Below, piece after piece: positions 1-64,000 of a stretch of 64,000 nt of DNA (the stretch's first letter is position 1; each line of letters starts with the position of its first letter). Position numbers and translations under genes: made by a program. This DNA comes from Methanothrix harundinacea 6Ac (GTDB lineage Archaea > Halobacteriota > Methanosarcinia > Methanotrichales > Methanotrichaceae), in contig NC_017527.1 in NCBI RefSeq assembly GCF_000235565.1, positions 2,108,001 to 2,172,000 of the forward strand, written 5' to 3'. Below the pieces are notes generated by a model. That model worked only from the letters and a program-made list of their open reading frames with translations, had not been told where the DNA came from and ran no database searches.

Positions 1-1217
1 ATAAGGTCGCTCTTCTCCGTCAGCATCAGGGCCTCGATGAGGCTTCCCGGGAGGGACCTGATCCCCACCTTCTCCTTCTCCGCCTCGGTCATCTTGAAGA
101 TGTCCCGCTCCACCGGCTCGGGGAGTTCGTACTTGTTCTTGACGCCGTCCATCCCTGCCGCCAGCATCACCGAGAAGGCGAGGTACGGGTTTGCCCCCGG
201 ATCGGGGCTCCGATACTCGACCCTGGTGGCGTTCTCCTTTCCGGGCTTGTACATCGGCATCCGGACGAGGGCAGACCTGTTCCTCCTCGCCCAGGATATG
301 TAGACGGGGGCCTCGTATCCGGGGACGAGCCTCTTGTAGGAGTTCACCCACTGGTTTGTTACGGCGGTGATCACCGGCGCGTTCTTGAGGAGGCCGGCTA
401 TGTAGTGCTTCCCGAAGTCCGAGAGGTGATACCCGTCCCCGGGGTCGAAGAAGGCGTTCCTCTTGCCCTTGAAGATCGACTGGTGGACGTGCATCCCCGT
501 CCCGTTCTCCCCGAAGATCGGCTTCGGCATAAAGGTGGCGTAGTAGCCGTGCTGCTGGGCGATCTCCTTGACGACGATCCTATAGGTCATGACGATGTCC
601 GCCATCTTCAGCGCCTCCTGATACCGGAGGTCGATCTCGTGCTGGGACGGGGCCACCTCGTGGTGGCTGTACTCGACGTTGATCCCCATCGACTCCAGGG
701 TCAGGATCGTGTCCCGCCGCAGGTTGCTCGCGGCGTCCATCGTCGTCATGGCGTCGAAGTAGCCGCCCTTGTCCAGGATCTCCGTCCCCTTATCGTCTTT
801 GAAGTAGAAGTACTCCAGCTCCGGTCCGACGTAGTAGTCGTAGCCCATCTCCTTCAGGGCGGCGAGGTTCCTCTTGAGGGCGTACCTCGGGTCTCCGGCG
901 TAGGGGTGGCCGCTCGGCTCCAGGATGTCGCAGAACATCCGGCCGACGTTCTGCCCCTCCTTCGCCCTCCAGGGGAGGATCGTGAAGGTCTCGGGGTCTG
1001 GCTTCGCCACCATGTCGCTCTCCTCGATCCGGGCGAAACCCTGGATCGAGGAGCCATCGAAGCCCATACCCTCCTCAAAGGCCCCCTCCAGCTCCGACGG
1101 GGAAATGGCAAAGCTCTTCGGCAGGCCTAGGATGTCTGTGAACCACAATCGGACGAACTTAACGCCCTTCGATTCGATCGCTTCGAATACCTTGTCCTTG
1201 CTGGACGAAGTTACCAT
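1..1217 (-). CDS. glnA: Glutamine synthetase, type I (3' end beyond window)
   Basis: Makes glutamine from glutamate, ammonia and ATP in the cytoplasm, the main ammonia-assimilation step. The frame opens at an ATG at 1217 and runs off the left edge after about 405 codons, so some 40 C-terminal residues of a roughly 445-residue type I-alpha enzyme are missing. Visible signatures are GFDGSSIQGF (residues 52-61), GPELEYFYF with metal-ligand glutamates, HHEVAPSQHEID, the ATP-binding stretch KPIFGENGTGMHVHQS and NRSALVRMP. A strong ribosome-binding site (AAGGAGGAGG) lies about ten bases upstream, which fixes the start. No adenylylation-type insertion can be seen in the part present. The gene is transcribed alone; the next gene in the same direction begins about 2 kb away. 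Confidence 0.96.
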   Translation of the reverse strand, partial: MVTSSSKDKVFEAIESKGVKFVRLWFTDILGLPKSFAISPSELEGAFEEGMGFDGSSIQGFARIEESDMVAKPDPETFTILPWRAKEGQNVGRMFCDILEPSGHPYAGDPRYALKRNLAALKEMGYDYYVGPELEYFYFKDDKGTEILDKGGYFDAMTTMDAASNLRRDTILTLESMGINVEYSHHEVAPSQHEIDLRYQEALKMADIVMTYRIVVKEIAQQHGYYATFMPKPIFGENGTGMHVHQSIFKGKRNAFFDPGDGYHLSDFGKHYIAGLLKNAPVITAVTNQWVNSYKRLVPGYEAPVYISWARRNRSALVRMPMYKPGKENATRVEYRSPDPGANPYLAFSVMLAAGMDGVKNKYELPEPVERDIFKMTEAEKEKVGIRSLPGSLIEALMLTEKSDL

Positions 1218-1255
1218 CTCTTTTCTGCCTCCTCCTTCAAGACTCCTCCTGGGCG

Positions 1256-1263
1256 ATTTATAT
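1256..1263 (-). promoter_or_regulatory. TATA box of glnA
   Basis: On the minus strand this reads ATATAAAT, about 40 bases upstream of the glnA ATG. That spacing gives a short leader just long enough for the GGAGGAGG ribosome-binding site at 1228-1237. I saw no clear GGAA-N6-TTCC site of the NrpR type known from other methanogens. Confidence 0.5.
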
Positions 1264-1392
1264 CTGTTTGAGACGAGTTCACAATAATTATGAAGATTTA
1301 AGATCGGAAGAGGGGCCGAAACGCCAAAAAAATCGAAAAAAACTGGATCTAGTCTCAGTTTAGCCGATCCAGCCCTTCCCGACCGGGGCAAA

Positions 1393-1409
1393 CCCCCTCC
1401 GAGAGGGGG
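1393..1409. terminator. GC-rich hairpin between infB and glnA
   Basis: A perfect 7-bp inverted repeat, CCCCCTC-CGA-GAGGGGG, in the 280-base gap downstream of infB and upstream of glnA. Its place after the infB stop suggests a transcript end for the ribosomal operon. There is no strong T-run, so the call rests on the hairpin alone. The rest of the gap (1264-1500) shows nothing else recognisable. Confidence 0.35.
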
Positions 1410-1500
1410 AGGGGTCCTGAAGAGAGAGGATAGATCGAACGGAAAGAGGCGGCTCACTCAGACGGGGACGAGGGGCGTCCAGATCTCGATCTTTTGGGGG

Positions 1501-3312
1501 TCATCGACCCCAGAAGGGGTCTTTCGCCCTCTTGATCTCCAAAAACTTCTCCAGAGCCTCCAGCTCGTCCTCGGAGAACCTCTGCTTCAGCTCCGCCTCG
1601 ATGATCTTGACGTGCTTCTCGGGGATGTTGACGTAGAGGATCTCCCCCTCGTGGATCTGGCGGCCGACGGTGGGGCCGTCGATGGAGACCGCCACCTCCT
1701 TCCCGACGCTGGCAGATCCGACGTTCTCCCCGCTCGCCTGAACCCCCTTCACCGTCCCGATCACCGCCCCGTCCTCCCTCATGAGGGTGACGCCGTTGGT
1801 GATCTGGCCGCCCACCACCTGGACGCCGACGACGGCGGGCTTGGACTGCCGGAAGACGTAGTCGGGGATGATCCTGATCATCCCGGGCCTGATCACAGCC
1901 TGGAGCCTCTCCTGCTCCATCCTCATCTTCTGGTCCTCAACCCAGTCATCGTAGTTCTCGAGGAGGTTGTAGATGACCTCGGAGAGGAAGATCGGCACGT
2001 CGCTCTTCTGGACCTCCGTCAGGGCGTCGGGGAGGATCTTGACGTTGAACCCCAGGACCGCCGAGTAGAGGGGGTCCTGGATGGCGGCGGCCCGGATCAC
2101 GTCCCTCCGGGTGATGGGGCCGACGTCGGCGGCGTGGATCGGGATCTCCTTCGATTCCAGCTCCCCCACCAGCGCCTCCAGGGAGCCGATGGTATCGGTC
2201 TTGATTATGACGCCGACGTTCTCGGTGTCGATCCTCGCCGTCTCCAGCTCCGACCTTATCTCCTGGGCTACGGCATCGACATCTTCGTCCTCGCTCACCA
2301 CCCTGATGGTCGACCCAGCGAGGGCGCTCTCGATCTTGGGAGCCGAGACCTTGACGCCGCTGGCGGCAGCCACGTGCTTTACGGGAAGAAACCGCTCCTC
2401 GCTCCTGATCTCCGAGAGGGGGCGGGGCTTGAGGAGGGCCCTGATCTTGGTGACGATCGGCTCCTTCAGGGTCCCGACGACGATGGTATCCCCGGACCGA
2501 AACTCGCCGTCGTAGAGGATGACGTCGAGGGTGGTGCCGAGGCCCCGCTCCTCCTTCACCTCCAGGATCGTCCCGACCCCGGGGCCGCTGGCCCTGACCT
2601 TCAGGTTCTCCTTCAAAAACTTCTGGGCCAGGCCGAGGAGGACCATCAACAGGTCCGCGACCCCCTCCCCGGAGATGGAGCTGATGGGGACGACGCCTAT
2701 GTTCTTGGTGAAGTCGCTGATCCGATCGTACCGGTCCGAGTTGAACCCCTGCTTGTAGAGCTCGCCGACCAGCTCGTAGATCCGGTTGTCCAGATCTCCC
2801 CGAACCCTCTCGCTCTGGGCCTTGAGGGTCGCGGCGAGAGGCGCCCCCTCCACCGGGAGCCATCCCGAGATCCGATCGATCTTGTTGGCCGCCACCACGA
2901 AGGGGGTGCGGTAACGCTTCAGGATGTTTATCGACTCGATAGTCTGGGGCTGGAAGCCCTCATTTACGTCGACGATGAGGACGGCGAGGTCGGCGAGGGA
3001 GCCGCCCCTGCTCCGAAGGGAGGTGAAGGAGTGGTGGCCCGGCGTGTCGATGAAGAGGAGGCCTGGGATCTGGAAGTCGCCCCTGAATAGCGGGCCGCAG
3101 ACCTCGGTGATGACGGCCAGGGGAATCTCCGTCGCCCCTATGTGCTGGGTTATGGCCCCGGCCTCGCCGTCAGCGATGGTGGTGCCTCTGATCTTGTCGA
3201 GAAGGGTGGTCTTGCCGTGGTCCACGTGGCCCATAACGCAGACGATGGGGGTTCTCAGGTCGGACTCGGGCTGACCCTTCCCCTTCTTCGCCTTCCTCGA
3301 TTTCTGCTTCAT
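1501..3312 (-). CDS. infB: Translation initiation factor aIF5B (IF2 family)
   Basis: GTPase that promotes ribosomal subunit joining and initiator-tRNA positioning; archaeal/eukaryotic IF5B branch. At 603 residues it has the usual archaeal length, without the long bacterial or eukaryotic N-terminal extension. A short lysine-rich N-terminus precedes the G domain: G1 GHVDHGKT (residues 28-35), the switch I threonine in GAITQHIGAT, G3 DTPGH and G4 NKID. Domain II, III and the C-terminal EF-Tu-like domain follow. It is the last gene of the L7Ae-S28e-L24e-NDK-infB operon, 87 bases after ndk. Confidence 0.96.
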   Translation of the reverse strand: MKQKSRKAKKGKGQPESDLRTPIVCVMGHVDHGKTTLLDKIRGTTIADGEAGAITQHIGATEIPLAVITEVCGPLFRGDFQIPGLLFIDTPGHHSFTSLRSRGGSLADLAVLIVDVNEGFQPQTIESINILKRYRTPFVVAANKIDRISGWLPVEGAPLAATLKAQSERVRGDLDNRIYELVGELYKQGFNSDRYDRISDFTKNIGVVPISSISGEGVADLLMVLLGLAQKFLKENLKVRASGPGVGTILEVKEERGLGTTLDVILYDGEFRSGDTIVVGTLKEPIVTKIRALLKPRPLSEIRSEERFLPVKHVAAASGVKVSAPKIESALAGSTIRVVSEDEDVDAVAQEIRSELETARIDTENVGVIIKTDTIGSLEALVGELESKEIPIHAADVGPITRRDVIRAAAIQDPLYSAVLGFNVKILPDALTEVQKSDVPIFLSEVIYNLLENYDDWVEDQKMRMEQERLQAVIRPGMIRIIPDYVFRQSKPAVVGVQVVGGQITNGVTLMREDGAVIGTVKGVQASGENVGSASVGKEVAVSIDGPTVGRQIHEGEILYVNIPEKHVKIIEAELKQRFSEDELEALEKFLEIKRAKDPFWGR

Positions 3313-3345
3313 GCTGGATCAGATCCGGACCCCGTCAGTTCCTAT

Positions 3346-3360
3346 GGCGGCGAGGCCGCC
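3346..3360. repeat. Small hairpin in the ndk-infB gap
   Basis: Perfect inverted repeat GGCGGC-GAG-GCCGCC in the 87-base gap between ndk and infB. It may act as a processing or attenuation structure in the operon mRNA, or may be chance in GC-rich DNA. Confidence 0.3.
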
Positions 3361-3399
3361 CTCCTGGCAGATCTGGGGAGCTGCCGGAGGGACAGAAGC

Positions 3400-3849
3400 T
3401 CACTCGTAGAGCCAAGCCTCGTCGATCCTGGTGTAGCTGGAGAGCTCCGCCTCGCCGAAGTGGAGGGCGATCTCCCTCTTCGCCGACTCCGGGGAGTCGG
3501 AGCCGTGGATGACGTTCCTCCCCATGTCCAGGCCGAAGTCGCCCCGGATGGTGCCGGGCTGGGCTTTCGTCGGGTTTGTGGCACCGTTCATCTTTCGCAT
3601 TTCGGAGATGGCGTCTTTCCCCTCCACCACCATCGGGACCGAGGGGCCCGAGGTGATGAAGCTCACCAGGTCTCCGAAGAAGGGCTTCTGGGAGTGCTCG
3701 GCGTAATGCTCCCGGGCGACGTCCTGGGGCAGAGTCCTCATCTTCATCGCCACGATCTTCAGCCCTTTCGCCTCGATCCTCTGGACGATCCTGCCGACGA
3801 GGCCCCGCTGGACGCCGTCAGGCTTGATCATAACGAAGGTCTGCTCCAA
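3400..3849 (-). CDS. ndk: Nucleoside diphosphate kinase
   Basis: Transfers the gamma-phosphate of ATP to other nucleoside diphosphates by way of a phosphohistidine, balancing the NTP and dNTP pools. At 149 residues it has the family length. It starts [16 protein letters not shown], the classic N-terminus with the phosphate-binding lysine. The catalytic histidine is H115 in NVIHGSDS. It sits four bases after the L24e stop and before infB, an arrangement widely conserved in archaea that ties GTP supply to translation genes. Confidence 0.97.
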
Positions 3850-3852
3850 GCC

Positions 3853-4026
3853 CTACCACCCTTTGATCGCCCACTCGACCCTTCTCGGGACTCTCCCAAG
3901 ACCGATCATGTTCTTCTCGCATTTGGACGAGCAGAAGTAGTAAACCGTCCCGTCCTTTTTGGCGTAGATCTTCCCTGTGCCGGCCTCGATCTTCCGGTTG
4001 CAGAAGGAGCACTTTCTCTCTTCCAT
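3853..4026 (-). CDS. rpl24e: Ribosomal protein L24e
   Basis: Large-subunit ribosomal protein of the archaeal/eukaryotic set, 57 residues, starting [18 protein letters not shown]. It carries a zinc-ribbon pattern, CxxC (C6, C9) and CxxxC (C32, C36). The gene lies between rps28e (gap of six bases) and ndk (three-base gap), exactly where archaeal operons carry it. I translated it directly because it is very short. The start is preceded by a GAGGT-type ribosome-binding site inside the rps28e end. Confidence 0.95.
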
Positions 4027-4032
4027 GAGACC

Positions 4033-4248
4033 TCACCTGGTGGTAAGCTTCTTGGCCTCTCTTGCGGTCTCGAGCAGCATCAGCACGTCCCCCATCCTTA
4101 TGGGGCCCATGCAGTTCCTGGTGATGATGCGGCCCTTGTTGCTGCCCTCCAGAATCCTGCACTTGATCTGGGTGGCCTCGCCGTGCATCCCGGTGTTGCC
4201 GATGATCTCAATGACCTCGGCGGGGACGCCTTCCCATTCGTCTGCCAT
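4033..4248 (-). CDS. rps28e: Ribosomal protein S28e
   Basis: Small-subunit protein of the archaeal/eukaryotic set, 71 residues, an OB-fold RNA-binding protein near the mRNA exit. The sequence contains the family core [19 protein letters not shown] and the typical tail [17 protein letters not shown]. It is second in the operon, 12 bases after rpl7ae. Confidence 0.96.
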
Positions 4249-4260
4249 CCGCTACCACCC

Positions 4261-4629
4261 CTACTTCAGGGCCTGGGCCTTCTGAACTATCTCGTCCAAG
4301 ATGTCCTTTCCCTTCCCCGGCTCCAGGATGGCCACGGCAGCGCTCTTGACCCTCATGCCGCAGGCGGAACCGATCTCGCTCTGCTTCTTTACGTAGATGT
4401 AGGGGGTCTTCTTCTCCTCGCAGAGCGGCGGAATATGGGCGACGATCTCTGGAGGCTCCACGTCTTCGCCCACCACCACGAGCTTGGCTACGCCCCGCTC
4501 GATGGCCTTGGTCGTCTCGTTGGTCCCCTTCTTCAGCCTTCCAGTGTCCCGAGCGAGCTCGATAGCTTCCAGGGATTTGGAGGCCAGGTCAGCTGGAACG
4601 TCAAATCTAACGTATATCGGTCTTGCCAT
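4261..4629 (-). CDS. rpl7ae: Ribosomal protein L7Ae
   Basis: Kink-turn RNA-binding protein, 122 residues. In archaea it is both a ribosomal protein and the core protein of C/D and H/ACA guide RNPs and of RNase P. The family signature is visible: [21 protein letters not shown] and [20 protein letters not shown]. It is first gene of the operon; GAAGGAG lies eight bases before the ATG. The 101-base gap upstream has no clear TATA box, so read-through from the upstream membrane-protein gene is possible. L7Ae is known to regulate its own mRNA through a k-turn in some archaea; I could not see one here. Confidence 0.96.
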
Positions 4630-4730
4630 AATTCATTCTCCTTCAGGGCGGTGCCCGTCATCATTCATCGCAAAAATCGCCCCAGAATGGCTTAGCTCAT
4701 GGGGGCCGCTTCCCAGCTAAAAAGGTTGCG

Positions 4731-5615
4731 CTATGGAGCCGCGAAGGCTCCCAGCGTCCCGACCAGGTTCCCGGGCTCCACTAACCCCGAGACTGTGACC
4801 ATCTTCCCCTCATCCCTTACAGAAAGACCCCAGCTCTCCGCCAGGTCGCGAACCCTCATCTCGCTCGCCCCGCGGAGGGAGAGGTACTTCGCCGTCAGGA
4901 TGAAGCCGCCATCGGAGGGGCTGGCGCCCAGGTACGACTCGACGTACTCTCCCCCCAGGGGCGGCATGATGTTCGGGTTCTCGACGGAGTCCTTCCCCAG
5001 GCAGGACATCTGGAGGACGTCGGCCTCGTCGTAGGGGAGGACGAAAACCTCGGTGGTGGAGGCCTGCCCCGACAGCACGTCCAGGACCTTTTTAACGGCC
5101 GGCTCGCTCCCGAAGAGGACGGGGGTTCCCATCACCCTGAATAAATCCGTCGACTCGATGGGCATCATCTGGTAGCCGTTGTAGACGACCGATAGGCCAC
5201 GGCTCCCCAGGGGGGCGGGCCTAGTCCAGTGGAACTCGACGAACTCGTCGCCGAAGAGCCCCCAGGAGAAGCTGTCGATCGGTGAGGGGTAGAGGTTCAA
5301 CTGATCTCTGAAGGTTAGGGCGACGGTCGGAGGAAGGACCTGAGCCGCCGCATCGGTGAGGTTCTCAGAGGCGGTCATGTTGATCCAGAAGGCGAAGACC
5401 AGGTCCTCCGGGTACATCCCCAGGGCGTCGCCGAGGCCCTCGAAGTCCCAGTTGATCAGCCGTCCGCCCACCCCGAAGTCGGAGGGGTTCCAGGCACCCC
5501 GGGAGACGATCTCAGGGGGACCACCCCCCCGCATGACGTATCCGGAGAAGACGGATAACACCATTATGCCGGCGATGAAGACCGCTACTATAATAGCAGA
5601 AGATTTCTGGTTCAT
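4731..5615 (-). CDS. Membrane-anchored extracytoplasmic protein, unknown function
   Basis: 294 residues, no family recognised. An uncleaved-looking N-terminal membrane helix (residues about 7-28) is followed by a glycine-proline linker and a soluble outside domain of about 260 residues, with few cysteines and several N-x-T/S sites. There is no lipobox. It lies 28 bases downstream of the dihydropteroate-synthase-like gene and 101 bases upstream of rpl7ae in the same direction, so it probably shares a transcript with the former. Composition matches the neighbours. Function cannot be inferred from context. Confidence 0.75.
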   Translation of the reverse strand: MNQKSSAIIVAVFIAGIMVLSVFSGYVMRGGGPPEIVSRGAWNPSDFGVGGRLINWDFEGLGDALGMYPEDLVFAFWINMTASENLTDAAAQVLPPTVALTFRDQLNLYPSPIDSFSWGLFGDEFVEFHWTRPAPLGSRGLSVVYNGYQMMPIESTDLFRVMGTPVLFGSEPAVKKVLDVLSGQASTTEVFVLPYDEADVLQMSCLGKDSVENPNIMPPLGGEYVESYLGASPSDGGFILTAKYLSLRGASEMRVRDLAESWGLSVRDEGKMVTVSGLVEPGNLVGTLGAFAAP

Positions 5616-5643
5616 CAGGGGTCGGTGGACGAGCCGATCTTAT

Positions 5644-7179
5644 TTAATTCTTTGTTGGAAATAGCGGCTCGTCCTGAGAATAGCTCCTCCCAAGGCCGAT
5701 GGCGATCTCTGCCCTCTCCAGCTCCCGGCCGAGGTAGGCGGCGTGGTCGAGGCGGGTGACCAGACCCCGGGAGACGATCTCGCCGAGGAGGCCGCGAGCC
5801 GACGTGCCCACCAGGGTGACGGCGTCGTGGCGGACCACGATCTTTCCTTTCGCGACGCCTATCCTGAAGCTCCCGGCGGGGTCCATCTCCCAGCGGGGGC
5901 CACCGAATTCGACCCCGATGTCTCCGCCTCCTCTGCCCCCACCCTCCTCCTCTACCACAACCTCAACCTCCCCGAGATCACGACGGATCGCCCCCACCGC
6001 CACGTACTCCTCCGGCATCTCCTCCTCGGGGCGGCGGTGCTTCTCCTTTAGGACCAGAAGGTCGAGGCCCAGGTCCTTGGGCGGGCTCCTTCTCGCACCA
6101 GCGAGGAGGATCATCTCGGAGGCCCTCCGCAGCTCCCGGATGCTCCCCCGGGCCTTATCGCTGTACTCGGGGGTGAAGAGGACGGCCGCCCCCACCTCCG
6201 CCCCCATGGAGGCGAGGAGGGCGTTCGCCCCCGGAGAGTCGGCGTCGAGGAGCTCCGTCACGTTCCCCGCCCCGAAGAATAAAGGCAGCTCAAGAAACGC
6301 CTGATGGACCTCGCGGTACCGGCAGATCGACTCGGCGAGCCCCTGGAGCGGAGGATTCAGAACGGGGTCGGCCATCGCCCTGACCCCGAGAGCGAGGGCG
6401 CGGCGGAGGTTCTCCGCGAGGCTCGCCTCCGGCCCCGGGAGGACTACGGCGGGAACCCCGGCGGAGGCTGCCAATGGCCCCACCTCTTCCAAATTCGAGC
6501 CGTCGAGGCTGAGGACGAGGTCGCAGCCCGCCTCGATCCCGGCTTTGAGGAGATCGGGCCGCAAGCTGTCGACGGAGACGGGAAGGCTGGTCGCTTCCTT
6601 CGCCACTATGACGGCCCGGGCCACGGCGGCGGGCTCGGCGTCCAGCGGGATCCCCAGATCGATCATATCCGCCCCCTCCCGCTCGTAGTGGCGGACCTTC
6701 TCGGCGAGGGCCGCATCATCGAGGCGGGTCGCGTCGACGATCTCGGCCAGGACCTTCATCCGGCACGCTCCGCCGACCTTGACGCCTTTGATCGATAATG
6801 GCGCCTCCGCCCCCGCCTCCAGCTCCAGGATGGCGGCCCAGGCCTCCGACCTCATCCTCTCGGCCAGCAGGAGGCAGGCGGGGACGGTCGTCGAGAGCTC
6901 CACCTCGTCGAGGAGGGGCAAAACGCGCCGGAGGTCGACGGCGTGCTTCGGCCCGAGCCGGATCTTCGTTTCCAGCTCCGCCGCGACGGGGCCGAAGTCG
7001 GCGGTGATGGTTCCCGGGATCAGGATTATATCGTAGCCCGTGGGCGCAGCATCCCGGATCATCTTCGGGGTTATGAAGGAGGCGACGTCGACATCCATCA
7101 CCAGGACGTCCGCGAGGCCTCCGACCGCCACTCTAACCATCCCCTCGGCGAGCCTTCCGGTCACGGCAAGCGCTCTCAT
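5644..7179 (-). CDS. Dihydropteroate-synthase-related protein (TIGR00284-like)
   Basis: 511 residues. An N-terminal segment of about 130 residues is followed by a DHPS-like TIM barrel (roughly 130-380, with DMIDLGIPLDAEP and PVSVDSLRPDLL) and a C-terminal domain of the DUF4346 kind (GTSARGLLGEIVSRGLVTRLDHAAYLG). Proteins of this shape are found in methanogens, but their reaction is not established; methanogens make tetrahydromethanopterin by a route that does not need classical DHPS. A glutamate/glycine-rich linker at about 400-425 separates barrel and tail. The start ATG is supported by a purine-rich leader and AT-rich upstream DNA (ATTTAAATAATC near 7240-7251 on the minus strand). Confidence 0.8.
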   Translation of the reverse strand: MRALAVTGRLAEGMVRVAVGGLADVLVMDVDVASFITPKMIRDAAPTGYDIILIPGTITADFGPVAAELETKIRLGPKHAVDLRRVLPLLDEVELSTTVPACLLLAERMRSEAWAAILELEAGAEAPLSIKGVKVGGACRMKVLAEIVDATRLDDAALAEKVRHYEREGADMIDLGIPLDAEPAAVARAVIVAKEATSLPVSVDSLRPDLLKAGIEAGCDLVLSLDGSNLEEVGPLAASAGVPAVVLPGPEASLAENLRRALALGVRAMADPVLNPPLQGLAESICRYREVHQAFLELPLFFGAGNVTELLDADSPGANALLASMGAEVGAAVLFTPEYSDKARGSIRELRRASEMILLAGARRSPPKDLGLDLLVLKEKHRRPEEEMPEEYVAVGAIRRDLGEVEVVVEEEGGGRGGGDIGVEFGGPRWEMDPAGSFRIGVAKGKIVVRHDAVTLVGTSARGLLGEIVSRGLVTRLDHAAYLGRELERAEIAIGLGRSYSQDEPLFPTKN

Positions 7180-7438
7180 GGGTGGGTGTAGGCGGCGGGA
7201 GGTGAAAAAGGCTGTGGAATAAGCCAGCGGCAGAATTATTGATTATTTAAATTGAGCTTATGAAAATTCTTAAAAGTTTTGCCTATATGCGGAATCGCCG
7301 GTGGAGGAGCCCCGAGAGATCCATTAAGATTAAAGGGATCGGCAGTGTGGAAGCCTTTCAAGCACCTCAGATACCGCCGGTCTCAAATGAGGATATAAGT
7401 CTTTTGGACCTTATTAGAACATCCTCCGTGTCGTTTTT

Positions 7439-7777
7439 TTATTGCCTCAAATCGCGCTTATTGTTTTCGTAGTCAGCAATTTGCCGCTCTATCTTCATCC
7501 GTTTCAATTCTTGTGCGATCTTTTTTCTTTGTTTACTTTTTGTAGACCCTTTATTACCCACATAATGACTAATAACATATTGATGGACCGATTCATCGTA
7601 CGGAATAATTCTATGATCATGGTCAACCATATAATTTCTAGCCGTACAAAAGGCGGCGTAGTAAGCTCTGCTGATCGAAGATCGCAGTTTTGCTTCTTCA
7701 TCTACGCTGCTCAATTCAATTGCAAGATTTAAATATTCTTTCCAGTCGAAATCTATAGATATTCCACCTTTACGCAC
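7439..7777 (-). CDS. HEPN-domain protein, putative RNase toxin
   Basis: About 112 residues from a GTG at 7777; a TTG at 7816 is an alternative. The helix with SSISRAYYAAFCTARNYM is typical of HEPN proteins. RNYMVDH gives an R-x5-H arrangement, within the Rx4-6H range of active HEPN RNases, though I cannot tell whether it sits at the catalytic position. The C-terminal half is lysine/arginine-rich. It overlaps the end of the upstream partner gene by about 25 bases, so the two are likely co-translated, as in toxin-antitoxin pairs. It is AT-richer than the neighbouring housekeeping genes. The exact start is uncertain. Confidence 0.65.
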   Translation of the reverse strand: MRKGGISIDFDWKEYLNLAIELSSVDEEAKLRSSISRAYYAAFCTARNYMVDHDHRIIPYDESVHQYVISHYVGNKGSTKSKQRKKIAQELKRMKIERQIADYENNKRDLRQ

Positions 7778-8250
7778 AACTTCGATAGAGATTCTTCCGA
7801 AGCGCTGAGCAACCAATCTTCATCGAATTCGTCTAATTTTCTTATAGCCAGCGAAGGTGGAAGCTTCGTCCCCACAGAAATAACCAAATCGCTCCCAAAT
7901 ACCCTCAGAAAAACGGGACTATCCGGGAAATAATTTCGTAGTTTAAGACATGCATCGTATACAGGCTTAACTAAATATCTGTTATAATAGAGATAATTTT
8001 TTACATCTGCTTCATTATAACATATATAATTACTAAATATCTCTTCCTTGTACAGATCGAATAGTTCGCTAGTATCCAAAAATCCGGTGGTGCCTCTTTG
8101 CAGAACCTCTTCGATGCCCTGGGACGCTCCAGTTTCGGCGAGGTCCGAAGCAGTTTTATAGTATAAATTTAAAATATTTTTATTACTCGACGAGGGTGGA
8201 TGTCCCGCATAATAGCCGATCTCAGCCCTCTCCATGACTTCGGTCATCAT
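7753..8250 (-). CDS. HEPN partner protein, putative antitoxin
   Basis: 165 residues, no firm family assignment. A central region rich in aromatic residues (NYICYNEADVKNYLYYNRY) precedes a conserved-looking tail: a helix with LKLRNYFPDS, then VFLRVFGSDLVISVGTKLP and KLDEFDEDWLL. This tail resembles proteins often encoded next to small HEPN proteins, which is my recall rather than a search result. It lacks the GSxxxG...DxD motif of MNT nucleotidyltransferase antitoxins, so this is not the common HEPN-MNT pair. It begins 18 bases after the DUF2299-like gene. Confidence 0.6.
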   Translation of the reverse strand: MMTEVMERAEIGYYAGHPPSSSNKNILNLYYKTASDLAETGASQGIEEVLQRGTTGFLDTSELFDLYKEEIFSNYICYNEADVKNYLYYNRYLVKPVYDACLKLRNYFPDSPVFLRVFGSDLVISVGTKLPPSLAIRKLDEFDEDWLLSASEESLSKLCVKVEYL

Positions 8251-8268
8251 TCCACCATATTGTAAAGT

Positions 8269-8733
8269 TTAATCGAACATTTTACCGAAGACCCAGATCA
8301 CCCAGAGGACGCACCTGCTGTTATAATCAACAGCCTCATGCAGCCTGCCCTCGGTCAGCTCATCATAAGAGATTTCCTTTGAGAACTGGATAGATTTGGG
8401 TATGCCCAGCTGCTCAAAGGAGGGATCGAAAGTGAACGACGACGGGAGAAATATAAATTCCCGTTTCAAATCCCAGATGAATTCCTCCCGATCCTTCAAT
8501 TCCATCGAGCTGAGGGCATCGTAGTGAGCGGCAGAGACGCTCACATTGGATACCACAACTACAGCCCTAGGAAGGCTCTCAGGCTGGATTATTGAGAAGT
8601 GTGTATCATTTCCAAATTTGCCTATAAATTCAAAGCGATAACCAATGAAGTCGCCCTCTTTTATAAAATAACCTCTATCAGCCATCCAATTATGGATCAA
8701 AGTCCTTGCTTCTTCAATGGTTTCAACAGGCAT
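8269..8733 (-). CDS. Uncharacterised archaeal protein, DUF2299-like
   Basis: 154 residues, alpha/beta, no membrane segments. It looks like the small archaeal family DUF2299: an N-terminal helix with LIHNWMADRGYF, beta strands around FSIIQPESLPRAVVVVSNV and a conserved middle LKREFIFLPSSFTF. Function unknown. It leads a three-gene leftward unit with the HEPN partner and HEPN protein. A TATA-like ACTATATACG (about 8783-8792, minus strand) stands 50 bases before the ATG. Confidence 0.6.
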   Translation of the reverse strand: MPVETIEEARTLIHNWMADRGYFIKEGDFIGYRFEFIGKFGNDTHFSIIQPESLPRAVVVVSNVSVSAAHYDALSSMELKDREEFIWDLKREFIFLPSSFTFDPSFEQLGIPKSIQFSKEISYDELTEGRLHEAVDYNSRCVLWVIWVFGKMFD

Positions 8734-8834
8734 AATTATCTACACCAATATTCGGACCATAATGGGTAGTTTCCCCTCGATTCGTATATAGTTTTTGGAG
8801 GGCGTTAAAAGAAGATGCCCACGAGCCGATAAGC

Positions 8835-10250
8835 TCACTCCTCGATGAACTCGGTGATCCTCGTCTGAGCGAGGCGGCAGACCTCCCCGGGGATCTCGAT
8901 GGGATAGACCCCGGTGAGGCAGCCCATGCAGAGCTGCTCTCTGGGGATTCCTATCGCCCGGACCAGCCCCTCGTGGCTGATGTAGCCGAGGGAGTCGGCG
9001 TTGATCACCGCCTCGACCCCGGCGACGGTCTTGTGGGCGGCGATCAGCTCCTCCCTCGTCGCCATGTCGATCCCCATGTAGCAGGGGGCGACGATGGGGG
9101 GGCTTCCGATCCGGACGTGGACCTCCTTTGCCCCCGTCGACCTCACCATGTCCACGATCCGCCTGCTGGTGGTGCCGCGGACGATGCTGTCGTCGACCAT
9201 GATGATCCGGTTCCCCTCGATGTTCGGGCGGATGGTGTTCATCTTCAGCCTCACGGCGATCTCCCTCAGCTCCTGGCCGGGCATGATGAAGGTCCTCCCT
9301 ATGTACCGGTTCTTCATCAGACACTCCCGGTACTTGATGTTCGACCTCTGGTGGTAGCCGATGGCGAAGGTGATCCCGGAGTCGGGGACGGGGGTCACCG
9401 TATCCGCCTCCAGGGAGTGCTCCTCGGCGAGGATCGAGCCGATCCTCACCCGGACGTCGTAGACGAGCCTCCCGTCCATGATGCTGTCGGGGCGGGCGAA
9501 GTAGATGTACTCAAAGACGCAGTGGGCGGGGCACTGGTTGTGGGAGAGCTGGTAGAACCGGACATCCCCGTCTTTTGCGACGACCATCTCGCCGGGGCGG
9601 ACGTCCCGGACGAGCTTGCCGTTTAGGGTATCGATGGCAGCGCTCTCGGAGGCGACGATGACGTCGGTATCGGTCTTTCCGACGCATAGGGGCTTGATCC
9701 CCAGGGGGTCTCTCGCGGCGATGACGGTGTTTCCCATCAAGAGGACGATGGAGTAGGACCCCACCGCCTTCCTCATGATCTCCCGGACCGCCTCGGCGGG
9801 GTCCTCCCGCACCATCATCGCCCGGACGAAGAGGCGGGCCATCACTTCGGTATCGGAAGTGGAGTGGAAGACCTCCCCCTCCGCCTCCAGCTCCTCTTTC
9901 AGCTTTCCGGCGTTGACGAGGTTTCCGTTGTGGGCGATGGCGACGGAGCTCTCCTTATACTTCACCAAAATAGGCTGGCTGTTCTTGAGGGCCGACTCGC
10001 CGGTGGTGGAGTACCGGACGTGGCCCACCCCCGTGGGCCCCCCCAGGGCCTCGATCCGGGGGTTGTTGAAGACCTCGGCGACGAGGCCCATGGCCTTGTG
10101 GGTCCGGACGACCTTGCCGTCGTAGACGGAAATGCCGGCCGACTCCTGGCCACGGTGCTGCAGGGCGTAGAGGGCGTAGTAGATCGACTTGGCCACGTTG
10201 CGACACGGATCCGCGGAGGAGATCCCCACCACGCCGCACTTGTCCTGCAA
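8835..10250 (-). CDS. purF: Amidophosphoribosyltransferase
   Basis: First committed step of purine synthesis: PRPP plus glutamine gives phosphoribosylamine. It has 471 residues. The N-terminal nucleophile is C5 in MQDKCGVVG, so a four-residue propeptide would be removed. The PRPP-binding loop is RIIMVDDSIVRGTTSRRIVD in the C-terminal phosphoribosyltransferase domain. Cysteines in HNQCPAHCVFEY and in LCMGCLTGVYP resemble the 4Fe-4S ligands of the Bacillus-type enzyme. It is third in the LSm-L37e-purF operon, 14 bases after rpl37e, a conserved archaeal order. Confidence 0.96.
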   Translation of the reverse strand: MQDKCGVVGISSADPCRNVAKSIYYALYALQHRGQESAGISVYDGKVVRTHKAMGLVAEVFNNPRIEALGGPTGVGHVRYSTTGESALKNSQPILVKYKESSVAIAHNGNLVNAGKLKEELEAEGEVFHSTSDTEVMARLFVRAMMVREDPAEAVREIMRKAVGSYSIVLLMGNTVIAARDPLGIKPLCVGKTDTDVIVASESAAIDTLNGKLVRDVRPGEMVVAKDGDVRFYQLSHNQCPAHCVFEYIYFARPDSIMDGRLVYDVRVRIGSILAEEHSLEADTVTPVPDSGITFAIGYHQRSNIKYRECLMKNRYIGRTFIMPGQELREIAVRLKMNTIRPNIEGNRIIMVDDSIVRGTTSRRIVDMVRSTGAKEVHVRIGSPPIVAPCYMGIDMATREELIAAHKTVAGVEAVINADSLGYISHEGLVRAIGIPREQLCMGCLTGVYPIEIPGEVCRLAQTRITEFIEE

Positions 10251-10264
10251 CCCGGACCTCCGAA

Positions 10265-10447
10265 TCAGTTTCCGCCGTAGTTGCTGCTATATTTCTGCCA
10301 GACGTAGCCCCGGAGCCTCTTGGACCTGCCGAAGCCGCAGGATGCACAGGTCTTGGTACGGTAGTTGAAGGATACCTTGCCACATCGACGACACTTGACG
10401 TGGGTCTTCTTGTGGCGCTTTCCCATAGATGGGGTGCCTTTTGTCAT
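10265..10447 (-). CDS. rpl37e: Ribosomal protein L37e
   Basis: Large-subunit zinc-ribbon protein, 60 residues, starting [16 protein letters not shown], which matches the usual family N-terminus and so fixes the start. Zinc ligands are CxxC at VKCRRCG and CxxC at TCASCGFG. It lies ten bases after the Sm-like gene and 14 bases before purF. Confidence 0.96.
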
Positions 10448-10457
10448 CTATATTACC

Positions 10458-10676
10458 TCACGGCGAAATGTAAACTACGTTATCTCCTCGGACGACGACG
10501 GTTCCGAGCTTCTTGGAGTCCTCACCCTCTCGGATCTCCTCGGTGTTGTCGAGGACGAGGTTCATGTGGATGTCGTAACCCTGAAGCTCCCCCCGAAAAG
10601 CCCTCCCATCCTTGAGCTTGACGATCACGGGCCCGTTCAGCGATTCATTTAAAATGTCAAGGGGTCTCTGAGACAT
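10458..10676 (-). CDS. Sm-like RNA-binding protein (archaeal LSm)
   Basis: 72 residues. Archaeal Sm proteins form heptameric rings that bind U-rich RNA. The Sm1 motif is [19 protein letters not shown] followed by MNLVLDN; the Sm2 motif is [16 protein letters not shown] chose the ATG at 10676 because it gives the family N-terminus [14 protein letters not shown]; the frame stays open much further upstream but not with protein-like sequence. First gene of the operon with rpl37e and purF. It is read divergently from the PUA-domain gene. Confidence 0.95.
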
Positions 10677-10727
10677 CGGCCTCTCTCCAGTGGTAAATAC
10701 AAGAGATATGGCGAGACTTGCACGTTG

Positions 10728-10739
10728 CATATTTAAACC
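10728..10739. promoter_or_regulatory. Near-symmetric TATA element between divergent genes
   Basis: CATATTTAAACC lies between the Sm-like gene (leftward, ATG 10676) and the PUA gene (rightward, ATG 10761). It reads as a good TATA box in both directions. For the PUA gene the spacing to the ATG, about 25 bases, predicts a leaderless or nearly leaderless mRNA. For the Sm-like gene it leaves a leader of about 30 bases. Confidence 0.55.
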
Positions 10740-10760
10740 TGTCGGGGAATAGGGGTTTTT

Positions 10761-11240
10761 ATGAAGATCAAGTCCAGGCACCACCTCAAGGGGAGCGAGT
10801 CGAAGAGGATCCAGAGCGCCATCGAGCCCTTTTTGGAGGATCCTTCCCCCTTGCGGGGACTGACTCTGGAGGTCGCCGAGACCGATCAGGACTTCGACCT
10901 GATCCTTTTGAAGGGAAGGCCAGTCTTCATGATGGTGGAGGACCGGCCCTTCTTCACCGTCCGGGGAGCCCTGGAGTTTGCGCCTGGGAGGAACCTGGTC
11001 GTCGTCGACTCCGGAGCCGTCAGATTCATCATCAACGGGGCAGACGTGATGGCCCCCGGGATCGTGGAGTCGGACGAGAAGATCGCCCCCGGCGATCCTG
11101 TGGTCATCGTCGAGGAGAGGCACCGAAAGCCCATCGCCGTCGGGATCGCCCTCCTCCCAGGCCCCGAGATGCGGGGGTCGGGCAAAGCGGTCAGGTCGGT
11201 CCATCACGTCGGCGACGACCTATGGAAGATGGAAGACTGA
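10761..11240 (+). CDS. PUA-domain RNA-binding protein (MCT-1-like)
   Basis: 159 residues. A pre-PUA N-terminal domain (about 1-75) is followed by a PUA domain (about 78-155: [22 protein letters not shown], shown in part as [18 protein letters not shown]). This is the archaeal family related to eukaryotic MCT-1 and the eIF2D N-terminus, thought to act in translation or ribosome recycling. It lies head-to-head with the LSm-L37e operon, which fits a translation role. The start ATG at 10761 has no clear ribosome-binding site and is probably leaderless. Confidence 0.85.
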
Positions 11241-11333
11241 GGGGCTCCGAAAAAATTTTAAATGGGATGAGAGCGGTCCTGGCTGGCGGAGCTCCAGAAC
11301 CGACGACGAACTCCGAGATCAAAGGTGATGTCC

Positions 11334-12230
11334 ATGAACGAAGACATAGGTACCCTCCTCAGGAGGGGCTTTGAGACGTGGAGGGGCAACCTTAACCTGG
11401 CCGTCCCCTTCGTGCTGACGATAGTCGCGATCATGCTCCTGACCGTCGCCATGGTCCTTGCTGTGATGTATCCATTGATCACCTCATCCCCCGACCTCTT
11501 CTCGACGGCCGGGGATCTTGAAGACCCCCAGGAGCTGATGGAGTTCCTCCAGGGGGCGGGGAACCTCGGCCTTGCAGCCGCGATCATCCTCATAGCCATC
11601 CTGGCGATGGCGCTATTGAGCTCCTTCTTCACCGCGGGGGCCATAGGGATGGCGAAGGTGGCGACCCTCTCCGGCAAGACCACCCTGAAGGATATGTGGT
11701 CCTCGGGAAGGAGGCACTTTATCCGCCTCTTCCTCGCCGAGGTCGTCATGATGGTCGTCATCCTCGTCGGCGTCCTCGTCCTGACCCTCCCCTTCATCGC
11801 CGACCTGATGGGAGCCTTCGAGACGAACGAGCCCGAATTCGGACCCCTCATCCTCTGGATCGCCCTTTTGATCGCCTTTAGCCTCATCATATCCATCCTC
11901 CTCGCCATGGTCCCCTACGCCCTGGTCGTCGACGGGCTCGGCCCTATCGGGGCGATAAAGGCCGGCATCGCCTTCTTCCGCTCGAACAAGATGGACGTCT
12001 TCCTCATCTGGCTCGTCGTCATGGCGGTGTCGGTGGCGATCCAGTTTCTTGCCGCGCCCTTCTCGGGCTCCGAGGCGGCGAGCGCCGCCTTCTCCAGCCT
12101 CAGCGGGGTCGTCTCCATCCTGATCGTAGCCCCCCTCACCACCGTCTGGTGGACGAGGCTCTATATGACCAGGGCGGGGAAGATGGCCGAGGCCGAAACC
12201 CCCCGGGACGAAGGGGTGAAGTACCTCTAG
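11334..12230 (+). CDS. Polytopic membrane protein (DUF7847-like)
   Basis: About 298 residues. An N-terminal amphipathic segment (LLRRGFETWRGNLNLAVP) precedes about six membrane helices. This resembles the archaeal/bacterial membrane family with the pattern 'AFxxWRxNxxL' at the start, function unknown. The ATG at 11334 is preferred because AGGTGAT (11323-11329), a near-perfect anti-16S match, lies five bases before it; an ATG at 11328 lies inside that site. TATA-like AATTTTAAATGG occurs at about 11254-11265. A small membrane-protein gene follows after 16 bases. Confidence 0.75.
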   Translation: MNEDIGTLLRRGFETWRGNLNLAVPFVLTIVAIMLLTVAMVLAVMYPLITSSPDLFSTAGDLEDPQELMEFLQGAGNLGLAAAIILIAILAMALLSSFFTAGAIGMAKVATLSGKTTLKDMWSSGRRHFIRLFLAEVVMMVVILVGVLVLTLPFIADLMGAFETNEPEFGPLILWIALLIAFSLIISILLAMVPYALVVDGLGPIGAIKAGIAFFRSNKMDVFLIWLVVMAVSVAIQFLAAPFSGSEAASAAFSSLSGVVSILIVAPLTTVWWTRLYMTRAGKMAEAETPRDEGVKYL

Positions 12231-12246
12231 CCCGAAGGTCACCAAG

Positions 12247-12456
12247 ATGAGAATCCTTGATAACTTCAAAAGGAGGAGCGTGGCCGGCCAGGCGCTGGTG
12301 GCAGGCCTCTTCTTCTTTCTGGTCTACGCCCTCTACCTAGACTACCGAGGGGTGCCCAGCCTAGGGGAATCCCTATTCGCCGCGGGGATCTTCGCCACCA
12401 GCTACTTCGTCACATCCACCATAGTCCTCAGGAAGAAGGGCCAGAGGAGAAAGTAG
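12247..12456 (+). CDS. Small two-helix membrane protein
   Basis: 69 residues, with basic ends and two hydrophobic stretches (about 16-31 and 42-60). No family recognised. It follows the polytopic membrane-protein gene by 16 bases in the same direction, so it is probably co-transcribed and may work with it. Composition is like the neighbours. Confidence 0.65.
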   Translation: MRILDNFKRRSVAGQALVAGLFFFLVYALYLDYRGVPSLGESLFAAGIFATSYFVTSTIVLRKKGQRRK

Positions 12457-12504
12457 CCGGGAAAAGGCACAGCTGAGGGGGACCTGAATCTCATTGATCG
12501 AAGA

Positions 12505-13707
12505 TCATGACCTGGGGGGCCGGTCGGGGGCGAAGCCGCTCATCTTCAGGAGGAGCTCCTCGCCGCTCTTGCTCCCCCGGGCGAAGATCAGGTCTCCGGC
12601 CGCCAGGGTCACCTTGGGCTTGGGGTTGTAGGTCCATCTCCCGCCCCGCTTCACCGCCATGACGTAGATCCCCGTCTCCGTCTCCAGGTCCAGGTCGCCG
12701 AGGGTCTCGCCGTCCATCTCCGCCCCGGGGGCTATCTCGACCCGGGTGATCACCTCGTCCGACTCCCTCATGGCCATGGCGAGGATGGGGTGGGGCTCGA
12801 TATCGTGGAGGACGACGTTGGCGATCTTGAGGGCGGCATCGCTGATGATCTCCGTCGAGACCGCGAGGTGGAGGAGACCCCGGAGGTTCTCGATGTCGTC
12901 GACGTGCTTCGCCGCCCGGAGGACCCACCGCTGGAGGTCGTACTTCATCTCGTCCATCTCCTCCTCGATCACCTCCACCTCGATCGCCACCTCCTCGCTG
13001 TCGAAGAGGACGGCGGTGTAGGCGAGGCCCACCGCCAGCTCCGACCTGTTCTTCATCTCGACGATGATGTCTACCGCCCGGTCGAGCTGGCCGATCCCGC
13101 TCTCCTGGCCGACCTTCGGGACGGCGGGCTTGCCCGTCGTCATCTCCAGGAAGAGGGGGACCCCCTCGTCGTGGCCCCGGGCAAAGAGGATGTCCCCGGC
13201 GACGATCACCGTTCCGGGCTCCGGATCGTAGATCCAGCTCTCACCCCGCCTTATGGCGATGACGCTCATCCCGGCCTCCGTCTCGAAGGAGATCTCCTCG
13301 AGGCTCCTCCCGGTGACCTTCGAGTCCGACCCCACCACCGCCCGGCCCACCGTCTCGTCGGCCTGCCTCAGGTCCTTCTTCAGCTCAGAGGGGATCCCCA
13401 TCTTCAAAAGGACGATGCTGGCGATGTCCCCTGCGGCGTTGGAGATGATCTCCGCCGCCGATGCGATCTGGAGGACGCCGGAGAGGGCCTCGGCGTCCTC
13501 GACGGTCCTTGCGGCCAGCATCGCCGCCATCTGGACGTGGTAGTCGTAGACGTCCATCTTCTCCTCGAGCCTGATCACCTCCATCGCCAGGTCTTCGTCG
13601 TCGTAGAGGACCGCGGAATATCCCAGATCCACCATCAGCTCGCTGGTGTCCTTCATCTCCACCAGAAGCCGCTTCATGCTTATGGGACAGTACTCGATCT
13701 TTCTCAT
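12505..13707 (-). CDS. Tandem PhoU/TrkA-C regulatory protein
   Basis: About 400 residues built from two repeats, each a PhoU-like helical domain plus a TrkA-C (RCK-C) ligand-binding domain. The duplicated signposts are SELMVDLGYSAVLYDDED / SELAVGLAYTAVLFDSEE, and YDPEPGTVIVAGDILFARG / YNPKPKVTLAAGDLIFARG. Such proteins regulate K+ channels or transporters; no channel gene is next to it. I prefer the ATG at 13707 (MRKIEYCPIS) over 13734 because TATA-like CTTTTATTTAATC at about 13740-13752 would place transcription start downstream of 13734. Confidence 0.82.
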   Translation of the reverse strand: MRKIEYCPISMKRLLVEMKDTSELMVDLGYSAVLYDDEDLAMEVIRLEEKMDVYDYHVQMAAMLAARTVEDAEALSGVLQIASAAEIISNAAGDIASIVLLKMGIPSELKKDLRQADETVGRAVVGSDSKVTGRSLEEISFETEAGMSVIAIRRGESWIYDPEPGTVIVAGDILFARGHDEGVPLFLEMTTGKPAVPKVGQESGIGQLDRAVDIIVEMKNRSELAVGLAYTAVLFDSEEVAIEVEVIEEEMDEMKYDLQRWVLRAAKHVDDIENLRGLLHLAVSTEIISDAALKIANVVLHDIEPHPILAMAMRESDEVITRVEIAPGAEMDGETLGDLDLETETGIYVMAVKRGGRWTYNPKPKVTLAAGDLIFARGSKSGEELLLKMSGFAPDRPPRS

Positions 13708-13803
13708 GCCGCTCTCCGTTCCTTCCCTTTCCATCGGTGATTAAATAAAAGTGTCGTTACCAACAGATACCCCCCCATCCATCCGGGGAGCCGGCCAGGA
13801 GCC

Positions 13804-13813
13804 ATAATTATAA
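13804..13813 (+). promoter_or_regulatory. TATA box of the adenosine-kinase/pyrC unit
   Basis: TAATTATAAG, 50 bases before the ATG at 13854, followed by the ribosome-binding site GAGGAGGAT at 13840-13848. Confidence 0.5.
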
Positions 13814-13853
13814 GTCATCTCGCCCCCTATCCCCCCACGAGGAGGATTCGAAG

Positions 13854-14336
13854 ATGAATTTTGAGACCGTGAGGATGAAGATCCCCCAGGATTCCAACGT
13901 CATCCTGGGGATGAGCCACTTCATCAAGACCGCTGAGGACCTCTACGAGGCGATAGCCGGGACCGCCCCCCGATCACGGTTCGGGATCGCCTTCTCCGAG
14001 GCGAGCGGCCCCTGCCTCGTCCGCTGCGAGGGGAACGACCCGGAGCTGATCGATGCGGCGAAGGAGGCGGCCCTCGGCCTCGGCTGCGGCCACACCTTCG
14101 TCGTCCTGATCCGGGACGCCTTCCCGATCAACGTCCTCAACGCCATCAAGGCGGTCCAGGAGGTCTGCGGGATCTTCTGCGCCACCGCGAACCCCCTGGA
14201 GGTGGTGGTGGCGGAGACCGAGCAGGGTAGGGGGATCATGGGGGTCATCGACGGCTCCTCCCCGAAGGGGGCGGAGACGGCATCCGACGTCTCCGATAGG
14301 AGGGGGATGCTGAGAAAGTTCGGATATAAGCTATGA
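13854..14336 (+). CDS. Adenosine-specific kinase family protein
   Basis: 160 residues, a full-length match by eye to the archaeal family annotated as adenosine-specific kinase (PF04008). Landmarks are IKTAEDLYEAI, FGIAFSEASGPCLVRCEGND, CGHTFVVLIRDAFPINVLN and NPLEVVVAETEQGRGIMGVIDG. The annotated reaction is ATP-dependent phosphorylation of adenosine to AMP. It overlaps pyrC by four bases (ATGA), so the two nucleotide-metabolism genes are translationally coupled. Confidence 0.88.
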   Translation: MNFETVRMKIPQDSNVILGMSHFIKTAEDLYEAIAGTAPRSRFGIAFSEASGPCLVRCEGNDPELIDAAKEAALGLGCGHTFVVLIRDAFPINVLNAIKAVQEVCGIFCATANPLEVVVAETEQGRGIMGVIDGSSPKGAETASDVSDRRGMLRKFGYKL

Positions 14337-15670
14337 CCAGGATGGATCGGGTCGTCAGGAACGGGCGGGTCTACTTCGACGGCCGCCTCCAGAACGTCGA
14401 CCTCTGGATCCGGGGCGGAAAGGTCGCCGACCTCGGGGGAAACCATCAGGCAGAGGAGGCGATCGACGGCCGGGGGATGATCGTCCTCCCCGGGGCGGTC
14501 GACCTCCACGTCCACTTCCGGGACCCCGGCTACACCTACAAGGAGGACTGGGAGACGGGATCGACCTCGGCCGTCGCCGGCGGCGTGACGACCGTCGTCG
14601 ACCAGCCGAATACCGACCCCCCCACCCTGGACGAGAGGTCCTACAGGATGAAGCTGGAGACGGCCGAGAGGCGTTCGGTCGTCGACTTCTGCCTCAACGG
14701 CGGCCCGGGCCGGATGAAGAGGCTCGCGGAGCTCGGGGCCTCCGCCATCGGGGAGATCTTCACCTACGAACACAGCGACGACGACCTCCGCCGGATCCTG
14801 GAGGAGACGGCGAGGTCCGGCCTCCTACCCACGATCCACGCCGAGGATGGGGGGGTGATCCGGGAGAATACTGCGCCCCTGAGGGACCGGAGGGATCCGG
14901 AGCTCTACTCCATGGCCAGGCCGAATCTCGCGGAGGCGAAGGCGATCGAGATGGTGCTGAAGATGACCGAGCGGGCCCACATCTGCCACTTAAGCACCTC
15001 CGAGGGGCTGGAGCTCCTTCGGGCCGCCAAGAGGGGAGGGAAGAGGGTCAGCTGCGAGGTGGCCCCCCACCACCTCCTCTTTACGAAGAGGGACTGGCAG
15101 AGGCAGGGGACCCTCCTCAAGATGAACCCGCCCCTCCGGGACTTCCGGGACAAAGACGCCCTCTGGGAGGGGCTTCGGAAGGGGCAGATCGACGCCATCG
15201 CCTCCGACCACGCCCCCCACCTCCCCGAGGAGAAGAGGGACGAGATCTGGGACGCCCCGCCGGGGGTCCCGGGGGTCGAGACGATGATGCCCCTCCTCCT
15301 CATCGCCGTTCGATCCAACCTCCTCTCCCTCGGCAGGATGGTCGACGCCCTCTCCCGGAGGCCGGCCGAGATCCTGGGGCTCTCGACCAAGGGCGGGATC
15401 GCCCGGGGGAAGGACGCTGACCTCGCCATCATCGACCCCCGGGCGGCGTCCGAGATCCGGGCCGACCGGCTCCACAGCGGGGCCGAGTGGACCCCTTACC
15501 AGGGGAGGCGGGCCATCTTCCCGAAGATCACCATGATCCGGGGGGAGGTGGTCTACTCGGACGGCGAGCTCTTCGCAAAGCCCGGATTCGGGCGGAACCT
15601 GCCGGGGCCCGGTCGGAGGCGGAGGGTCAAGGTCGGGCCTCAGGAAGATGACGAGGTTGAGATGGAATAA
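14333..15670 (+). CDS. pyrC: Dihydroorotase
   Basis: Cyclises carbamoyl-aspartate to dihydroorotate in pyrimidine synthesis. 445 residues, class I amidohydrolase. Zinc-site and catalytic landmarks: DLHVHFRDPGYTYKEDW (metal histidines), VVDQPNTDPPT, IHAEDGG, CHLSTSEGLELL, and IASDHAPH (catalytic aspartate). The start ATG overlaps the stop of the upstream kinase gene. A short acidic/basic tail follows the fold. Gap to the Hsp20 gene is about 20 bases. Confidence 0.95.
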   Translation: MTRMDRVVRNGRVYFDGRLQNVDLWIRGGKVADLGGNHQAEEAIDGRGMIVLPGAVDLHVHFRDPGYTYKEDWETGSTSAVAGGVTTVVDQPNTDPPTLDERSYRMKLETAERRSVVDFCLNGGPGRMKRLAELGASAIGEIFTYEHSDDDLRRILEETARSGLLPTIHAEDGGVIRENTAPLRDRRDPELYSMARPNLAEAKAIEMVLKMTERAHICHLSTSEGLELLRAAKRGGKRVSCEVAPHHLLFTKRDWQRQGTLLKMNPPLRDFRDKDALWEGLRKGQIDAIASDHAPHLPEEKRDEIWDAPPGVPGVETMMPLLLIAVRSNLLSLGRMVDALSRRPAEILGLSTKGGIARGKDADLAIIDPRAASEIRADRLHSGAEWTPYQGRRAIFPKITMIRGEVVYSDGELFAKPGFGRNLPGPGRRRRVKVGPQEDDEVEME

Positions 15671-15693
15671 CAGGATATTTCGAGGTGTTAAGG

Positions 15694-16128
15694 ATGAGAG
15701 AGGATGCGGAAAGGATGGTGGGGAGGGCGGTGATGGAGTCGATGAAGAGGTCGGTCCAGGCGAGGGAGGTCTTCCGGAAGATGCTGGGGGACGTGGCCGA
15801 GAACCTGCCGGAGGCCGGGGGGGGGCCTGCCGTGGACGTCGTCGACTCCCCCGAGGAGGTCGTCTTGTACATCGACCTCCCGGGGACGAAGAGGGAGCTG
15901 ATAGACCTCGGGGTGACGGAGGACGCCGTCACCATCAGGGCGAGGTTTGAGCCGCCTCCTGGAAACTACCTCCAGAGGGAGAGGCCGGAAGCGGAGATGG
16001 GCCGCAGGATCAAGCTCGCCGCCGAGGTGAAGCCGGAGCAGGTGAGGGCGAGGTACGAGGATGGCGTTTTAGTCGTCCGGCTGCCGAAGCTGATCGTCGT
16101 CAAGCCCCACTCAGTCCCCATCGATTGA
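15694..16128 (+). CDS. Hsp20/alpha-crystallin-type small heat-shock protein
   Basis: 144 residues. The alpha-crystallin domain runs from about 45 to 140, with VVLYIDLPGTKRELIDLGV and the closing strand YEDGVLVVRLPK. There is no C-terminal IxI motif of the usual kind (the tail is VVKPHSVPID), so oligomer behaviour may differ. I chose the ATG at 15694 because GAGGTG lies six bases upstream; the GTG at 15685 is part of that ribosome-binding site. It probably shares the pyrC transcript. Confidence 0.85.
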   Translation: MREDAERMVGRAVMESMKRSVQAREVFRKMLGDVAENLPEAGGGPAVDVVDSPEEVVLYIDLPGTKRELIDLGVTEDAVTIRARFEPPPGNYLQRERPEAEMGRRIKLAAEVKPEQVRARYEDGVLVVRLPKLIVVKPHSVPID

Positions 16129-16164
16129 GCCCCGAGGATAGAAAAAATAGAGGCTATGGCGAGC

Positions 16165-17397
16165 TCAACCCTTCCTCGCCAAGACCTCTTTTGTTATGAT
16201 GACGTAGGTGTACTCGATCGATGCCTCCTGGCGGGGCGTTAGGGAAAGCTCCCACTCCAGCCCCGTCGCCGTCGTCTCCTTCGGCTCGGGGTCGGCGGAT
16301 ACGACCTCGGCCCGGAGGGGCTTAGTATCCGAGACCTCCACGGTGGCGTTCCGATCGAGGTTGCTCTTGATGTTGAGCAGGTATGTCCAGGTCTCCGTCG
16401 TCGTCTTCACCGCCGAGGTGGCGTTATCGGCTCCGGGGACCTGAGAGATCTCCTCCTCGGTGGTGTAGCTCGCCATCTTCCGGGAGACCTTCAGGTCCGC
16501 CGAGGAGCCGACGACGATCTCCGCCTCCGTCCCCACGGGGGTGAAGGGGATCTCCACCCCCGAGACGTACTCGCCGTTCCTATAGAGGAGGGCAGAGCCG
16601 GCGGGCCAGGGGTCCTTCATGGTGTTGTTTGCTCTCACGACCTCGGTCACCGGCCCCTCGCTATTCCGGTATGCTTCCCAGAGGTAGCTCCTCAGGATCG
16701 GGGCCGCCTCCTCTAGGAGGGGAAATCCCACCTCTTTGCCCATCCCGAGATCCTTCCTCCCCGAAAGCTCGTAGATGTACAGGGTCTCCAGCTCCCCCGT
16801 GGCGGGGACTGGAGCTGCGGCGGGGGCATAATCCATCGCCTCCTCTTCAGCGACGGCGCGCATGGCAAAGCCCCCCACGGCGAGGTACTTCTCCAGGGGC
16901 GCGACCTGAGGCGGTCCCGAGACGAGCTTCAGCCTCACCCCCTCCAGGTCCTCGCCGAAGTTGTTTCTGACGATCGCCTGGGCCGAGACGATCACCGACT
17001 CCTCCTCCAGGTGGACGGAGTAGATGGGCCTCCATTGGCCTGCCATCGTCATCAGGTAGGCCAGATCAAACCTCTGGACCCCGGTGGAGGAGACGTTCAG
17101 GGTGTACTCCAGGTTGTCGCCGCGGACGACCTTCTCGACGGTGGCATTCGTCGCTTCAAACCTCACCGAGTCGACCTTCACCGAGGCGGGGAGGGCAAGG
17201 ACGAGCCGATGGACCCCCTCCGTCACCTCCATCTCCCCGGTCCTCCTCACCGTGGCGATGCCGTCGGGATATATCGTCACCGAGTCGACGGGGAGGCTGA
17301 GGATCGTGATCGCCTCGACCCCCGCGGGCCCGTCGTCGGCGAGGGCGGCCGCTGGGAGGGCCAGGATCAGGACCAGAAAAGCCAGAATATTCTTCAT
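16165..17397 (-). CDS. Secreted DUF4139-family protein
   Basis: 410 residues with a cleavable signal peptide (MKNILAFLVLILALPAAALA). An N-terminal strand-rich region (VDSVTIYPDGIATVRRTGE) and a C-terminal DUF4139 domain (YEL..KDLGMGKEVGFPLL; LLYRNGEYVSGVEIPFTPVG; TETWTYLLNIKSNLDRNATVEV) are visible. DUF4139 proteins include bacterial 'mucoidy inhibitor A' homologues; the function in archaea is unknown. A TATA-like AGCATAATATAAT at about 17440-17452 (minus strand) precedes the gene. It ends convergently with the Hsp20 gene, 36 bases away. Confidence 0.82.
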   Translation of the reverse strand: MKNILAFLVLILALPAAALADDGPAGVEAITILSLPVDSVTIYPDGIATVRRTGEMEVTEGVHRLVLALPASVKVDSVRFEATNATVEKVVRGDNLEYTLNVSSTGVQRFDLAYLMTMAGQWRPIYSVHLEEESVIVSAQAIVRNNFGEDLEGVRLKLVSGPPQVAPLEKYLAVGGFAMRAVAEEEAMDYAPAAAPVPATGELETLYIYELSGRKDLGMGKEVGFPLLEEAAPILRSYLWEAYRNSEGPVTEVVRANNTMKDPWPAGSALLYRNGEYVSGVEIPFTPVGTEAEIVVGSSADLKVSRKMASYTTEEEISQVPGADNATSAVKTTTETWTYLLNIKSNLDRNATVEVSDTKPLRAEVVSADPEPKETTATGLEWELSLTPRQEASIEYTYVIITKEVLARKG

Positions 17398-17527
17398 GAT
17401 CTCCGCTCCAGATTTCTCTGAAGGTTATAGGCTCCCTTATTATATTATGCTTTTCCAGCGCCCTCCGCGCCGACGGGTGGATGGGCCGGTCGGCACCAAA
17501 TCCCCGTCCCGGAGGTGCGTCGCAACG

Positions 17528-17536
17528 CTTATATCG
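17528..17536 (+). promoter_or_regulatory. TATA box of argS
   Basis: CTTATATCG, about 45 bases before the argS ATG at 17580. The ribosome-binding site GGTGAT lies six bases before the start. Confidence 0.45.
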
Positions 17537-17579
17537 GTATATCGAACTTCCCTGCCCTGAGTTGTACGGTGATGCTCTC

Positions 17580-19280
17580 ATGTTTCTGGACTTCTGGAGA
17601 GATGTCGAGGCGCTCCTCCGGGACGCCTTGGATCGGTGCGGGTTTCCTCTGCCCCAGGCCGACGGGAAGGTCGAAGGTAACGAGCTTCTGCTGGAGATGA
17701 GCCCCCACGCCGACCTCGCCTCCACCATATCCTTCCGGCTTGCACCCATCCTCAGGAAGGGCCCGGCCGAGATCTCCAGGAAGATCCAAGAGGCGGTCGT
17801 CCTCGATGGGAAGGGGACCGTCGACCGGGCCGAGGCGATGGGCCCCTACCTAAACTTCTTCGCCAGCCGCAGGTTCCTCGACTCGACGGTCCGGGAGGCG
17901 GTAGCCGACGACTGCTGGACCGGGTCGATGAACGAGAGGGTGATCGTCGAGCACACCTCCGCAAACCCCAACGGCCCCCTCCACGTCGGCCACATCAGAA
18001 ACTCCGTCATCGGCGACACCCTCGTCAGGATCCTGCGCCGGGCCGGCTGCCGGGTCGAGGCCCAGTACTACGTCAACGACATGGGGAGGCAGATCGCCAT
18101 CGTCGTCTGGGGCTGCGGCAGATACCCCCTGGACGGCTCGAAGCCCGACCACGCCATCGCAAAAGTCTACATCCAGGCGAACAAAGACCTCGCCGCAGCG
18201 CCGGAGCTGAAGGAGGGGGTCGACCGGCTGATGCAGCTCTACGAGGGCGGAGACCCGGAGACGGCGGCGAAGTTCCGGGAGGCGGTGGAGTACGCCCTCT
18301 CGGGGATCGACGAGACCCTGAGGAGGCTGAACATCACTCACGACTCCCGCCGGTGGGAGAGCGAGTTCGTCCGGGACGGGTCGACGGCAGGGGTCTTAAA
18401 GGCCCTGGAGGCGACGGGCCTGACCGAATGGGAGGAGGGGTCCCTCCAGCTCGACCTCTCCGGCGATGGCTTTGAGAAGAAGCTCGTATTGAAGAGGTCG
18501 GACGGGACCTCCCTCTACACCACCAGGGACCTGGCGTACCACCGGTGGAAGGCCGAGAGCTCCGACAGGATGATCGACGTCCTGGGGGCTGACCACAAGC
18601 TCATCTCCGGCCAGCTCCGGGCCGCCCTCCGCCTCATGGGGGTCCGGGAGCCGGAGATCGTCATCTTCGAGTTCGTCTCCCTCCCGACGGGATCGATGAG
18701 CACGAGGAGGGGGAAGTTCATCTCCACCGACGAGCTCCTCGACGAGGTGGAGGCCCAGGCCTACCGGGAGGTCACGGCCCGAAGGCCCGAGGAGGGGGAG
18801 GAGTTCCGGCGGGCCGTCGCGAGAGAGGTGGCCCTGGGGGCGGTGAGGTACGACGTCGTCCGGGTATCGCCGGAGAAGGCGACGGTCTTCGACTGGAAGG
18901 CGGCCCTCGACTTCGAGAAGCTCTCGGCCCCCTTCATCCAGTACTCCCACGCCAGGGCCTGCAGCATCCTCGATAAGGCCGGAGCCGTCGGCGGATTCGA
19001 CCCCCACCTTCTCTCCAGCCCCGAGGAGGTGGAGCTCGTCAAGAAGATATCCCAGTTCGACCTCGCCATCGACCTCTCCGCCCGGGAGCTGAAGCCCCAC
19101 CTCCTCGCCACCTACGCCCGGGAGCTGGCGGAGATCTTCAACCAGTTCTACCGGGCAAGCCCCGTCCTGGAGGCGGATCCCGGAGTCCGGGAGGCGAGGC
19201 TCGCCCTCGTGGAGGCGGCTCGAAACTGCCTCCGGTCGACCCTGGATACCCTGGGGATCCCGGCCCTCGAATCGATGTAA
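17580..19280 (+). CDS. argS: Arginyl-tRNA synthetase
   Basis: Charges tRNA-Arg; class I synthetase, 566 residues, archaeal length. The class I motif appears as HVGH in TSANPNGPLHVGHIRNSV. The KMSKS position holds MSTRRGKFIS, the usual relaxed form in ArgRS. The C-terminal anticodon-binding DALR domain (YSHARACSILDK...YARELAEIFNQFYRASPV) is complete. The ATG at 17580 is chosen because GGTGAT stands six bases upstream and gives an ordinary N-terminus (MFLDFWRDVEALLRDAL); the frame is open for another 33 codons but with no start signal. Confidence 0.95.
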   Translation: MFLDFWRDVEALLRDALDRCGFPLPQADGKVEGNELLLEMSPHADLASTISFRLAPILRKGPAEISRKIQEAVVLDGKGTVDRAEAMGPYLNFFASRRFLDSTVREAVADDCWTGSMNERVIVEHTSANPNGPLHVGHIRNSVIGDTLVRILRRAGCRVEAQYYVNDMGRQIAIVVWGCGRYPLDGSKPDHAIAKVYIQANKDLAAAPELKEGVDRLMQLYEGGDPETAAKFREAVEYALSGIDETLRRLNITHDSRRWESEFVRDGSTAGVLKALEATGLTEWEEGSLQLDLSGDGFEKKLVLKRSDGTSLYTTRDLAYHRWKAESSDRMIDVLGADHKLISGQLRAALRLMGVREPEIVIFEFVSLPTGSMSTRRGKFISTDELLDEVEAQAYREVTARRPEEGEEFRRAVAREVALGAVRYDVVRVSPEKATVFDWKAALDFEKLSAPFIQYSHARACSILDKAGAVGGFDPHLLSSPEEVELVKKISQFDLAIDLSARELKPHLLATYARELAEIFNQFYRASPVLEADPGVREARLALVEAARNCLRSTLDTLGIPALESM

Positions 19281-19469
19281 ATTGGAGGGGGCCTTCCCCG
19301 AGGGCAAGAGGGGCCTGGAGGAGAGGGGATCCCCGCTCCGCCCCCCACCGGAGAGGGAGGCTCCTTCGGAGGGCGAGGGCGCCTCCCGCCCCGGCCGGCC
19401 CTCTCCCCAGAAAGCCTCCAAAACTTTTTGTACTATCAGGAGGATAAAGAGGGAGAGGGGGTGTTCCTC

Positions 19470-20378
19470 TTGAGCTTGAAATCGGGATTGATTTTGTTAT
19501 TGATAATCTTCTTCGTGGGGCTGGCCTCTGCCCAATGGACCGAAGAGCCGATGGCCGATCTCGTCGGAGAAGGGACGGACGAAAGCCTCATGATGGCGGG
19601 CTACAGAGGCGGCGAGGGCGGGCCAGCCTCAGAGCTGATGGGGATGGTCGGAGGCTCCGACCCCTTCGGCGCCACCGGGCCTTCGGGGGTTGGCGAGGCC
19701 TATTACAGCATGGATGCTCCGCCCGGCAGCGGGCCTGAAGTTCAGCAGTACTCGATATCGGGGCACGAGCCCTCGACGATCTACTTCGGAGGAGAGGCGA
19801 CCTCCTACGGGGCCTACAGCACCACCTACAGCGGCACAAACTCCCTCTGGATCCTGGGGTCCTGGAGCTGGTCGCAGTACGCCTACGCTCCCCTGGGGGC
19901 CTACCTCCAGCTTCTGGCCTACTCCTCCAGCGGCGGATCGGCGGACTTCTACGAGATCTACCCCAGCGGCAACGTCGTCTACAAGCGCTACTCCTTCTGG
20001 CCCGGCTACTCCAGGATCAACTTCCACGCCGACGCGGCCGGCCGCCACATCCTCCTATTCATCGCAAACAACCAGCCCTCCAACGCCATCATCATCGACG
20101 TGGGGAGCGGGGGATGGCCGCCGACCCCAGGCCCGGGACCCGGCCCTGTGCCCTCCTTCGCCCGGGTTACGGTCAGATCCAGCTGGCTCACGGGTTACAC
20201 CGTCACCGTCGACGACATCCAGACCTACAGCGACGCCAGCGACGGGAGGCGCGACGGGATCATCAGCTTCACCGTCCCCGGAAACCAGTACCACAGCGTC
20301 AAGATAACGAGCCCCGGCTATTTGAGGTCTTACTACCGGTTCTTCAGGAGCGGCTACGCCTACACCCTCACCGTATGA
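19470..20378 (+). CDS. Secreted Gly/Ser/Tyr-rich protein with C-terminal PEGA-like domain
   Basis: About 302 residues from a TTG at 19470, which has GGGGGTG six bases upstream and gives a clean signal peptide ending LASAQW; a GTG at 19461 is possible. The mature protein is rich in glycine, serine and tyrosine (TSYGAYSTTYSGTNSLW), then a central beta-rich region, a proline-rich linker (PTPGPGPGPVP) and a C-terminal strand domain resembling PEGA repeats (VTVRSSWLTGYTVTVDD). Probably exported to the cell surface or sheath. No catalytic motif. The 150 bases upstream are very GC-rich with several short hairpins; TATA-like AAACTTTTTGTAC lies near 19420-19432. Confidence 0.7.
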   Translation: MSLKSGLILLLIIFFVGLASAQWTEEPMADLVGEGTDESLMMAGYRGGEGGPASELMGMVGGSDPFGATGPSGVGEAYYSMDAPPGSGPEVQQYSISGHEPSTIYFGGEATSYGAYSTTYSGTNSLWILGSWSWSQYAYAPLGAYLQLLAYSSSGGSADFYEIYPSGNVVYKRYSFWPGYSRINFHADAAGRHILLFIANNQPSNAIIIDVGSGGWPPTPGPGPGPVPSFARVTVRSSWLTGYTVTVDDIQTYSDASDGRRDGIISFTVPGNQYHSVKITSPGYLRSYYRFFRSGYAYTLTV

Positions 20379-20416
20379 GGGGATGGGGCGGCGGACCGGG
20401 ACGCGGAAAAAAGAGC

Positions 20417-20441
20417 GGTCCGGGGAACCATCCCCCGGACC
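20417..20441. terminator. Strong hairpin between the secreted-protein gene and the trp operon
   Basis: GGTCCGGGG, seven-base loop, CCCCGGACC: nine perfect base pairs, followed by CAGACCCTATTTTG. It lies between two converging transcripts (the secreted protein and trpA) and could end either. Confidence 0.5.
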
Positions 20442-20560
20442 AGACCCTATTTTGCTGACAGCTGGAGCCGATCCCCTTCCCGTCTTCACCGGGGTCTCGG
20501 AACCTTCGGCGGATGGGGGATGAGGGGGGGGCAGAAGCGGCGATATCCGAGAGATCCCCC

Positions 20561-21346
20561 TCAGATCCTCGCCGCCGCCTCGATCGGCCGCGCCTCTCCG
20601 ATCGCCGCCTTCATCCCGCGGATCAGCTCCTCCAGCCCCGCAAGGTCGCCCTTCGAGATCAGGTCGACGCAGGCGGATCCGACGATGGCGGCGTCGGCTC
20701 CGGCCCGGATCACCTCCGCCGCCTGCTCCGGGGTTGAGATGCCGAAGCCGACGGCCCTGGGCAGCTCGGAGTTCACCCGCTCGATGAGGGCCTTCGTCGA
20801 CTGCAGCACCTCGGACCTGGCCCCCGTCACCCCCGCCCGGGCGACGAGGTAGAGGAAGCCACTGGAATTTTCTGCGATGAGGGGGATCCTCTCCGCCGGG
20901 GTATTCGGGGCGATGAGGGATATCAGGTCGAGGTCCGCCCTCCTGCAGGCCGCCCGCAAGGGGCCCGCCTCCTCCGGCGGAAGGTCGGGGACGATGAGGC
21001 CGGTGATGCCGCTCGCCCCGCAGTCGCCGGCGAACTTCTCAAGCCCCCGCTGGTAGATCATGTTGTAGTAGCCCATGAAGACCAGGGGGATCTTCGCCCT
21101 GATCCGGGAGGCAGTCTCGAAGTATACGTCGGTGTTCATCCCCGCCTCGATCGCCCTCTGGGCCGCCGCCTGGATGACGGGGCCGTCGGCTATCGGGTCA
21201 GAGTGGGGGAGCCCCAGCTCGACGACGTCGGCCCCGGCCCGGGCGAGGAGCTCCGCCACCTCCACCGTCGCCTCGGGGCTGGGGTCGCCGGCGCAGATGT
21301 AGGCGATGAGGAGGGGGCGGCGCCTGAAGGCCTCGGCGAGCCTCAT
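20561..21346 (-). CDS. trpA: Tryptophan synthase alpha chain
   Basis: Releases indole from indole-glycerol phosphate and channels it to TrpB. 261 residues. The catalytic glutamate and aspartate region is [32 protein letters not shown] and the phosphate-binding end [10 protein letters not shown] are present. The start overlaps the trpB stop by four bases. It is the last gene of the trp operon. Confidence 0.96.
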
Positions 21347-22584
21347 CTCCCCACCCTCCCCTCATGCTCCATCACCGTCGCCAGGTCCTTATCTCCCCTT
21401 CCTGAGAGGTTGATGATCGAGACCTCCCCGAGGGCATCGGGGTTTCTTAGGGCGTAGCCGACGGCGTGAGAGGACTCGAGCGCTGGAATGATCCCCTCCA
21501 GGACCGAGAGCCGCCTCAGGCCGAGGAGGGCGGTCTCGTCGTCGGCCACCGCCGGCGTCACCCTGCCGACCTCGGCGAGGTGGGCGAGCTCGGGGCCGAC
21601 GCCGGGGTAGTCGAGGCCTGCGGCCAGGGAGTAGGACTCGAGGATCTGGCCGTAGGGGTCCTGGAGGATCTTGGTCATCGCCCCGTGGAGGACCCCCTCG
21701 TCCCCGAAGTTGAGGCAGGCGCCGTGGTCTGCTATCTTTCGGCCGGAGGTGATCCCCCTCCCCCCCGCCTCGACGGCGATCAGCCTCGTCTCATCCTTAA
21801 GAAAGCCGGAGAAGATCCCCATGGCGTTGGAGCCTCCGCCGACGCAGGCGGCGACGGCATCGGGGAGCCTCCCCTCGGCGGCTAGGATCTGCTCCCTCGC
21901 CTCGGTCCCGATGACGGACTGAAGCTCCCTCACCATCAGGGGGTAGGGGTGGGGCCCGGCGACCGTCCCCATCAGGTAGTGGGTCGTCTCGTAGCTCCCA
22001 GCCCAGTCCCTCATCGCCTCGTTGATGGCGTCCTTGAGGGTCCTCGACCCCGACCTCACCGGTATCACCCTCGCCCCCAACAGCTCCATCCGGTAGACGT
22101 TCATCTTCTGCCGCTCGATGTCCACCTCCCCCATGTAGACCTCCGTCTCGAGGCCGAGGTTCGCCCCCACCATGGCGGAGGCGACGCCGTGCTGCCCCGC
22201 CCCCGTCTCGGCGATGAGCCTCGTCTTTCCGATCGCCTTGGCCACCAGGGCCTGCCCCAGGACGTTGTTCAGCTTATGGGCCCCTCCGTGGACCAGGTCC
22301 TCCCTCTTCAGGTAGACCTTCTGGCCCAGCTCCCGGGAGAGGGCCCGGGCGAGGTAGAGGGGGGTGGGCCTTCCGGCGTAGTCGGCCAGAAGGGAATTGA
22401 GCTCTCCCATGAAATCGGCGTCCTCCTTGAGGCGAAGGTAAGCCTCTGCCAGCTCCTTCAGGGGCTGGATCAGGGTCTCGGGGACGAACTGTCCTCCGAA
22501 CCTCCCAAACCTCGTCGTCGGCGCATCTTTGGTCTTCATCAAATCTTCATCAGCTCCCATATCTTTGGTCATCTCCGCCTTCAT
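21343..22584 (-). CDS. trpB: Tryptophan synthase beta chain
   Basis: PLP enzyme joining indole and serine to tryptophan. The PLP lysine is in HGGAHKLNN, and the phosphate loop is [12 protein letters not shown]. It is of the TrpB1 type that pairs with TrpA, as the entry [15 protein letters not shown] shows. From the ATG at 22584 it has 413 residues and overlaps trpC by 35 bases; the family N-terminus suggests that a later ATG (22560 or 22539) could be the true start. Confidence 0.95.
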
Positions 22585-23347
22585 CCTCTCGTCGGAGGCT
22601 CCTCGTCCCGTTGAGGACGGAGAGAAGGCCGGGCTCCTCCATCAGGGAGGTCCCGACGAGGATGGCGTCGGCCCCCGCCTCCTCCATCCTCAGGACGTCT
22701 CTCCTCGTCTCTACGCCGCTCTCGGCGACGACGAAGAGGCCGGAGTTCTTGGCGAGCGGCCCCAGCCCCTCGAAGGTCGCAAGGCTGACCTTCAGGGTCG
22801 ATAGGTCCCTGTTATTTATCCCCACGATCCGGGCCTCGGTCTTGAGGGCGAGGTCGAGCTCCGCCTCAGTGTGGACCTCCACCAGGGGCTCGAGATCCCT
22901 GGCCAGGGCCGCCTCCACCAGCCCCTCCAGGGGCGAAGAGAAGGCGGCGATGAGGAGGACGAGGTCGGTTGCGACCTCGTCGAGCTGCCTCTCGTCGAGG
23001 ATGAAATCCTTCCGGAGGATAGGAAGGGCTGAGGACCTCCTCGCCACCCTCGCGTTCTCCGGCGACCCCAGAAAGTAGGTCGGCTGGGTGAGGACCGAGA
23101 TACCGCAGCCCGCATCCGCCTCATACCTTTGGGCGATCGTCGCCACCTCCTCGGACAGAAGGGGCCTCTTCAGGATCCGGGGCTTGATCTCGGCGATGAT
23201 CGGGCTGATCCCCCTCGACCGGAGGGCCCGGGCCCGGCCCGGGAGGTCCCGGGGATCGGCGACCCTGATCGGGGAGGCGAGGCTCGGCATCTCCGAGCGC
23301 CTCGCCTCCGTCTCGGCGAGGATCTGCCTCACGACCTCGGAGGTCAT
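22550..23347 (-). CDS. trpC: Indole-3-glycerol-phosphate synthase
   Basis: Closes the indole ring from CdRP. 265 residues, TIM barrel. Visible motifs: [11 protein letters not shown] (catalytic lysine), [25 protein letters not shown] and [13 protein letters not shown]. The usual EIKRASPSKG loop is replaced by [12 protein letters not shown], a shorter variant. The ATG at 23347 overlaps the trpG stop (ATGA). Confidence 0.95.
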
Positions 23348-23920
23348 CGGCCGAGCCCCTCCAGCCAGTTCGCGATCAGCCTCTTCCCCTCTGGGGTGAG
23401 GACCGACTCGGGGTGGAACTGGACCCCCTCCACCGGGAGGCTTCGGTGCCTCACCCCCATCACCACCCCGTCGGAGGTCGTCGCCGTGATCCTCAGGGGC
23501 GGGGCCAGGTCCTCGACGGCTAGAGAGTGGTAACGGCCGCCCTTCAAGGGGCTCTGGAGCCCCCGGAATATCCCGCGGCCGTCGTGGAAGATCTCTGAGG
23601 CCTTCCCGTGGACGGGGGCGGTCCTGTTGATGGTGCCGCCGTAGGCGAGGTTTATCGCCTGGTGGCCGAGGCAGACCCCCAGGATCGCCGTCCCCTCGAA
23701 GGCCCTCATCAACTGAATGCAGCTTCCGATGTCCTGGGTTTGCGGGGTGGCCCGGCCCGGGGGAGATGACGATCCCCAGGGGGTCGATCTCCTTCACCTC
23801 GGCGACCTCAATCCTATTTGATGCCACCTCCGTCTCCGGATGGAACTGGGAGACGTAGTCGACGAGGTTCCAGACGAAGGAGTCCTGGTTGTCGATGAAG
23901 AGGATCGTCTCCTTGGTCAC
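23344..23920 (-). CDS. trpG: Anthranilate synthase glutaminase subunit, frameshifted
   Basis: Class I glutaminase supplying ammonia to TrpE. The N-terminal part (GTG at 23920; ETILFIDNQDSFVWNLVDY...GIVISPGPGHPANP) and the C-terminal part (DIGSCIQLMRAFEGTAILGVCLGHQA... to the stop at 23344) lie in different frames. The break falls at about 23734: one extra base, or two missing bases, relative to an intact gene. The catalytic cysteine (GVCLGHQ) and histidine-glutamate pair (VQFHPES) are intact, and both ends are cleanly coupled: GTGA overlap with trpE, ATGA overlap with trpC. Restored length would be about 191 residues, normal for TrpG. Either a sequencing error or a recent mutation. Confidence 0.9.
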
Positions 23921-25437
23921 AGCCCCACCCCCAGGGCCCGCTTCATCGCCGCCATCTTCCTCTCCGTCTCCAGGAACTCCCGGTGGGGGTCGGAGTCGGC
24001 GACGATCCCCGCCCCCGCCTGGACGACGGCCAAGTCCCCTTCGAGGACGACGGAGCGGATGGCGATGGCGAAGTCGGCGGAGCCGTCGGAGGAGAAGTAG
24101 CCGACGCCGCCGCCGTAGATCCCCCTCTCCCGCCCCTCCAGGTCGTCGATGATCTCCATCGCCCGGAGCTTGGGCGCCCCCGAGAGGGTCCCCGCGGGGA
24201 AGATCGCCCGGGCGGCGTCGAAGGAGTCGCATCCCTCCCGGAGGGTACCCCGGACCGTCGTCTCGATGTGCTGGACGTGAGAGTACCGGAGGACGGCCAT
24301 GAAATCCTCCACCTTTATCGAGCCCGCCTTCGAGACGGACCGGACGTCGTTTCTCCCGAGGTCTACGAGCATCACGTGCTCCGCCCTCTCCTTCTCGTCC
24401 TCCAGCATCTTCGCCGCGAGGAGGTCGTCCTCCTCCCGGCTCCCGCCCCGGGGGCACGTCCCGGCGATGGGGTTTGTCGTCACGACCCGGTCGGAGAGGC
24501 TGAAGAGGGTCTCGGGGGACGCCCCCACCAGGGAGTGGTCCCCGAACTCGAAGATGTAGGTGTAGGGGCTCGGGTTGATCTCCCGGAGCCTCCGGTATAG
24601 GACTACGGGGTCGGGCCTCCCGAGCCGGACCCTCGTCCTCCTGGAGAGGACCACCTGGAAGATGTCGCCGGCGAGGATGTGCTCTTTGGCCCTCCGGACC
24701 GACTCCTCAAAGGGGCCAGCGGGGTCCGCCTCCACCGATAGGGGATCGAGGTCTCCTGCCTGTGGCTCCCGGAGGTCCAGGTCCCCGAGATGGTCCGTCG
24801 CGGCAGAGGCGATCTCCTCGGGGTCCAACCCCGGGAGGAGGGGGGCGACGGCGAGGCAGACCTTCCCCGTCAGGTGGTCGAAGACGAAGCACTTATCGAA
24901 GATCCCGAAGACGGCATCGGGCTTATCGGAGGCCTTGGGCCGATCGATCCTCTCCGCGACGAGGTCGTAGGCGAGGTAGCCGATCCCTCCGCCGAGGAAG
25001 GCCTGCCTCCCGAACTTTGAGGGGCCCGTCCCGGCGGGGATGGCGGACCGGAGGAGGTCGAAGAGGTCTCTTTCGGGCCTGATCTCGCCGGAGATGCCGT
25101 ATCCTCCGGGGCCGTCGATGACGGCGGAGGCGAGGAGCCTCCTCCTGAGGAGCTCTATCAGACCTCCGGCGCCGTCGAAGACCTGGACCTCAAACCTCCT
25201 CCCCCGGACTTTTACCACGGCGGCGGGGCTCGCCCCCACGAAGGAGAACCGGGCCCTCTGCCCCGACTTCTCGACGGACTCCAGGAGGAAGGGGTACCCC
25301 TCCCCCCGGAGGGCGGAGTAGAGGCTGAGGGGGGCCCGGGGGTCGAGGAGGGATGTCACCTCGAAGAGCCTCGGGAGAGGGCCGATCTCCGGGGACGAAC
25401 CCCCATCGGCGGGGAAGGACCTCACCGCGGAGGGCAA
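23917..25437 (-). CDS. trpE: Anthranilate synthase component I
   Basis: Converts chorismate to anthranilate with TrpG. 506 residues. The tryptophan-feedback region shows FLLESVEKSGQRARFSFVG (LLES motif). The chorismate-binding domain has HIETTVRGTLREG, FPAGTLSGAPKLRAMEII and YGGGVGYFSSDGSADFAIAI. The start overlaps the end of trpF by 16 bases and the stop overlaps the trpG GTG. Confidence 0.95.
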   Translation of the reverse strand: MPSAVRSFPADGGSSPEIGPLPRLFEVTSLLDPRAPLSLYSALRGEGYPFLLESVEKSGQRARFSFVGASPAAVVKVRGRRFEVQVFDGAGGLIELLRRRLLASAVIDGPGGYGISGEIRPERDLFDLLRSAIPAGTGPSKFGRQAFLGGGIGYLAYDLVAERIDRPKASDKPDAVFGIFDKCFVFDHLTGKVCLAVAPLLPGLDPEEIASAATDHLGDLDLREPQAGDLDPLSVEADPAGPFEESVRRAKEHILAGDIFQVVLSRRTRVRLGRPDPVVLYRRLREINPSPYTYIFEFGDHSLVGASPETLFSLSDRVVTTNPIAGTCPRGGSREEDDLLAAKMLEDEKERAEHVMLVDLGRNDVRSVSKAGSIKVEDFMAVLRYSHVQHIETTVRGTLREGCDSFDAARAIFPAGTLSGAPKLRAMEIIDDLEGRERGIYGGGVGYFSSDGSADFAIAIRSVVLEGDLAVVQAGAGIVADSDPHREFLETERKMAAMKRALGVGL

Positions 25438-26063
25438 CTCCTCACCCCCCTGAGGAAGGCGGCTATCTTCGCCGGGTCCTTCCTCCCTCCGGTCTCGACC
25501 CCGGAGGAGACGTCGACGGCGTAGGGGCCGACGGCCCTTATCGCTTCAGCGACGTTCTCGGGCGATAGACCCCCCGCCAGGATGACGGGGGCGCCGACCT
25601 TCTTCACAAGTTCGGCGGTGAGGTTCCAGTCGTGGACAGTCCCGGTCCCGCCGAGCTTTCCCCCCTCGTGGCTGTCGACGAGGAGGGCGTCGGCGACCCC
25701 GGCGAGCCTCCGGGCCTCCTCCAGGGCCCCGGCCCTCGCCGGGACCGTCGCCACGAGCTTTGCGGGGACCATCTCCCGGAGGGCCGCTAGATCCTCGAAG
25801 CCGAGGGTCCCGTTCACCTGGAGGACCTCGGCTCCCGTATCGAGGGCGAGGCTCGCCGCCTCCGCCGCGGATTTTGGCTCCACCACGATGACGCTGGAGA
25901 CGAAGGGGGGTAGCCCCCCGATGAGGCTCTTCGCCTCCTTTCGCCCGATCGACCTCCTCGACCGGGATATCTCCACCACGAAGCCGACGGCGTCGGCTCC
26001 CGAGGCGACGGCGGCGTCCCTGGCCCCGGGGTCCCTGATCCCGCAGATCTTCGCCCTGGTCAT
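25422..26063 (-). CDS. trpF: Phosphoribosylanthranilate isomerase
   Basis: Amadori isomerisation of PRA to CdRP. 213 residues, TIM barrel: AKICGIRDPG (catalytic cysteine), DAVGFVVEISRSRRSI, LQVNGTLG, LLVDSHEGGKLGGTGTVHDW (general acid aspartate) and VILAGGLSPENV. Overlaps trpD by four bases. Confidence 0.94.
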   Translation of the reverse strand: MTRAKICGIRDPGARDAAVASGADAVGFVVEISRSRRSIGRKEAKSLIGGLPPFVSSVIVVEPKSAAEAASLALDTGAEVLQVNGTLGFEDLAALREMVPAKLVATVPARAGALEEARRLAGVADALLVDSHEGGKLGGTGTVHDWNLTAELVKKVGAPVILAGGLSPENVAEAIRAVGPYAVDVSSGVETGGRKDPAKIAAFLRGVRSCPPR

Positions 26064-27085
26064 AGGAACCGCTCCAGCCTCTCGGGGCTGCCGCAGGAGG
26101 CGACGAGCCTCTTTAGGGTCGTGAGGGCCCGCCCCGAGTCGATCGACTCCTCGGCCATCCTCGCGCCGTCGAAGAGAGACTCCGCGATCCCGGCGACGTA
26201 GAGGGCAGCCCCCGAGTTCATGGCCACGACGTCCCTTCCGGGGCCCTTCGCCCCCGAGAGGATCTCGACGAGCCGCCCGGCGTTCTCCTCGGGGCTCCCC
26301 CCCCGGATCTCCTCGATCCGGGCCAGGGGGTAGCCGAACTCCTGAGGGGTGACGGTGTAGCTTTTGAGGGCGCCCCGATCCAGCTCGGAGATCCGGGTCG
26401 GGCCGGTGTTGGTGATCTCGTCGAGGCCGGAGCCGTGGACTACCAACGCCCTCTCCGTCCCCAGGATCTTGAGGGCGAGGGCGAGCTTATCGCAGAGGCG
26501 GGGGTCGTAGACCCCCATCACCTGGAACGGCGCCCCCGCGGGGTTGGTGAGGGGGCCGAGGATGTTGAAGACCGTCCTCGTGGCTAGCTCCCTCCGGATG
26601 GAGGCGACCCGCTTCATGGAGGGGTGGAAGACGGGGGCGAGCATGAACCCGATCCCCAGGGTCTCGATCGCCTGGCAGACCCGCTCGGGGCCGGGGGCGA
26701 CCTCCACCCCCAGCTCCGCCAGGACGTTGGCGGAGCCGCAGGCGGAGCTGACGGCGTAGTTTCCGTGCTTTGCTACAAAGGCGCCAGAGGAGGCGGCGAC
26801 TATGGCAGCGGCGGTGCTGACGTTGATGGTGTTCGTCCCGTCGCCCCCGGTCCCGCAGGTGTCGACGAGGGGGCCCGGTACCCGGGGCCTGATCCTCACC
26901 CCTCCGGCCCTCATAGCCCTCGCCAGCCCCGCGATCTCCGAGACCGCCTCTCCCTTCATCTTCAGGGCGACGAGGAGCGCCCCGATCTGGGCGTCCGTCG
27001 CCCCGTTGAAGACCTCACCGAGGAGAGCCTCCGCCTCCGAGACGGATAGGTCCCTCCCCTCCAAGACCTGTTGGAGATGCTTCAT
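26060..27085 (-). CDS. trpD: Anthranilate phosphoribosyltransferase
   Basis: Adds the phosphoribosyl group to anthranilate. 341 residues. The glycine-rich PRPP loop is DTCGTGGDGTNTINVSTAAA; KHGNYAVSSACGSANVL and FNILGPLTNPAG are also family hallmarks. First gene of the leftward trpDFEGCBA operon, in which every junction is an overlap or nearly so. Confidence 0.95.
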   Translation of the reverse strand: MKHLQQVLEGRDLSVSEAEALLGEVFNGATDAQIGALLVALKMKGEAVSEIAGLARAMRAGGVRIRPRVPGPLVDTCGTGGDGTNTINVSTAAAIVAASSGAFVAKHGNYAVSSACGSANVLAELGVEVAPGPERVCQAIETLGIGFMLAPVFHPSMKRVASIRRELATRTVFNILGPLTNPAGAPFQVMGVYDPRLCDKLALALKILGTERALVVHGSGLDEITNTGPTRISELDRGALKSYTVTPQEFGYPLARIEEIRGGSPEENAGRLVEILSGAKGPGRDVVAMNSGAALYVAGIAESLFDGARMAEESIDSGRALTTLKRLVASCGSPERLERFL

Positions 27086-27098
27086 ATAATCACCATGA

Positions 27099-27146
27099 TG
27101 TATGATTTTGTACTATAATGTCTTAATATCGGCGTTGTATATAAAG
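27099..27146 (-). promoter_or_regulatory. trp operon promoter with TGTA-type repeats
   Basis: A strong TATA box, CTTTATATAC (minus strand, 27137-27146), is about 55 bases before the trpD ATG. Between them the plus strand shows TGTATG (27099-27104) and TGTACT (27109-27114), ten bases apart, around the expected start of transcription. In Methanothermobacter the repressor TrpY binds TGTACA boxes; the likeness here is partial and the regulator is not in this window. Confidence 0.4.
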
Positions 27147-27284
27147 ATTGTCCATTCCCGCCTCCGGGGCCGGGCTTCGGGTCAGAAGGATGGGGAGGGG
27201 AGGATGAGAGGGGATCCTCGCTTTTGGGAGGCGCTCGAGCCGAACGATACCATGAAATAGTCCCCCGGAGAGAGGGCCTCCCGC

Positions 27285-28172
27285 ATGAAGAAACTATTAC
27301 TGTTATTGGCCCTGGTCGCCGTAGCCTTCTCCGGCTGCGTCGAGGAGACGCCGAGCGCGGAGGAGCTTAAGGCGATGATGATCGAGTCGGTAGGGAAGGT
27401 CGAGACCGCCGCCTTCGCCGTGGATGCGGATCAGAAGATAAAGCTCGTCAACCTCCAGGAGACGAACAGATCCCTGAGGACGATCAACTTCGAGACGAGG
27501 TCCGAGGGGGAGGGGGTGATGAACGTATCGGCCCGGCGGCTGAAGATGGCGATGACCACCACCACCAGCACCGATGAACTCGGAGAGGTCGTCTCGGAGA
27601 TGGAGATGTACATGGAGAACGACACCATCTACACCAAGATCGACGGCAACTGGACGAGGATGCCAGGGATGCCGCCGGAGATGTGGGACCAGCAGAACCA
27701 GGTGAAGACCCAGGCGGAACTCCTCAACGCCTCCGAGATCGAGTTCATCGGCTCAGAGAAGGTCGGCGGGATCGATGCCTACAAGGTGAGAGTGGTGCCG
27801 GATATGGAGACCTTCACCCAGATCCTGAGCCAGCAGGTCGGATCCCTCCCGATCTACGCCATGAACCTCACCGACATCTTCGAGGAGAGCGAGATGGAGT
27901 GGACGACCTGGATCTCCAAGGACTCCGCCCTCCCCCTGAAGAGCGATGTTTCCCTGGACATGACGATCACCTCTGATATGATGAACCTCCCCGGCGGGGA
28001 GAGCCCGGAGATCGAGATGGAGGTCGAGTCCGAATCGACGGTGACCTACTCCCGGTACAACGAGCCGATCGTCATTGAGGTGCCCGAGGAGGCCCTCGCC
28101 GCCCCCTCCTGGCTCGACCTTCTGATGGCTATGATGATCCCCCAGCCCTCGGAAGGGGCGATCCCGGAGTAG
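27285..28172 (+). CDS. Surface lipoprotein, LppX/LolA-like fold suspected
   Basis: 295 residues. Signal peptide with lipobox FSGC (cysteine at 18), then a mature domain rich in methionine, glutamate and threonine, made of strands such as MEMYMENDTIYTKIDGNW. This pattern is common among archaeal lipoproteins of the DUF6612/LppX-like type, presumed to bind hydrophobic ligands. Function not known. It is monocistronic, with CCGGAGAGAGG ahead of the ATG, and ends convergently with the debranching-enzyme gene. Confidence 0.72.
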   Translation: MKKLLLLLALVAVAFSGCVEETPSAEELKAMMIESVGKVETAAFAVDADQKIKLVNLQETNRSLRTINFETRSEGEGVMNVSARRLKMAMTTTTSTDELGEVVSEMEMYMENDTIYTKIDGNWTRMPGMPPEMWDQQNQVKTQAELLNASEIEFIGSEKVGGIDAYKVRVVPDMETFTQILSQQVGSLPIYAMNLTDIFEESEMEWTTWISKDSALPLKSDVSLDMTITSDMMNLPGGESPEIEMEVESESTVTYSRYNEPIVIEVPEEALAAPSWLDLLMAMMIPQPSEGAIPE

Positions 28173-28190
28173 ATGTATCAGGGCGGGCCG

Positions 28191-28211
28191 CCCCGCCCCC
28201 CTCCGGCGGGG
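28191..28211. terminator. Bidirectional hairpin between lipoprotein and debranching-enzyme genes
   Basis: CCCCGCC, seven-base loop, GGCGGGG in the 75-base gap between convergent genes. Extra pairing (GGC...GCC) continues outside. Confidence 0.45.
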
Positions 28212-28247
28212 CCTGAACGGCGGTCCGGGAAGAGGAGGGGGCAGGGG

Positions 28248-30176
28248 TCAGACCTTCGGACCCCTCGCCCCGCCCAGAACCGCCTCGTTCCACGCCCTCA
28301 TCACCTCGCCGACGGACCAGGCCTGGGTGATGCAGCCTCCGGGCCGGTGGGGCCCGTCGCCGTCGAAGACCTCGCAGATCGTCCCGACGCCGATCTGCCC
28401 CTCCAGGTCGATGAGGGGCCGGAGAAGCTCCCCGGCCGCCTCCCTCTCCTTCTTCGTATTGCCGCCCGCCCGGAGGCGGGCGGTGATGTAAGGCCCCATC
28501 AGCCAGGGCCAGACCGTCCCCTGGTGGTAGGCCCGATCCCTCTCGGCGGGGCCGCCCTCGTACCGCCCCAGGTAGGCCGGATCCCTCGGCGATAGGGTCC
28601 GCAGGCCGTAGGGGGTGAGGAGCTCCTCCGTCGCCGTCTCGACGACGCCCCGGACCATGGAGGCGTCGAGGGGGGTGAAGGGGAGGGAGGCGGCTATCAC
28701 CTGGTTTGGCCTGATGGCGGGGTCGATCCCGTCGATCAGGTCGTATAGACAGCCCTCCTCCGGGTTCCAGAACTTCGAGTAGCTCTCGCCGACCCGCTCC
28801 GCCAGATCGGGGTAGACCACCTCCTCCGCCACCTCGTCGCCGAGCCTCTCGGTGAAGAGCTCCATCACCTTCAGACCGTTGTACCAGAGGGCGTTGATCT
28901 CACAGGCCTTCCCCGCCCGGGGGGTGACGAACTCCTCCCCCACCTTCGCGTCCATCCAGGTGAGGCCGGGCTTGGAGGCGATGAGGCCGTCCCCGTCGGA
29001 GTAAGATCCTGGGGTCTCCCCGGCGTAACGGCGGCAGATCGCCCGGAGGGTGGGGAGGAGCTGGCGAACCAGTTCCAGGTCCCCCGAGTAAGACCAGTAC
29101 TTGTATACAGCCCAGAAGAACCAGAGGGCTGCGTCGATGGTGTTGTACCCCTCGGCCCCGAAGTCGTTGGGGAGGAGGCCGTCCTTCATCGCCCCGGCGA
29201 AGGTGGCGAGGACCGTCCCGGCGTCCTCGAACCTCCCGGTGGTGAGGAGGAGGCCGGGGAGGGCGATCATGGCGTCCCTCCCCCAGTCGTTGAACCAGGG
29301 GTACCCGGCTATGATGCTCTTGCCGTCGCCCCTCCGGACGAGGAACTGGTCGGCGCCGGCGGCGAGGACGCCTGACCGCGGATCTCCGCCCGCCGCAAGG
29401 AGCCTGTTGACCCTATCCTCCTCCCGGACCAGAAGGGCCCCGGCCCCCGCCGGGGAGCTCCGGTGGAGGGAGGCGATGATGCTGAAGGAGAGGCGGCCGT
29501 CGACCTCCGCCTCGAACCTCCCGGGGGAGAAGGCGTCCTCCCGCCACTGTAGCCCCCTCCGCCTCTCGACCTCGTACTCCAGGCTGTGGTACCAGAGATC
29601 CTCCCGGAGGTAGCGGGCCCCGTCGGATACTATGGAGAAGTCGCAATCCGACCGGAGGCGGACGCCCCCACCGGGCCCCTCGACCGAGAGGCGCGACTGG
29701 TCCATGGGAGGGGCGCCGGAGGCGACGTGGAAGGAGCGGCAGCTGACGAGGGGGACAGCCCTGAAGAGGCCGACCCCCTCGATATCGTATCTGATGACGG
29801 TGGTGTTCTCGCCGTAGACCATGAAGACCCTCTTTTCTACTTCCATCCCCTCGGTCCGATAGAGGAAGGTCGGGACCGGATACCTCCGGAACTCCTGGAG
29901 GTGGCGGAAGCCCTGGGGGTATATCGTCCCGGGGTACTGGTGGCAGGCTAGGTGGCAGCTGACCCCGTCGGCGATCAGCTCCTCGTCTATGGAGGAGAGG
30001 AGGAGGGTCCTTCCGGTCGGGGGGGTCAGGGCCGCCACCAGGAGGCCGTGGTAGGATCGGGTGTTCGCCGCGATGACCGTCGAGGAGGCGTACCCTCCGA
30101 GGCCGTTGGTGACGAGCCACTCCCGCTCCGAGCCCTCCTGATAGCTCTTCGGTCTGATAGAGAGGTCGAAGCTCAT
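28248..30176 (-). CDS. Archaeal glycogen-debranching enzyme (amylo-alpha-1,6-glucosidase)
   Basis: 642 residues. An N-terminal GDE_N beta-sandwich domain (EWLVTNGLGGYASSTVIAANTR at the start, shown by NGLGGYASS) precedes an (alpha/alpha)6 catalytic domain with YPWFNDWGRDAMIALPGLLL and QGTVWPWLMGPYI. It removes alpha-1,6 branch points of glycogen-type polysaccharide. It overlaps the upstream GH57 gene by four bases, so the two are one operon: endo-hydrolysis and debranching of the same polymer. Confidence 0.93.
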   Translation of the reverse strand: MSFDLSIRPKSYQEGSEREWLVTNGLGGYASSTVIAANTRSYHGLLVAALTPPTGRTLLLSSIDEELIADGVSCHLACHQYPGTIYPQGFRHLQEFRRYPVPTFLYRTEGMEVEKRVFMVYGENTTVIRYDIEGVGLFRAVPLVSCRSFHVASGAPPMDQSRLSVEGPGGGVRLRSDCDFSIVSDGARYLREDLWYHSLEYEVERRRGLQWREDAFSPGRFEAEVDGRLSFSIIASLHRSSPAGAGALLVREEDRVNRLLAAGGDPRSGVLAAGADQFLVRRGDGKSIIAGYPWFNDWGRDAMIALPGLLLTTGRFEDAGTVLATFAGAMKDGLLPNDFGAEGYNTIDAALWFFWAVYKYWSYSGDLELVRQLLPTLRAICRRYAGETPGSYSDGDGLIASKPGLTWMDAKVGEEFVTPRAGKACEINALWYNGLKVMELFTERLGDEVAEEVVYPDLAERVGESYSKFWNPEEGCLYDLIDGIDPAIRPNQVIAASLPFTPLDASMVRGVVETATEELLTPYGLRTLSPRDPAYLGRYEGGPAERDRAYHQGTVWPWLMGPYITARLRAGGNTKKEREAAGELLRPLIDLEGQIGVGTICEVFDGDGPHRPGGCITQAWSVGEVMRAWNEAVLGGARGPKV

Positions 30177-31789
30177 CTCCTCTTCCTCCCGCTCCGGTCG
30201 ATCGGCTCCATCGCCCCGCCGCCCCCAGAAGCCCCGGGGCGGCCGCCGGGGGAGCTCTCCACCATCCTACCCTCCTCCGGGCGAGCGAGGCCGCCCTCCA
30301 CCCGGAGGGGGCCGGCCCCCCTGACCGCCTCCGCCGCCGCCTCCAGGAGGGCGGCCCGGAGGGGGTCGCCCCGGAGGCCTTCGGCCCGCTCGAGCCCCTC
30401 GGCTAGGGCGGGGTCGGCGAGGCTCTCCCGGGCCCAGGCGGAGAGGTCCCCCCGCCTCGCGTGGTACTCTAGGGCCTCTCTTTCCACCCGCTCGAAGGCC
30501 TCGGCGAGCCCCCTCGGCCCCCAGACGACGTCGCCGGTGAACTGGTCGATCCCGGTCGAGAAGAGGAAGGGGTCGTCAGCGGCGGAGGCCCACGACTTCA
30601 CCCGGTGGTGGAGGTCGGCGAGGACGGCGAAGAAGGTGACGGCGGCGTCATAGGGGTTGCCGTAGGGGCTGAAGTAGTTGTGGACCTCCCCGGGGGCGCC
30701 GCCGTGGGTGAAGGCGTAGTAGAGGTGGTCGGAGATGCCGAGGGTCCTCCAGATCTCCAGAAGCCGCCGGTCCCCGCTCTCCTTTATCGGCCCCTCAAGC
30801 CTCCGGTGGTAGGAGTAGCAGGCCCACTGGAGGGCGTTTCCGAGCCAGCAGCTGGTGTCCCTCTCGATGTCCGCCCAGGAGGTGGTCCTGGGGACGGAGA
30901 GGGTCTGGAGGGGGGGGTGGTCCCGGACGACGTCGCTGGGGGTCGCAAACCGGAGGTGATCCCACCGGAGGATCTTCCTTGGAAGGTGCCTGAGAAACTC
31001 GAAGATCCCGGTGTCCGCCCACTGGTGCTCTCCGAAGGTCTCGTAGTCGCAGAAGATGTTGACGCAGTCGCCGACCTTCGCCGCGATCCAGGAGGCGTAC
31101 TTCTCGGCGGTGAGGGGGTACTCCTTCCACCACCGGGCGGAGAACCGAAAACCCATGTCGTCGGTGATCTGATAGTCCCGTAAGAGAAGCGAGATCCGGT
31201 CGCACCCCTCAGGCCGATAGACCCAGTTGGGATGGGCGACGATCCCCTCGGCGAAGATCCCGGCGTAGCCCATCCCCTCGACGATCTTCGCGATCCGGTC
31301 GTCGTATAGCAGCTCCGTATTCTCGAAGATCCGGGGCCTGGTGCCGAAGGCGTCCCAGACCCGCTCCCGGTGCATCCTCACCTGCTCGGCAAACTCTCTG
31401 CCGTCCTCATAGAGGCTCGCGAGGGAGTGGTGGTAGGTCTGCTCTAAAACCTCCACCATCCCCGTATCGACGAGCCTTGCGAAGGAGTCGAGGACCTCGG
31501 GGTTGTACCTCTCGGCCTGGTCGAGGAAGACCCCCGAGAAGCTGTAGGCGGCCTTGAAGGGCCGCTCGGAGTCCCGGTGCCTCTCGATCTCCTCGAGGAT
31601 CACCTGGTTTGCCGGAAGGTAGCACTTCTCGGCGACCCGGTCGAATATCCGCCGGTTCTCCGGATCGTCGAAGTAGAAGTCGGATAGCAGGTCTCGCTCG
31701 ATCCTCCTCATGGGCGATCCGGACCAGAAGAAGTCCCTCCGGAGCCTCAGGGGCTGGTGGACCTCAAAGCAGAGGCAGACGTCGGTCAT
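30173..31789 (-). CDS. GH57 family alpha-amylase/glucanotransferase
   Basis: 538 residues. Starts with the family's first motif (CLCFEVHQPLRL); the catalytic nucleophile region is NIFCDYETFGEHQW, and the upstream GYAGIFAEGI and AYSFSGVFLDQ stretches fit GH57. It probably hydrolyses or rearranges alpha-1,4-glucan inside the cell since no signal peptide is present. The last 25 residues are glycine/proline/arginine-rich and look non-conserved. TATA-like AATATATGATC (about 31868-31878, minus strand) precedes it. Whether it acts as amylase, transferase or branching enzyme cannot be read from the sequence. Confidence 0.88.
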   Translation of the reverse strand: MTDVCLCFEVHQPLRLRRDFFWSGSPMRRIERDLLSDFYFDDPENRRIFDRVAEKCYLPANQVILEEIERHRDSERPFKAAYSFSGVFLDQAERYNPEVLDSFARLVDTGMVEVLEQTYHHSLASLYEDGREFAEQVRMHRERVWDAFGTRPRIFENTELLYDDRIAKIVEGMGYAGIFAEGIVAHPNWVYRPEGCDRISLLLRDYQITDDMGFRFSARWWKEYPLTAEKYASWIAAKVGDCVNIFCDYETFGEHQWADTGIFEFLRHLPRKILRWDHLRFATPSDVVRDHPPLQTLSVPRTTSWADIERDTSCWLGNALQWACYSYHRRLEGPIKESGDRRLLEIWRTLGISDHLYYAFTHGGAPGEVHNYFSPYGNPYDAAVTFFAVLADLHHRVKSWASAADDPFLFSTGIDQFTGDVVWGPRGLAEAFERVEREALEYHARRGDLSAWARESLADPALAEGLERAEGLRGDPLRAALLEAAAEAVRGAGPLRVEGGLARPEEGRMVESSPGGRPGASGGGGAMEPIDRSGRKRR

Positions 31790-32007
31790 GAGGCCTCACC
31801 GGTACCGGCAGCGTCTTCGTCGGCATCTAGAAAACCTGAGCGGGACGTGAGGGGCGGGATCGATGACATGATCATATATTGGCCATCAAGTTCAATAAAT
31901 ATTTGTTCGACGAGCCTCGGATAAATGCCGGCTCGGAAGGAGGCCTTCAATCGGCGGAATATTCAAGGTGGATGATGGACATCAAAAATTGCGAGGTAAT
32001 CGATTCC

Positions 32008-33303
32008 ATGAACTCAAAGTACAGAATAAGACGGGCCGAGTCTCCCGACGACGCCGGAAAGCTCCGCCATCATTTCGACAGAATCTTTCTTCCCGAGGAG
32101 GTGGGAGAGTTCGCCGAGACGGTATTCTCCCACCTTCCGGGGATGAAGAACGAACGCTGGTTCATCGCCGTCGAAGAGGAGACGGGAGAGATCGCCTCGG
32201 CCTTCGCCCTCATCCCCTGGACCTGGGAGATGGCGGGAATAAGGCTCAAAGTCGCCGAGATGGGGATCGTCGGAACGGGAGAGGGACACCGGAACAGGGG
32301 CCTCATGAGGCTCCTGTACCGGGAGTTCGAGGCGACCCTCGCTGAGGAGGGGTTCGACCTCGCCGTCGTCCAGGGGATACCGGGATTTTATCGCCGCTTC
32401 GGATATTATTACTCGATCCCCCTGGAGCCCCACATCGACATCCCCCTCCATCTCGTCCCCTATTCGACCGGCGAAGGAGACGAAGACGGCGGAGCCTACG
32501 ACTTCCGGCTTGCCGAGGAGGGCGACATACCCTTCCTCCTGGGGGAGGACGAAGGGTATCGAAGATCGAACTTCATCTCCGTCTTCAGGGACGGAGCCCA
32601 CTGGAAGTATCTTCTGACCTACAGCCCGAAGATCGCTTGCGGCTCGGAGTTCTGGATCATGGAAGGGCGAGAGAGGGAAGAGAGATGCTACTTTCGGATC
32701 TCCCGGCAGGGCTTCGGAGCGGGGCTCATCGTGAGCGAGGTCAGCGAGGGGATATCCGACGACGCCCTGACGAACCTTTTCGCCTTCTGCAAGAAGATGT
32801 GCGCAGAGCGAAATAAGCCGTACATCCGGCTGAACCTCGCCGTGGAGTCGACCGCAGCGAAGACCGCCATCTCCTTCGGGGCGTCGGTGGGGAGGCCCTA
32901 CGCCTGGCAGATAAAGATCCCGGATCGGGGAAGGTTCCTCGGAAAAATCGCCCCCGTCCTGGAGGCGCGGCTGAAGAAGAGCAGCCTTGCGGGCTTCACC
33001 GGGACCTTGCGCCTCGACCTTTATTGCGAACAGATCGATCTCTGCTGGTCTGAAGGGAGGCTCGAATCCGTCACCTCGGGGAGGGGAGGAGAATGCGAGA
33101 AGGCCTTCTTCATTCCAGAAGACCTCTTCGCTCCGCTGGTCCTCGGCCATCGGACCTGGCGAGAGCTCCAGGACATCCGGCCCGACCTCTTCCCGGCGAT
33201 GATGTACGTAGGACCGGGGGTGGATTCGGCCTCGGATAAGACCGTTCGCCTCATCGACGCCCTCTTCCCGGCCGAGAGGTCGTGGGTCTATGAGCAGTAC
33301 TGA
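32008..33303 (+). CDS. GNAT acetyltransferase with SCP2-like C-terminal domain (Eis-like)
   Basis: About 431 residues from the ATG at 32008, which has GAGGTAATC just upstream. An N-terminal GNAT domain (YRIRRAESPDDAGKLRHHF; acetyl-CoA loop GIVGTGEGHRNRGLMRLLY) is followed by a second acetyltransferase-like domain and a C-terminal sterol-carrier-like domain (GFTGTLRLDLYCEQIDL). The architecture is that of Eis-type N-acetyltransferases. Substrate unknown. It is less GC-rich in places than its neighbours and lies between the two arms of the glycogen cluster, reading rightward. Confidence 0.8.
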   Translation: MNSKYRIRRAESPDDAGKLRHHFDRIFLPEEVGEFAETVFSHLPGMKNERWFIAVEEETGEIASAFALIPWTWEMAGIRLKVAEMGIVGTGEGHRNRGLMRLLYREFEATLAEEGFDLAVVQGIPGFYRRFGYYYSIPLEPHIDIPLHLVPYSTGEGDEDGGAYDFRLAEEGDIPFLLGEDEGYRRSNFISVFRDGAHWKYLLTYSPKIACGSEFWIMEGREREERCYFRISRQGFGAGLIVSEVSEGISDDALTNLFAFCKKMCAERNKPYIRLNLAVESTAAKTAISFGASVGRPYAWQIKIPDRGRFLGKIAPVLEARLKKSSLAGFTGTLRLDLYCEQIDLCWSEGRLESVTSGRGGECEKAFFIPEDLFAPLVLGHRTWRELQDIRPDLFPAMMYVGPGVDSASDKTVRLIDALFPAERSWVYEQY

Positions 33304-33417
33304 GCGACCGAGATGAGAAGATCGCCGGCTTAGGGGCCGGTGGAGACGAAAATCTTTCGCCCTTCACCGATAAAAATAATTACTCTCGGTCGAATAAGGA
33401 CTCTCGGAGGGAAAAAA

Positions 33418-34146
33418 GTGGACGAATCATCAAAATCTTACGAGAAGGTCCCTTCGGGGATCCCCGGCTTCGACGACCTGGTGAACGGGGGCTTTCACCG
33501 GAGGACCGTCAACACCGTCACGGGGTCCTCGGGGACGGGCAAGACCGTCTTCGCATCCCAGTTCATCCACGAGGGGATCAAGAACGGCGAGAAGGGGATG
33601 ATCATCATGCCCTCGGAGAGCGCCGAGTACCTGAAGCGGGAGCTCCACTCCTCCTTCCGGTGGGACTTCTGGAAGCTGGAGGAGGAGGGAAAGCTAGTCA
33701 TCGTCGACGTCACCGACCCCGTCCTGAGGCTCCAGAAGAGCATCGAGACCGACCCCGTCGAGTTTCTGATAAATTTTAGAAAGCTTGTCGACAAGAAGGT
33801 CCGGGAGGAGAAGCCCCAGAGGGTCCTCATCGATGACCTGATGGCCTTCTTCACCGCCGTCGAGTCCCCCTTCGTCATGAGGTCCCTCGCCGACGACCTC
33901 TTCGGCGACCTCCGGTCTCTGGGGGTGACGGCAGTGATCACCATAGGCGAGGCCTTCGGGATGACCCAGATCATGGAGTACGGGGCGGACTCCTGCACCA
34001 TCCTCAAGAGGGAGAGGATAGGAAACAACATGGTCCGATCGATCTACATCATGAAGATGAGGGGCTCCAGGATATCGAACAGCATCCGGGTCCTGGACAT
34101 ATCCGACGAGGGGATGGCGGTCTCGACCCTATCGCCCTATCCGTAG
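33418..34146 (+). CDS. KaiC-like RecA-superfamily ATPase
   Basis: 242 residues, one KaiC domain. Walker A is GSSGTGKTVFASQF, Walker B is RVLIDDLMAFF. The GTG at 33418 is the start: GGAGG lies seven bases upstream, and a stop-free extension further up has no start signal. Single-domain archaeal KaiC homologues are thought to be regulatory switches, not clock proteins. It is 23 bases before the GT3 synthase gene and so may be co-transcribed with glycogen synthesis. Confidence 0.85.
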   Translation: MDESSKSYEKVPSGIPGFDDLVNGGFHRRTVNTVTGSSGTGKTVFASQFIHEGIKNGEKGMIIMPSESAEYLKRELHSSFRWDFWKLEEEGKLVIVDVTDPVLRLQKSIETDPVEFLINFRKLVDKKVREEKPQRVLIDDLMAFFTAVESPFVMRSLADDLFGDLRSLGVTAVITIGEAFGMTQIMEYGADSCTILKRERIGNNMVRSIYIMKMRGSRISNSIRVLDISDEGMAVSTLSPYP

Positions 34147-34169
34147 ACGTCAGCGAGGAGGGATTCGTC

Positions 34170-36008
34170 ATGATAAAGCGCTGGATAGTCCTGGCGGGGG
34201 AGGAGGGAGGGCCCGTCTGCAACAAGATGGGCGGGATATGGGACGTCATCGACGCCGAGGCGAGGACCCTGGCGAGGCTCGCCGCCAGGAAGGAGATCGA
34301 GTGCGACCTCAAGATCCTCGTCGCCGGCCCCTACTACCCGACCGCCGGGGCGGACTGGAACAAGGGGAAGGCGAGGGTCACCGACGTCTCGGGGCTCGAC
34401 GCCCTCGATATGAACGACGAGCTCACATCCGCCCTCGACCAGCTCAAGGCCGAGGGGATCGATGTCGTGGCTGCCCAGACGGAGGTGGCTGGCGTCCCCA
34501 TCGGCTACCTCCTCTTCAACACCGCCTACTACGACTCGATCATCAAGACTCTGTACGGGACGAAGATGACCCTCGCGAACGCCATCAAGGCCGAGGCGTG
34601 GCAGCTCTCGAGGCTCGACTCGATGCAGTTTGAACGGGCCCCCTACGGACCGGAGTACACCCACTACCTAGGCCTCTCCTACGCCGTCTCCCAGTTCGTC
34701 CACTACCTCGTATCCCTGGGGGAGGAGAGGGCGAAGAAGTACGGGGACGAGGCGATCTCGGAGTTCGCGAGGTCGGTGATGCCGAAGATGCGGGTATCCC
34801 TCCACTGCCACGAGTTTCCCACCTTCTACGCCCTGGCGCGGCTGAAGTGCCTCGGCGTCCCCGTCCGGACGATGGCCACCCTCCACGCCACGGTGCCGGG
34901 GAGGTCCTCCGGTTACAGGTCCCTGGAGAAGGTGGCGAAGAACGACGGCACCTGGGACCCAAACGTCCCGGTGGGGATGGCAACCCTCGAGTCCCTGGCG
35001 AAGTACGCCGACGTCGTCTCCTTCGTCGGCGACTCGACGATGAGGGAGGCGATGCTCTTTCACAAACTGAACGGGATCGTCATAAGAAACGGGATCGAGC
35101 TGGACGTCAGACGGATCGACTGGGATAAGAAGAACGCCTGCCGGAGGAAGATCCAGAGGTTCCTCTCGGAGGGGCTCCACCGGGTCTACGGCGGGGAGGT
35201 GATCGACCCGGAGGAGATTCTTCCCGTCTTCACCATATCGAGGCTAGAGCTCGAGAACAAGGGCTACCCCCAGCTCCTCGACTCCCTCCTCCTCCAGAAC
35301 CACCTCTTAAGACACCGGAGGATGGACCACAGGTTCGCCGAGAAGATGAGGGTCGTCTGCCTCCTCATCACCTCCCACGGCCCGAAGTCCAAGGAGAAGC
35401 TCCCCGAGGATTTCCCCATCGACCTCCCCGCCGAGGTCCTGGTGGGGGAGGAGATCAGGCTGAACAAGATGATCCGGGACCTAGGGATCGATGCCGGAAA
35501 CCTCGCCGCCGGGAGGAGACAGGTCTCCGCCATCCTCTACCCCCAGTGGGCGGGCCCCGACGACGGCGGGATGAGGATGGGGGTCGACGAGATCATGGCA
35601 GGGTGCGTCGCCGGGATATTCCCCTCCCAGTACGAGCCCTTCCTCCTCACCGGCCTCGAGGCCGGGCGCGAGGGGACCCCCAGCATCGTCAGCCGGGCCT
35701 GCGGCTTCAGCGATGCCCTGAAGAAGGTGGAGCGGCTGGTCACCGGCCTGGGGGGGGTCGTCGTCGTCGACAACATCGAGGCGTCCCTCCAGGAGATGAT
35801 CCTCGACTACGCCCTCGCCCTCGACTACTTCACCTGGACCTACCTCGAAGACCAGGTGAAGTACCGGCTCCTCTGCGAGGAGTCCTTCGCCCTGGCGAAG
35901 CTGATGAACTGGACCGAGCCGGTCCTGGAGTACTACAAGAACCTGATGGTCAGCTCGGAGCTGGACAAGTGCATGCCTCCCGAGATTAGAGGCTTCGACG
36001 TTGGGTGA
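34170..36008 (+). CDS. GT3-family glycogen synthase
   Basis: 612 residues. The eukaryotic-type (GT3) glycogen synthase signature is clear: GPVCNKMGGIWDVI near the N-terminus, SLHCHEFPTFYALARLK, ATLHATVPGRSSGYRS, VIRNGIELDVRRID, and the nucleotide-sugar region FPSQYEPFLLTGLEAG with its glutamates. It would extend alpha-1,4-glucan from UDP- or ADP-glucose. It is followed after four bases by a GT4 synthase-like gene. Confidence 0.87.
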   Translation: MIKRWIVLAGEEGGPVCNKMGGIWDVIDAEARTLARLAARKEIECDLKILVAGPYYPTAGADWNKGKARVTDVSGLDALDMNDELTSALDQLKAEGIDVVAAQTEVAGVPIGYLLFNTAYYDSIIKTLYGTKMTLANAIKAEAWQLSRLDSMQFERAPYGPEYTHYLGLSYAVSQFVHYLVSLGEERAKKYGDEAISEFARSVMPKMRVSLHCHEFPTFYALARLKCLGVPVRTMATLHATVPGRSSGYRSLEKVAKNDGTWDPNVPVGMATLESLAKYADVVSFVGDSTMREAMLFHKLNGIVIRNGIELDVRRIDWDKKNACRRKIQRFLSEGLHRVYGGEVIDPEEILPVFTISRLELENKGYPQLLDSLLLQNHLLRHRRMDHRFAEKMRVVCLLITSHGPKSKEKLPEDFPIDLPAEVLVGEEIRLNKMIRDLGIDAGNLAAGRRQVSAILYPQWAGPDDGGMRMGVDEIMAGCVAGIFPSQYEPFLLTGLEAGREGTPSIVSRACGFSDALKKVERLVTGLGGVVVVDNIEASLQEMILDYALALDYFTWTYLEDQVKYRLLCEESFALAKLMNWTEPVLEYYKNLMVSSELDKCMPPEIRGFDVG

Positions 36009-36012
36009 TTCT

Positions 36013-37239
36013 ATGAAGATAGCTTACTATAGCCTCGAGTTCCCCCCCCGGATCTTCGGGGGGCTCGGCGTCTACGCCGACTCCATATCGAAGGAGCTGG
36101 CATCCCTCGGCCAGGAGATCTCCGTCTTCACCATGGGGGACGGCTCCCTCAAGAGGCGGGAGAAGGCCCGAGGAATATCCGTCTTCCGGGAGACGCCGGC
36201 GCCGATGAGGGACGGCTGGGAGCCCTTCATCTCCGACCGGACCCGCGCCTGGGGGGAGGGGGTGGACTTCCTCTTCGACCTTTTGAGCTACAACCAGCTT
36301 GCCGTCGCCTCCCTGAGGGAGAACGGCCCCTTCGACCTCGCCGTCGCCCACGACTGGCTCGGCCTCCCCGGCGGCCTAGCGGCGAAGAGGGTCCTGGGGG
36401 TCCCCCTCATCTTCCACGTCCACAGCCTGGAGGTGGGGAGGGAGACGGCCCCAAACCCCCAGATCGTCGACCTGGAGCTGAAGGGCGCCGGCCTCGCCGA
36501 CGGGGTGATCACCGTCTCCAAGGCGATGAAGGAGCAGCTCTCCGGCCTCGGGGTCCCGGAGGATAAGATCGAGGTCTCTTACCACGGCGTCGAGCCTGAG
36601 GTCTTCAGCCCCTCGGCGACGAAGAGGAGGAGGATCGAGGAGCTCCAGGAGCGGTACTCCCTAAAGGAGGAGGACGAGGTGATCCTCTTCGTCGGGAGGC
36701 TCGAGCCGGTGAAGGGGGTGATCCCCCTCCTGGAGGCGATGCCGAAGGTCCTCCAGGAGCACCCTCGGGCGAAGCTCCTCGTCGTCGGGAAGGGAACCCT
36801 GGAGGGGAGGGTCAGGTCGATGGCGGAGGCCCTCGGCGGATCGGTGAAGGTCGTCACCGACTTTCTCGACCTGGAGTCGAAGATCCACCACTACGCCCTC
36901 GCCGACCTCTGCGTCTTCCCGAGCCTCTACGAACCCTTCGGGATCGTGGGGGTCGAGGCCGCCGCCATGGAGCGGCCGGCGGTGGTGGGCGCCAGCGGCG
37001 TCTCCGGCCTCCGGGAGATCGTCGACGACCCCTCTGCCGAGAGGCCGACCGGCGTCCACGTAAACCCGAGAGACCCCGGCGACATCGCCTGGGGGATCAA
37101 CCTGGTCCTCGACGACCCCGAGAGGAGGAGGGAGTGGGGGAGGAACGGCAGGGCCAAGTGCCTGAGGATATTCAACTGGCCCAGGGCCGCGAGGGAGACC
37201 CTGGAGATCTACGAGAAGGTGATCTCATCCCGGAGATGA
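36013..37239 (+). CDS. GT4 glycosyltransferase, glycogen-synthase-like
   Basis: 408 residues. N-terminal acceptor-loop glycine pair (PPRIFGGLGVYADSI), hinge and C-terminal Rossmann domain with VGRLEPVKGV and the E-x7-E-type motif FPSLYEPFGIVGVEAAA. Similar archaeal enzymes are annotated as starch/glycogen synthases. The ATG at 36013 has GGTGAT just upstream, the end of the previous gene. Its stop overlaps the galT start (ATGA). Confidence 0.87.
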   Translation: MKIAYYSLEFPPRIFGGLGVYADSISKELASLGQEISVFTMGDGSLKRREKARGISVFRETPAPMRDGWEPFISDRTRAWGEGVDFLFDLLSYNQLAVASLRENGPFDLAVAHDWLGLPGGLAAKRVLGVPLIFHVHSLEVGRETAPNPQIVDLELKGAGLADGVITVSKAMKEQLSGLGVPEDKIEVSYHGVEPEVFSPSATKRRRIEELQERYSLKEEDEVILFVGRLEPVKGVIPLLEAMPKVLQEHPRAKLLVVGKGTLEGRVRSMAEALGGSVKVVTDFLDLESKIHHYALADLCVFPSLYEPFGIVGVEAAAMERPAVVGASGVSGLREIVDDPSAERPTGVHVNPRDPGDIAWGINLVLDDPERRREWGRNGRAKCLRIFNWPRAARETLEIYEKVISSRR

Positions 37240-38198
37240 GGCGCCACTACTTCCTCGAGGAGTACTGCATCATCGCCGCCGAGAGGAAAAAGAGGCCCTC
37301 CGACTTCCGCCGCGAGAGGGGGAGGGAGAGGTCAGACCCGAAGACCTGCCCCTTCTGCCCCGGAAACGAGGAGATGACCCCGCCCGCGGTCGCCGCCTAC
37401 ACCGTCGACGGCGTCGGTCCCGACGGGGTCGAGAGGGTCAGGGACTGGTGGGCCCGGTCCTTTCCAAACCTATATCCGGCGGTGACGGCGGACCCGGAGC
37501 CGCCGACGAGGGAGTGGGTTGCGGACCGCGCCCGGGGGTTCCACGAGGTGATCATCGAGTCCCCGGACCACGACGCCGACCCATCGGAGTTCAGCCGCCA
37601 GGAGCTCGAGCGGCTCGTCACCATCTACAGGGATAGATACGCATCCCACATCGCCGATCCGGGGGTGGGGTACGTCTCGATCTTCAAGAACTGGGGGCGG
37701 GTGGCGGGGGCCTCCCTCAGCCACACCCACTCCCAGCTCGTCGCCCTGCCAATCGTCCCCCCGGCCCTCCTGAGGGAGCTGGAGGCGATCGGAAGGTCCC
37801 CGAGATGCCCCTACTGCAGCCTCGTCGAGCGGGAGGCCGCCTCGGATAGGCTGATCTTCGAGAACGGCCGGTTCGTCCTCATCGCCCCCTTCTTCTCGGA
37901 GGCCCCCTACGAGACCTGGATCCTCCCCAAGGGGCACGCCCCGTCCCTGGAGGGGCTCGACCCCCGGGGGCTCGAGGATCTGGCCGAGGCGCTGGGGGAG
38001 GCGCTCCGGAGGCAGGACAGGCTCCTCTCGGGCCCCGCCTACAACTATACCATCCGCCAGCTCCCTGACCGCCGCTACCACTTAAACCTCAGGATCCACC
38101 CGGCGATATCCGCCCTCGCCGGCTTTGAGAGGAACACCGGGATCTTCATCAACTCCGTCCCCCCCGAGGCTGCGGCCCGGGAGCTTCGGGAGGCCTGA
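37236..38198 (+). CDS. galT: Galactose-1-phosphate uridylyltransferase (GalT-like)
   Basis: 320 residues, HIT superfamily. Zinc-binding CPFCPGNEEMTPP at residues about 35-47, and a second CPYC in the middle. The active-site segment is GASLSHTHSQLVALP, with HxHSQ instead of the HPHxQ of bacterial GalT, as in many archaeal homologues. It moves a nucleotidyl group between hexose phosphates; whether galactose is the real substrate is open. Last gene of the glycogen operon, coupled to the GT4 gene. Confidence 0.85.
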   Translation: MRRHYFLEEYCIIAAERKKRPSDFRRERGRERSDPKTCPFCPGNEEMTPPAVAAYTVDGVGPDGVERVRDWWARSFPNLYPAVTADPEPPTREWVADRARGFHEVIIESPDHDADPSEFSRQELERLVTIYRDRYASHIADPGVGYVSIFKNWGRVAGASLSHTHSQLVALPIVPPALLRELEAIGRSPRCPYCSLVEREAASDRLIFENGRFVLIAPFFSEAPYETWILPKGHAPSLEGLDPRGLEDLAEALGEALRRQDRLLSGPAYNYTIRQLPDRRYHLNLRIHPAISALAGFERNTGIFINSVPPEAAARELREA

Positions 38199-38216
38199 GG
38201 TCCTCCTGCGGCCCCG

Positions 38217-38234
38217 GCCCTCCAGAAGGAGGGC
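38217..38234 (+). terminator. Hairpin after galT
   Basis: GCCCTCC-AGAA-GGAGGGC, seven base pairs, 20 bases after the galT stop. Confidence 0.45.
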
Positions 38235-38397
38235 GCAGGCCGGAGCCATTTGATCCCAGCCAGCCTTCTACCCGCCGAAAAGAAAGGGAAAAACCGAAAG
38301 GTTAATGAGACGACAGAATAAGAAATTGCAGCGAAATTATCCGACTGGATGCTCATTTGAGCCCGGATCGATGCCCAGGGGCCTATCGCCCCCGCCG

Positions 38398-38415
38398 GGC
38401 CGCCTTTTAGCGGCC
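38398..38415. repeat. GC hairpin in the leader of the second GT4 gene
   Basis: GGCCGC-CTTTTA-GCGGCC, about 65 bases before the ATG at 38482, with further GC pairing outside. The 283-base gap from galT to this gene otherwise holds an AT-rich stretch (about 38285-38340) that may be a promoter. Confidence 0.35.
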
Positions 38416-38481
38416 GGGGGCTCTTGATGTGAAAAAACCGCGGGTCGACCAAAAGCTACCGGATCTTGATTTGGTGAACTT

Positions 38482-39645
38482 ATGCGAATTGGTATGCTCT
38501 CCTGGGAGAGCCTCTACTCCACGAAGGTCGGGGGGGTAGCCCCCCACGTCTCGGAGATCTCCGAAGCTCTAGCGCGGCGGGGGCACGAGGTCCACGTCTT
38601 CACCCGGAGGGGCGACTTCGGCTCCTATGACGAGATAAACGGCGTCCACTACCAGAGGGTCGACTCCGACCTGGCCGGAGATATCCTCGCCCAGATGGAC
38701 CGGATGTCCGACGCCATCTTCGACAGGTTCTGGCACGTCCAGAAGCTCTTCGGGAAGTTTGACGTCGTCCACGGCCACGACTGGCACCCGGTCACCGCCC
38801 TCAACAAGATAAAGGCCGCCTATCGGATCCCCTACGTCATCACCCTCCACAGCACCGAATGGGGAAGGTGCGGAAACAACTTCAGCACCGATTACATCCC
38901 CCGGGAGATCGCCCACCGGGAATGGCTCGCCGGCTACGAGGCGGCGATGGTGATCACCACCACCCAGAGGATGAAGGACGAATTGATGATGCTCTACCAG
39001 ATCCCCCCCGAGAAGATAGAGATCATCCCCAACGGCCTCGTCATCGGCTCCTTCAGGCGGGCCGTCGATCCCGGAAGGGTGAAGGAGAGGCACGGGATCC
39101 ACCCCCTCGCGCCGGTCGTCCTCTTCTGCGGGAGGATGAACTACCAGAAGGGGCCCTGCATCCTCGTCGAGGCGATACCCTCCATCCTAGCCCGCCACTG
39201 GGACGCCAAGTTCGTCTTCATCGGCGACGGCGAGATGAGGGCGGAGTGCGAGCGGCAGGCCCGGGAGCTGGGGGTCGAGGGTTCCTGCATCTTCCTCGGC
39301 TACATCCCCAGCAACGTAAAAGAGGAGTGGATGAACGCCTGCGACATGGTCTGCCTCCCAAGCCGAAACGAGCCCTTCGGGATCGTCGTCCTGGAGGGGT
39401 GGGACGCGGGAAAGCCTGTGATAGCCACCGAGGCGGTGAGCATCATCAAGAACTTCGAGGACGGCCTCCTCGCCTACATCCAGCCCGAGTCGATCGCCTG
39501 GTGCATCAACCGGCTCCTCGACGACCCCCAGGAGATGGAGAGGCTCGGCCGGGCCGGCCGAGAGAGGCTGGAGAGGGAGTTCACCTGGGACGAGATCGCC
39601 CGGGAGACGGAGGAGGTCTACAAGAGGGTTCTCGATAGAGGTTAA
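38482..39645 (+). CDS. GT4 glycosyltransferase
   Basis: 387 residues, GT-B fold. N-terminal SWESLYSTKVGGVAPHVSEI, donor-domain motifs FCGRMNYQKGPCILVEAI and PSRNEPFGIVVLEGWDAG (E-x7-E). Archaeal relatives are often annotated as glycogen synthase or trehalose-type glycosyltransferases. GGTGA six bases before the ATG fixes the start. It lies in the glycogen cluster but under its own promoter; sugar specificity cannot be read. Confidence 0.85.
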   Translation: MRIGMLSWESLYSTKVGGVAPHVSEISEALARRGHEVHVFTRRGDFGSYDEINGVHYQRVDSDLAGDILAQMDRMSDAIFDRFWHVQKLFGKFDVVHGHDWHPVTALNKIKAAYRIPYVITLHSTEWGRCGNNFSTDYIPREIAHREWLAGYEAAMVITTTQRMKDELMMLYQIPPEKIEIIPNGLVIGSFRRAVDPGRVKERHGIHPLAPVVLFCGRMNYQKGPCILVEAIPSILARHWDAKFVFIGDGEMRAECERQARELGVEGSCIFLGYIPSNVKEEWMNACDMVCLPSRNEPFGIVVLEGWDAGKPVIATEAVSIIKNFEDGLLAYIQPESIAWCINRLLDDPQEMERLGRAGRERLEREFTWDEIARETEEVYKRVLDRG

Positions 39646-39719
39646 TGAACGAAGATGCGGGTAGCGGACCCGAACTTCCGCCCCCTTGCCCTCTCCCAGA
39701 TCCTCCCTTTTATCCCCCA

Positions 39720-40475
39720 TCACCCCTGAGAGTGCATCAGGGATATTATCAGGTCGTGGACCTCCTCCGGCCGGCCGACCCCCTCCAGGAGGTGGTGGGA
39801 CCGACCCCGGGGGGTCGATACGGCCTTGCCACCGCCAGCCCCCACCATCGCCCTCCCGCCCACCGCCGCCCCCGCCAGGCTGAAGTCGTCCCCGAGGCCG
39901 AGGCCTGAGGCGGTGATGGGGATGATCGTCCCGAAGTTGAAGACCTTTCCGGGGAAGGACTGCTCCACCACCAGGTCGTTTATGTTCTTGTAAAGGAGGG
40001 TCCTCCGATGGACCCCCAGGTGGCCCGACTCCATGATCAGCCTCCAGTTGGTGATGTAGTAGCGGTGAGACCTCCGGTGCCCCTCCGTCCCCAGGACCCC
40101 GAGGAGGCCGAAGGTGGTGAGGATGTGATTCTGGTCCATAAACCAGTCGAGACCGAACCCCTCCAGGAGGGCGATGTACTCCGGCCTCCCGGGGAGGCCG
40201 AAGGCGAGGAGGGCAGGCGCCCCCAGGGCGACGAGCCACCGCCAGTTGATCCGAAAGAGGGCGATCAGGACCGCCGGGACGAAGATCGAGAGCCACCAGA
40301 GGATCCGGGCCGAGTTCTCGGGGCTCATATCGAAGATCTGGACCCCGGGGTAGGAGGAGAAGTAGACCCCCACCAGGGCGATGTAGATCCAGATCCCGTA
40401 GAGCCGGTAGAAGGCCAGGGGGTGGGGCCTCAGGGCCCGGATCATCTCTTCACCCTTCTGGAGCTTCGGCGACAC
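39720..40475 (-). CDS. Membrane protein with bacterial PH-like domain
   Basis: 251 residues. Two or three N-terminal membrane helices (about 22-40, 60-75 and 82-95) precede a bPH2/DUF304-type domain: HRYYITNWRLIMESGHLGVHRRTLLYKNINDLVVEQ, shown in part as YYITNWRLIMESG. A glycine-rich loop at 195-215 precedes a short helix. Function unknown. It ends convergently with the GT4 gene. Confidence 0.75.
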   Translation of the reverse strand: MSPKLQKGEEMIRALRPHPLAFYRLYGIWIYIALVGVYFSSYPGVQIFDMSPENSARILWWLSIFVPAVLIALFRINWRWLVALGAPALLAFGLPGRPEYIALLEGFGLDWFMDQNHILTTFGLLGVLGTEGHRRSHRYYITNWRLIMESGHLGVHRRTLLYKNINDLVVEQSFPGKVFNFGTIIPITASGLGLGDDFSLAGAAVGGRAMVGAGGGKAVSTPRGRSHHLLEGVGRPEEVHDLIISLMHSQG

Positions 40476-40647
40476 GGGCCGGATTTAGTCTCCCATGAGA
40501 TAAATAACCCTTCCGTGATGAGGATGAGGACGGTGGCAGGGGGAGGAGGAGCCGAGGCGGACCTCGATGGCACGGAGGCGTGGGGTCGGGGCTGGACCGA
40601 AAGGTTCAAAAACAGAAAGCACGCAAGGGGCGATCGCACCTTTTCGC

Positions 40648-40720
40648 GCCTCGGTGGCTTAGCTGGCATAGCGCGTCCTTGGTAAGGACGAGGCCGTGGG
40701 TTCAAATCCCACCCGAGGCT
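40648..40720 (+). tRNA. tRNA-Thr (GGT anticodon)
   Basis: 73 nt cloverleaf. Acceptor stem GCCTCGG/CCGAGGC with discriminator T; D-arm GCTTAGCTGGCATAGC; anticodon stem CGTCC/GGACG around TTGGTAA, so the anticodon is GGT (40681-40683); T-arm GTGGG-TTCAAAT-CCCAC. No intron and no encoded CCA. An A-rich TTCAAAAAC at about 40604-40612 may be its TATA box. Confidence 0.95.
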
Positions 40721-40897
40721 TGATAATTTTCCCTTTTGGTAGATCGACCGGATCGAAAGCCGCCGCCTCCCCTCTCAGGATCGGGAATCGCGGGACGATA
40801 GCTCCTCCCAGGTCCCTGCCGCTGCCGGGATCCTTTTACATAAAGCAGCACCGTCTCCTTCGGCGCGATCGGCAGCAAGATCCCGGTGAAGCGAAAC

Positions 40898-40941
40898 GTT
40901 TAAATACTTCTTAACTGCTAAGTACTAACCTAAAGTTAGTA
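40898..40941 (+). promoter_or_regulatory. Strong promoter with dyad at the start site
   Basis: CGAAACG plus GTTTAAATAC (40898-40907) is a good archaeal BRE/TATA pair. At the expected start of transcription sits a perfect dyad TACTAAC-CTAAA-GTTAGTA (40923-40941). The next annotated gene, cdc48, starts 190 bases further on, so this promoter makes either a long cdc48 leader or a separate short RNA. Confidence 0.5.
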
Positions 40942-41023
40942 ACTGCATGTAGATGAACGTTGCGAGTTGAAGATTCCCCCGGCCGATCGAAGGAGGCGCC
41001 GATCCGGTCTGGATGCCTAACAG

Positions 41024-41035
41024 CAGCAGCTGCTG
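41024..41035. repeat. Palindrome in the cdc48 leader
   Basis: CAGCAGCTGCTG is a perfect 12-bp palindrome. A second AT-rich promoter-like stretch (AAATAAAAAGATATTG, about 41081-41096) follows just before cdc48. Confidence 0.3.
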
Positions 41036-41116
41036 AGGCCGGGCGGGGACGAGAGCCGGATGGTGCTGATAGGATAGGTTGAAATAAAAAGATATTGATA
41101 TTGTACGAGGATTGAT

Positions 41117-43595
<2,479 letters not shown>

Positions 43596-43687
43596 TGAAG
43601 AGCGCCGCGATAGGTAAGAGACAAAAGGTTTATCGGTTAGCAATCACCATTAATAATGATATGATATGAGTGAAAGGGTGCGAAAAT

Positions 43688-44431
43688 ATGAGATTTCAAT
43701 ATTTAGCGATCACGTGCATAACCTGGATAGCAATGATTTATGGGCCGATATGTTTGGCAGAAGTTGGTGAAAAAACGGATGATGTCGCCCATAATTTTAT
43801 TGAGGTACCCCAGGAATTTGTCGTGTGTACCGGATGGCACGCCCTTTGTTCTAACTCCACCGACTGCACAATAAATGGCGACAAGGCTTACTGCGACTGT
43901 ATGAGGGTTAATGAAACCCATATTGTTTATACAAGCGAAATCCAAGATGCAGTGGTCAAAAACCTGACGCAGGCCAAATGCACTAATGAACATCCTTGCG
44001 ATGTAGATCAAGCTCCTGTTTGTAACGCCATCAAGGACGGACAGTATGAAGTTGATGGTGTTAAGTATGATTGGGTATCAACCTATTCTTATCGTGGATG
44101 GTGCAGTCTTTTGAAGAATCTAACAGCTTGTGATCAAAACGCAACAGGATATACCGGGGATAGGTATTGGGCTATCTGCGACGCCGCTCCATGCACGGAA
44201 AACCAGAACGGATCCAATCCAGATAAGCCCTTGATCTGCCAGTGTCGGATAAATGATACACCGTTTGTGGGAATGAATGGCAGTTGCACCGGTGACGGTG
44301 GCGGGATAATGTCAAGCATGCCGCTATGGGCATGGGACTTCAGCAACAACACATACCCGTTTGCTATGCCTGGCTATGAATATGTACAGGGCGCATGTGC
44401 CGCGTGTAAATCTGATCCATTGCCGCCGTGA
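43688..44431 (+). CDS. Cysteine-rich secreted protein, unknown
   Basis: About 247 residues with a signal peptide (MRFQYLAITCITWIAMIYG, cleavage near CLAEVG). The mature part has about 20 cysteines in pairs and clusters (CTGWHALCSNSTDCTINGDK, YCDCMRV, ICQCRIND, CAACKSD), which suggests disulfide-stabilised EGF- or knottin-like loops. Several N-x-T/S sites. The ATG at 43688 follows GGGTG; a GTG at 43670 is possible. Base composition and codon use are far more AT-rich than cdc48 on either side, a sign of transfer. It lies between the two copies of the cdc48 duplication. Confidence 0.72.
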   Translation: MRFQYLAITCITWIAMIYGPICLAEVGEKTDDVAHNFIEVPQEFVVCTGWHALCSNSTDCTINGDKAYCDCMRVNETHIVYTSEIQDAVVKNLTQAKCTNEHPCDVDQAPVCNAIKDGQYEVDGVKYDWVSTYSYRGWCSLLKNLTACDQNATGYTGDRYWAICDAAPCTENQNGSNPDKPLICQCRINDTPFVGMNGSCTGDGGGIMSSMPLWAWDFSNNTYPFAMPGYEYVQGACAACKSDPLPP

Positions 44432-44484
44432 TGATCTTTCACGGGGCTAGTTAGGTCTTCGGTAAAAATAGTGAGGGAGGGTCA

Positions 44485-44634
44485 CTAGACCCTCGCCCTC
44501 CGTCGTCGTCTCTCGTCGTTTAGGATAGCCGCCGCCTCTTCATGGGTCATCCCCATGGCCCGGGCCCTCTCCGGAGAGGTCCGGAGGGCTCGCCTGGCCA
44601 TCCACAGTTGGTGTTCTCTAGAGGTATTCTCCAT
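44485..44634 (-). CDS. Small basic protein, 49 residues, hypothetical
   Basis: Translated directly: MENTSREHQLWMARRALRTS at the start, then GMTHEEAAAILNDE and an arginine-rich tail. The ATG is preceded by GGGGTGA at five-base spacing, a good ribosome-binding site. The acidic/basic helix pattern could be a nucleic-acid-binding peptide. No family recognised; could still be chance. Confidence 0.4.
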   Translation of the reverse strand: MENTSREHQLWMARRALRTSPERARAMGMTHEEAAAILNDERRRRRARV

Positions 44635-44715
44635 CGTCGTCACCCCAGTTTGCCGAAAGCCACAGGACAGAACCGTCGAAGCCCCTCGATTTAGAGATAC
44701 TGAAGAAGACTTTAG

Positions 44716-45517
<802 letters not shown>

Positions 45518-45529
45518 GGCGGACGGCGG

Positions 45530-45551
45530 GGGCCGGTGCGAGGACCGGCCC
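45530..45551 (+). terminator. Duplicated terminator hairpin
   Basis: GGGCCGGT-GCGAGG-ACCGGCCC, stem identical to that after cdc48, loop changed. Confidence 0.5.
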
Positions 45552-46072
45552 AGCGTCTCCCCCCTCGTTCTCTTTGTTCTTGCCGTTTTATATCCCGCCT
45601 GTTCTATATCTCGACGTTTCTACATAGACCCGCACTTCTGTTCGCGTTCGTGCCTACGGCATCGGACTGTCGCGCTTAAGCGTGCTCAGGTCCCTAGGTA
45701 TTTGATTCTCTGCCAGATTCAGCTCATTTGAGTCCCGAAACGTTCTCGCATCTTCCGCCGAAATATTACGCCAAATTTGCTTAGCTCGCGCATCGTCTCA
45801 GAACCCAAAACTATAGAGTTTTAAAACTGCTACAGAGGCATCGTGGTTATCTTCTGTTAACTCTCCAAATACATGGACTATAGGAATGCCCACCAATCAT
45901 CGCCGATCCCTAAGGGTGAATGGAAAAGTAGGCTGATAATAACAGGGGGTTAACCGATAACGTCTCTTGCTATTGTTTTTATGTTTATATAGCCGTATAA
46001 TTCCTTAAAGAAGTAGGATTTATATAGAAATGATTTATACTTGTTTTGGAGTTTCAGATTTATCCCTCAACC

Positions 46073-47204
46073 GAGTATTCCTATTTACCATTGCCCATTC
46101 TTTAATTATCTCGGATCCGTCTCTTATTTTAGCTCGTTCTCCGCTCTTAGTCGATTCTCGATCCTTTTCCTCGTTTTTCGTCGATAGCTACCGCTATTTT
46201 GAGACGATTTCAGCATTTTTAAGTGTACATAGCTGGTATAAGTCGAAAGCAAAGGCAGTGAATACCATTTTAACGTGAACTCTCGGGATCGTCGTTACCA
46301 TTACATGCGCGCTTCGGAACACTCTTTTAATAACAGCAAACTGACGTTCGCCCGGAAATCTCAGTTTGCTAATCAAGCGGTTTCGCAGCTTATCGAGATC
46401 GCTTAGAGGATGACCCGCTGCTGCACGTTTCATTGTGAAGTCGTTTCCCTTAGCCTTCACACCGAAATATCCTTTGTCCCTGAGGACCACCTCTCCTTCA
46501 ACCGATAGATCAACCCGACTATCGTGCACCGAAGCAGTTGTCGATTCGATGCTCCTTATCAGGCCGTAATCGATATCGACTTTAGAATGAAGTTTATAAC
46601 CAAAATGGAGTTCCTCACCCTTCTTAGCCCAAGTTCCATCCCTGCTCCGACGAGTCCTAGCGGTCTCTCTTCTTGGTTTCTTTGAACCTCCTGGGTCGGC
46701 CTCTATAAACGTTGCATCCTGAATGGTTCCTCTTTTTACCTGAAGCCCTTTAAAATCGAGCTGTCTCTGGAGCTCTTCCCAAACGGACTCATCCTTTCCC
46801 GTCTGGGCCATCCGCTCGCGAAAAAGCCATATCGTCCTGGAATCGGGTATAGAATCAGGAAATCCTAAGAATTTCATAAAAGATATTCGATCCGAAATCT
46901 GCTTTTCAGTCTCGAGGTCGCTCAACCCGTACCACTGCTGGAGCAAAAGCACCTTGAGCATCAGGATAACATCAAAGTTCGGCCTTCCGCCTCGTTCGGT
47001 TTTATTATGATACATCTCTTCAAGAATTGGTCGAAATGGTTCCCACTCGATCAAGTTCGTTATCTTTGAAAGCCTATCGCCCAGCTTCTCTACGTTCTTG
47101 TAAGCTTCTCGAAGGCCCCATGCAGTAAAAGAACTCATGCACTATTCATGTATATATTAGTATATAATGTTTTCCATAGACATGCTAGGTTTTTAGGAAT
47201 CCTC
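46073..47204. mobile_element. IS5-type insertion sequence, 1132 bp
   Basis: One transposase gene flanked by imperfect 17-bp inverted repeats: left GAGTATTCCTATTTACC (46073-46089), right, read inward, GAGGATTCCTAAAAACC (47188-47204), 13 of 17 identical. The 4-bp direct repeat AACC lies outside both ends (46069-46072 and 47205-47208), as expected for a target-site duplication. Length and layout fit IS5. The ends were found by eye. Confidence 0.7.
46194..47138 (-). CDS. IS5-family DDE transposase
   Basis: 314 residues, intact. N-terminal helices with WEPFRPILEEMYHN and GGRPNFDVILMLKVLLLQQW, then the DDE fold: first aspartate in IQDATFIEADPG, second in VHDSRVDLSVEGEVVLRDKGYFG, and the C-terminal glutamate in FPGERQFAVIKRVF. 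This is the IS5/IS1182-like domain order (DUF772 plus Tnp_1). The full frame suggests that the element may still be active. Codon use is AT-richer than the host genes. Confidence 0.88.
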   Translation of the reverse strand: MSSFTAWGLREAYKNVEKLGDRLSKITNLIEWEPFRPILEEMYHNKTERGGRPNFDVILMLKVLLLQQWYGLSDLETEKQISDRISFMKFLGFPDSIPDSRTIWLFRERMAQTGKDESVWEELQRQLDFKGLQVKRGTIQDATFIEADPGGSKKPRRETARTRRSRDGTWAKKGEELHFGYKLHSKVDIDYGLIRSIESTTASVHDSRVDLSVEGEVVLRDKGYFGVKAKGNDFTMKRAAAGHPLSDLDKLRNRLISKLRFPGERQFAVIKRVFRSAHVMVTTIPRVHVKMVFTAFAFDLYQLCTLKNAEIVSK

Positions 47205-47218
47205 AACCTTACTGTTTT

Positions 47219-47683
47219 AAATAAAATGTTGTATTATATGGTTAATATGGAAACTCCCAGATTCTTCCTTATGGTGTCAAGATCCACCCCTTTCCTTACC
47301 AAAGATTCAGCATAAAAATGTCTTAGGCTATGCGGTGAATACCCTTCTATCCCCGCCATATCGGAGTATTTTTGAAATGCGTACCTTACCGCTCTAGTAC
47401 TCAAAGGTGACCACCAACCAGCTATGAAATAATTATGCTCATTTTTCCGGTAAAGGTGACGATGACGGTCTAATTGCTCCTCTATCACTTCTTGTAGGCA
47501 CTCAGGATAAATTACAGTTCGAGATTTACCGCTGTTAGAACTGGTCTTACCTACATGTATAAGCCTCCGTTCCAAATCAATATCGCCATAAGTTAAGTTT
47601 ACCGCTTCAACAGATCTTAATCCACAAAGAGCCATTAACTGCCATATAATCCAATATTCGCCATCTGCTGAAGCCTCAATCAA
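47219..47683 (-). pseudogene. Tyrosine recombinase (integrase) C-terminal remnant
   Basis: 149 codons of the catalytic domain. The first arginine (CGLRSVEAVNL), the lysine/beta-strand region and HxLRH (SPHSLRHFYAESLVRKG) are present. The N-terminal DNA-binding domain is missing and the end is broken: LGVSILTI then a stop, where intact enzymes have LGHxSIxTTxxY with the nucleophilic tyrosine. The next bases in another frame (ATTAACCATATAATACAACA) look like the lost end. AGGAGGTTGATTG could still start translation at a TTG at 47683. Probably an inactive relic of an integrated element. Confidence 0.75.
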
Positions 47684-47728
47684 CCTCCTATTACTCCTCT
47701 GGTGACATGTTCTTTTTTGCCATAAATA

Positions 47729-47745
47729 CTTGAGGGAAACTCAAG
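47729..47745. repeat. Small inverted repeat upstream of the integrase remnant
   Basis: CTTGAG-GGAAA-CTCAAG, perfect six-bp stem, just before the integrase remnant's reading frame; could be an operator. Confidence 0.3.
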
Positions 47746-47821
47746 AGACAAAAAAGTTCCGTTTTTTCTATTTTCCGGAAACGTGATCGTTTAATAGGAT
47801 GAGTCAATGTTATAATGATGA

Positions 47822-48064
47822 ATGTTTCACGCCCACATTCATCAAGAGATCTGGAGTGATATAAGAGAGCCCATCAAGGCTTTGATAGGTCACTTTATCG
47901 TCTTAGTTTCAATCCTCTTGGTGTTTTGGGCTATAATAGAGATAACAGAAACACTTTTCAGCCACCAACATATAATTATTCAGATAATTGTATACATTTC
48001 TGATGCTTCTATCATGATACATTTTGCCGAATATGCTTTGAGGTCGCTGTTGCAAAGTAATTAG
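47822..48064 (+). CDS. Small membrane protein, hypothetical
   Basis: 80 residues with two hydrophobic helices (about 22-42 and 50-66) and a histidine-rich N-terminus (MFHAHIHQ). No family recognised; AT-rich; no clear ribosome-binding site. In the accessory island next to the integrase remnant. Confidence 0.45.
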   Translation: MFHAHIHQEIWSDIREPIKALIGHFIVLVSILLVFWAIIEITETLFSHQHIIIQIIVYISDASIMIHFAEYALRSLLQSN

Positions 48065-48096
48065 AGCCACATACTAACTGAGAATTAGTTACTGAT

Positions 48097-48225
48097 ATGC
48101 CAGATGTTCCAAGATCTGGTGCGTACCTTCATCCCTTTGGGATAGAACAAAACCAAAGCTCCTTTTATACAAAAGACCTTTTGCCCAAAATAGAGACGGC
48201 GATAAACGAATTGGTCGATAATTAA
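48097..48225 (+). CDS. 42-residue reading frame, hypothetical
   Basis: MPDVPRSGAYLHPFGIEQNQ then SSFYTKDLLPKIETAINELV; protein-like composition but no clear ribosome-binding site. It may be the end of a decayed gene. Its first bases contain the inverted repeat CCAGAT...ATCTGG. Confidence 0.25.
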   Translation: MPDVPRSGAYLHPFGIEQNQSSFYTKDLLPKIETAINELVDN

Positions 48226-48233
48226 TGCTTATC

Positions 48234-48656
48234 CTATGGAGACACCGGTTGAACCTGTAATATGGGCAAGAACCAATTCGATATAACAGTACCTACGATG
48301 ACGCCAACCAACATAATAAGAATATCCCTTTTAAAAGATGCCCTCCCTTCCCGCCTTAATTCTTCGCGAAGGGTTTGTGCGACAGCTTCTACTTCAGGTT
48401 TTTTGAGCTTTGCTAACTCTGAATAAGTAGTCGAATCTTCTTCTAGCTTACTAACTAGTTTCTGCCTTGAATTAATTTCCTCTTCGATTTCAGAAATTGC
48501 CCTCGCTGCTGTATTTAACGATGTAGTTAGTGATTCAATGCGGTTACTTAAGGTTTCTGTTTCGTCAAATTCATTAATAACTCCTACTAAATAAGATAAT
48601 ATTATTACCGGTATAATAGGAACAAAGTACAAAGGATGACGAGCAAAAAAAGCCAA
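48234..48656 (-). CDS. Coiled-coil membrane protein, hypothetical
   Basis: 140 residues from a TTG. Membrane helix (about 8-26), a charged coiled coil of about 75 residues (heptads through SLTTSLNTAARAISEIEEEI and SRQKLVSKLEEDS), and a second membrane helix near the end (ILIMLVGVIVGTVISNWFLP). No family recognised. It is AT-rich and part of the accessory island. Confidence 0.55.
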   Translation of the reverse strand: MAFFARHPLYFVPIIPVIILSYLVGVINEFDETETLSNRIESLTTSLNTAARAISEIEEEINSRQKLVSKLEEDSTTYSELAKLKKPEVEAVAQTLREELRREGRASFKRDILIMLVGVIVGTVISNWFLPILQVQPVSP

Positions 48657-48673
48657 ATCACTTAACGGGTAAC

Positions 48674-48817
48674 TTAAATATAATATATATATATAATATA
48701 TATCATTGTTAATATAAGGATGTAATCCACAGCTGCATCAAAAAGTTTTTTATTTCTTATATAGTAACTGATAATTGGCTTTGGTATTCTCTTATAAATC
48801 CCAAACTCAATACCCAT
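48674..48817 (-). CDS. 47-residue membrane peptide, hypothetical
   Basis: Translated directly: MGIEFGIYKRIPKPIISYYI, then RNKKLFDAAVDYILILTMIY and an isoleucine/tyrosine tail coded by the AT repeat at 48679-48704. GAGGAGGG lies eight bases before the ATG. A 23-residue frame (48807-48878, MSEREKIEKILGYENEEG...) overlaps its start; the two may be one decayed gene. Confidence 0.35.
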   Translation of the reverse strand: MGIEFGIYKRIPKPIISYYIRNKKLFDAAVDYILILTMIYIIYIYYI

Positions 48818-48958
48818 CTAATAAGCCCTCCTCATTTTCGTATCCTAATATCTTCTCTATTTTCTCTCTTTCGCTCATCAAATATCGTCTCGACTTCTTC
48901 CCGTCCCTTCCCACACTTGAACTTAAGTCTTTTCGCCGTCGCGAACTGATCCTGGAAG

Positions 48959-49018
48959 GGGTGTTCTTATGTAACCCGAGGAAAAGATTTAACCGGCCAG
49001 GTTACATAAGAAGCACCC
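48959..49018. promoter_or_regulatory. Long dyad around the promoter of the DUF6788-znu operon
   Basis: Left arm GGGTGTTCTTATGTAACC (48959-48976), right arm GGTTACATAAGAAGCACCC (49000-49018): the arms match except for one extra base. The 23-base middle contains AAAAGATTTAAC, a TATA-like box. The right arm covers the expected transcription start and ends directly before the TTG at 49019. This is the layout of a repressor operator, and the downstream zinc importer suggests a metal-responsive regulator. Confidence 0.55.
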
Positions 49019-49318
49019 TTGATCCCCAAATTCATCCTGGAGGAGCTCGCCGAGGAGGACCTCCCCCACCTCCTGGAGGTGAGGGACTACCTCGACCGGC
49101 TGATAAGAGATCGCGAAGAGTACCCCGTTGAGGATGGCTCCGAAGCCGAGGCCGGCAGGAGGAGGCCCGCCTCCGTCACCTACCGGCAGGAGTGGGTATA
49201 CTGCGGCAAGGAGTGCAAGACCTGCCCCCACGGACCCTACTGGTACTGCTACTGGAAGGAGGACGGAAAAACCCGGACGAAGTACATCGGCAAGGTCCTG
49301 AAGGAGGTGGAGCTGTGA
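49019..49318 (+). CDS. DUF6788-like putative zinc-binding protein
   Basis: 99 residues. N-terminal helices (FILEELAEEDLPHLLEVRDY) and a C-terminal CxxxCxxC-HGPYWY module (YCGKECKTCPHGPYWYCYW) ending in TRTKYIGKVL, typical of the small DUF6788 family. The cysteines and histidine could bind zinc. TTG is the only reasonable start and sits next to the dyad, so the mRNA is probably leaderless. Its stop overlaps the znuA GTG (GTGA), which ties it to zinc uptake. Confidence 0.72.
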   Translation: MIPKFILEELAEEDLPHLLEVRDYLDRLIRDREEYPVEDGSEAEAGRRRPASVTYRQEWVYCGKECKTCPHGPYWYCYWKEDGKTRTKYIGKVLKEVEL

Positions 49319-50208
49319 CCGCACCTCGCCATCCCCTTCTGGCCCTGGCCCTATCCCTCGCCCTGGCCCTCCTCTGCGGCTGCCTATCCGCCGACGAGCC
49401 GGCCGCCGCCCCGGTGGGGGGAAAGGTGAAGGTCGTCGCCTCCACCGTTCCCCTGGGCACCTTCTCCTCCATGGTGGGTGGGGACCTGGTGGAGGTCGCG
49501 GTCCTCGTCCCGCCGGGGGCGAGCCCCCACACCTTCGAGCCGACCCCCTCGAAGCTCGCGGAGGTGGCGGAGGCGGAGCTCTACATCAAGAACGGGGCCG
49601 GCCTTGAGATCTGGATGGAGAGGATGATCCAGGCGAATAGGAGGATGCTCGTCGTCGACACCTCCACCGGGGTGGAGCTGATAGAGACGGCCGGCTCCTC
49701 CTGCCACGAGAAGATCCTGACGGCGGACCCCCACATCTGGCTCTCGCCGAAAAACGCCATGATCATCGTCGAGGAGATCTGCGACGGCCTGGTGGAGGTG
49801 GACCCCGAGAACGCCGAGGCTTATCGGAGGAACAGGGACGATTACCTCCTGAGGCTCGAGGAGCTCGACCGCGAGCTAGAGTCCGCCTTCTCCGGGGCCT
49901 CCCGGAGGGAGTTCATCGTCCTCCACCCCGCCTGGAGCTACTTCGCCCGGGATTACGCCCTCGTCCAGGTGGCGATCCTGGAGGGGGATAAGGAGCCTGG
50001 GCCGCGGTACCTCGCCGAGATCGTCGAGGTCGCCCGGGAGGAGAACCTCACCACCATCTTCGTCGACCCGAACTTCAGCCCCAAGTCAGCGGAGATCATC
50101 GCCGGGGAGATCGGCGGACGGGTCGTACCCCTCGACCCCCTCGCCGAGGATTACATCGAGAACATGAGGGCCGTAAGCCGAGAGATAGGAAGGAGCCTGG
50201 AAGGCTGA
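49315..50208 (+). CDS. znuA: Zinc ABC transporter, solute-binding lipoprotein
   Basis: 297 residues from GTG at 49315, with GGAGGTG six bases upstream. Lipobox LLCGC, then the cluster A-1 fold: metal ligands in PHTFEPTPSK, ADPHIWLSPKN and VLHPAWSYFARDY, and the acidic ligand in IFVDPNFSPKSAE. It captures Zn(II) (perhaps Mn(II)) outside the membrane for ZnuBC. It lacks the long histidine-rich loop of many bacterial ZnuA proteins; only SSCHEK is present in that area. Confidence 0.9.
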   Translation: MTAPRHPLLALALSLALALLCGCLSADEPAAAPVGGKVKVVASTVPLGTFSSMVGGDLVEVAVLVPPGASPHTFEPTPSKLAEVAEAELYIKNGAGLEIWMERMIQANRRMLVVDTSTGVELIETAGSSCHEKILTADPHIWLSPKNAMIIVEEICDGLVEVDPENAEAYRRNRDDYLLRLEELDRELESAFSGASRREFIVLHPAWSYFARDYALVQVAILEGDKEPGPRYLAEIVEVAREENLTTIFVDPNFSPKSAEIIAGEIGGRVVPLDPLAEDYIENMRAVSREIGRSLEG

Positions 50209-50228
50209 TAGCTGGAGAGGAAAGAGGA

Positions 50229-50984
50229 ATGGCCGGCGCAGATCCCGTATCGATCCAGAACCTCTGGGTCCGACTGGACGGGCGGACCGTCCTGGAGGAG
50301 GTGAACCTGGAGGTGAAGGAGGGGGACTTCCTCGGGCTGATCGGCCCGAATGGCGGGGGGAAGACGACCCTCCTCAGGGCCATCCTGGGGCTGGTGAAGC
50401 CCTCCCGGGGAAGGGTTGCGGTCTTCGGGATGAGCCCCGAGGCGGCCCGATGCCGGGTCGGCTACCTCCCCCAGAAGAGCCTCTTCGACCAGAGGTTTCC
50501 GATCCGGGCCCTGGAGGTGGTACTGATGGGCCGCCGGGGAAGGATGGGCCTCTTCGACCACTACTCCTCTGAGGATCGCGAGGCGGCCCTCTCCGCCCTC
50601 AAGGCGGTGGGGATGCTGGATCTGAAGGACCGGGAGATTGGGGCCCTCTCCGGGGGTCAGCAGCAGAGGGTCTTTGTGGCGAGGGCCCTCGTCTCGGAGC
50701 CCGACCTCCTCCTCCTGGACGAGCCCGCCACCGGGATCGACAGCGCCCGGCGGCGAGAGTTCTACGAGCTCCTCGGCGACCTGAACGAGAATATGACGAT
50801 AATAATGGTCTCCCACGACATCAGCGCCGTATCCACGTACGTCAAGAAGATCGCCTGCGTCAGCCGGAGGCTATTCTACCACAGCTCAAAGGAGCTCTTC
50901 GCCGAGGAGATCGAGGAAGCGTACCAGTGCCCCGTGGAGATGATCGCCCACGGCATCCCCCACCGGGTCCTGAGGGAGCACTGA
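50229..50984 (+). CDS. znuC: Zinc ABC transporter, ATPase
   Basis: 251 residues. Walker A GPNGGGKTTLLRAI, Q-loop GYLPQKSLFDQ, signature LSGGQQQRVFVARAL, Walker B LLLLDEPATGID and switch histidine MVSHDIS. Good ribosome-binding site (GGAAAGAGGA) and 20-base gap after znuA. Confidence 0.94.
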   Translation: MAGADPVSIQNLWVRLDGRTVLEEVNLEVKEGDFLGLIGPNGGGKTTLLRAILGLVKPSRGRVAVFGMSPEAARCRVGYLPQKSLFDQRFPIRALEVVLMGRRGRMGLFDHYSSEDREAALSALKAVGMLDLKDREIGALSGGQQQRVFVARALVSEPDLLLLDEPATGIDSARRREFYELLGDLNENMTIIMVSHDISAVSTYVKKIACVSRRLFYHSSKELFAEEIEEAYQCPVEMIAHGIPHRVLREH

Positions 50985-50989
50985 CCGAT

Positions 50990-51784
50990 ATGATCGAGGC
51001 CTTCGCCTACGAGTTCATGCAGAGGGCCCTCGCCGCAGGCCTCATCGCCGCCGTCCTCTGCGGCGTCATCGGGGTCTACGTCATCCTCAACAGGATCGTC
51101 TTCATCGGGGGGGGTATCGCCCACACCGCCTTCGGCGGGATCGGCCTCGGCTACCTCCTGGGGACCGACCCCCTCCTCTTCGCCGTCCTCTTCTCCCTGG
51201 CGGCCGCCCTGGGGATCGGGGCGATCAGCGACCGGCCGAGGGTCTCGGAGGATACGGCGATCGGCGTCTTCTGGGCGGCGGGGATGGCCCTGGGGATCGT
51301 CTTTATCAGCCTGAGCCATGGATACGCCCCCGACCTCTTCGACTACCTCTTCGGGAACATCCTCGCCGTATCCTGGGGCGACGTTCTCCTCATATCGGTC
51401 CTCACCCTCCTGATCCTCGGCCTGGTGGCCCTCCTCTACAAGGACCTCCTGATCCTCTCCTTCGACCCCGGCTACGGCGAGGCGGTGGGCCTCCCGACGA
51501 GGGGGCTGCGCCTCCTCCTCCTCTGCATGGTGGCCCTCTCCGTCGTCGTCCTGATCAAGATCGTGGGGATAATCCTGGTGATAGCCCTCCTCACCATCCC
51601 CGGAGCCATAGGAAGGCAGCACTCCTCCAGCCTCAAAGGGATCATGGCCCTCGCCATCCTCCTCGGCGGCGCCTTCGTCCTGGTGGGGCTCGTCGTCTCC
51701 TACCAGCTGAACATCCCCTCGGGGGCGACGATCATCCTCGCCGCCGCGGGGTCCTTCCTCGCCAGCACTCTCCTCGCCCGATGA
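50990..51784 (+). CDS. znuB: Zinc ABC transporter, permease
   Basis: 264 residues with about eight membrane helices, cluster A-1 permease family. GGGIAHTAFGGIGLGYLLG near the N-terminus is the family signature, and KIVGIILVIALLTIPGA the later one. The ATG at 50990 follows the znuC stop by five bases. Confidence 0.93.
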   Translation: MIEAFAYEFMQRALAAGLIAAVLCGVIGVYVILNRIVFIGGGIAHTAFGGIGLGYLLGTDPLLFAVLFSLAAALGIGAISDRPRVSEDTAIGVFWAAGMALGIVFISLSHGYAPDLFDYLFGNILAVSWGDVLLISVLTLLILGLVALLYKDLLILSFDPGYGEAVGLPTRGLRLLLLCMVALSVVVLIKIVGIILVIALLTIPGAIGRQHSSSLKGIMALAILLGGAFVLVGLVVSYQLNIPSGATIILAAAGSFLASTLLAR

Positions 51785-51857
51785 GGGGACGAATTCCGGC
51801 CTCGGAGGGGACTTGCACAACAAACTTATACGCCGGGGCGCTATAGGCAGGATCGGG

Positions 51858-52868
51858 ATGCAGAACCATCAGATCCAATCCATACTCCTCATCCTCCTGC
51901 TGGCCCCCGGGGCGGCGAGCCTGGCTGAGGGTGGTGGGGTCCAGTTCGCCGGCGACCACTACAAGGTCCAGGGGGGTCCGAAGATCGACGTCTCCGTCAT
52001 AAACCCCGTCTTCTCCCCCGGTACCGGTGGGACCCTCCGGCTGATCCTCGCCAACGATGGGGTGGTGGAGGGGCTCGTCCCCGGAGCCGTCCCCCCGGGC
52101 TCCGAGGAGGATGCAGCCCAGGAGATGCTGGAGGAGTTTCGGTGCCTCGAGGCCGCGAACCTCCGGGCCGACCTCCTTGCCGCGGCGCCTGTCCGGGTCC
52201 TCTCGGGGCCGGTCCAGATCGACCGCCTCGGCCCTGGAGAGACCTCGCCCCTGGAGTTCGAGATAGAGATCGAGGAGGGGGCCGAGGGTCCGATCCTCCT
52301 CAGCCTCCAGGTCGAGTACGAGCACCAGACCGACGTCTCCGTCAGCGGCGGCGGGGCCTCGCCCCTCTATCTCCCCACCATCCTCCAGCTCGACCTGATC
52401 CTATCGGTGGAGGGCGAGCCTCCGGCCTTCAAGCTCATCTCGACGAGGTCGGGCCTCTCCCCCGGCGAGGAGGGAGAGATCAGCCTCGTCCTCGGGAACG
52501 CCGGAAAGGCCACGGCCAGAAACTGCACCGCCCGGCTGGTAGCAGCCCCGCCCTTCATCCCCGTCTCGAACATCTCTCGCCTCGGAGATATCCCGCCGGG
52601 GGGTACGGCCGTCGCCCGATTCGAGGTGGCGGTGGAGGGCTCCGCCCGGGCCGGAGAGTACAGGGTCGGCTGCGAGATGATCCACGATGGAGGGGGCTCA
52701 ACCCTGTCCATCCCCCTCTCCGTCGTAAGCCCCGAGGAGAGCCGCCTCCACAGTGGCAGATTAATCGGGGCCCTCCTCCTCGCCGCGGCCCTGGCGGCCC
52801 TCTGGCACCTCCGATCGAGGATGAAGGGGCTTTCGCGGAGCCGCCGGACCCTCCGGCCGCGACGATAG
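51858..52868 (+). CDS. Exported membrane-anchored protein with CARDB-like repeats
   Basis: About 336 residues. N-terminal signal (IQSILLILLLAPGAASLAEG), two immunoglobulin-like domains of the COG1361/CARDB type (IDVSVINPVFSPGTGGTLRL; GLSPGEEGEISLVLGNAGKA) and a C-terminal membrane helix with a basic tail. The ATG at 51858 follows GGATCGGG; TATA-like AACTTATACG lies about 30 bases before. It precedes an ABC-2 exporter, so it may belong to that surface system. Confidence 0.7.
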   Translation: MQNHQIQSILLILLLAPGAASLAEGGGVQFAGDHYKVQGGPKIDVSVINPVFSPGTGGTLRLILANDGVVEGLVPGAVPPGSEEDAAQEMLEEFRCLEAANLRADLLAAAPVRVLSGPVQIDRLGPGETSPLEFEIEIEEGAEGPILLSLQVEYEHQTDVSVSGGGASPLYLPTILQLDLILSVEGEPPAFKLISTRSGLSPGEEGEISLVLGNAGKATARNCTARLVAAPPFIPVSNISRLGDIPPGGTAVARFEVAVEGSARAGEYRVGCEMIHDGGGSTLSIPLSVVSPEESRLHSGRLIGALLLAAALAALWHLRSRMKGLSRSRRTLRPRR

Positions 52869-52946
52869 GCCTGGAGCGGCTTTCGGGGAGGTCAACCTTC
52901 CCCCCACCAACACTCATATCTTCAACCTCCGTCTACACCGTCACCT

Positions 52947-53870
52947 ATGGCAGCGCTCCGGGCCGAGAAGATCTCCAAGAGCTTTCGGGGGCTCTTCAAG
53001 AAGAAAGAGGTCCTCCACCAGGTATCCCTCGCCATCGAGGAGGGAGAGGTCTTCGGGATCCTCGGCCCCAACGGCGCAGGAAAGACGACCCTCATGTCGA
53101 TCTTCTCCACCCTCATCCGGCCCGATGAGGGGAGGCTGGAGGTTCTGGGTTTAAACGCCCTGCGGGATACCCACGCCATCAGGGAGAGGATAAACATCAG
53201 CAGCGGAAACCCCAACTTTCCCTGGAGCCTCACTGTGAGGGAGAACCTTAACCATTCGGCGATGCTCTACGGCCTCTACGGCCGGGACCTCGCCCGGTCG
53301 GTGGAAGGGGCGATCTCCACCTTCGATCTGGAGGCTCACGTCGACTCGAAGTTCGAGACCCTTTCGACGGGGCTGAAGCAGAGGGTCTCGCTCGCGAAGT
53401 CGATCCTCAACCGACCCGAGATCCTCTTCCTCGACGAGCCGACCTCGGGCCTCGACCCGGATATGGCGATGAAGACGAGGGCCCTCATCCACCGGATCTA
53501 CCGGGAGGAGGAGATGACCGTCGTCCTCACGACCCATTACATGCCCGAAGCGGAGGAGCTCTGCGATCGGATAGCCTTCCTCCGGGAGGGGAGGCTGATC
53601 GCTCTCGGGACCCCCGGGGAGCTGAAGAGGGCCCTCAAGATCGGGGACCGGATCTTCATCGAGTACGAGGGAGAGATCGATCCGATCAGCCTCAGAATAA
53701 TACCCGGGGTGATGGACGTCAGGCCCTCGGCCGGCAGGGTGGAGGTCGTATTCGACCGGAGCGATGGGGCCCTCGGGAGGATAATAAGGGCCTTCGATAG
53801 GGCGGAGATCCTGGAGATGGGCTTAGAAAAGCCGGACCTGGAGGACGTCTTCCTTGAGCTGGCGAGGTGA
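52947..53870 (+). CDS. ABC-2 type transporter, ATPase
   Basis: 307 residues. Walker A GPNGAGKTTLMSIF, signature LSTGLKQRVSLAKSIL, Walker B ILFLDEPTSGLDP, switch LTTHYMPEAEELCDR, and a C-terminal extension typical of ABC-2 exporters. It overlaps the permease gene by 17 bases. No ribosome-binding site is seen before the ATG, and a TATA-like CTCATATCTTC stands about 30 bases upstream, so a leaderless mRNA is likely. Substrate unknown. Confidence 0.92.
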   Translation: MAALRAEKISKSFRGLFKKKEVLHQVSLAIEEGEVFGILGPNGAGKTTLMSIFSTLIRPDEGRLEVLGLNALRDTHAIRERINISSGNPNFPWSLTVRENLNHSAMLYGLYGRDLARSVEGAISTFDLEAHVDSKFETLSTGLKQRVSLAKSILNRPEILFLDEPTSGLDPDMAMKTRALIHRIYREEEMTVVLTTHYMPEAEELCDRIAFLREGRLIALGTPGELKRALKIGDRIFIEYEGEIDPISLRIIPGVMDVRPSAGRVEVVFDRSDGALGRIIRAFDRAEILEMGLEKPDLEDVFLELAR

Positions 53871-54639
53871 GCTGAACAAGCTCCTATCGGCGACGTACAA
53901 GAACTGGATCATATCGAAGAGGAACGTCTTCACCGTCTTCGAGCTGATCTTCTGGCCCTTCATCAGCCTCCTCTCGATAGGCCTCCTCACCCGGTTCCTG
54001 GAGGTGGCCGACGACATGGTCGCCTTCGTCCTGGTGGGGGCGATCGCCCTCAGCATCCTCCAGATCAGCCAGATCGACGTCGCCTACATCCTCCTCTTCG
54101 ACCTATGGTCCAAGAGCATCAAGCAGACTTTCGTCGCCCCCGTCCGGGGCTACCACCTCGTCCTGGGGGCGATGCTCTTCGGCGTCGCCCGAGGATCGGC
54201 GGTCTTCATCATCCTGGCGGCGGCGAGCCGCTACCTATTCGGGTTCGACTTCCTGGCGGGGGGTGCCGCCACCGTCCTCATCTTCCTCGCCGGGATCTTC
54301 GTCACCGCGGCGTCCATCGGGATGGTGGTATGCATATCGATCCTCCTCTTTGGCCAGAGGGCGGACGTGGCGGCCTGGAGCCTCAGCGGGATCATGATGC
54401 TGGTGAGCGGGGTCTACTACCCCGTATCGATCCTGCCGTGGCCCCTCCAGATCCTCTCGAAGTCGATACCTCTGACCTACTTCCTCGAGTTCTACCGGTC
54501 AGCCTACGGCTACGGATCCCACCAGGTTCTCCTGGGGATGGCCCTCGCCCTCCTTTATTTCGCGGCAAGCCTTCTGATCCTCAACCTCGCCATCGAGAGG
54601 GCGAGGACGACCGGGATGATGCTGAGGCTCTCGGAGTGA
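53854..54639 (+). CDS. ABC-2 type transporter, permease
   Basis: 261 residues with six membrane helices; ends of the family motif show in MLVSGVYYPVSILPWPLQ before the last helix. The TTG at 53854 is preceded by GGAGG inside the ATPase gene. Works with the ATPase as an exporter; the substrate (lipid, polysaccharide or drug) cannot be told. Confidence 0.85.
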   Translation: MSWRGELNKLLSATYKNWIISKRNVFTVFELIFWPFISLLSIGLLTRFLEVADDMVAFVLVGAIALSILQISQIDVAYILLFDLWSKSIKQTFVAPVRGYHLVLGAMLFGVARGSAVFIILAAASRYLFGFDFLAGGAATVLIFLAGIFVTAASIGMVVCISILLFGQRADVAAWSLSGIMMLVSGVYYPVSILPWPLQILSKSIPLTYFLEFYRSAYGYGSHQVLLGMALALLYFAASLLILNLAIERARTTGMMLRLSE

Positions 54640-54693
54640 AGGCCGATCCCTGGAATAACGTTTTAAAGTCGACCTGTCTACATCACCGGGGCG

Positions 54694-55929
54694 TTGAAAG
54701 TGACGATCGAGGGGTTCATCGGCAAGATCAGAGTGGGAGACCTCCACCCCGTCCGGGTGATGGGGGTGATCAACCTCAGCCGGGAGTCGTTCTACGAGGA
54801 GTCTTACGCCGGCATCGACGCCGTCCTGGGGCGGGCCCTCGCCTTCGCCGAGGAGGGGGCGGAGGTCCTGGACCTGGGGGCGGTCTCGACGGCGCCGGGG
54901 TCGCCCTCGATCCCCGAGGAGGAGGAGCGAAGAAGGCTCTTTCCCGCCCTGGAGGCGGTCCTGGACGGCCTCGGCGAGGAGGTCGTCGTCTCCGTCGACA
55001 CCCAGAGAGCATCGGTCGCCGACGATGCTCTATCCGCCGGGGCGGGTTGCATAAACGACGTCTCGGGGCTCCACGACCCCGCCATGGCAAAGACCGTGGC
55101 CGACCACGACGGGTCCCTCATCATCATGGCGTCGAAGGAGAGGCCCGGCGACATCCTCGATATGAGGGATATCGTGGCCAACCTCGGCGAGAGGGTGAGG
55201 GCCGCCTGGGAGGCCGGCGTAGCAGCCGAGAAGGTGACCGTCGATCCGGGGATCGGCCGGTGGACGCCGCCGAAGGGACCAGGGCACGACCTCGCCATCC
55301 TGGACGGCCTCGAACGGCTGAGGGTCCTGAAGAGGCCGGTGATGGCGGCGGTCTCGAGGAAGTCCTTCATCGGGGCGGTCCTGGAACGGCCTAGCCCCTC
55401 AGACCGGCTGCCGGGGAGCCTCGCCGCCGCCGCCGTCGCCGTCTACAACGGCGCCCACCTCGTCCGGACCCACGATGTAGCGGCTTCCCTCGACGTCATC
55501 CGGATGGCGGAGGCGGTCCGGGGACGCCCAGCCATCGCCGGCGCCGGGGGGATCGAGGTGGAGGTCTTCGGCCATTGGGGCCATCCCGAGGACCTCCACC
55601 AGGCCTTTGCCGGGCTTGGGGTGGGGGAAGGAGGGGCGAAGGCCCTCGGAGGCAAGGGCTCCTTCCGGGCCCTGTCCCTGCGGGGCGTCACCTCTCCGGA
55701 GGCGGTGGTGATCAAGCAGGAGATGCTGGCCCGGGGCGGCGACGCCGCGATACCCACGGGCGCCCTCCGGTGCGACCCGGGGGAGATGGAGGTCCTGGTC
55801 CTGGGGACGGCAGCCCAGCTCCGGGGGCTGGTAAAAGACCTGATCGACCAGCCCTTCAGGCTCCCGACGATATCTGGCGCCATCGAGGAGGCGCTGGACC
55901 GGCTGGAGGATCCAAAACGATATTGGTGA
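54694..55929 (+). CDS. Dihydropteroate-synthase-like protein with C-terminal extension
   Basis: 411 residues from a TTG (GTG at 54700 is possible). DHPS barrel signatures: VMGVINLSRESFYEE in place of MGILNVTPDSF, EVLDLGAVSTAPGS, INDVSGLHDPAM and AAVSRKSFIGAVLE. A C-terminal domain of about 130 residues (from EVEVFGHWGHPEDL) is archaeal. Because methanogens make the pterin cofactor H4MPT with RFAP synthase, the true role is open. TATA-like CGTTTTAAAGTC lies 26-37 bases upstream. Its stop overlaps the cofE GTG. Confidence 0.82.
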   Translation: MKVTIEGFIGKIRVGDLHPVRVMGVINLSRESFYEESYAGIDAVLGRALAFAEEGAEVLDLGAVSTAPGSPSIPEEEERRRLFPALEAVLDGLGEEVVVSVDTQRASVADDALSAGAGCINDVSGLHDPAMAKTVADHDGSLIIMASKERPGDILDMRDIVANLGERVRAAWEAGVAAEKVTVDPGIGRWTPPKGPGHDLAILDGLERLRVLKRPVMAAVSRKSFIGAVLERPSPSDRLPGSLAAAAVAVYNGAHLVRTHDVAASLDVIRMAEAVRGRPAIAGAGGIEVEVFGHWGHPEDLHQAFAGLGVGEGGAKALGGKGSFRALSLRGVTSPEAVVIKQEMLARGGDAAIPTGALRCDPGEMEVLVLGTAAQLRGLVKDLIDQPFRLPTISGAIEEALDRLEDPKRYW

Positions 55930-56707
55930 GGCCTTTGGAGCTTCTCGGAATAAAGACGAATCTGGTGAGGGCGGGAGAGGACCTGGTGGAGGCGCTCCTC
56001 GGCGGGATGGAGAGGTCGGGCCTCGCCCTCGCCGACGGCGACGTCCTGGTGGTAGCTGAGAGCGCCGTCGCCACCGCCGAGGGCGGCGTCGTCGACCTAT
56101 CGGAGGTGACCCCCGGCCCCCGGGCCCGAGAGCTGGCGGAGAAGTACGAAAAAGACCCGCGGGAGATGGAGCTGATCCTCGCCTCCTCCGACCGGATCAT
56201 GGGCGGGATTCCGGGGGTCGTTCTGACGGTCAAGGACGGCTTTCTCTACCCCAACGCCGGGATCGACCACTCCAACGCCCCCCCGGCCACGTCGTCTTAT
56301 TCCCGAAGGACCCCCAGAGCTCTGCCGCCGCATTGAGGAGGAGGATGGAGGAGGCGACGGGGAAGAGGATCGGGGTCGTCATCGGCGACAGCAGGACCCA
56401 CCCCCTACGCCTCGGCTGCGTCGGGGTCGCCCTCGCCTGCGACGGCATCCTCCCCGTGGAGGACGCGAGGGGTCAGAAGGACCTCTACGGGAGGCCCCTG
56501 CTGGTGACGAGGAAGGCCGTCGCCGACAACCTCGTCTCCGCGGCGGAGTTGGTGATGGGGGAGGGGGACGAGGGGGTCCCCGCGGTGATCATAAGAGGGG
56601 CTCCCGTGAAGTTCACCGGCGACGGAGAGGAGACGACGATTCCAAGCATCCCTCCCGAGGAGTGCATGTACATCGGCTCCCTCCGGTGCGGCCCCCACCC
56701 CTACCAG
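55926..56707 (+). CDS. cofE: Coenzyme F420-0:L-glutamate ligase, frameshifted
   Basis: Adds the gamma-linked glutamates of coenzyme F420, using GTP; F420 is the hydride carrier of methanogens. The N-terminal part (GTG 55926; LLGIKTNLVRAGEDLVEALL to YPNAGIDHSNAP) and the C-terminal part (GHVVLFPKDPQSSAAALRRR; GVVIGDSRTHPLRLGCVGVA; LVMGEGDEGVPAVIIRG) are in different frames. The break is in a run of seven C at 56278-56284: one more C restores NAPPGHVVLFP. The end is uncertain because the frame continues without a stop into cytidine deaminase. Confidence 0.87.
56278..56284 (+). other. C7 homopolymer at the cofE frame break
   Basis: AACG then seven C then GGCCAC. Eight C would read AAC GCC CCC CCC GGC CAC and join the two halves of cofE. 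Confidence 0.7.
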
Positions 56708-56713
56708 GGGGGG

Positions 56714-57118
56714 TACGACCGGCTGATAGAATCGGCGAGGGAGGCGATGGAGAGGGCCTACGCCCCCTACTCGGGCTTCCGGGTCGGGGCTGCCCTCCTC
56801 GCGAAGGGGGGGAGAGTATACTCCGCCGCCAACGTCGAGAACGCCTCTTCCGGCGCCGCCATCTGCGCCGAGAGGGCGGCGATGGCGAAGGCCGCAAGCG
56901 AGGGGGAGAGGGAGTTTGAGGCCCTGGCGGTGGTGGCGGAGACGGTGGAGCCGGTCGCCCCCTGCGGGATCTGTAGGCAGAGCCTCATCGAGTTCGGCGA
57001 CGAGATCAAGGTGATCATGGCAAACACGAGAGGGGATGCGGAGATCGCGACGGTCGCAGAGCTGCTGCCGAGGGGGTTTACAGTGAAGGCCTTCGGGACG
57101 AAAGATCGAGGGGCATGA
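56714..57118 (+). CDS. cdd: Cytidine deaminase (in frame with cofE)
   Basis: About 134 residues. Family motifs: YAPYSGFRVGAALL, NVENASSGAAICAERAAMAK (zinc cysteine and catalytic glutamate in CAE) and PCGICRQSL (two zinc cysteines); the tetrameric type. It deaminates cytidine to uridine. No stop separates it from cofE and no normal start codon lies between SLRCGPHPYQGG and YDRLIESAREAM; a run of seven G sits at 56707-56713. So it is either a real CofE-Cdd fusion or another indel artefact. Confidence 0.85.
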   Translation, partial: YDRLIESAREAMERAYAPYSGFRVGAALLAKGGRVYSAANVENASSGAAICAERAAMAKAASEGEREFEALAVVAETVEPVAPCGICRQSLIEFGDEIKVIMANTRGDAEIATVAELLPRGFTVKAFGTKDRGA

Positions 57119-57181
57119 CGGGCCGATCTCCATTTATCCTAAAATTATTTAGTTCGAAATCCTTGACCAAAATGGAGTCAG

Positions 57182-58048
57182 ATGGGCGGGAGATATGACA
57201 TGGTTTTTGATCCGTTGAAGTATTATGAATCATATCCATCAAAGATTATCCTTCGACCGGGATATCCAGCAAGAGCACAATATAAAAGCACGCTGATGTG
57301 GTCCCTTTATGGTAAACGGATTCTCAAATCATTGGGAAAAATTGATAATTATGCCGACATTGGGGGATGTTTTGGATTCGGTGCTAACTCCATGGCATTC
57401 CAGATCAACAAGCACCAAGGACACTATCCGAGAACGAGCGTATTCGAGCTTGCTTCGAATTTTGTTATTATCGGAAGGCAACTATACCCATACATCAATT
57501 TTATTCAGGGGAGCATCCTTGAATACAAAGAAACGGAAGATATATTTGATTTAGTGACCATGTTTGATCTCATCGAGCACGTCCCAGAACCTGAGATGTT
57601 CCTTTCATCAATTTCAGAACGGGCGAAGTTTGGATTGCTGATGACTCCCATGGAGACTGGAGGCGACTGGTTTGGAGCCAAGCCCCCAGACAAACAGGGC
57701 GACCACCATCCCGACGGGCATATAAATTTTTATACACCTAAGAATTATCTTAAATTATTAGATGATGGGGGGTGGGAGTTGATCGAGGGGAAATTTGTAA
57801 AATCTGTGATTAATAGAGACAATAGATTCGTTCTAGAACCCGAGGAATTGGGATCCAATCCATCAGTAAATAAGGAAAAGCTAAGTGAGGGAACGGATCA
57901 TAGGATTTTGTACGAGGTTGATTTATTAAAATATTTTTTTAATAAATGTCTTCTCAACCTCTGCAGCTTAAGTCCGTATTATTTTGTGAGAAAGATCTTG
58001 GGAGGGGGCTACCATCTTTGTTTGGTTAAATCGAGGGCCTATAAGTAG
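57182..58048 (+). CDS. SAM-dependent methyltransferase
   Basis: 288 residues. Class I methyltransferase pattern: NYADIGGCFGFGANSMAF (motif I), FELASNFVIIGRQLYPYINF, DIFDLVTMFDLIEHVPEPEM (post-motif with DLIEH) and HINFYTPKNYLKLL. Methyltransferases of this kind (Methyltransf_23-like) modify surface sugars. Starts at ATG 57182 (GGAG upstream) or 57200. It opens the AT-richer glycan locus; codon use differs sharply from cdd. Confidence 0.8.
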   Translation: MGGRYDMVFDPLKYYESYPSKIILRPGYPARAQYKSTLMWSLYGKRILKSLGKIDNYADIGGCFGFGANSMAFQINKHQGHYPRTSVFELASNFVIIGRQLYPYINFIQGSILEYKETEDIFDLVTMFDLIEHVPEPEMFLSSISERAKFGLLMTPMETGGDWFGAKPPDKQGDHHPDGHINFYTPKNYLKLLDDGGWELIEGKFVKSVINRDNRFVLEPEELGSNPSVNKEKLSEGTDHRILYEVDLLKYFFNKCLLNLCSLSPYYFVRKILGGGYHLCLVKSRAYK

Positions 58049-58336
58049 GATATAACTTCAACCGGGATCCCATTCACGGTCAGATTTCATTTTGCCGTGA
58101 TGGTGAAACCATCGTTACCAAGCCCCACAGAAAGCTTCCAGGCCTGTAATTTAATATAATTATTGGACATCTTGAGATGGGATGATCGTCGGAAAATATA
58201 ACTACAACAAAACCTGGAATAAATCGCCAGATACGAGAACACCTGGGAGATCCCATGTATCGCAAGATTCCATATCTATGGAGGGCAAAAGTATTAGATG
58301 TTTTCCACCACACTGATCGAGCATAACCTGGTGAGG
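58049..58336. other. Non-coding stretch in the glycan locus
   Basis: About 290 bases, AT-rich, no convincing gene on either strand. TATTAGATG near 58290-58298 could serve as a promoter of the next gene. Confidence 0.4.
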
Positions 58337-59008
58337 ATGATGATCTCGGTAGTGGTTGTTTATAATAATAAGCATATCTTTAATTCCGTGCTGATGAGAA
58401 GCCTCAAAGACCAGACCGCCGAGTTCGAGCTGATCTCCCTGGACAACACTAGAGGAGAGTTCAAATCGGCATCTGAAGCCCTGAACTATGGTGGCCTCAG
58501 GGCTACGGGAAGATACATCATGTTCGTTCATCAGGACGTGGACCTTGGTATAGAAACCTGGCTGGAAGAGGTCGAGAAGATCTTAGACGGCATACCCGAT
58601 CTCGGGATTGCCGGCGTTGCAGGCATGAGCGAGGCTGGGAGGAGCTTCGCGGAGCGGCAGAGAGGGCATATAAGCAATTCGGGGGAGATCTGGGGGAGGG
58701 AGATGGAGAAGGAAGAAGAGGTCCAGACCCTCGACGAACTCCTCCTGATCATACCCAGGAGTCAATTTGAAAAGACGCAGTTTGATGAGAAGACCTTCGA
58801 TCACTGGCACTGCTACGGGGCAGACTACTGCCTCTCTGTCAAAAGAGCCGGATTGAAGGCTTATGTGATACCAGCGTTTGTTTATCACAGATCTACCTCA
58901 GCTAATATAAAAATTTTGGAATTTATAAAAGAAGGTTGTACGAGAAACACAAAAGATATTTTAAGCAGATCCATACGACCAGCGGTGAGATCTCCCGGTT
59001 TAAGCTGA
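58337..59008 (+). CDS. GT2-like glycosyltransferase, C-terminus possibly frameshifted
   Basis: About 223 residues. GT-A fold: ISVVVVYNNKHIFNSVLMRS, DNTRGEFKSASEALNYGG, YIMFVHQDVDLGIETWLEEV (DxD region), and a late CYGADYCLSVKRAGLKAYVI. GGTGA precedes the ATG. After FIKEG the frame becomes CTRNTKDILSRS and stops, while the other frame (YEKHKRYFKQIHTTSGEIS) looks like the natural C-terminus of such enzymes. One inserted base near 58935 would join it to the downstream methyltransferase frame. Confidence 0.72.
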   Translation: MMISVVVVYNNKHIFNSVLMRSLKDQTAEFELISLDNTRGEFKSASEALNYGGLRATGRYIMFVHQDVDLGIETWLEEVEKILDGIPDLGIAGVAGMSEAGRSFAERQRGHISNSGEIWGREMEKEEEVQTLDELLLIIPRSQFEKTQFDEKTFDHWHCYGADYCLSVKRAGLKAYVIPAFVYHRSTSANIKILEFIKEGCTRNTKDILSRSIRPAVRSPGLS

Positions 59009-59628
59009 AATTTATGGCCGTCACCGATCTGGTCAGGCCGGCATATATGACCCTATTTCCGGATTGGTCCGACTATCTAAGAAGAGATCTCGCCGGTTGT
59101 GACAGCGTTCTGGATCTCGGGTGCGGCTATAGCTCCCCAATTCAACACTGCGAAGTGGCTTATTCGGTAGGTGTGGAAATCTCCGACTCAAATTTAGATG
59201 AGAGCGTCAAAAAATGCATCCATGACCAGTATATTAGATCTAAAATAGAGCTGGTCGCCTTCAAACCGAAGTCTTTTGACGCGGTGATATCGATCGAATC
59301 AACGGATAATTTGTCGGAAGAAGAGCGGCGCCGGTTGGTCTACCAGATGGAACGATGGGCGAGGAAAAAAGTGATAATCGTATCAAAAAATAGAGCCTCC
59401 CAGGAAATAGAAGCCGAGGGGGAAGGGTGGGGATGGAACCTCAGGTATCTGGAGAAGATCGGATTTAAAATATATGGGATATGCGGATGGAGAAGGCTTG
59501 GAATATACGACAAAAAGAATCAGACGAGAAGAATAATCTCGGATTTGACTCAGATAATAACTTATCGACATCCTGATTATGCATTGAAGGTTTATGCCTT
59601 GAAGGAGCTTGAGGGAAAAGTCGAATGA
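58936..59628 (+). CDS. SAM-dependent methyltransferase
   Basis: 230 residues as an open frame from a TTG; if the first 26 residues belong to the preceding glycosyltransferase, the enzyme starts at MAVTDLVRPAYM (ATG 59014). Motif I is SVLDLGCGYSSPI; an acidic residue follows in VGVEISDSNLDE, and FDAVISIESTDNLSEEE corresponds to motif II. Target unknown, probably a sugar or lipid carrier of surface glycan. Stop overlaps the next start (ATGA). Confidence 0.72.
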   Translation: MYEKHKRYFKQIHTTSGEISRFKLKFMAVTDLVRPAYMTLFPDWSDYLRRDLAGCDSVLDLGCGYSSPIQHCEVAYSVGVEISDSNLDESVKKCIHDQYIRSKIELVAFKPKSFDAVISIESTDNLSEEERRRLVYQMERWARKKVIIVSKNRASQEIEAEGEGWGWNLRYLEKIGFKIYGICGWRRLGIYDKKNQTRRIISDLTQIITYRHPDYALKVYALKELEGKVE

Positions 59629-61142
59629 GGAGTTTGAACCTTTGGGAACCTGAGATGGAGAATGTTTTCAGCAATATTATAAATTTTAGGGACGGGAAAA
59701 AGATGAAACTCGATATCGGATGCGGGAACAAAAAAAATGAGGGATGCATCGGCATCGACCAAGTGAGGCTAGAACCGGTCGATATAATCGCAGATATGAG
59801 CAAAAGATTCCCATTTAAAGATAACATTTTTGATGAGATATACTGTCATCACGTTCTGGAGCATTTCCAGGATCCCATTAAAGTCCTGGAGGAGATATGG
59901 AGGGTTGCCAAACCCGATGCCACCGTGTACATAACGGTTCCGTATTGCCAGAGCTCCGGCGCATTTATAGATCCCACCCATCGATCGTTCTTCAACGAGA
60001 ATTCCATGGATTACTTTGAGGAATACACAGATCTGCCGAATTGGTATTCCCATATCAGATTGGAGGTCGTCGATGTGGAGTTGAAGACTCCTACGAGATT
60101 GACGAATCTTATATCTAAAGTTCCGAAGATATCTAAAAATTTGTGGAATATATATTCAGAGGTCCATTATACAGTCGTCATTAAAAAAATCATGGCCGAA
60201 GAGATTTTTCCTAAAGTTTCCATCATAGTTCTGAACTGGAATGGGCTCAAAGATACGATGGAATGCATCGAATCGCTAGAGAATCTTACGTATCCGAATT
60301 ACGAGATTATACTGGTGGACAACGGATCGACGGACGGTTCCCAGGAGGCGGTTAAGGAGAGGTTCCCAGATGTGGTTCTTGTCCAGAACGAGATGAACCT
60401 GGGCTTCGCCGCCGGCCTCGGCGAAGGGATAAAACACACGTCGTCAGAATATATAGCATTTCTCAACAACGATACCGTCGTGGATCGTAGATGGCTGGAT
60501 GAGCTTATCAGGCCGTTTCTCACCACCAAAGATGAGATCGGCGCCACCAGCTCCACCATAATGAGCTACGGAGATAGAAAGGAGGTCCAATACGGAGGAG
60601 ATAGCAGACTGAACATATTCGGCCAGACGCGGGCATCGAATAAGGTGGAGCGAGGAATAAAGGAGACGGGGACCATTTCCGGCGCTAGTTTCATGATGAA
60701 AAGGGAGGTCATAGACGGCCTCGAGGAGTTCCTCTGCCCCGAATACTTCGCCTACTTCGAGGAGATCGACCTATCATGGAGGCTGGTAAATAGGGGGTAC
60801 AAGCTGATATACTCACCGGGATCGGTCGTATACCACAAAGGGGGGATGACGAGCAGTAAGATATCCGACAGGATGAGGATAAATGATGTCAGAAACAAAT
60901 ACCTCACATTTTACAGAAATCTCCCAAACTCCCGGCTTCTTTTGGCATACCCCTTGCTGCTATTCTTCGACCTCGCCTCGATCCTGGTCCTAGTATTCTA
61001 CGCGAGAAGGACTAAGAACGCGAGATTGAGGTTTCGGGGAATGGTGGAGTTCTTCGGATTGAAGAAGAGAGTGAAGCGATACGGTGACGGTAAGCTATCC
61101 TTTCTGGATAAACGGATCTTCTGGGATAAGCTGTACCTTTAA
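59625..61142 (+). CDS. Fused methyltransferase-GT2 glycosyltransferase
   Basis: 505 residues, two enzymes in one chain. Residues about 25-180 form a class I methyltransferase (KLDIGCGNKKNEGCIGID; YCHHVLEHFQDP). Residues about 195-450 form a GT2 domain (KVSIIVLNWNGLKDTMECIE; ILVDNGSTDGSQEAV; IAFLNNDTVVDRRWLDEL; YFAYFEEIDLSWRLVNRG). A hydrophobic stretch (LLLAYPLLLFFDLASILVLV) near 465 may anchor it to the membrane. The ATG overlaps the previous stop. It ends convergently with the GT4 gene, three bases apart. Confidence 0.86.
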   Translation: MRSLNLWEPEMENVFSNIINFRDGKKMKLDIGCGNKKNEGCIGIDQVRLEPVDIIADMSKRFPFKDNIFDEIYCHHVLEHFQDPIKVLEEIWRVAKPDATVYITVPYCQSSGAFIDPTHRSFFNENSMDYFEEYTDLPNWYSHIRLEVVDVELKTPTRLTNLISKVPKISKNLWNIYSEVHYTVVIKKIMAEEIFPKVSIIVLNWNGLKDTMECIESLENLTYPNYEIILVDNGSTDGSQEAVKERFPDVVLVQNEMNLGFAAGLGEGIKHTSSEYIAFLNNDTVVDRRWLDELIRPFLTTKDEIGATSSTIMSYGDRKEVQYGGDSRLNIFGQTRASNKVERGIKETGTISGASFMMKREVIDGLEEFLCPEYFAYFEEIDLSWRLVNRGYKLIYSPGSVVYHKGGMTSSKISDRMRINDVRNKYLTFYRNLPNSRLLLAYPLLLFFDLASILVLVFYARRTKNARLRFRGMVEFFGLKKRVKRYGDGKLSFLDKRIFWDKLYL

Positions 61143-61145
61143 GTT

Positions 61146-62177
61146 TTAGATCTCATTGAGGAGAGCCTCGAACTCGGATTTAAATCGGTGGCACATCTCC
61201 GCCTTATTGAACTTCTTAGAGATGATTTTGGCCTTATTCGATAGAGCAAGCCGTTTCTCCTCCTCCAGATCGAAATAGCGGAGGATCCCCTCGGCGATAT
61301 CACCCTCGTCGACTCTTCGCACGAACTCCGTTCCCAGCTCCGAGACGACCTCTTTGGTCCCGGTCTTATCCGTCACCATGGTGGGAACGCCCGCCCTCAA
61401 GCTCTCAAGGCTTGATACGGGAAAGGTGTCGGCTCTTGAAGACTGGACGAACAGGCTCGCGCTATTGAAATAGGGGATGAGGTCGGAGACGTGCCCTTCT
61501 ACGTGAACGCCCTTCGTTTCATTCCACCTTTCGGGATGCCCCCCGCCGATGATGTAAAGCTCCGAATCGGGCACTTCGTTCCTCACTTTTTTGAACGCAT
61601 CCAAGAGGATGTCCATGCCTTTGTAGGTCCCGGAACCGACCGACATGACAATATTTTTTTGTAATTTGGGCGCAAGTGAGCTGAGCCTTTGGTATAAATC
61701 TTCCTCTATGAAGGGGTGGGCCACCCTGATCGGCCCATCTACGAATAATTCCGCAGTCTCTTTGGCAAAGTTCGAGACTGCTATGGCGCCATCTATGTAC
61801 TTTGATGCGAATTTGTGGGCAAAGTTCGTAGACGAACCATACTGTCCTCTCATCTCCGGGGGGGTGTGTTCCATCATGATAAAGGTGTGATCCGATATCA
61901 GGTTGACATTTTTTAAGGCTTTTCTACTTTTATTTATGGATGCTAATTTCTTTATAGCCACCGGGATGAGGGGGGCACCGCCCTCCGTCAGATAAACGTC
62001 GTAATCGGGGATCAATGCGCCGTTTACGAAGATCTTAATCATCTTTGGATATATATTTCTTTTTATATATCGATTATAACTCCAAAAATCCGCCTTAATT
62101 GACTCTGCGAAAGCCTTATGAGATGGATGCGGATTGTAATATACAAATAATACCTGGGACCTAGATATATCGGCCAT
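61146..62177 (-). CDS. GT4 glycosyltransferase
   Basis: 343 residues, GT-B. The C-terminal donor domain is clear: MSVGSGTYKGMDILLDAFKK, SELYIIGGGHPERW, EGHVSDLIPYFNSASLFVQS and the closing SSRADTFPVSSLESLRAG (E-x7-E type). N-terminal start VLFVYYNPHPSHKAFAES. Probably adds a hexose to a surface glycan. Nine bases after the upstream GT2 gene in the same direction. Confidence 0.85.
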   Translation of the reverse strand: MADISRSQVLFVYYNPHPSHKAFAESIKADFWSYNRYIKRNIYPKMIKIFVNGALIPDYDVYLTEGGAPLIPVAIKKLASINKSRKALKNVNLISDHTFIMMEHTPPEMRGQYGSSTNFAHKFASKYIDGAIAVSNFAKETAELFVDGPIRVAHPFIEEDLYQRLSSLAPKLQKNIVMSVGSGTYKGMDILLDAFKKVRNEVPDSELYIIGGGHPERWNETKGVHVEGHVSDLIPYFNSASLFVQSSRADTFPVSSLESLRAGVPTMVTDKTGTKEVVSELGTEFVRRVDEGDIAEGILRYFDLEEEKRLALSNKAKIISKKFNKAEMCHRFKSEFEALLNEI

Positions 62178-62186
62178 ATCAATTAC

Positions 62187-63128
62187 CTATGCGTTCAAAT
62201 TCTGGCGCAGTTTAGCGTTTTGGTCTCCGGTCAGGGCCACCCTCATCTTTTCTTTGTAAATATTTGGGGTTATCAGAGCGGCAAGTACATGGACTATGCC
62301 GTTCTGGATTGGATTGAGCTTCATGGATCTGAACATGAACCTCGTCCCTTCAGCCCTGTCCCCAGTAAGATAGTAGAGAACTCCAAGATATCTGTACTGC
62401 TCGGCGAGGCTTTTCCGATTTCTGGAGAAGTCCTCGTGATGCTTTTTCAGCACGCCCTCTACTCCGACGATAAATCTTGATTGATCGAAAGTCATCTGAT
62501 CGCCGTGGATGTGATAGACGGCTAATATTTCAGGTACATATTCGAATTTATATTCTTTTGCCAACCGGATCCACATATCCCAGTCCTCGCAGCTTGGAAG
62601 CTCTTCGTCGAAATATCCGACGACTTCAAAGCAGGATCTGCTTATTATTATCGTGGGAACGCTGAGGATACTTCCTTTCAGCATCCTGGCATATACATCG
62701 CCTCTCTCGGCGGGATAATATTCGCCGACGATATTTCCATCCCGTTCTGTACGGTAACCACTATAAACGACTCCGTACTCTTCGGGCAATCGATCGAGGA
62801 GATCGACCTGCATCTCCAGCTTACATGGGAGCCACTCATCGTCATCGTCCAGAAGGGCTATGTAATCTCCCATCGACGAGCGGATTCCCATGTTTCTAGC
62901 ATTTGAGAGGCCCCTCTTTCCCGTCTCTGATACGTATCTGATCCTCCGGTCCCCAAAGTCCATGACGACCTCTTTCGTCTCGTCGTCGGAGCTCCCATCC
63001 ACCACTATCAGTTCAAAGTCCTGATAACTCTGACTGAGGACACTCTTTATGGCCCTGCCCACCAATGACGGCCGATTGTATGTCGGTATTATCACGCTGA
63101 CGTGAGGGAAATCCCCATCTTCTGACAA
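62187..63128 (-). CDS. GT2 glycosyltransferase
   Basis: 313 residues, GT-A fold: HVSVIIPTYNRPSLVGRAIK, VDGSSDDETKEVV, YIALLDDDDEWLPCKLEMQ (DDD for metal and sugar nucleotide), and SCEDWDMWIRLAKEYKF (ED motif). A C-terminal helical tail of about 90 residues follows. Leads a two-gene leftward unit with the GT4 gene. Confidence 0.88.
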   Translation of the reverse strand: MSEDGDFPHVSVIIPTYNRPSLVGRAIKSVLSQSYQDFELIVVDGSSDDETKEVVMDFGDRRIRYVSETGKRGLSNARNMGIRSSMGDYIALLDDDDEWLPCKLEMQVDLLDRLPEEYGVVYSGYRTERDGNIVGEYYPAERGDVYARMLKGSILSVPTIIISRSCFEVVGYFDEELPSCEDWDMWIRLAKEYKFEYVPEILAVYHIHGDQMTFDQSRFIVGVEGVLKKHHEDFSRNRKSLAEQYRYLGVLYYLTGDRAEGTRFMFRSMKLNPIQNGIVHVLAALITPNIYKEKMRVALTGDQNAKLRQNLNA

Positions 63129-63411
63129 CTCGTCGCCTCTCTATTCCGTCCAGTCATTTTGAGCGATGATATATCTTTCGTCCCCCGCGGGCCTTCGTGA
63201 CCGAACCGCCAGGATGCTCCGTATAATCAGAGTTAAATTTTTGAATTTTTGACCATCAATCTTATCCCAGTTAGGGATCATGGAATCCGATTGACATTCC
63301 GTATTTTAGTCCCTTCTGATGGAGGTGAAAAAGATCATAATCCGTAGGATGAAGAGACGACACGTGGACATCCCCATGAGATTACAGGTTAGAAAATCTA
63401 AAGCTCAGCCT
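63129..63411. other. Non-coding gap between two leftward glycosyltransferase genes
   Basis: 283 bases with no gene seen. The minus strand near 63225-63245 is AT-rich (AAATTCAAAAATTTAACTC) and could be the promoter of the GT2 gene ending at 62187. Confidence 0.4.
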
Positions 63412-64000
63412 TCATCGCCAGATTTTCCGCGCCATCTTCTTTAAAAAAAGAAATATAGGAGGAGGGATTTTTGCCATTATAAGTGCTTTTATTTTTAATT
63501 TATGATTATATCTCGTTTTGCATTGTTTGAGTATAACCTCTGCATCATAAGATCTGCCAGCCGATATGTTCAGAAAAGCCCGATTGATCTCCTTCAGTGA
63601 TATGTACTCGATCAGGGGTTCCAGGAGATCTGGTGGAACCATCCCTGCCTCTATGGCCTCTCGTGCCGTTTTGACGAAGGGCTCCTCGTGGTCTAAGGGG
63701 CTTCTCCTGTCGCACGCCCGATTTGAGGCATCGCAGTGATAGATCACCCCGGCCACCCAGCTGAAGGCGACGGGATACTTCAATGCTATCTTGCCGAAAA
63801 GGTCCGCATCCTCCCCCCACCAATATCCGATGGGGAAGCCCCCCACCTCTTCGAATATACTTTTGGGAACGGCCATCCCCGACGTGATCACCGGATTTTC
63901 CCCCAGAGCCGCCGATTTGAAGTAGTTCGGCATCAGGCCTTCCCAAGGCGGTTCCGGTATCTCTCTATATTCGGCCGAACGTACCTCTCCATCCATCGCC
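63412..64000 (-). CDS. GT2 glycosyltransferase, C-terminal part (5' end beyond window)
   Basis: About 195 residues visible; the gene enters from the right edge, so its N-terminal nucleotide-binding half is not seen. VITSGMAVPKSIFEEVGGFP and YWWGEDADLFGKIALKYP (GED motif before the acceptor helix) are typical of the second half of GT2 enzymes. The basic tail LFLKKMARKIWR ends the chain. Confidence 0.78.
   Translation of the reverse strand, partial: AMDGEVRSAEYREIPEPPWEGLMPNYFKSAALGENPVITSGMAVPKSIFEEVGGFPIGYWWGEDADLFGKIALKYPVAFSWVAGVIYHCDASNRACDRRSPLDHEEPFVKTAREAIEAGMVPPDLLEPLIEYISLKEINRAFLNISAGRSYDAEVILKQCKTRYNHKLKIKALIMAKIPPPIFLFLKKMARKIWR

Follow-up and report, generated by a model that had tools for sequence, protein, structure and literature searches.

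The window that we analyzed is a 64,000-nt stretch of the genome of Methanothrix harundinacea 6Ac. It contains an operon for zinc import in which the znu genes follow a small gene that encodes a DUF6788-type protein (Table 1). This is the only DUF6788 gene in the genome. Just ahead of it is an inverted repeat, which we will call the dyad. Farther upstream of the operon, at 46194-47683 on the minus strand, are genes for a DDE transposase and for a member of the phage integrase family. PADLOC found no defense family.

Table 1. The dyad and the operon that follows it. Positions are those of the window.
Feature	Position	Strand	Description
Left arm, TTCTTATGTAACC	48964..48976	.	Part of the perfect dyad; kept in relatives
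TATA-like box, TTTAA	48988-48992	+	Between the arms, 31 nt 5' of the start codon; predicted leaderless promoter
Right arm, GGTTACATAAGAA	49000..49012	.	Part of the perfect dyad; kept in relatives
DUF6788-type gene	49019..49318	+	99 amino acids, TTG start; weak match to PF20586; proposed autoregulator
znuA	49315..50208	+	Zinc-binding lipoprotein of ABC importer; PF01297, E = 1.9e-76
znuC	50229..50984	+	ABC ATPase; PF00005, E = 1.7e-30
znuB	50990..51784	+	ABC-3 family permease; PF00950, E = 5.6e-76

The sequence-only reading had described an 18/19-nt dyad around a TATA-like box, with the first start codon right behind it, and both features are real. The arms match perfectly over 13 nt each, across a 23-nt spacer that contains the TTTAA. 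If the arms are extended to 21 nt (AAGGGGTGTTCTTATGTAACC at 48956-48976 and GGTTACATAAGAAGCACCCTT at 49000-49020), then they are 86% complementary; an extra G at 49013 is the only difference between this version and the 18/19-nt version. The TTG start codon, at 49019-49021, follows 6 nt after the right arm's perfect 13 nt.

The window contains just one perfect 13-nt inverted repeat with a spacer of 10-40 nt, and it is the znu dyad; 40 dinucleotide shuffles of the window gave a mean of 0.075 such repeats. Even with up to two mismatches allowed, GGTTACATAAGAA is found in the window only at the two arms. In the whole genome, CTTATGTAAC-N15..30-GTTACATAAG occurs once and the reversed pattern does not occur (all of our genome-wide site counts are from pattern searches). 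The half-site TTACATAAGAA is found at one additional place in the genome (L001). With a single dyad in the M. harundinacea genome, this is not the scattered mobile repeat that the sequence-only reading had warned of.

We searched for the DUF6788 protein in 61 genomes and read the DNA 5' of each copy. Across the genus and the wider family (Methanotrichaceae), TCTTATGTAAC and GTTACATAAGA lie directly 5' of the start codon of DUF6788, whether that is ATG, GTG, or TTG. The DNA farther upstream is unrelated, even among close relatives. The conserved part is about 11-12 nt per arm, and the outer GGTG/CACC extension of the arms is not conserved in relatives. Most of the related promoters have a TTTAW-type box in the spacer, 30-33 nt 5' of the start codon, which is the placement expected if a leaderless archaeal promoter lies between the arms. 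The dyad had been put forward as an operator candidate, and, as an inference, this is well supported by the conservation of the arms, the spacing, the position of the TATA-like box, and the dyad's location at the start codon.

Among the Methanotrichaceae, both arms are kept in 29 of 30 loci that are headed by DUF6788, nearly all of which are znu operons. (These loci are L004-L026, L029, L122, L123, L126, L127, L130, and L131; L016, a second copy, lies where its contig ends, so its znu neighbor is out of view.) In L126, the left arm is worn and there is an extra right half-site. In contrast, for 12 znu operons that lack DUF6788, the roughly 1.3 kb or more upstream of each contains neither the dyad nor so much as a CTTATGTAA half-site. 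Fisher's exact test for 29/30 versus 0/12 gives P of about 1e-9, which is merely indicative because the loci are related by descent. All six operons with DUF6788 that we retrieved along with these 12, L126 among them, have the dyad. The sequence-only reading would have taken a lack of the dyad before znu in all relatives as evidence against an operator, but relatives whose operon is headed by DUF6788 do have it. ZnuA itself was found in 44 of 50 Methanotrichaceae genomes. (In G003:C1, znuA seems to be split: DUF6788 and the first 87 codons of znuA are at 1129314-1129574, and the rest of znuA is at 1356790-1357596, about 227 kb away. This suggests either a rearrangement or an assembly join.)

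Methanotrichaceae also have stand-alone paralogues of DUF6788, and these have differing dyads of their own (TCTTATATGTAAT, TTCTTATATGT, TCTTATAGAC, ATCTTATATG, and CGTCTTATGTG). Because the 12 znu operons that lack DUF6788 have no dyad, whereas DUF6788 genes without znu do have one, the element is DUF6788's own, and so the likely regulator is the product of the first gene. We did not find a regulator for the znu operons without DUF6788 among their upstream genes.

Dyads also precede DUF6788 genes from outside the family. In haloarchaea, the arms 5' of the DUF6788 ATG are of the CCTTATGTA type, and DUF6788 genes from Bipolaricaulota, Desulfarculales, Chloroflexi, and cyanobacteria have identical or related arms. 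For the copies on plasmids, the dyad ends at -2 to +6 nt relative to the ATG. In halovirus PhiCh1, the dyad (GACCTTATCAAAC/GTTTGATAAGGTC) ends at the ATG. (With tblastn, the window protein had no match in phages; a haloarchaeal form of DUF6788 finds both phiH and PhiCh1.) Counting against autoregulation, some types of DUF6788 have no dyad (those of the f7 family, Actinobacteria, Ktedonobacteria, and phiH). Overall, after reducing redundancy, 32 of 62 DUF6788 genes had a dyad score of at least 10, as compared to 14 of 462 control ORFs from the same loci; the corresponding odds ratio of 34 is approximate because for some DUF6788 genes we scanned a longer stretch than for the controls. In a comparison of 13 distinct arm sequences, arms pair at 10.4 of 11 positions within a gene and at 7.5 between genes. 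Since the dyads were found by their symmetry, these figures mainly show that the arms vary by gene yet remain paired. (Among the neighbors of these genes, in cyanobacteria and on a haloarchaeal plasmid, we noticed ParA-type genes that lie 300-415 nt 3' of a DUF6788 gene with a dyad, at L177, L186, and L227. In Ktedonobacteria, at L197, L210, and L222, DUF6788 without a dyad is directly upstream of an NrdR-type gene; Pfam confirmed the NrdR domain for L197 only.)

Five viral contigs (L257-L261) and G007:C13 (L030/L072) have DUF6788 with its dyad and also have arrays of half-sites. The arrays lie upstream of DUF6788 or in the coding sequence just past the DUF6788 domain, where the in-frame arrays encode LPKT-like repeats. 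The repeated motif resembles the arm of the same gene's dyad: it is GTCTTATGTAAG or a close variant in the viral contigs and GTCTTTGGTAAG in L030. The arrays provide circumstantial evidence for recognition of the half-site by the DUF6788 protein.

Some Methanotrichaceae and haloarchaea, and 15 viral contigs, have additional dyads with the same arms at sites apart from DUF6788. Plasmid PL100 of H. walsbyi (NC_017457.1) has 11 dyads, including the gene's own, and one Bipolaricaulota genome has 12. The extra dyads in the second half of PL100 are intergenic by annotation. Wherever we ran the reversed pattern as a control, it gave no copies. So scattered copies do exist outside of M. harundinacea, yet their spacers are unrelated, as expected for protein sites and not for copied DNA. 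These extra dyads suggest that DUF6788 may have a function beyond autoregulation; they may serve as additional operators, or else in DNA architecture or partition. (Many dyads with unrelated spacers are found in L227/G432 and G435, on plasmids or contigs that also bear DUF6788. At L142, G080:C2:27677, an extra haloarchaeal dyad is right before the ATG of a small ORF, MAEHTHPALIFLSELRVLTMCKHPSYRKCECS..., whose product contains Cys but is not a DUF6788 protein.)

The window protein scores 18 bits against PF20586, which is under the gathering cut-off of 27.2 bits, and NCBIfam has no family for it. Nevertheless, it aligns over its full length with PF20586 members that are above the cut-off, and they share the core CGK.C..C.HGPYWY...GKT..KYIGK, although the Cys-His stretch is shorter in the window protein. 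One member from the genus, with its in-frame neighbors included, reaches 27.2 bits, and the Methanotrichaceae paralogues are above the cut-off. The Cys3His motif followed by HGPYWY...Y(I/V)GK is common to the window protein and to the members above the cut-off. Across 42 aligned members, the Cys3His is conserved in all (C62, C69, and H71 are invariant and the third cysteine is at 66 or 67), and all have a basic residue at position 80. This Cys3His is probably a zinc-binding site. In an AlphaFold2 model (mean pLDDT of 79), the protein begins with two helices, which a disordered linker connects to a three-stranded sheet. In the literature that we searched, we found no published function for DUF6788.

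By profile comparison, the nearest protein of known structure is the ucm-binding protein (UBP) of Sulfolobus (PDB 9EFD/9EFE/9EFF; NCBIfam NF052683), but the match is weak (E = 0.39 against PDB profiles). UBP is also a small basic protein, and the match spans the GPYWY...GKT..KYIGK hairpin. The binding site of UBP is an 11-bp element, which it contacts with beta-hairpins, and changing K63, K67, and K69 to alanine abolishes binding (PMC12141716). The element is about as long as one arm of the dyad, and in the weak profile alignment, those three lysines are opposite K80, K84, and R86 of the window protein. Furthermore, the ucm element ATTATACAAAC (as deduced from printed oligonucleotides) and TCTTATGTAAC are identical at 7 of 11 positions without gaps. 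On the other hand, UBP lacks the Cys3His in the aligned stretch, and it belongs to the nucleoid-associated proteins, having 329 ChIP peaks (PMC12141716). UBP thus has hundreds of sites, and it has a role at replication origins, while M. harundinacea has one dyad. The window protein does not match NF052683 (cut-off of 90 bits); 4 of the 42 members match it weakly (best E = 8.9e-4; L190 has 14.5 bits). Foldseek found no significant match in PDB for models of either the whole protein or the C-terminal domain, and a tblastn search of plasmids with a fragment of UBP gave a single chance-level match. Because the fold searches gave no confirmation, kinship with UBP is only a lead.

The gene and the repeat recur together in archaea, bacteria, plasmids, and viruses, so the DUF6788 protein most likely binds the repeat and regulates the operon that it heads. 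Indeed, the candidate operator is at the gene's own promoter, is inherited with the gene, and changes with it, as for an autoregulator. We propose that the DUF6788 protein binds the dyad as the operator of its own gene and thereby controls DUF6788-znuABC. In each subunit, the basic beta-hairpin domain would read one 11-13-bp arm via its major groove; the N-terminal helices would join two such subunits over the 23-nt spacer (a center-to-center distance of 36 bp), although the bridging is a guess because UBP binds as a monomer. The bound protein would bracket the TATA box and the transcription start and would repress DUF6788-znuABC, as a local feedback. Zinc may tune the binding, so that import is turned off when zinc is sufficient. 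From these sequence comparisons, we infer the binding, the bridging by a dimer, repression instead of activation, and the response to zinc. We are fairly confident of self-binding and autoregulation and consider the overall proposal for DUF6788-znuABC to be probable; zinc may be the signal, but we would not count on it.

The dyad might instead be the operator of a separate zinc repressor that is encoded elsewhere, such as a DtxR/MntR-type protein like ZntR, with DUF6788 merely being the first gene. The operon does import zinc; comparative work proposed that znuABC of Methanosarcina is regulated by ZntR, which is of the DtxR type (PMC2770081); and the M. harundinacea genome has one clear DtxR-family gene. 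However, this gene is far from the operon (C2:275712), and such a repressor does not fit with the dyad's absence from those 12 znu operons that lack DUF6788 or with its presence at DUF6788 genes without znu, which occur in archaea, bacteria, plasmids, and a virus. We consider a separate repressor to be quite unlikely. It is also unlikely, if a little less so, that DUF6788 is mainly an architectural or partition-type protein (like UBP or a centromere-binding protein), for which the dyad would be one site among others and the control of znu would be incidental. This would account for the extra dyads on plasmids and in genomes, which are intergenic where checked, and for the half-site arrays in the viral copies. 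It would also fit with the ParA genes just 3' of DUF6788 at L177, L186, and L227, with parA being near the DUF6788 gene in phiH and PhiCh1, and with the many ChIP peaks of UBP. But the M. harundinacea genome has a single dyad, which is at a promoter, and the dyad is constantly placed at the start codon.

We also considered that the dyad might be an RNA hairpin or a mobile repeat that has nothing to do with a regulator. The arms could pair as RNA, and the transposase and integrase genes are just 1-3 kb upstream. But because the TATA-like box is between the arms, transcripts from the dyad's promoter should not include the left arm. Also, in the extra copies, the arms and their spacing persist while the spacers are unrelated, and M. 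harundinacea has just one copy. We rejected both of these explanations, which seem very improbable.

Returning to autoregulation by DUF6788, a zinc-responsive repressor had seemed the simplest hypothesis for the dyad. This hypothesis finds only partial support, given the znu operons that lack both DUF6788 and the dyad, but the DUF6788 protein could itself respond to zinc. The f7 family, from the same phylum, has a different type of DUF6788, without the dyad, just upstream of transporter genes: ZnuA-like at L096 and L100, and CbiM-like (cobalt-type) at L099 and L118. (L098 is another f7 locus with this type of DUF6788 just upstream of a ZnuA-like or CbiM-like gene.) Zinc sensing by DUF6788 is plausible. 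However, most homologues elsewhere that have a dyad do not neighbor metal genes, and the Cys3His ligands may therefore be structural.

Archaea were reported to lack Zur (PMC2770081). The role that we propose for DUF6788 is equivalent to that of Zur or ZntR, with an operator that overlaps the znu promoter and feedback from zinc. But these are unrelated protein families, the candidate regulator here is encoded by the gene that heads the operon it would control, and the operator of DUF6788 accompanies its gene into settings without zinc genes.

The control of zinc import in methanogens is largely an open field (PMC2770081), and DUF6788 provides a specific candidate, with one gene and one site. 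It also gives a domain of unknown function a likely DNA-binding role and a putative recognition sequence, and tentatively ties it to UBP, a recently described DNA-binding protein from archaea. More speculatively, DUF6788 might be an unrecognized family of self-regulating DNA-binding proteins that crosses domains, with a portable paired operator (CTTAtGTAAc...gTTACaTAAG), which is used by plasmids and viruses and has been recruited as a metal sensor ahead of importers. If so, then the member from Methanotrichaceae would be the missing zinc regulator of znuABC.
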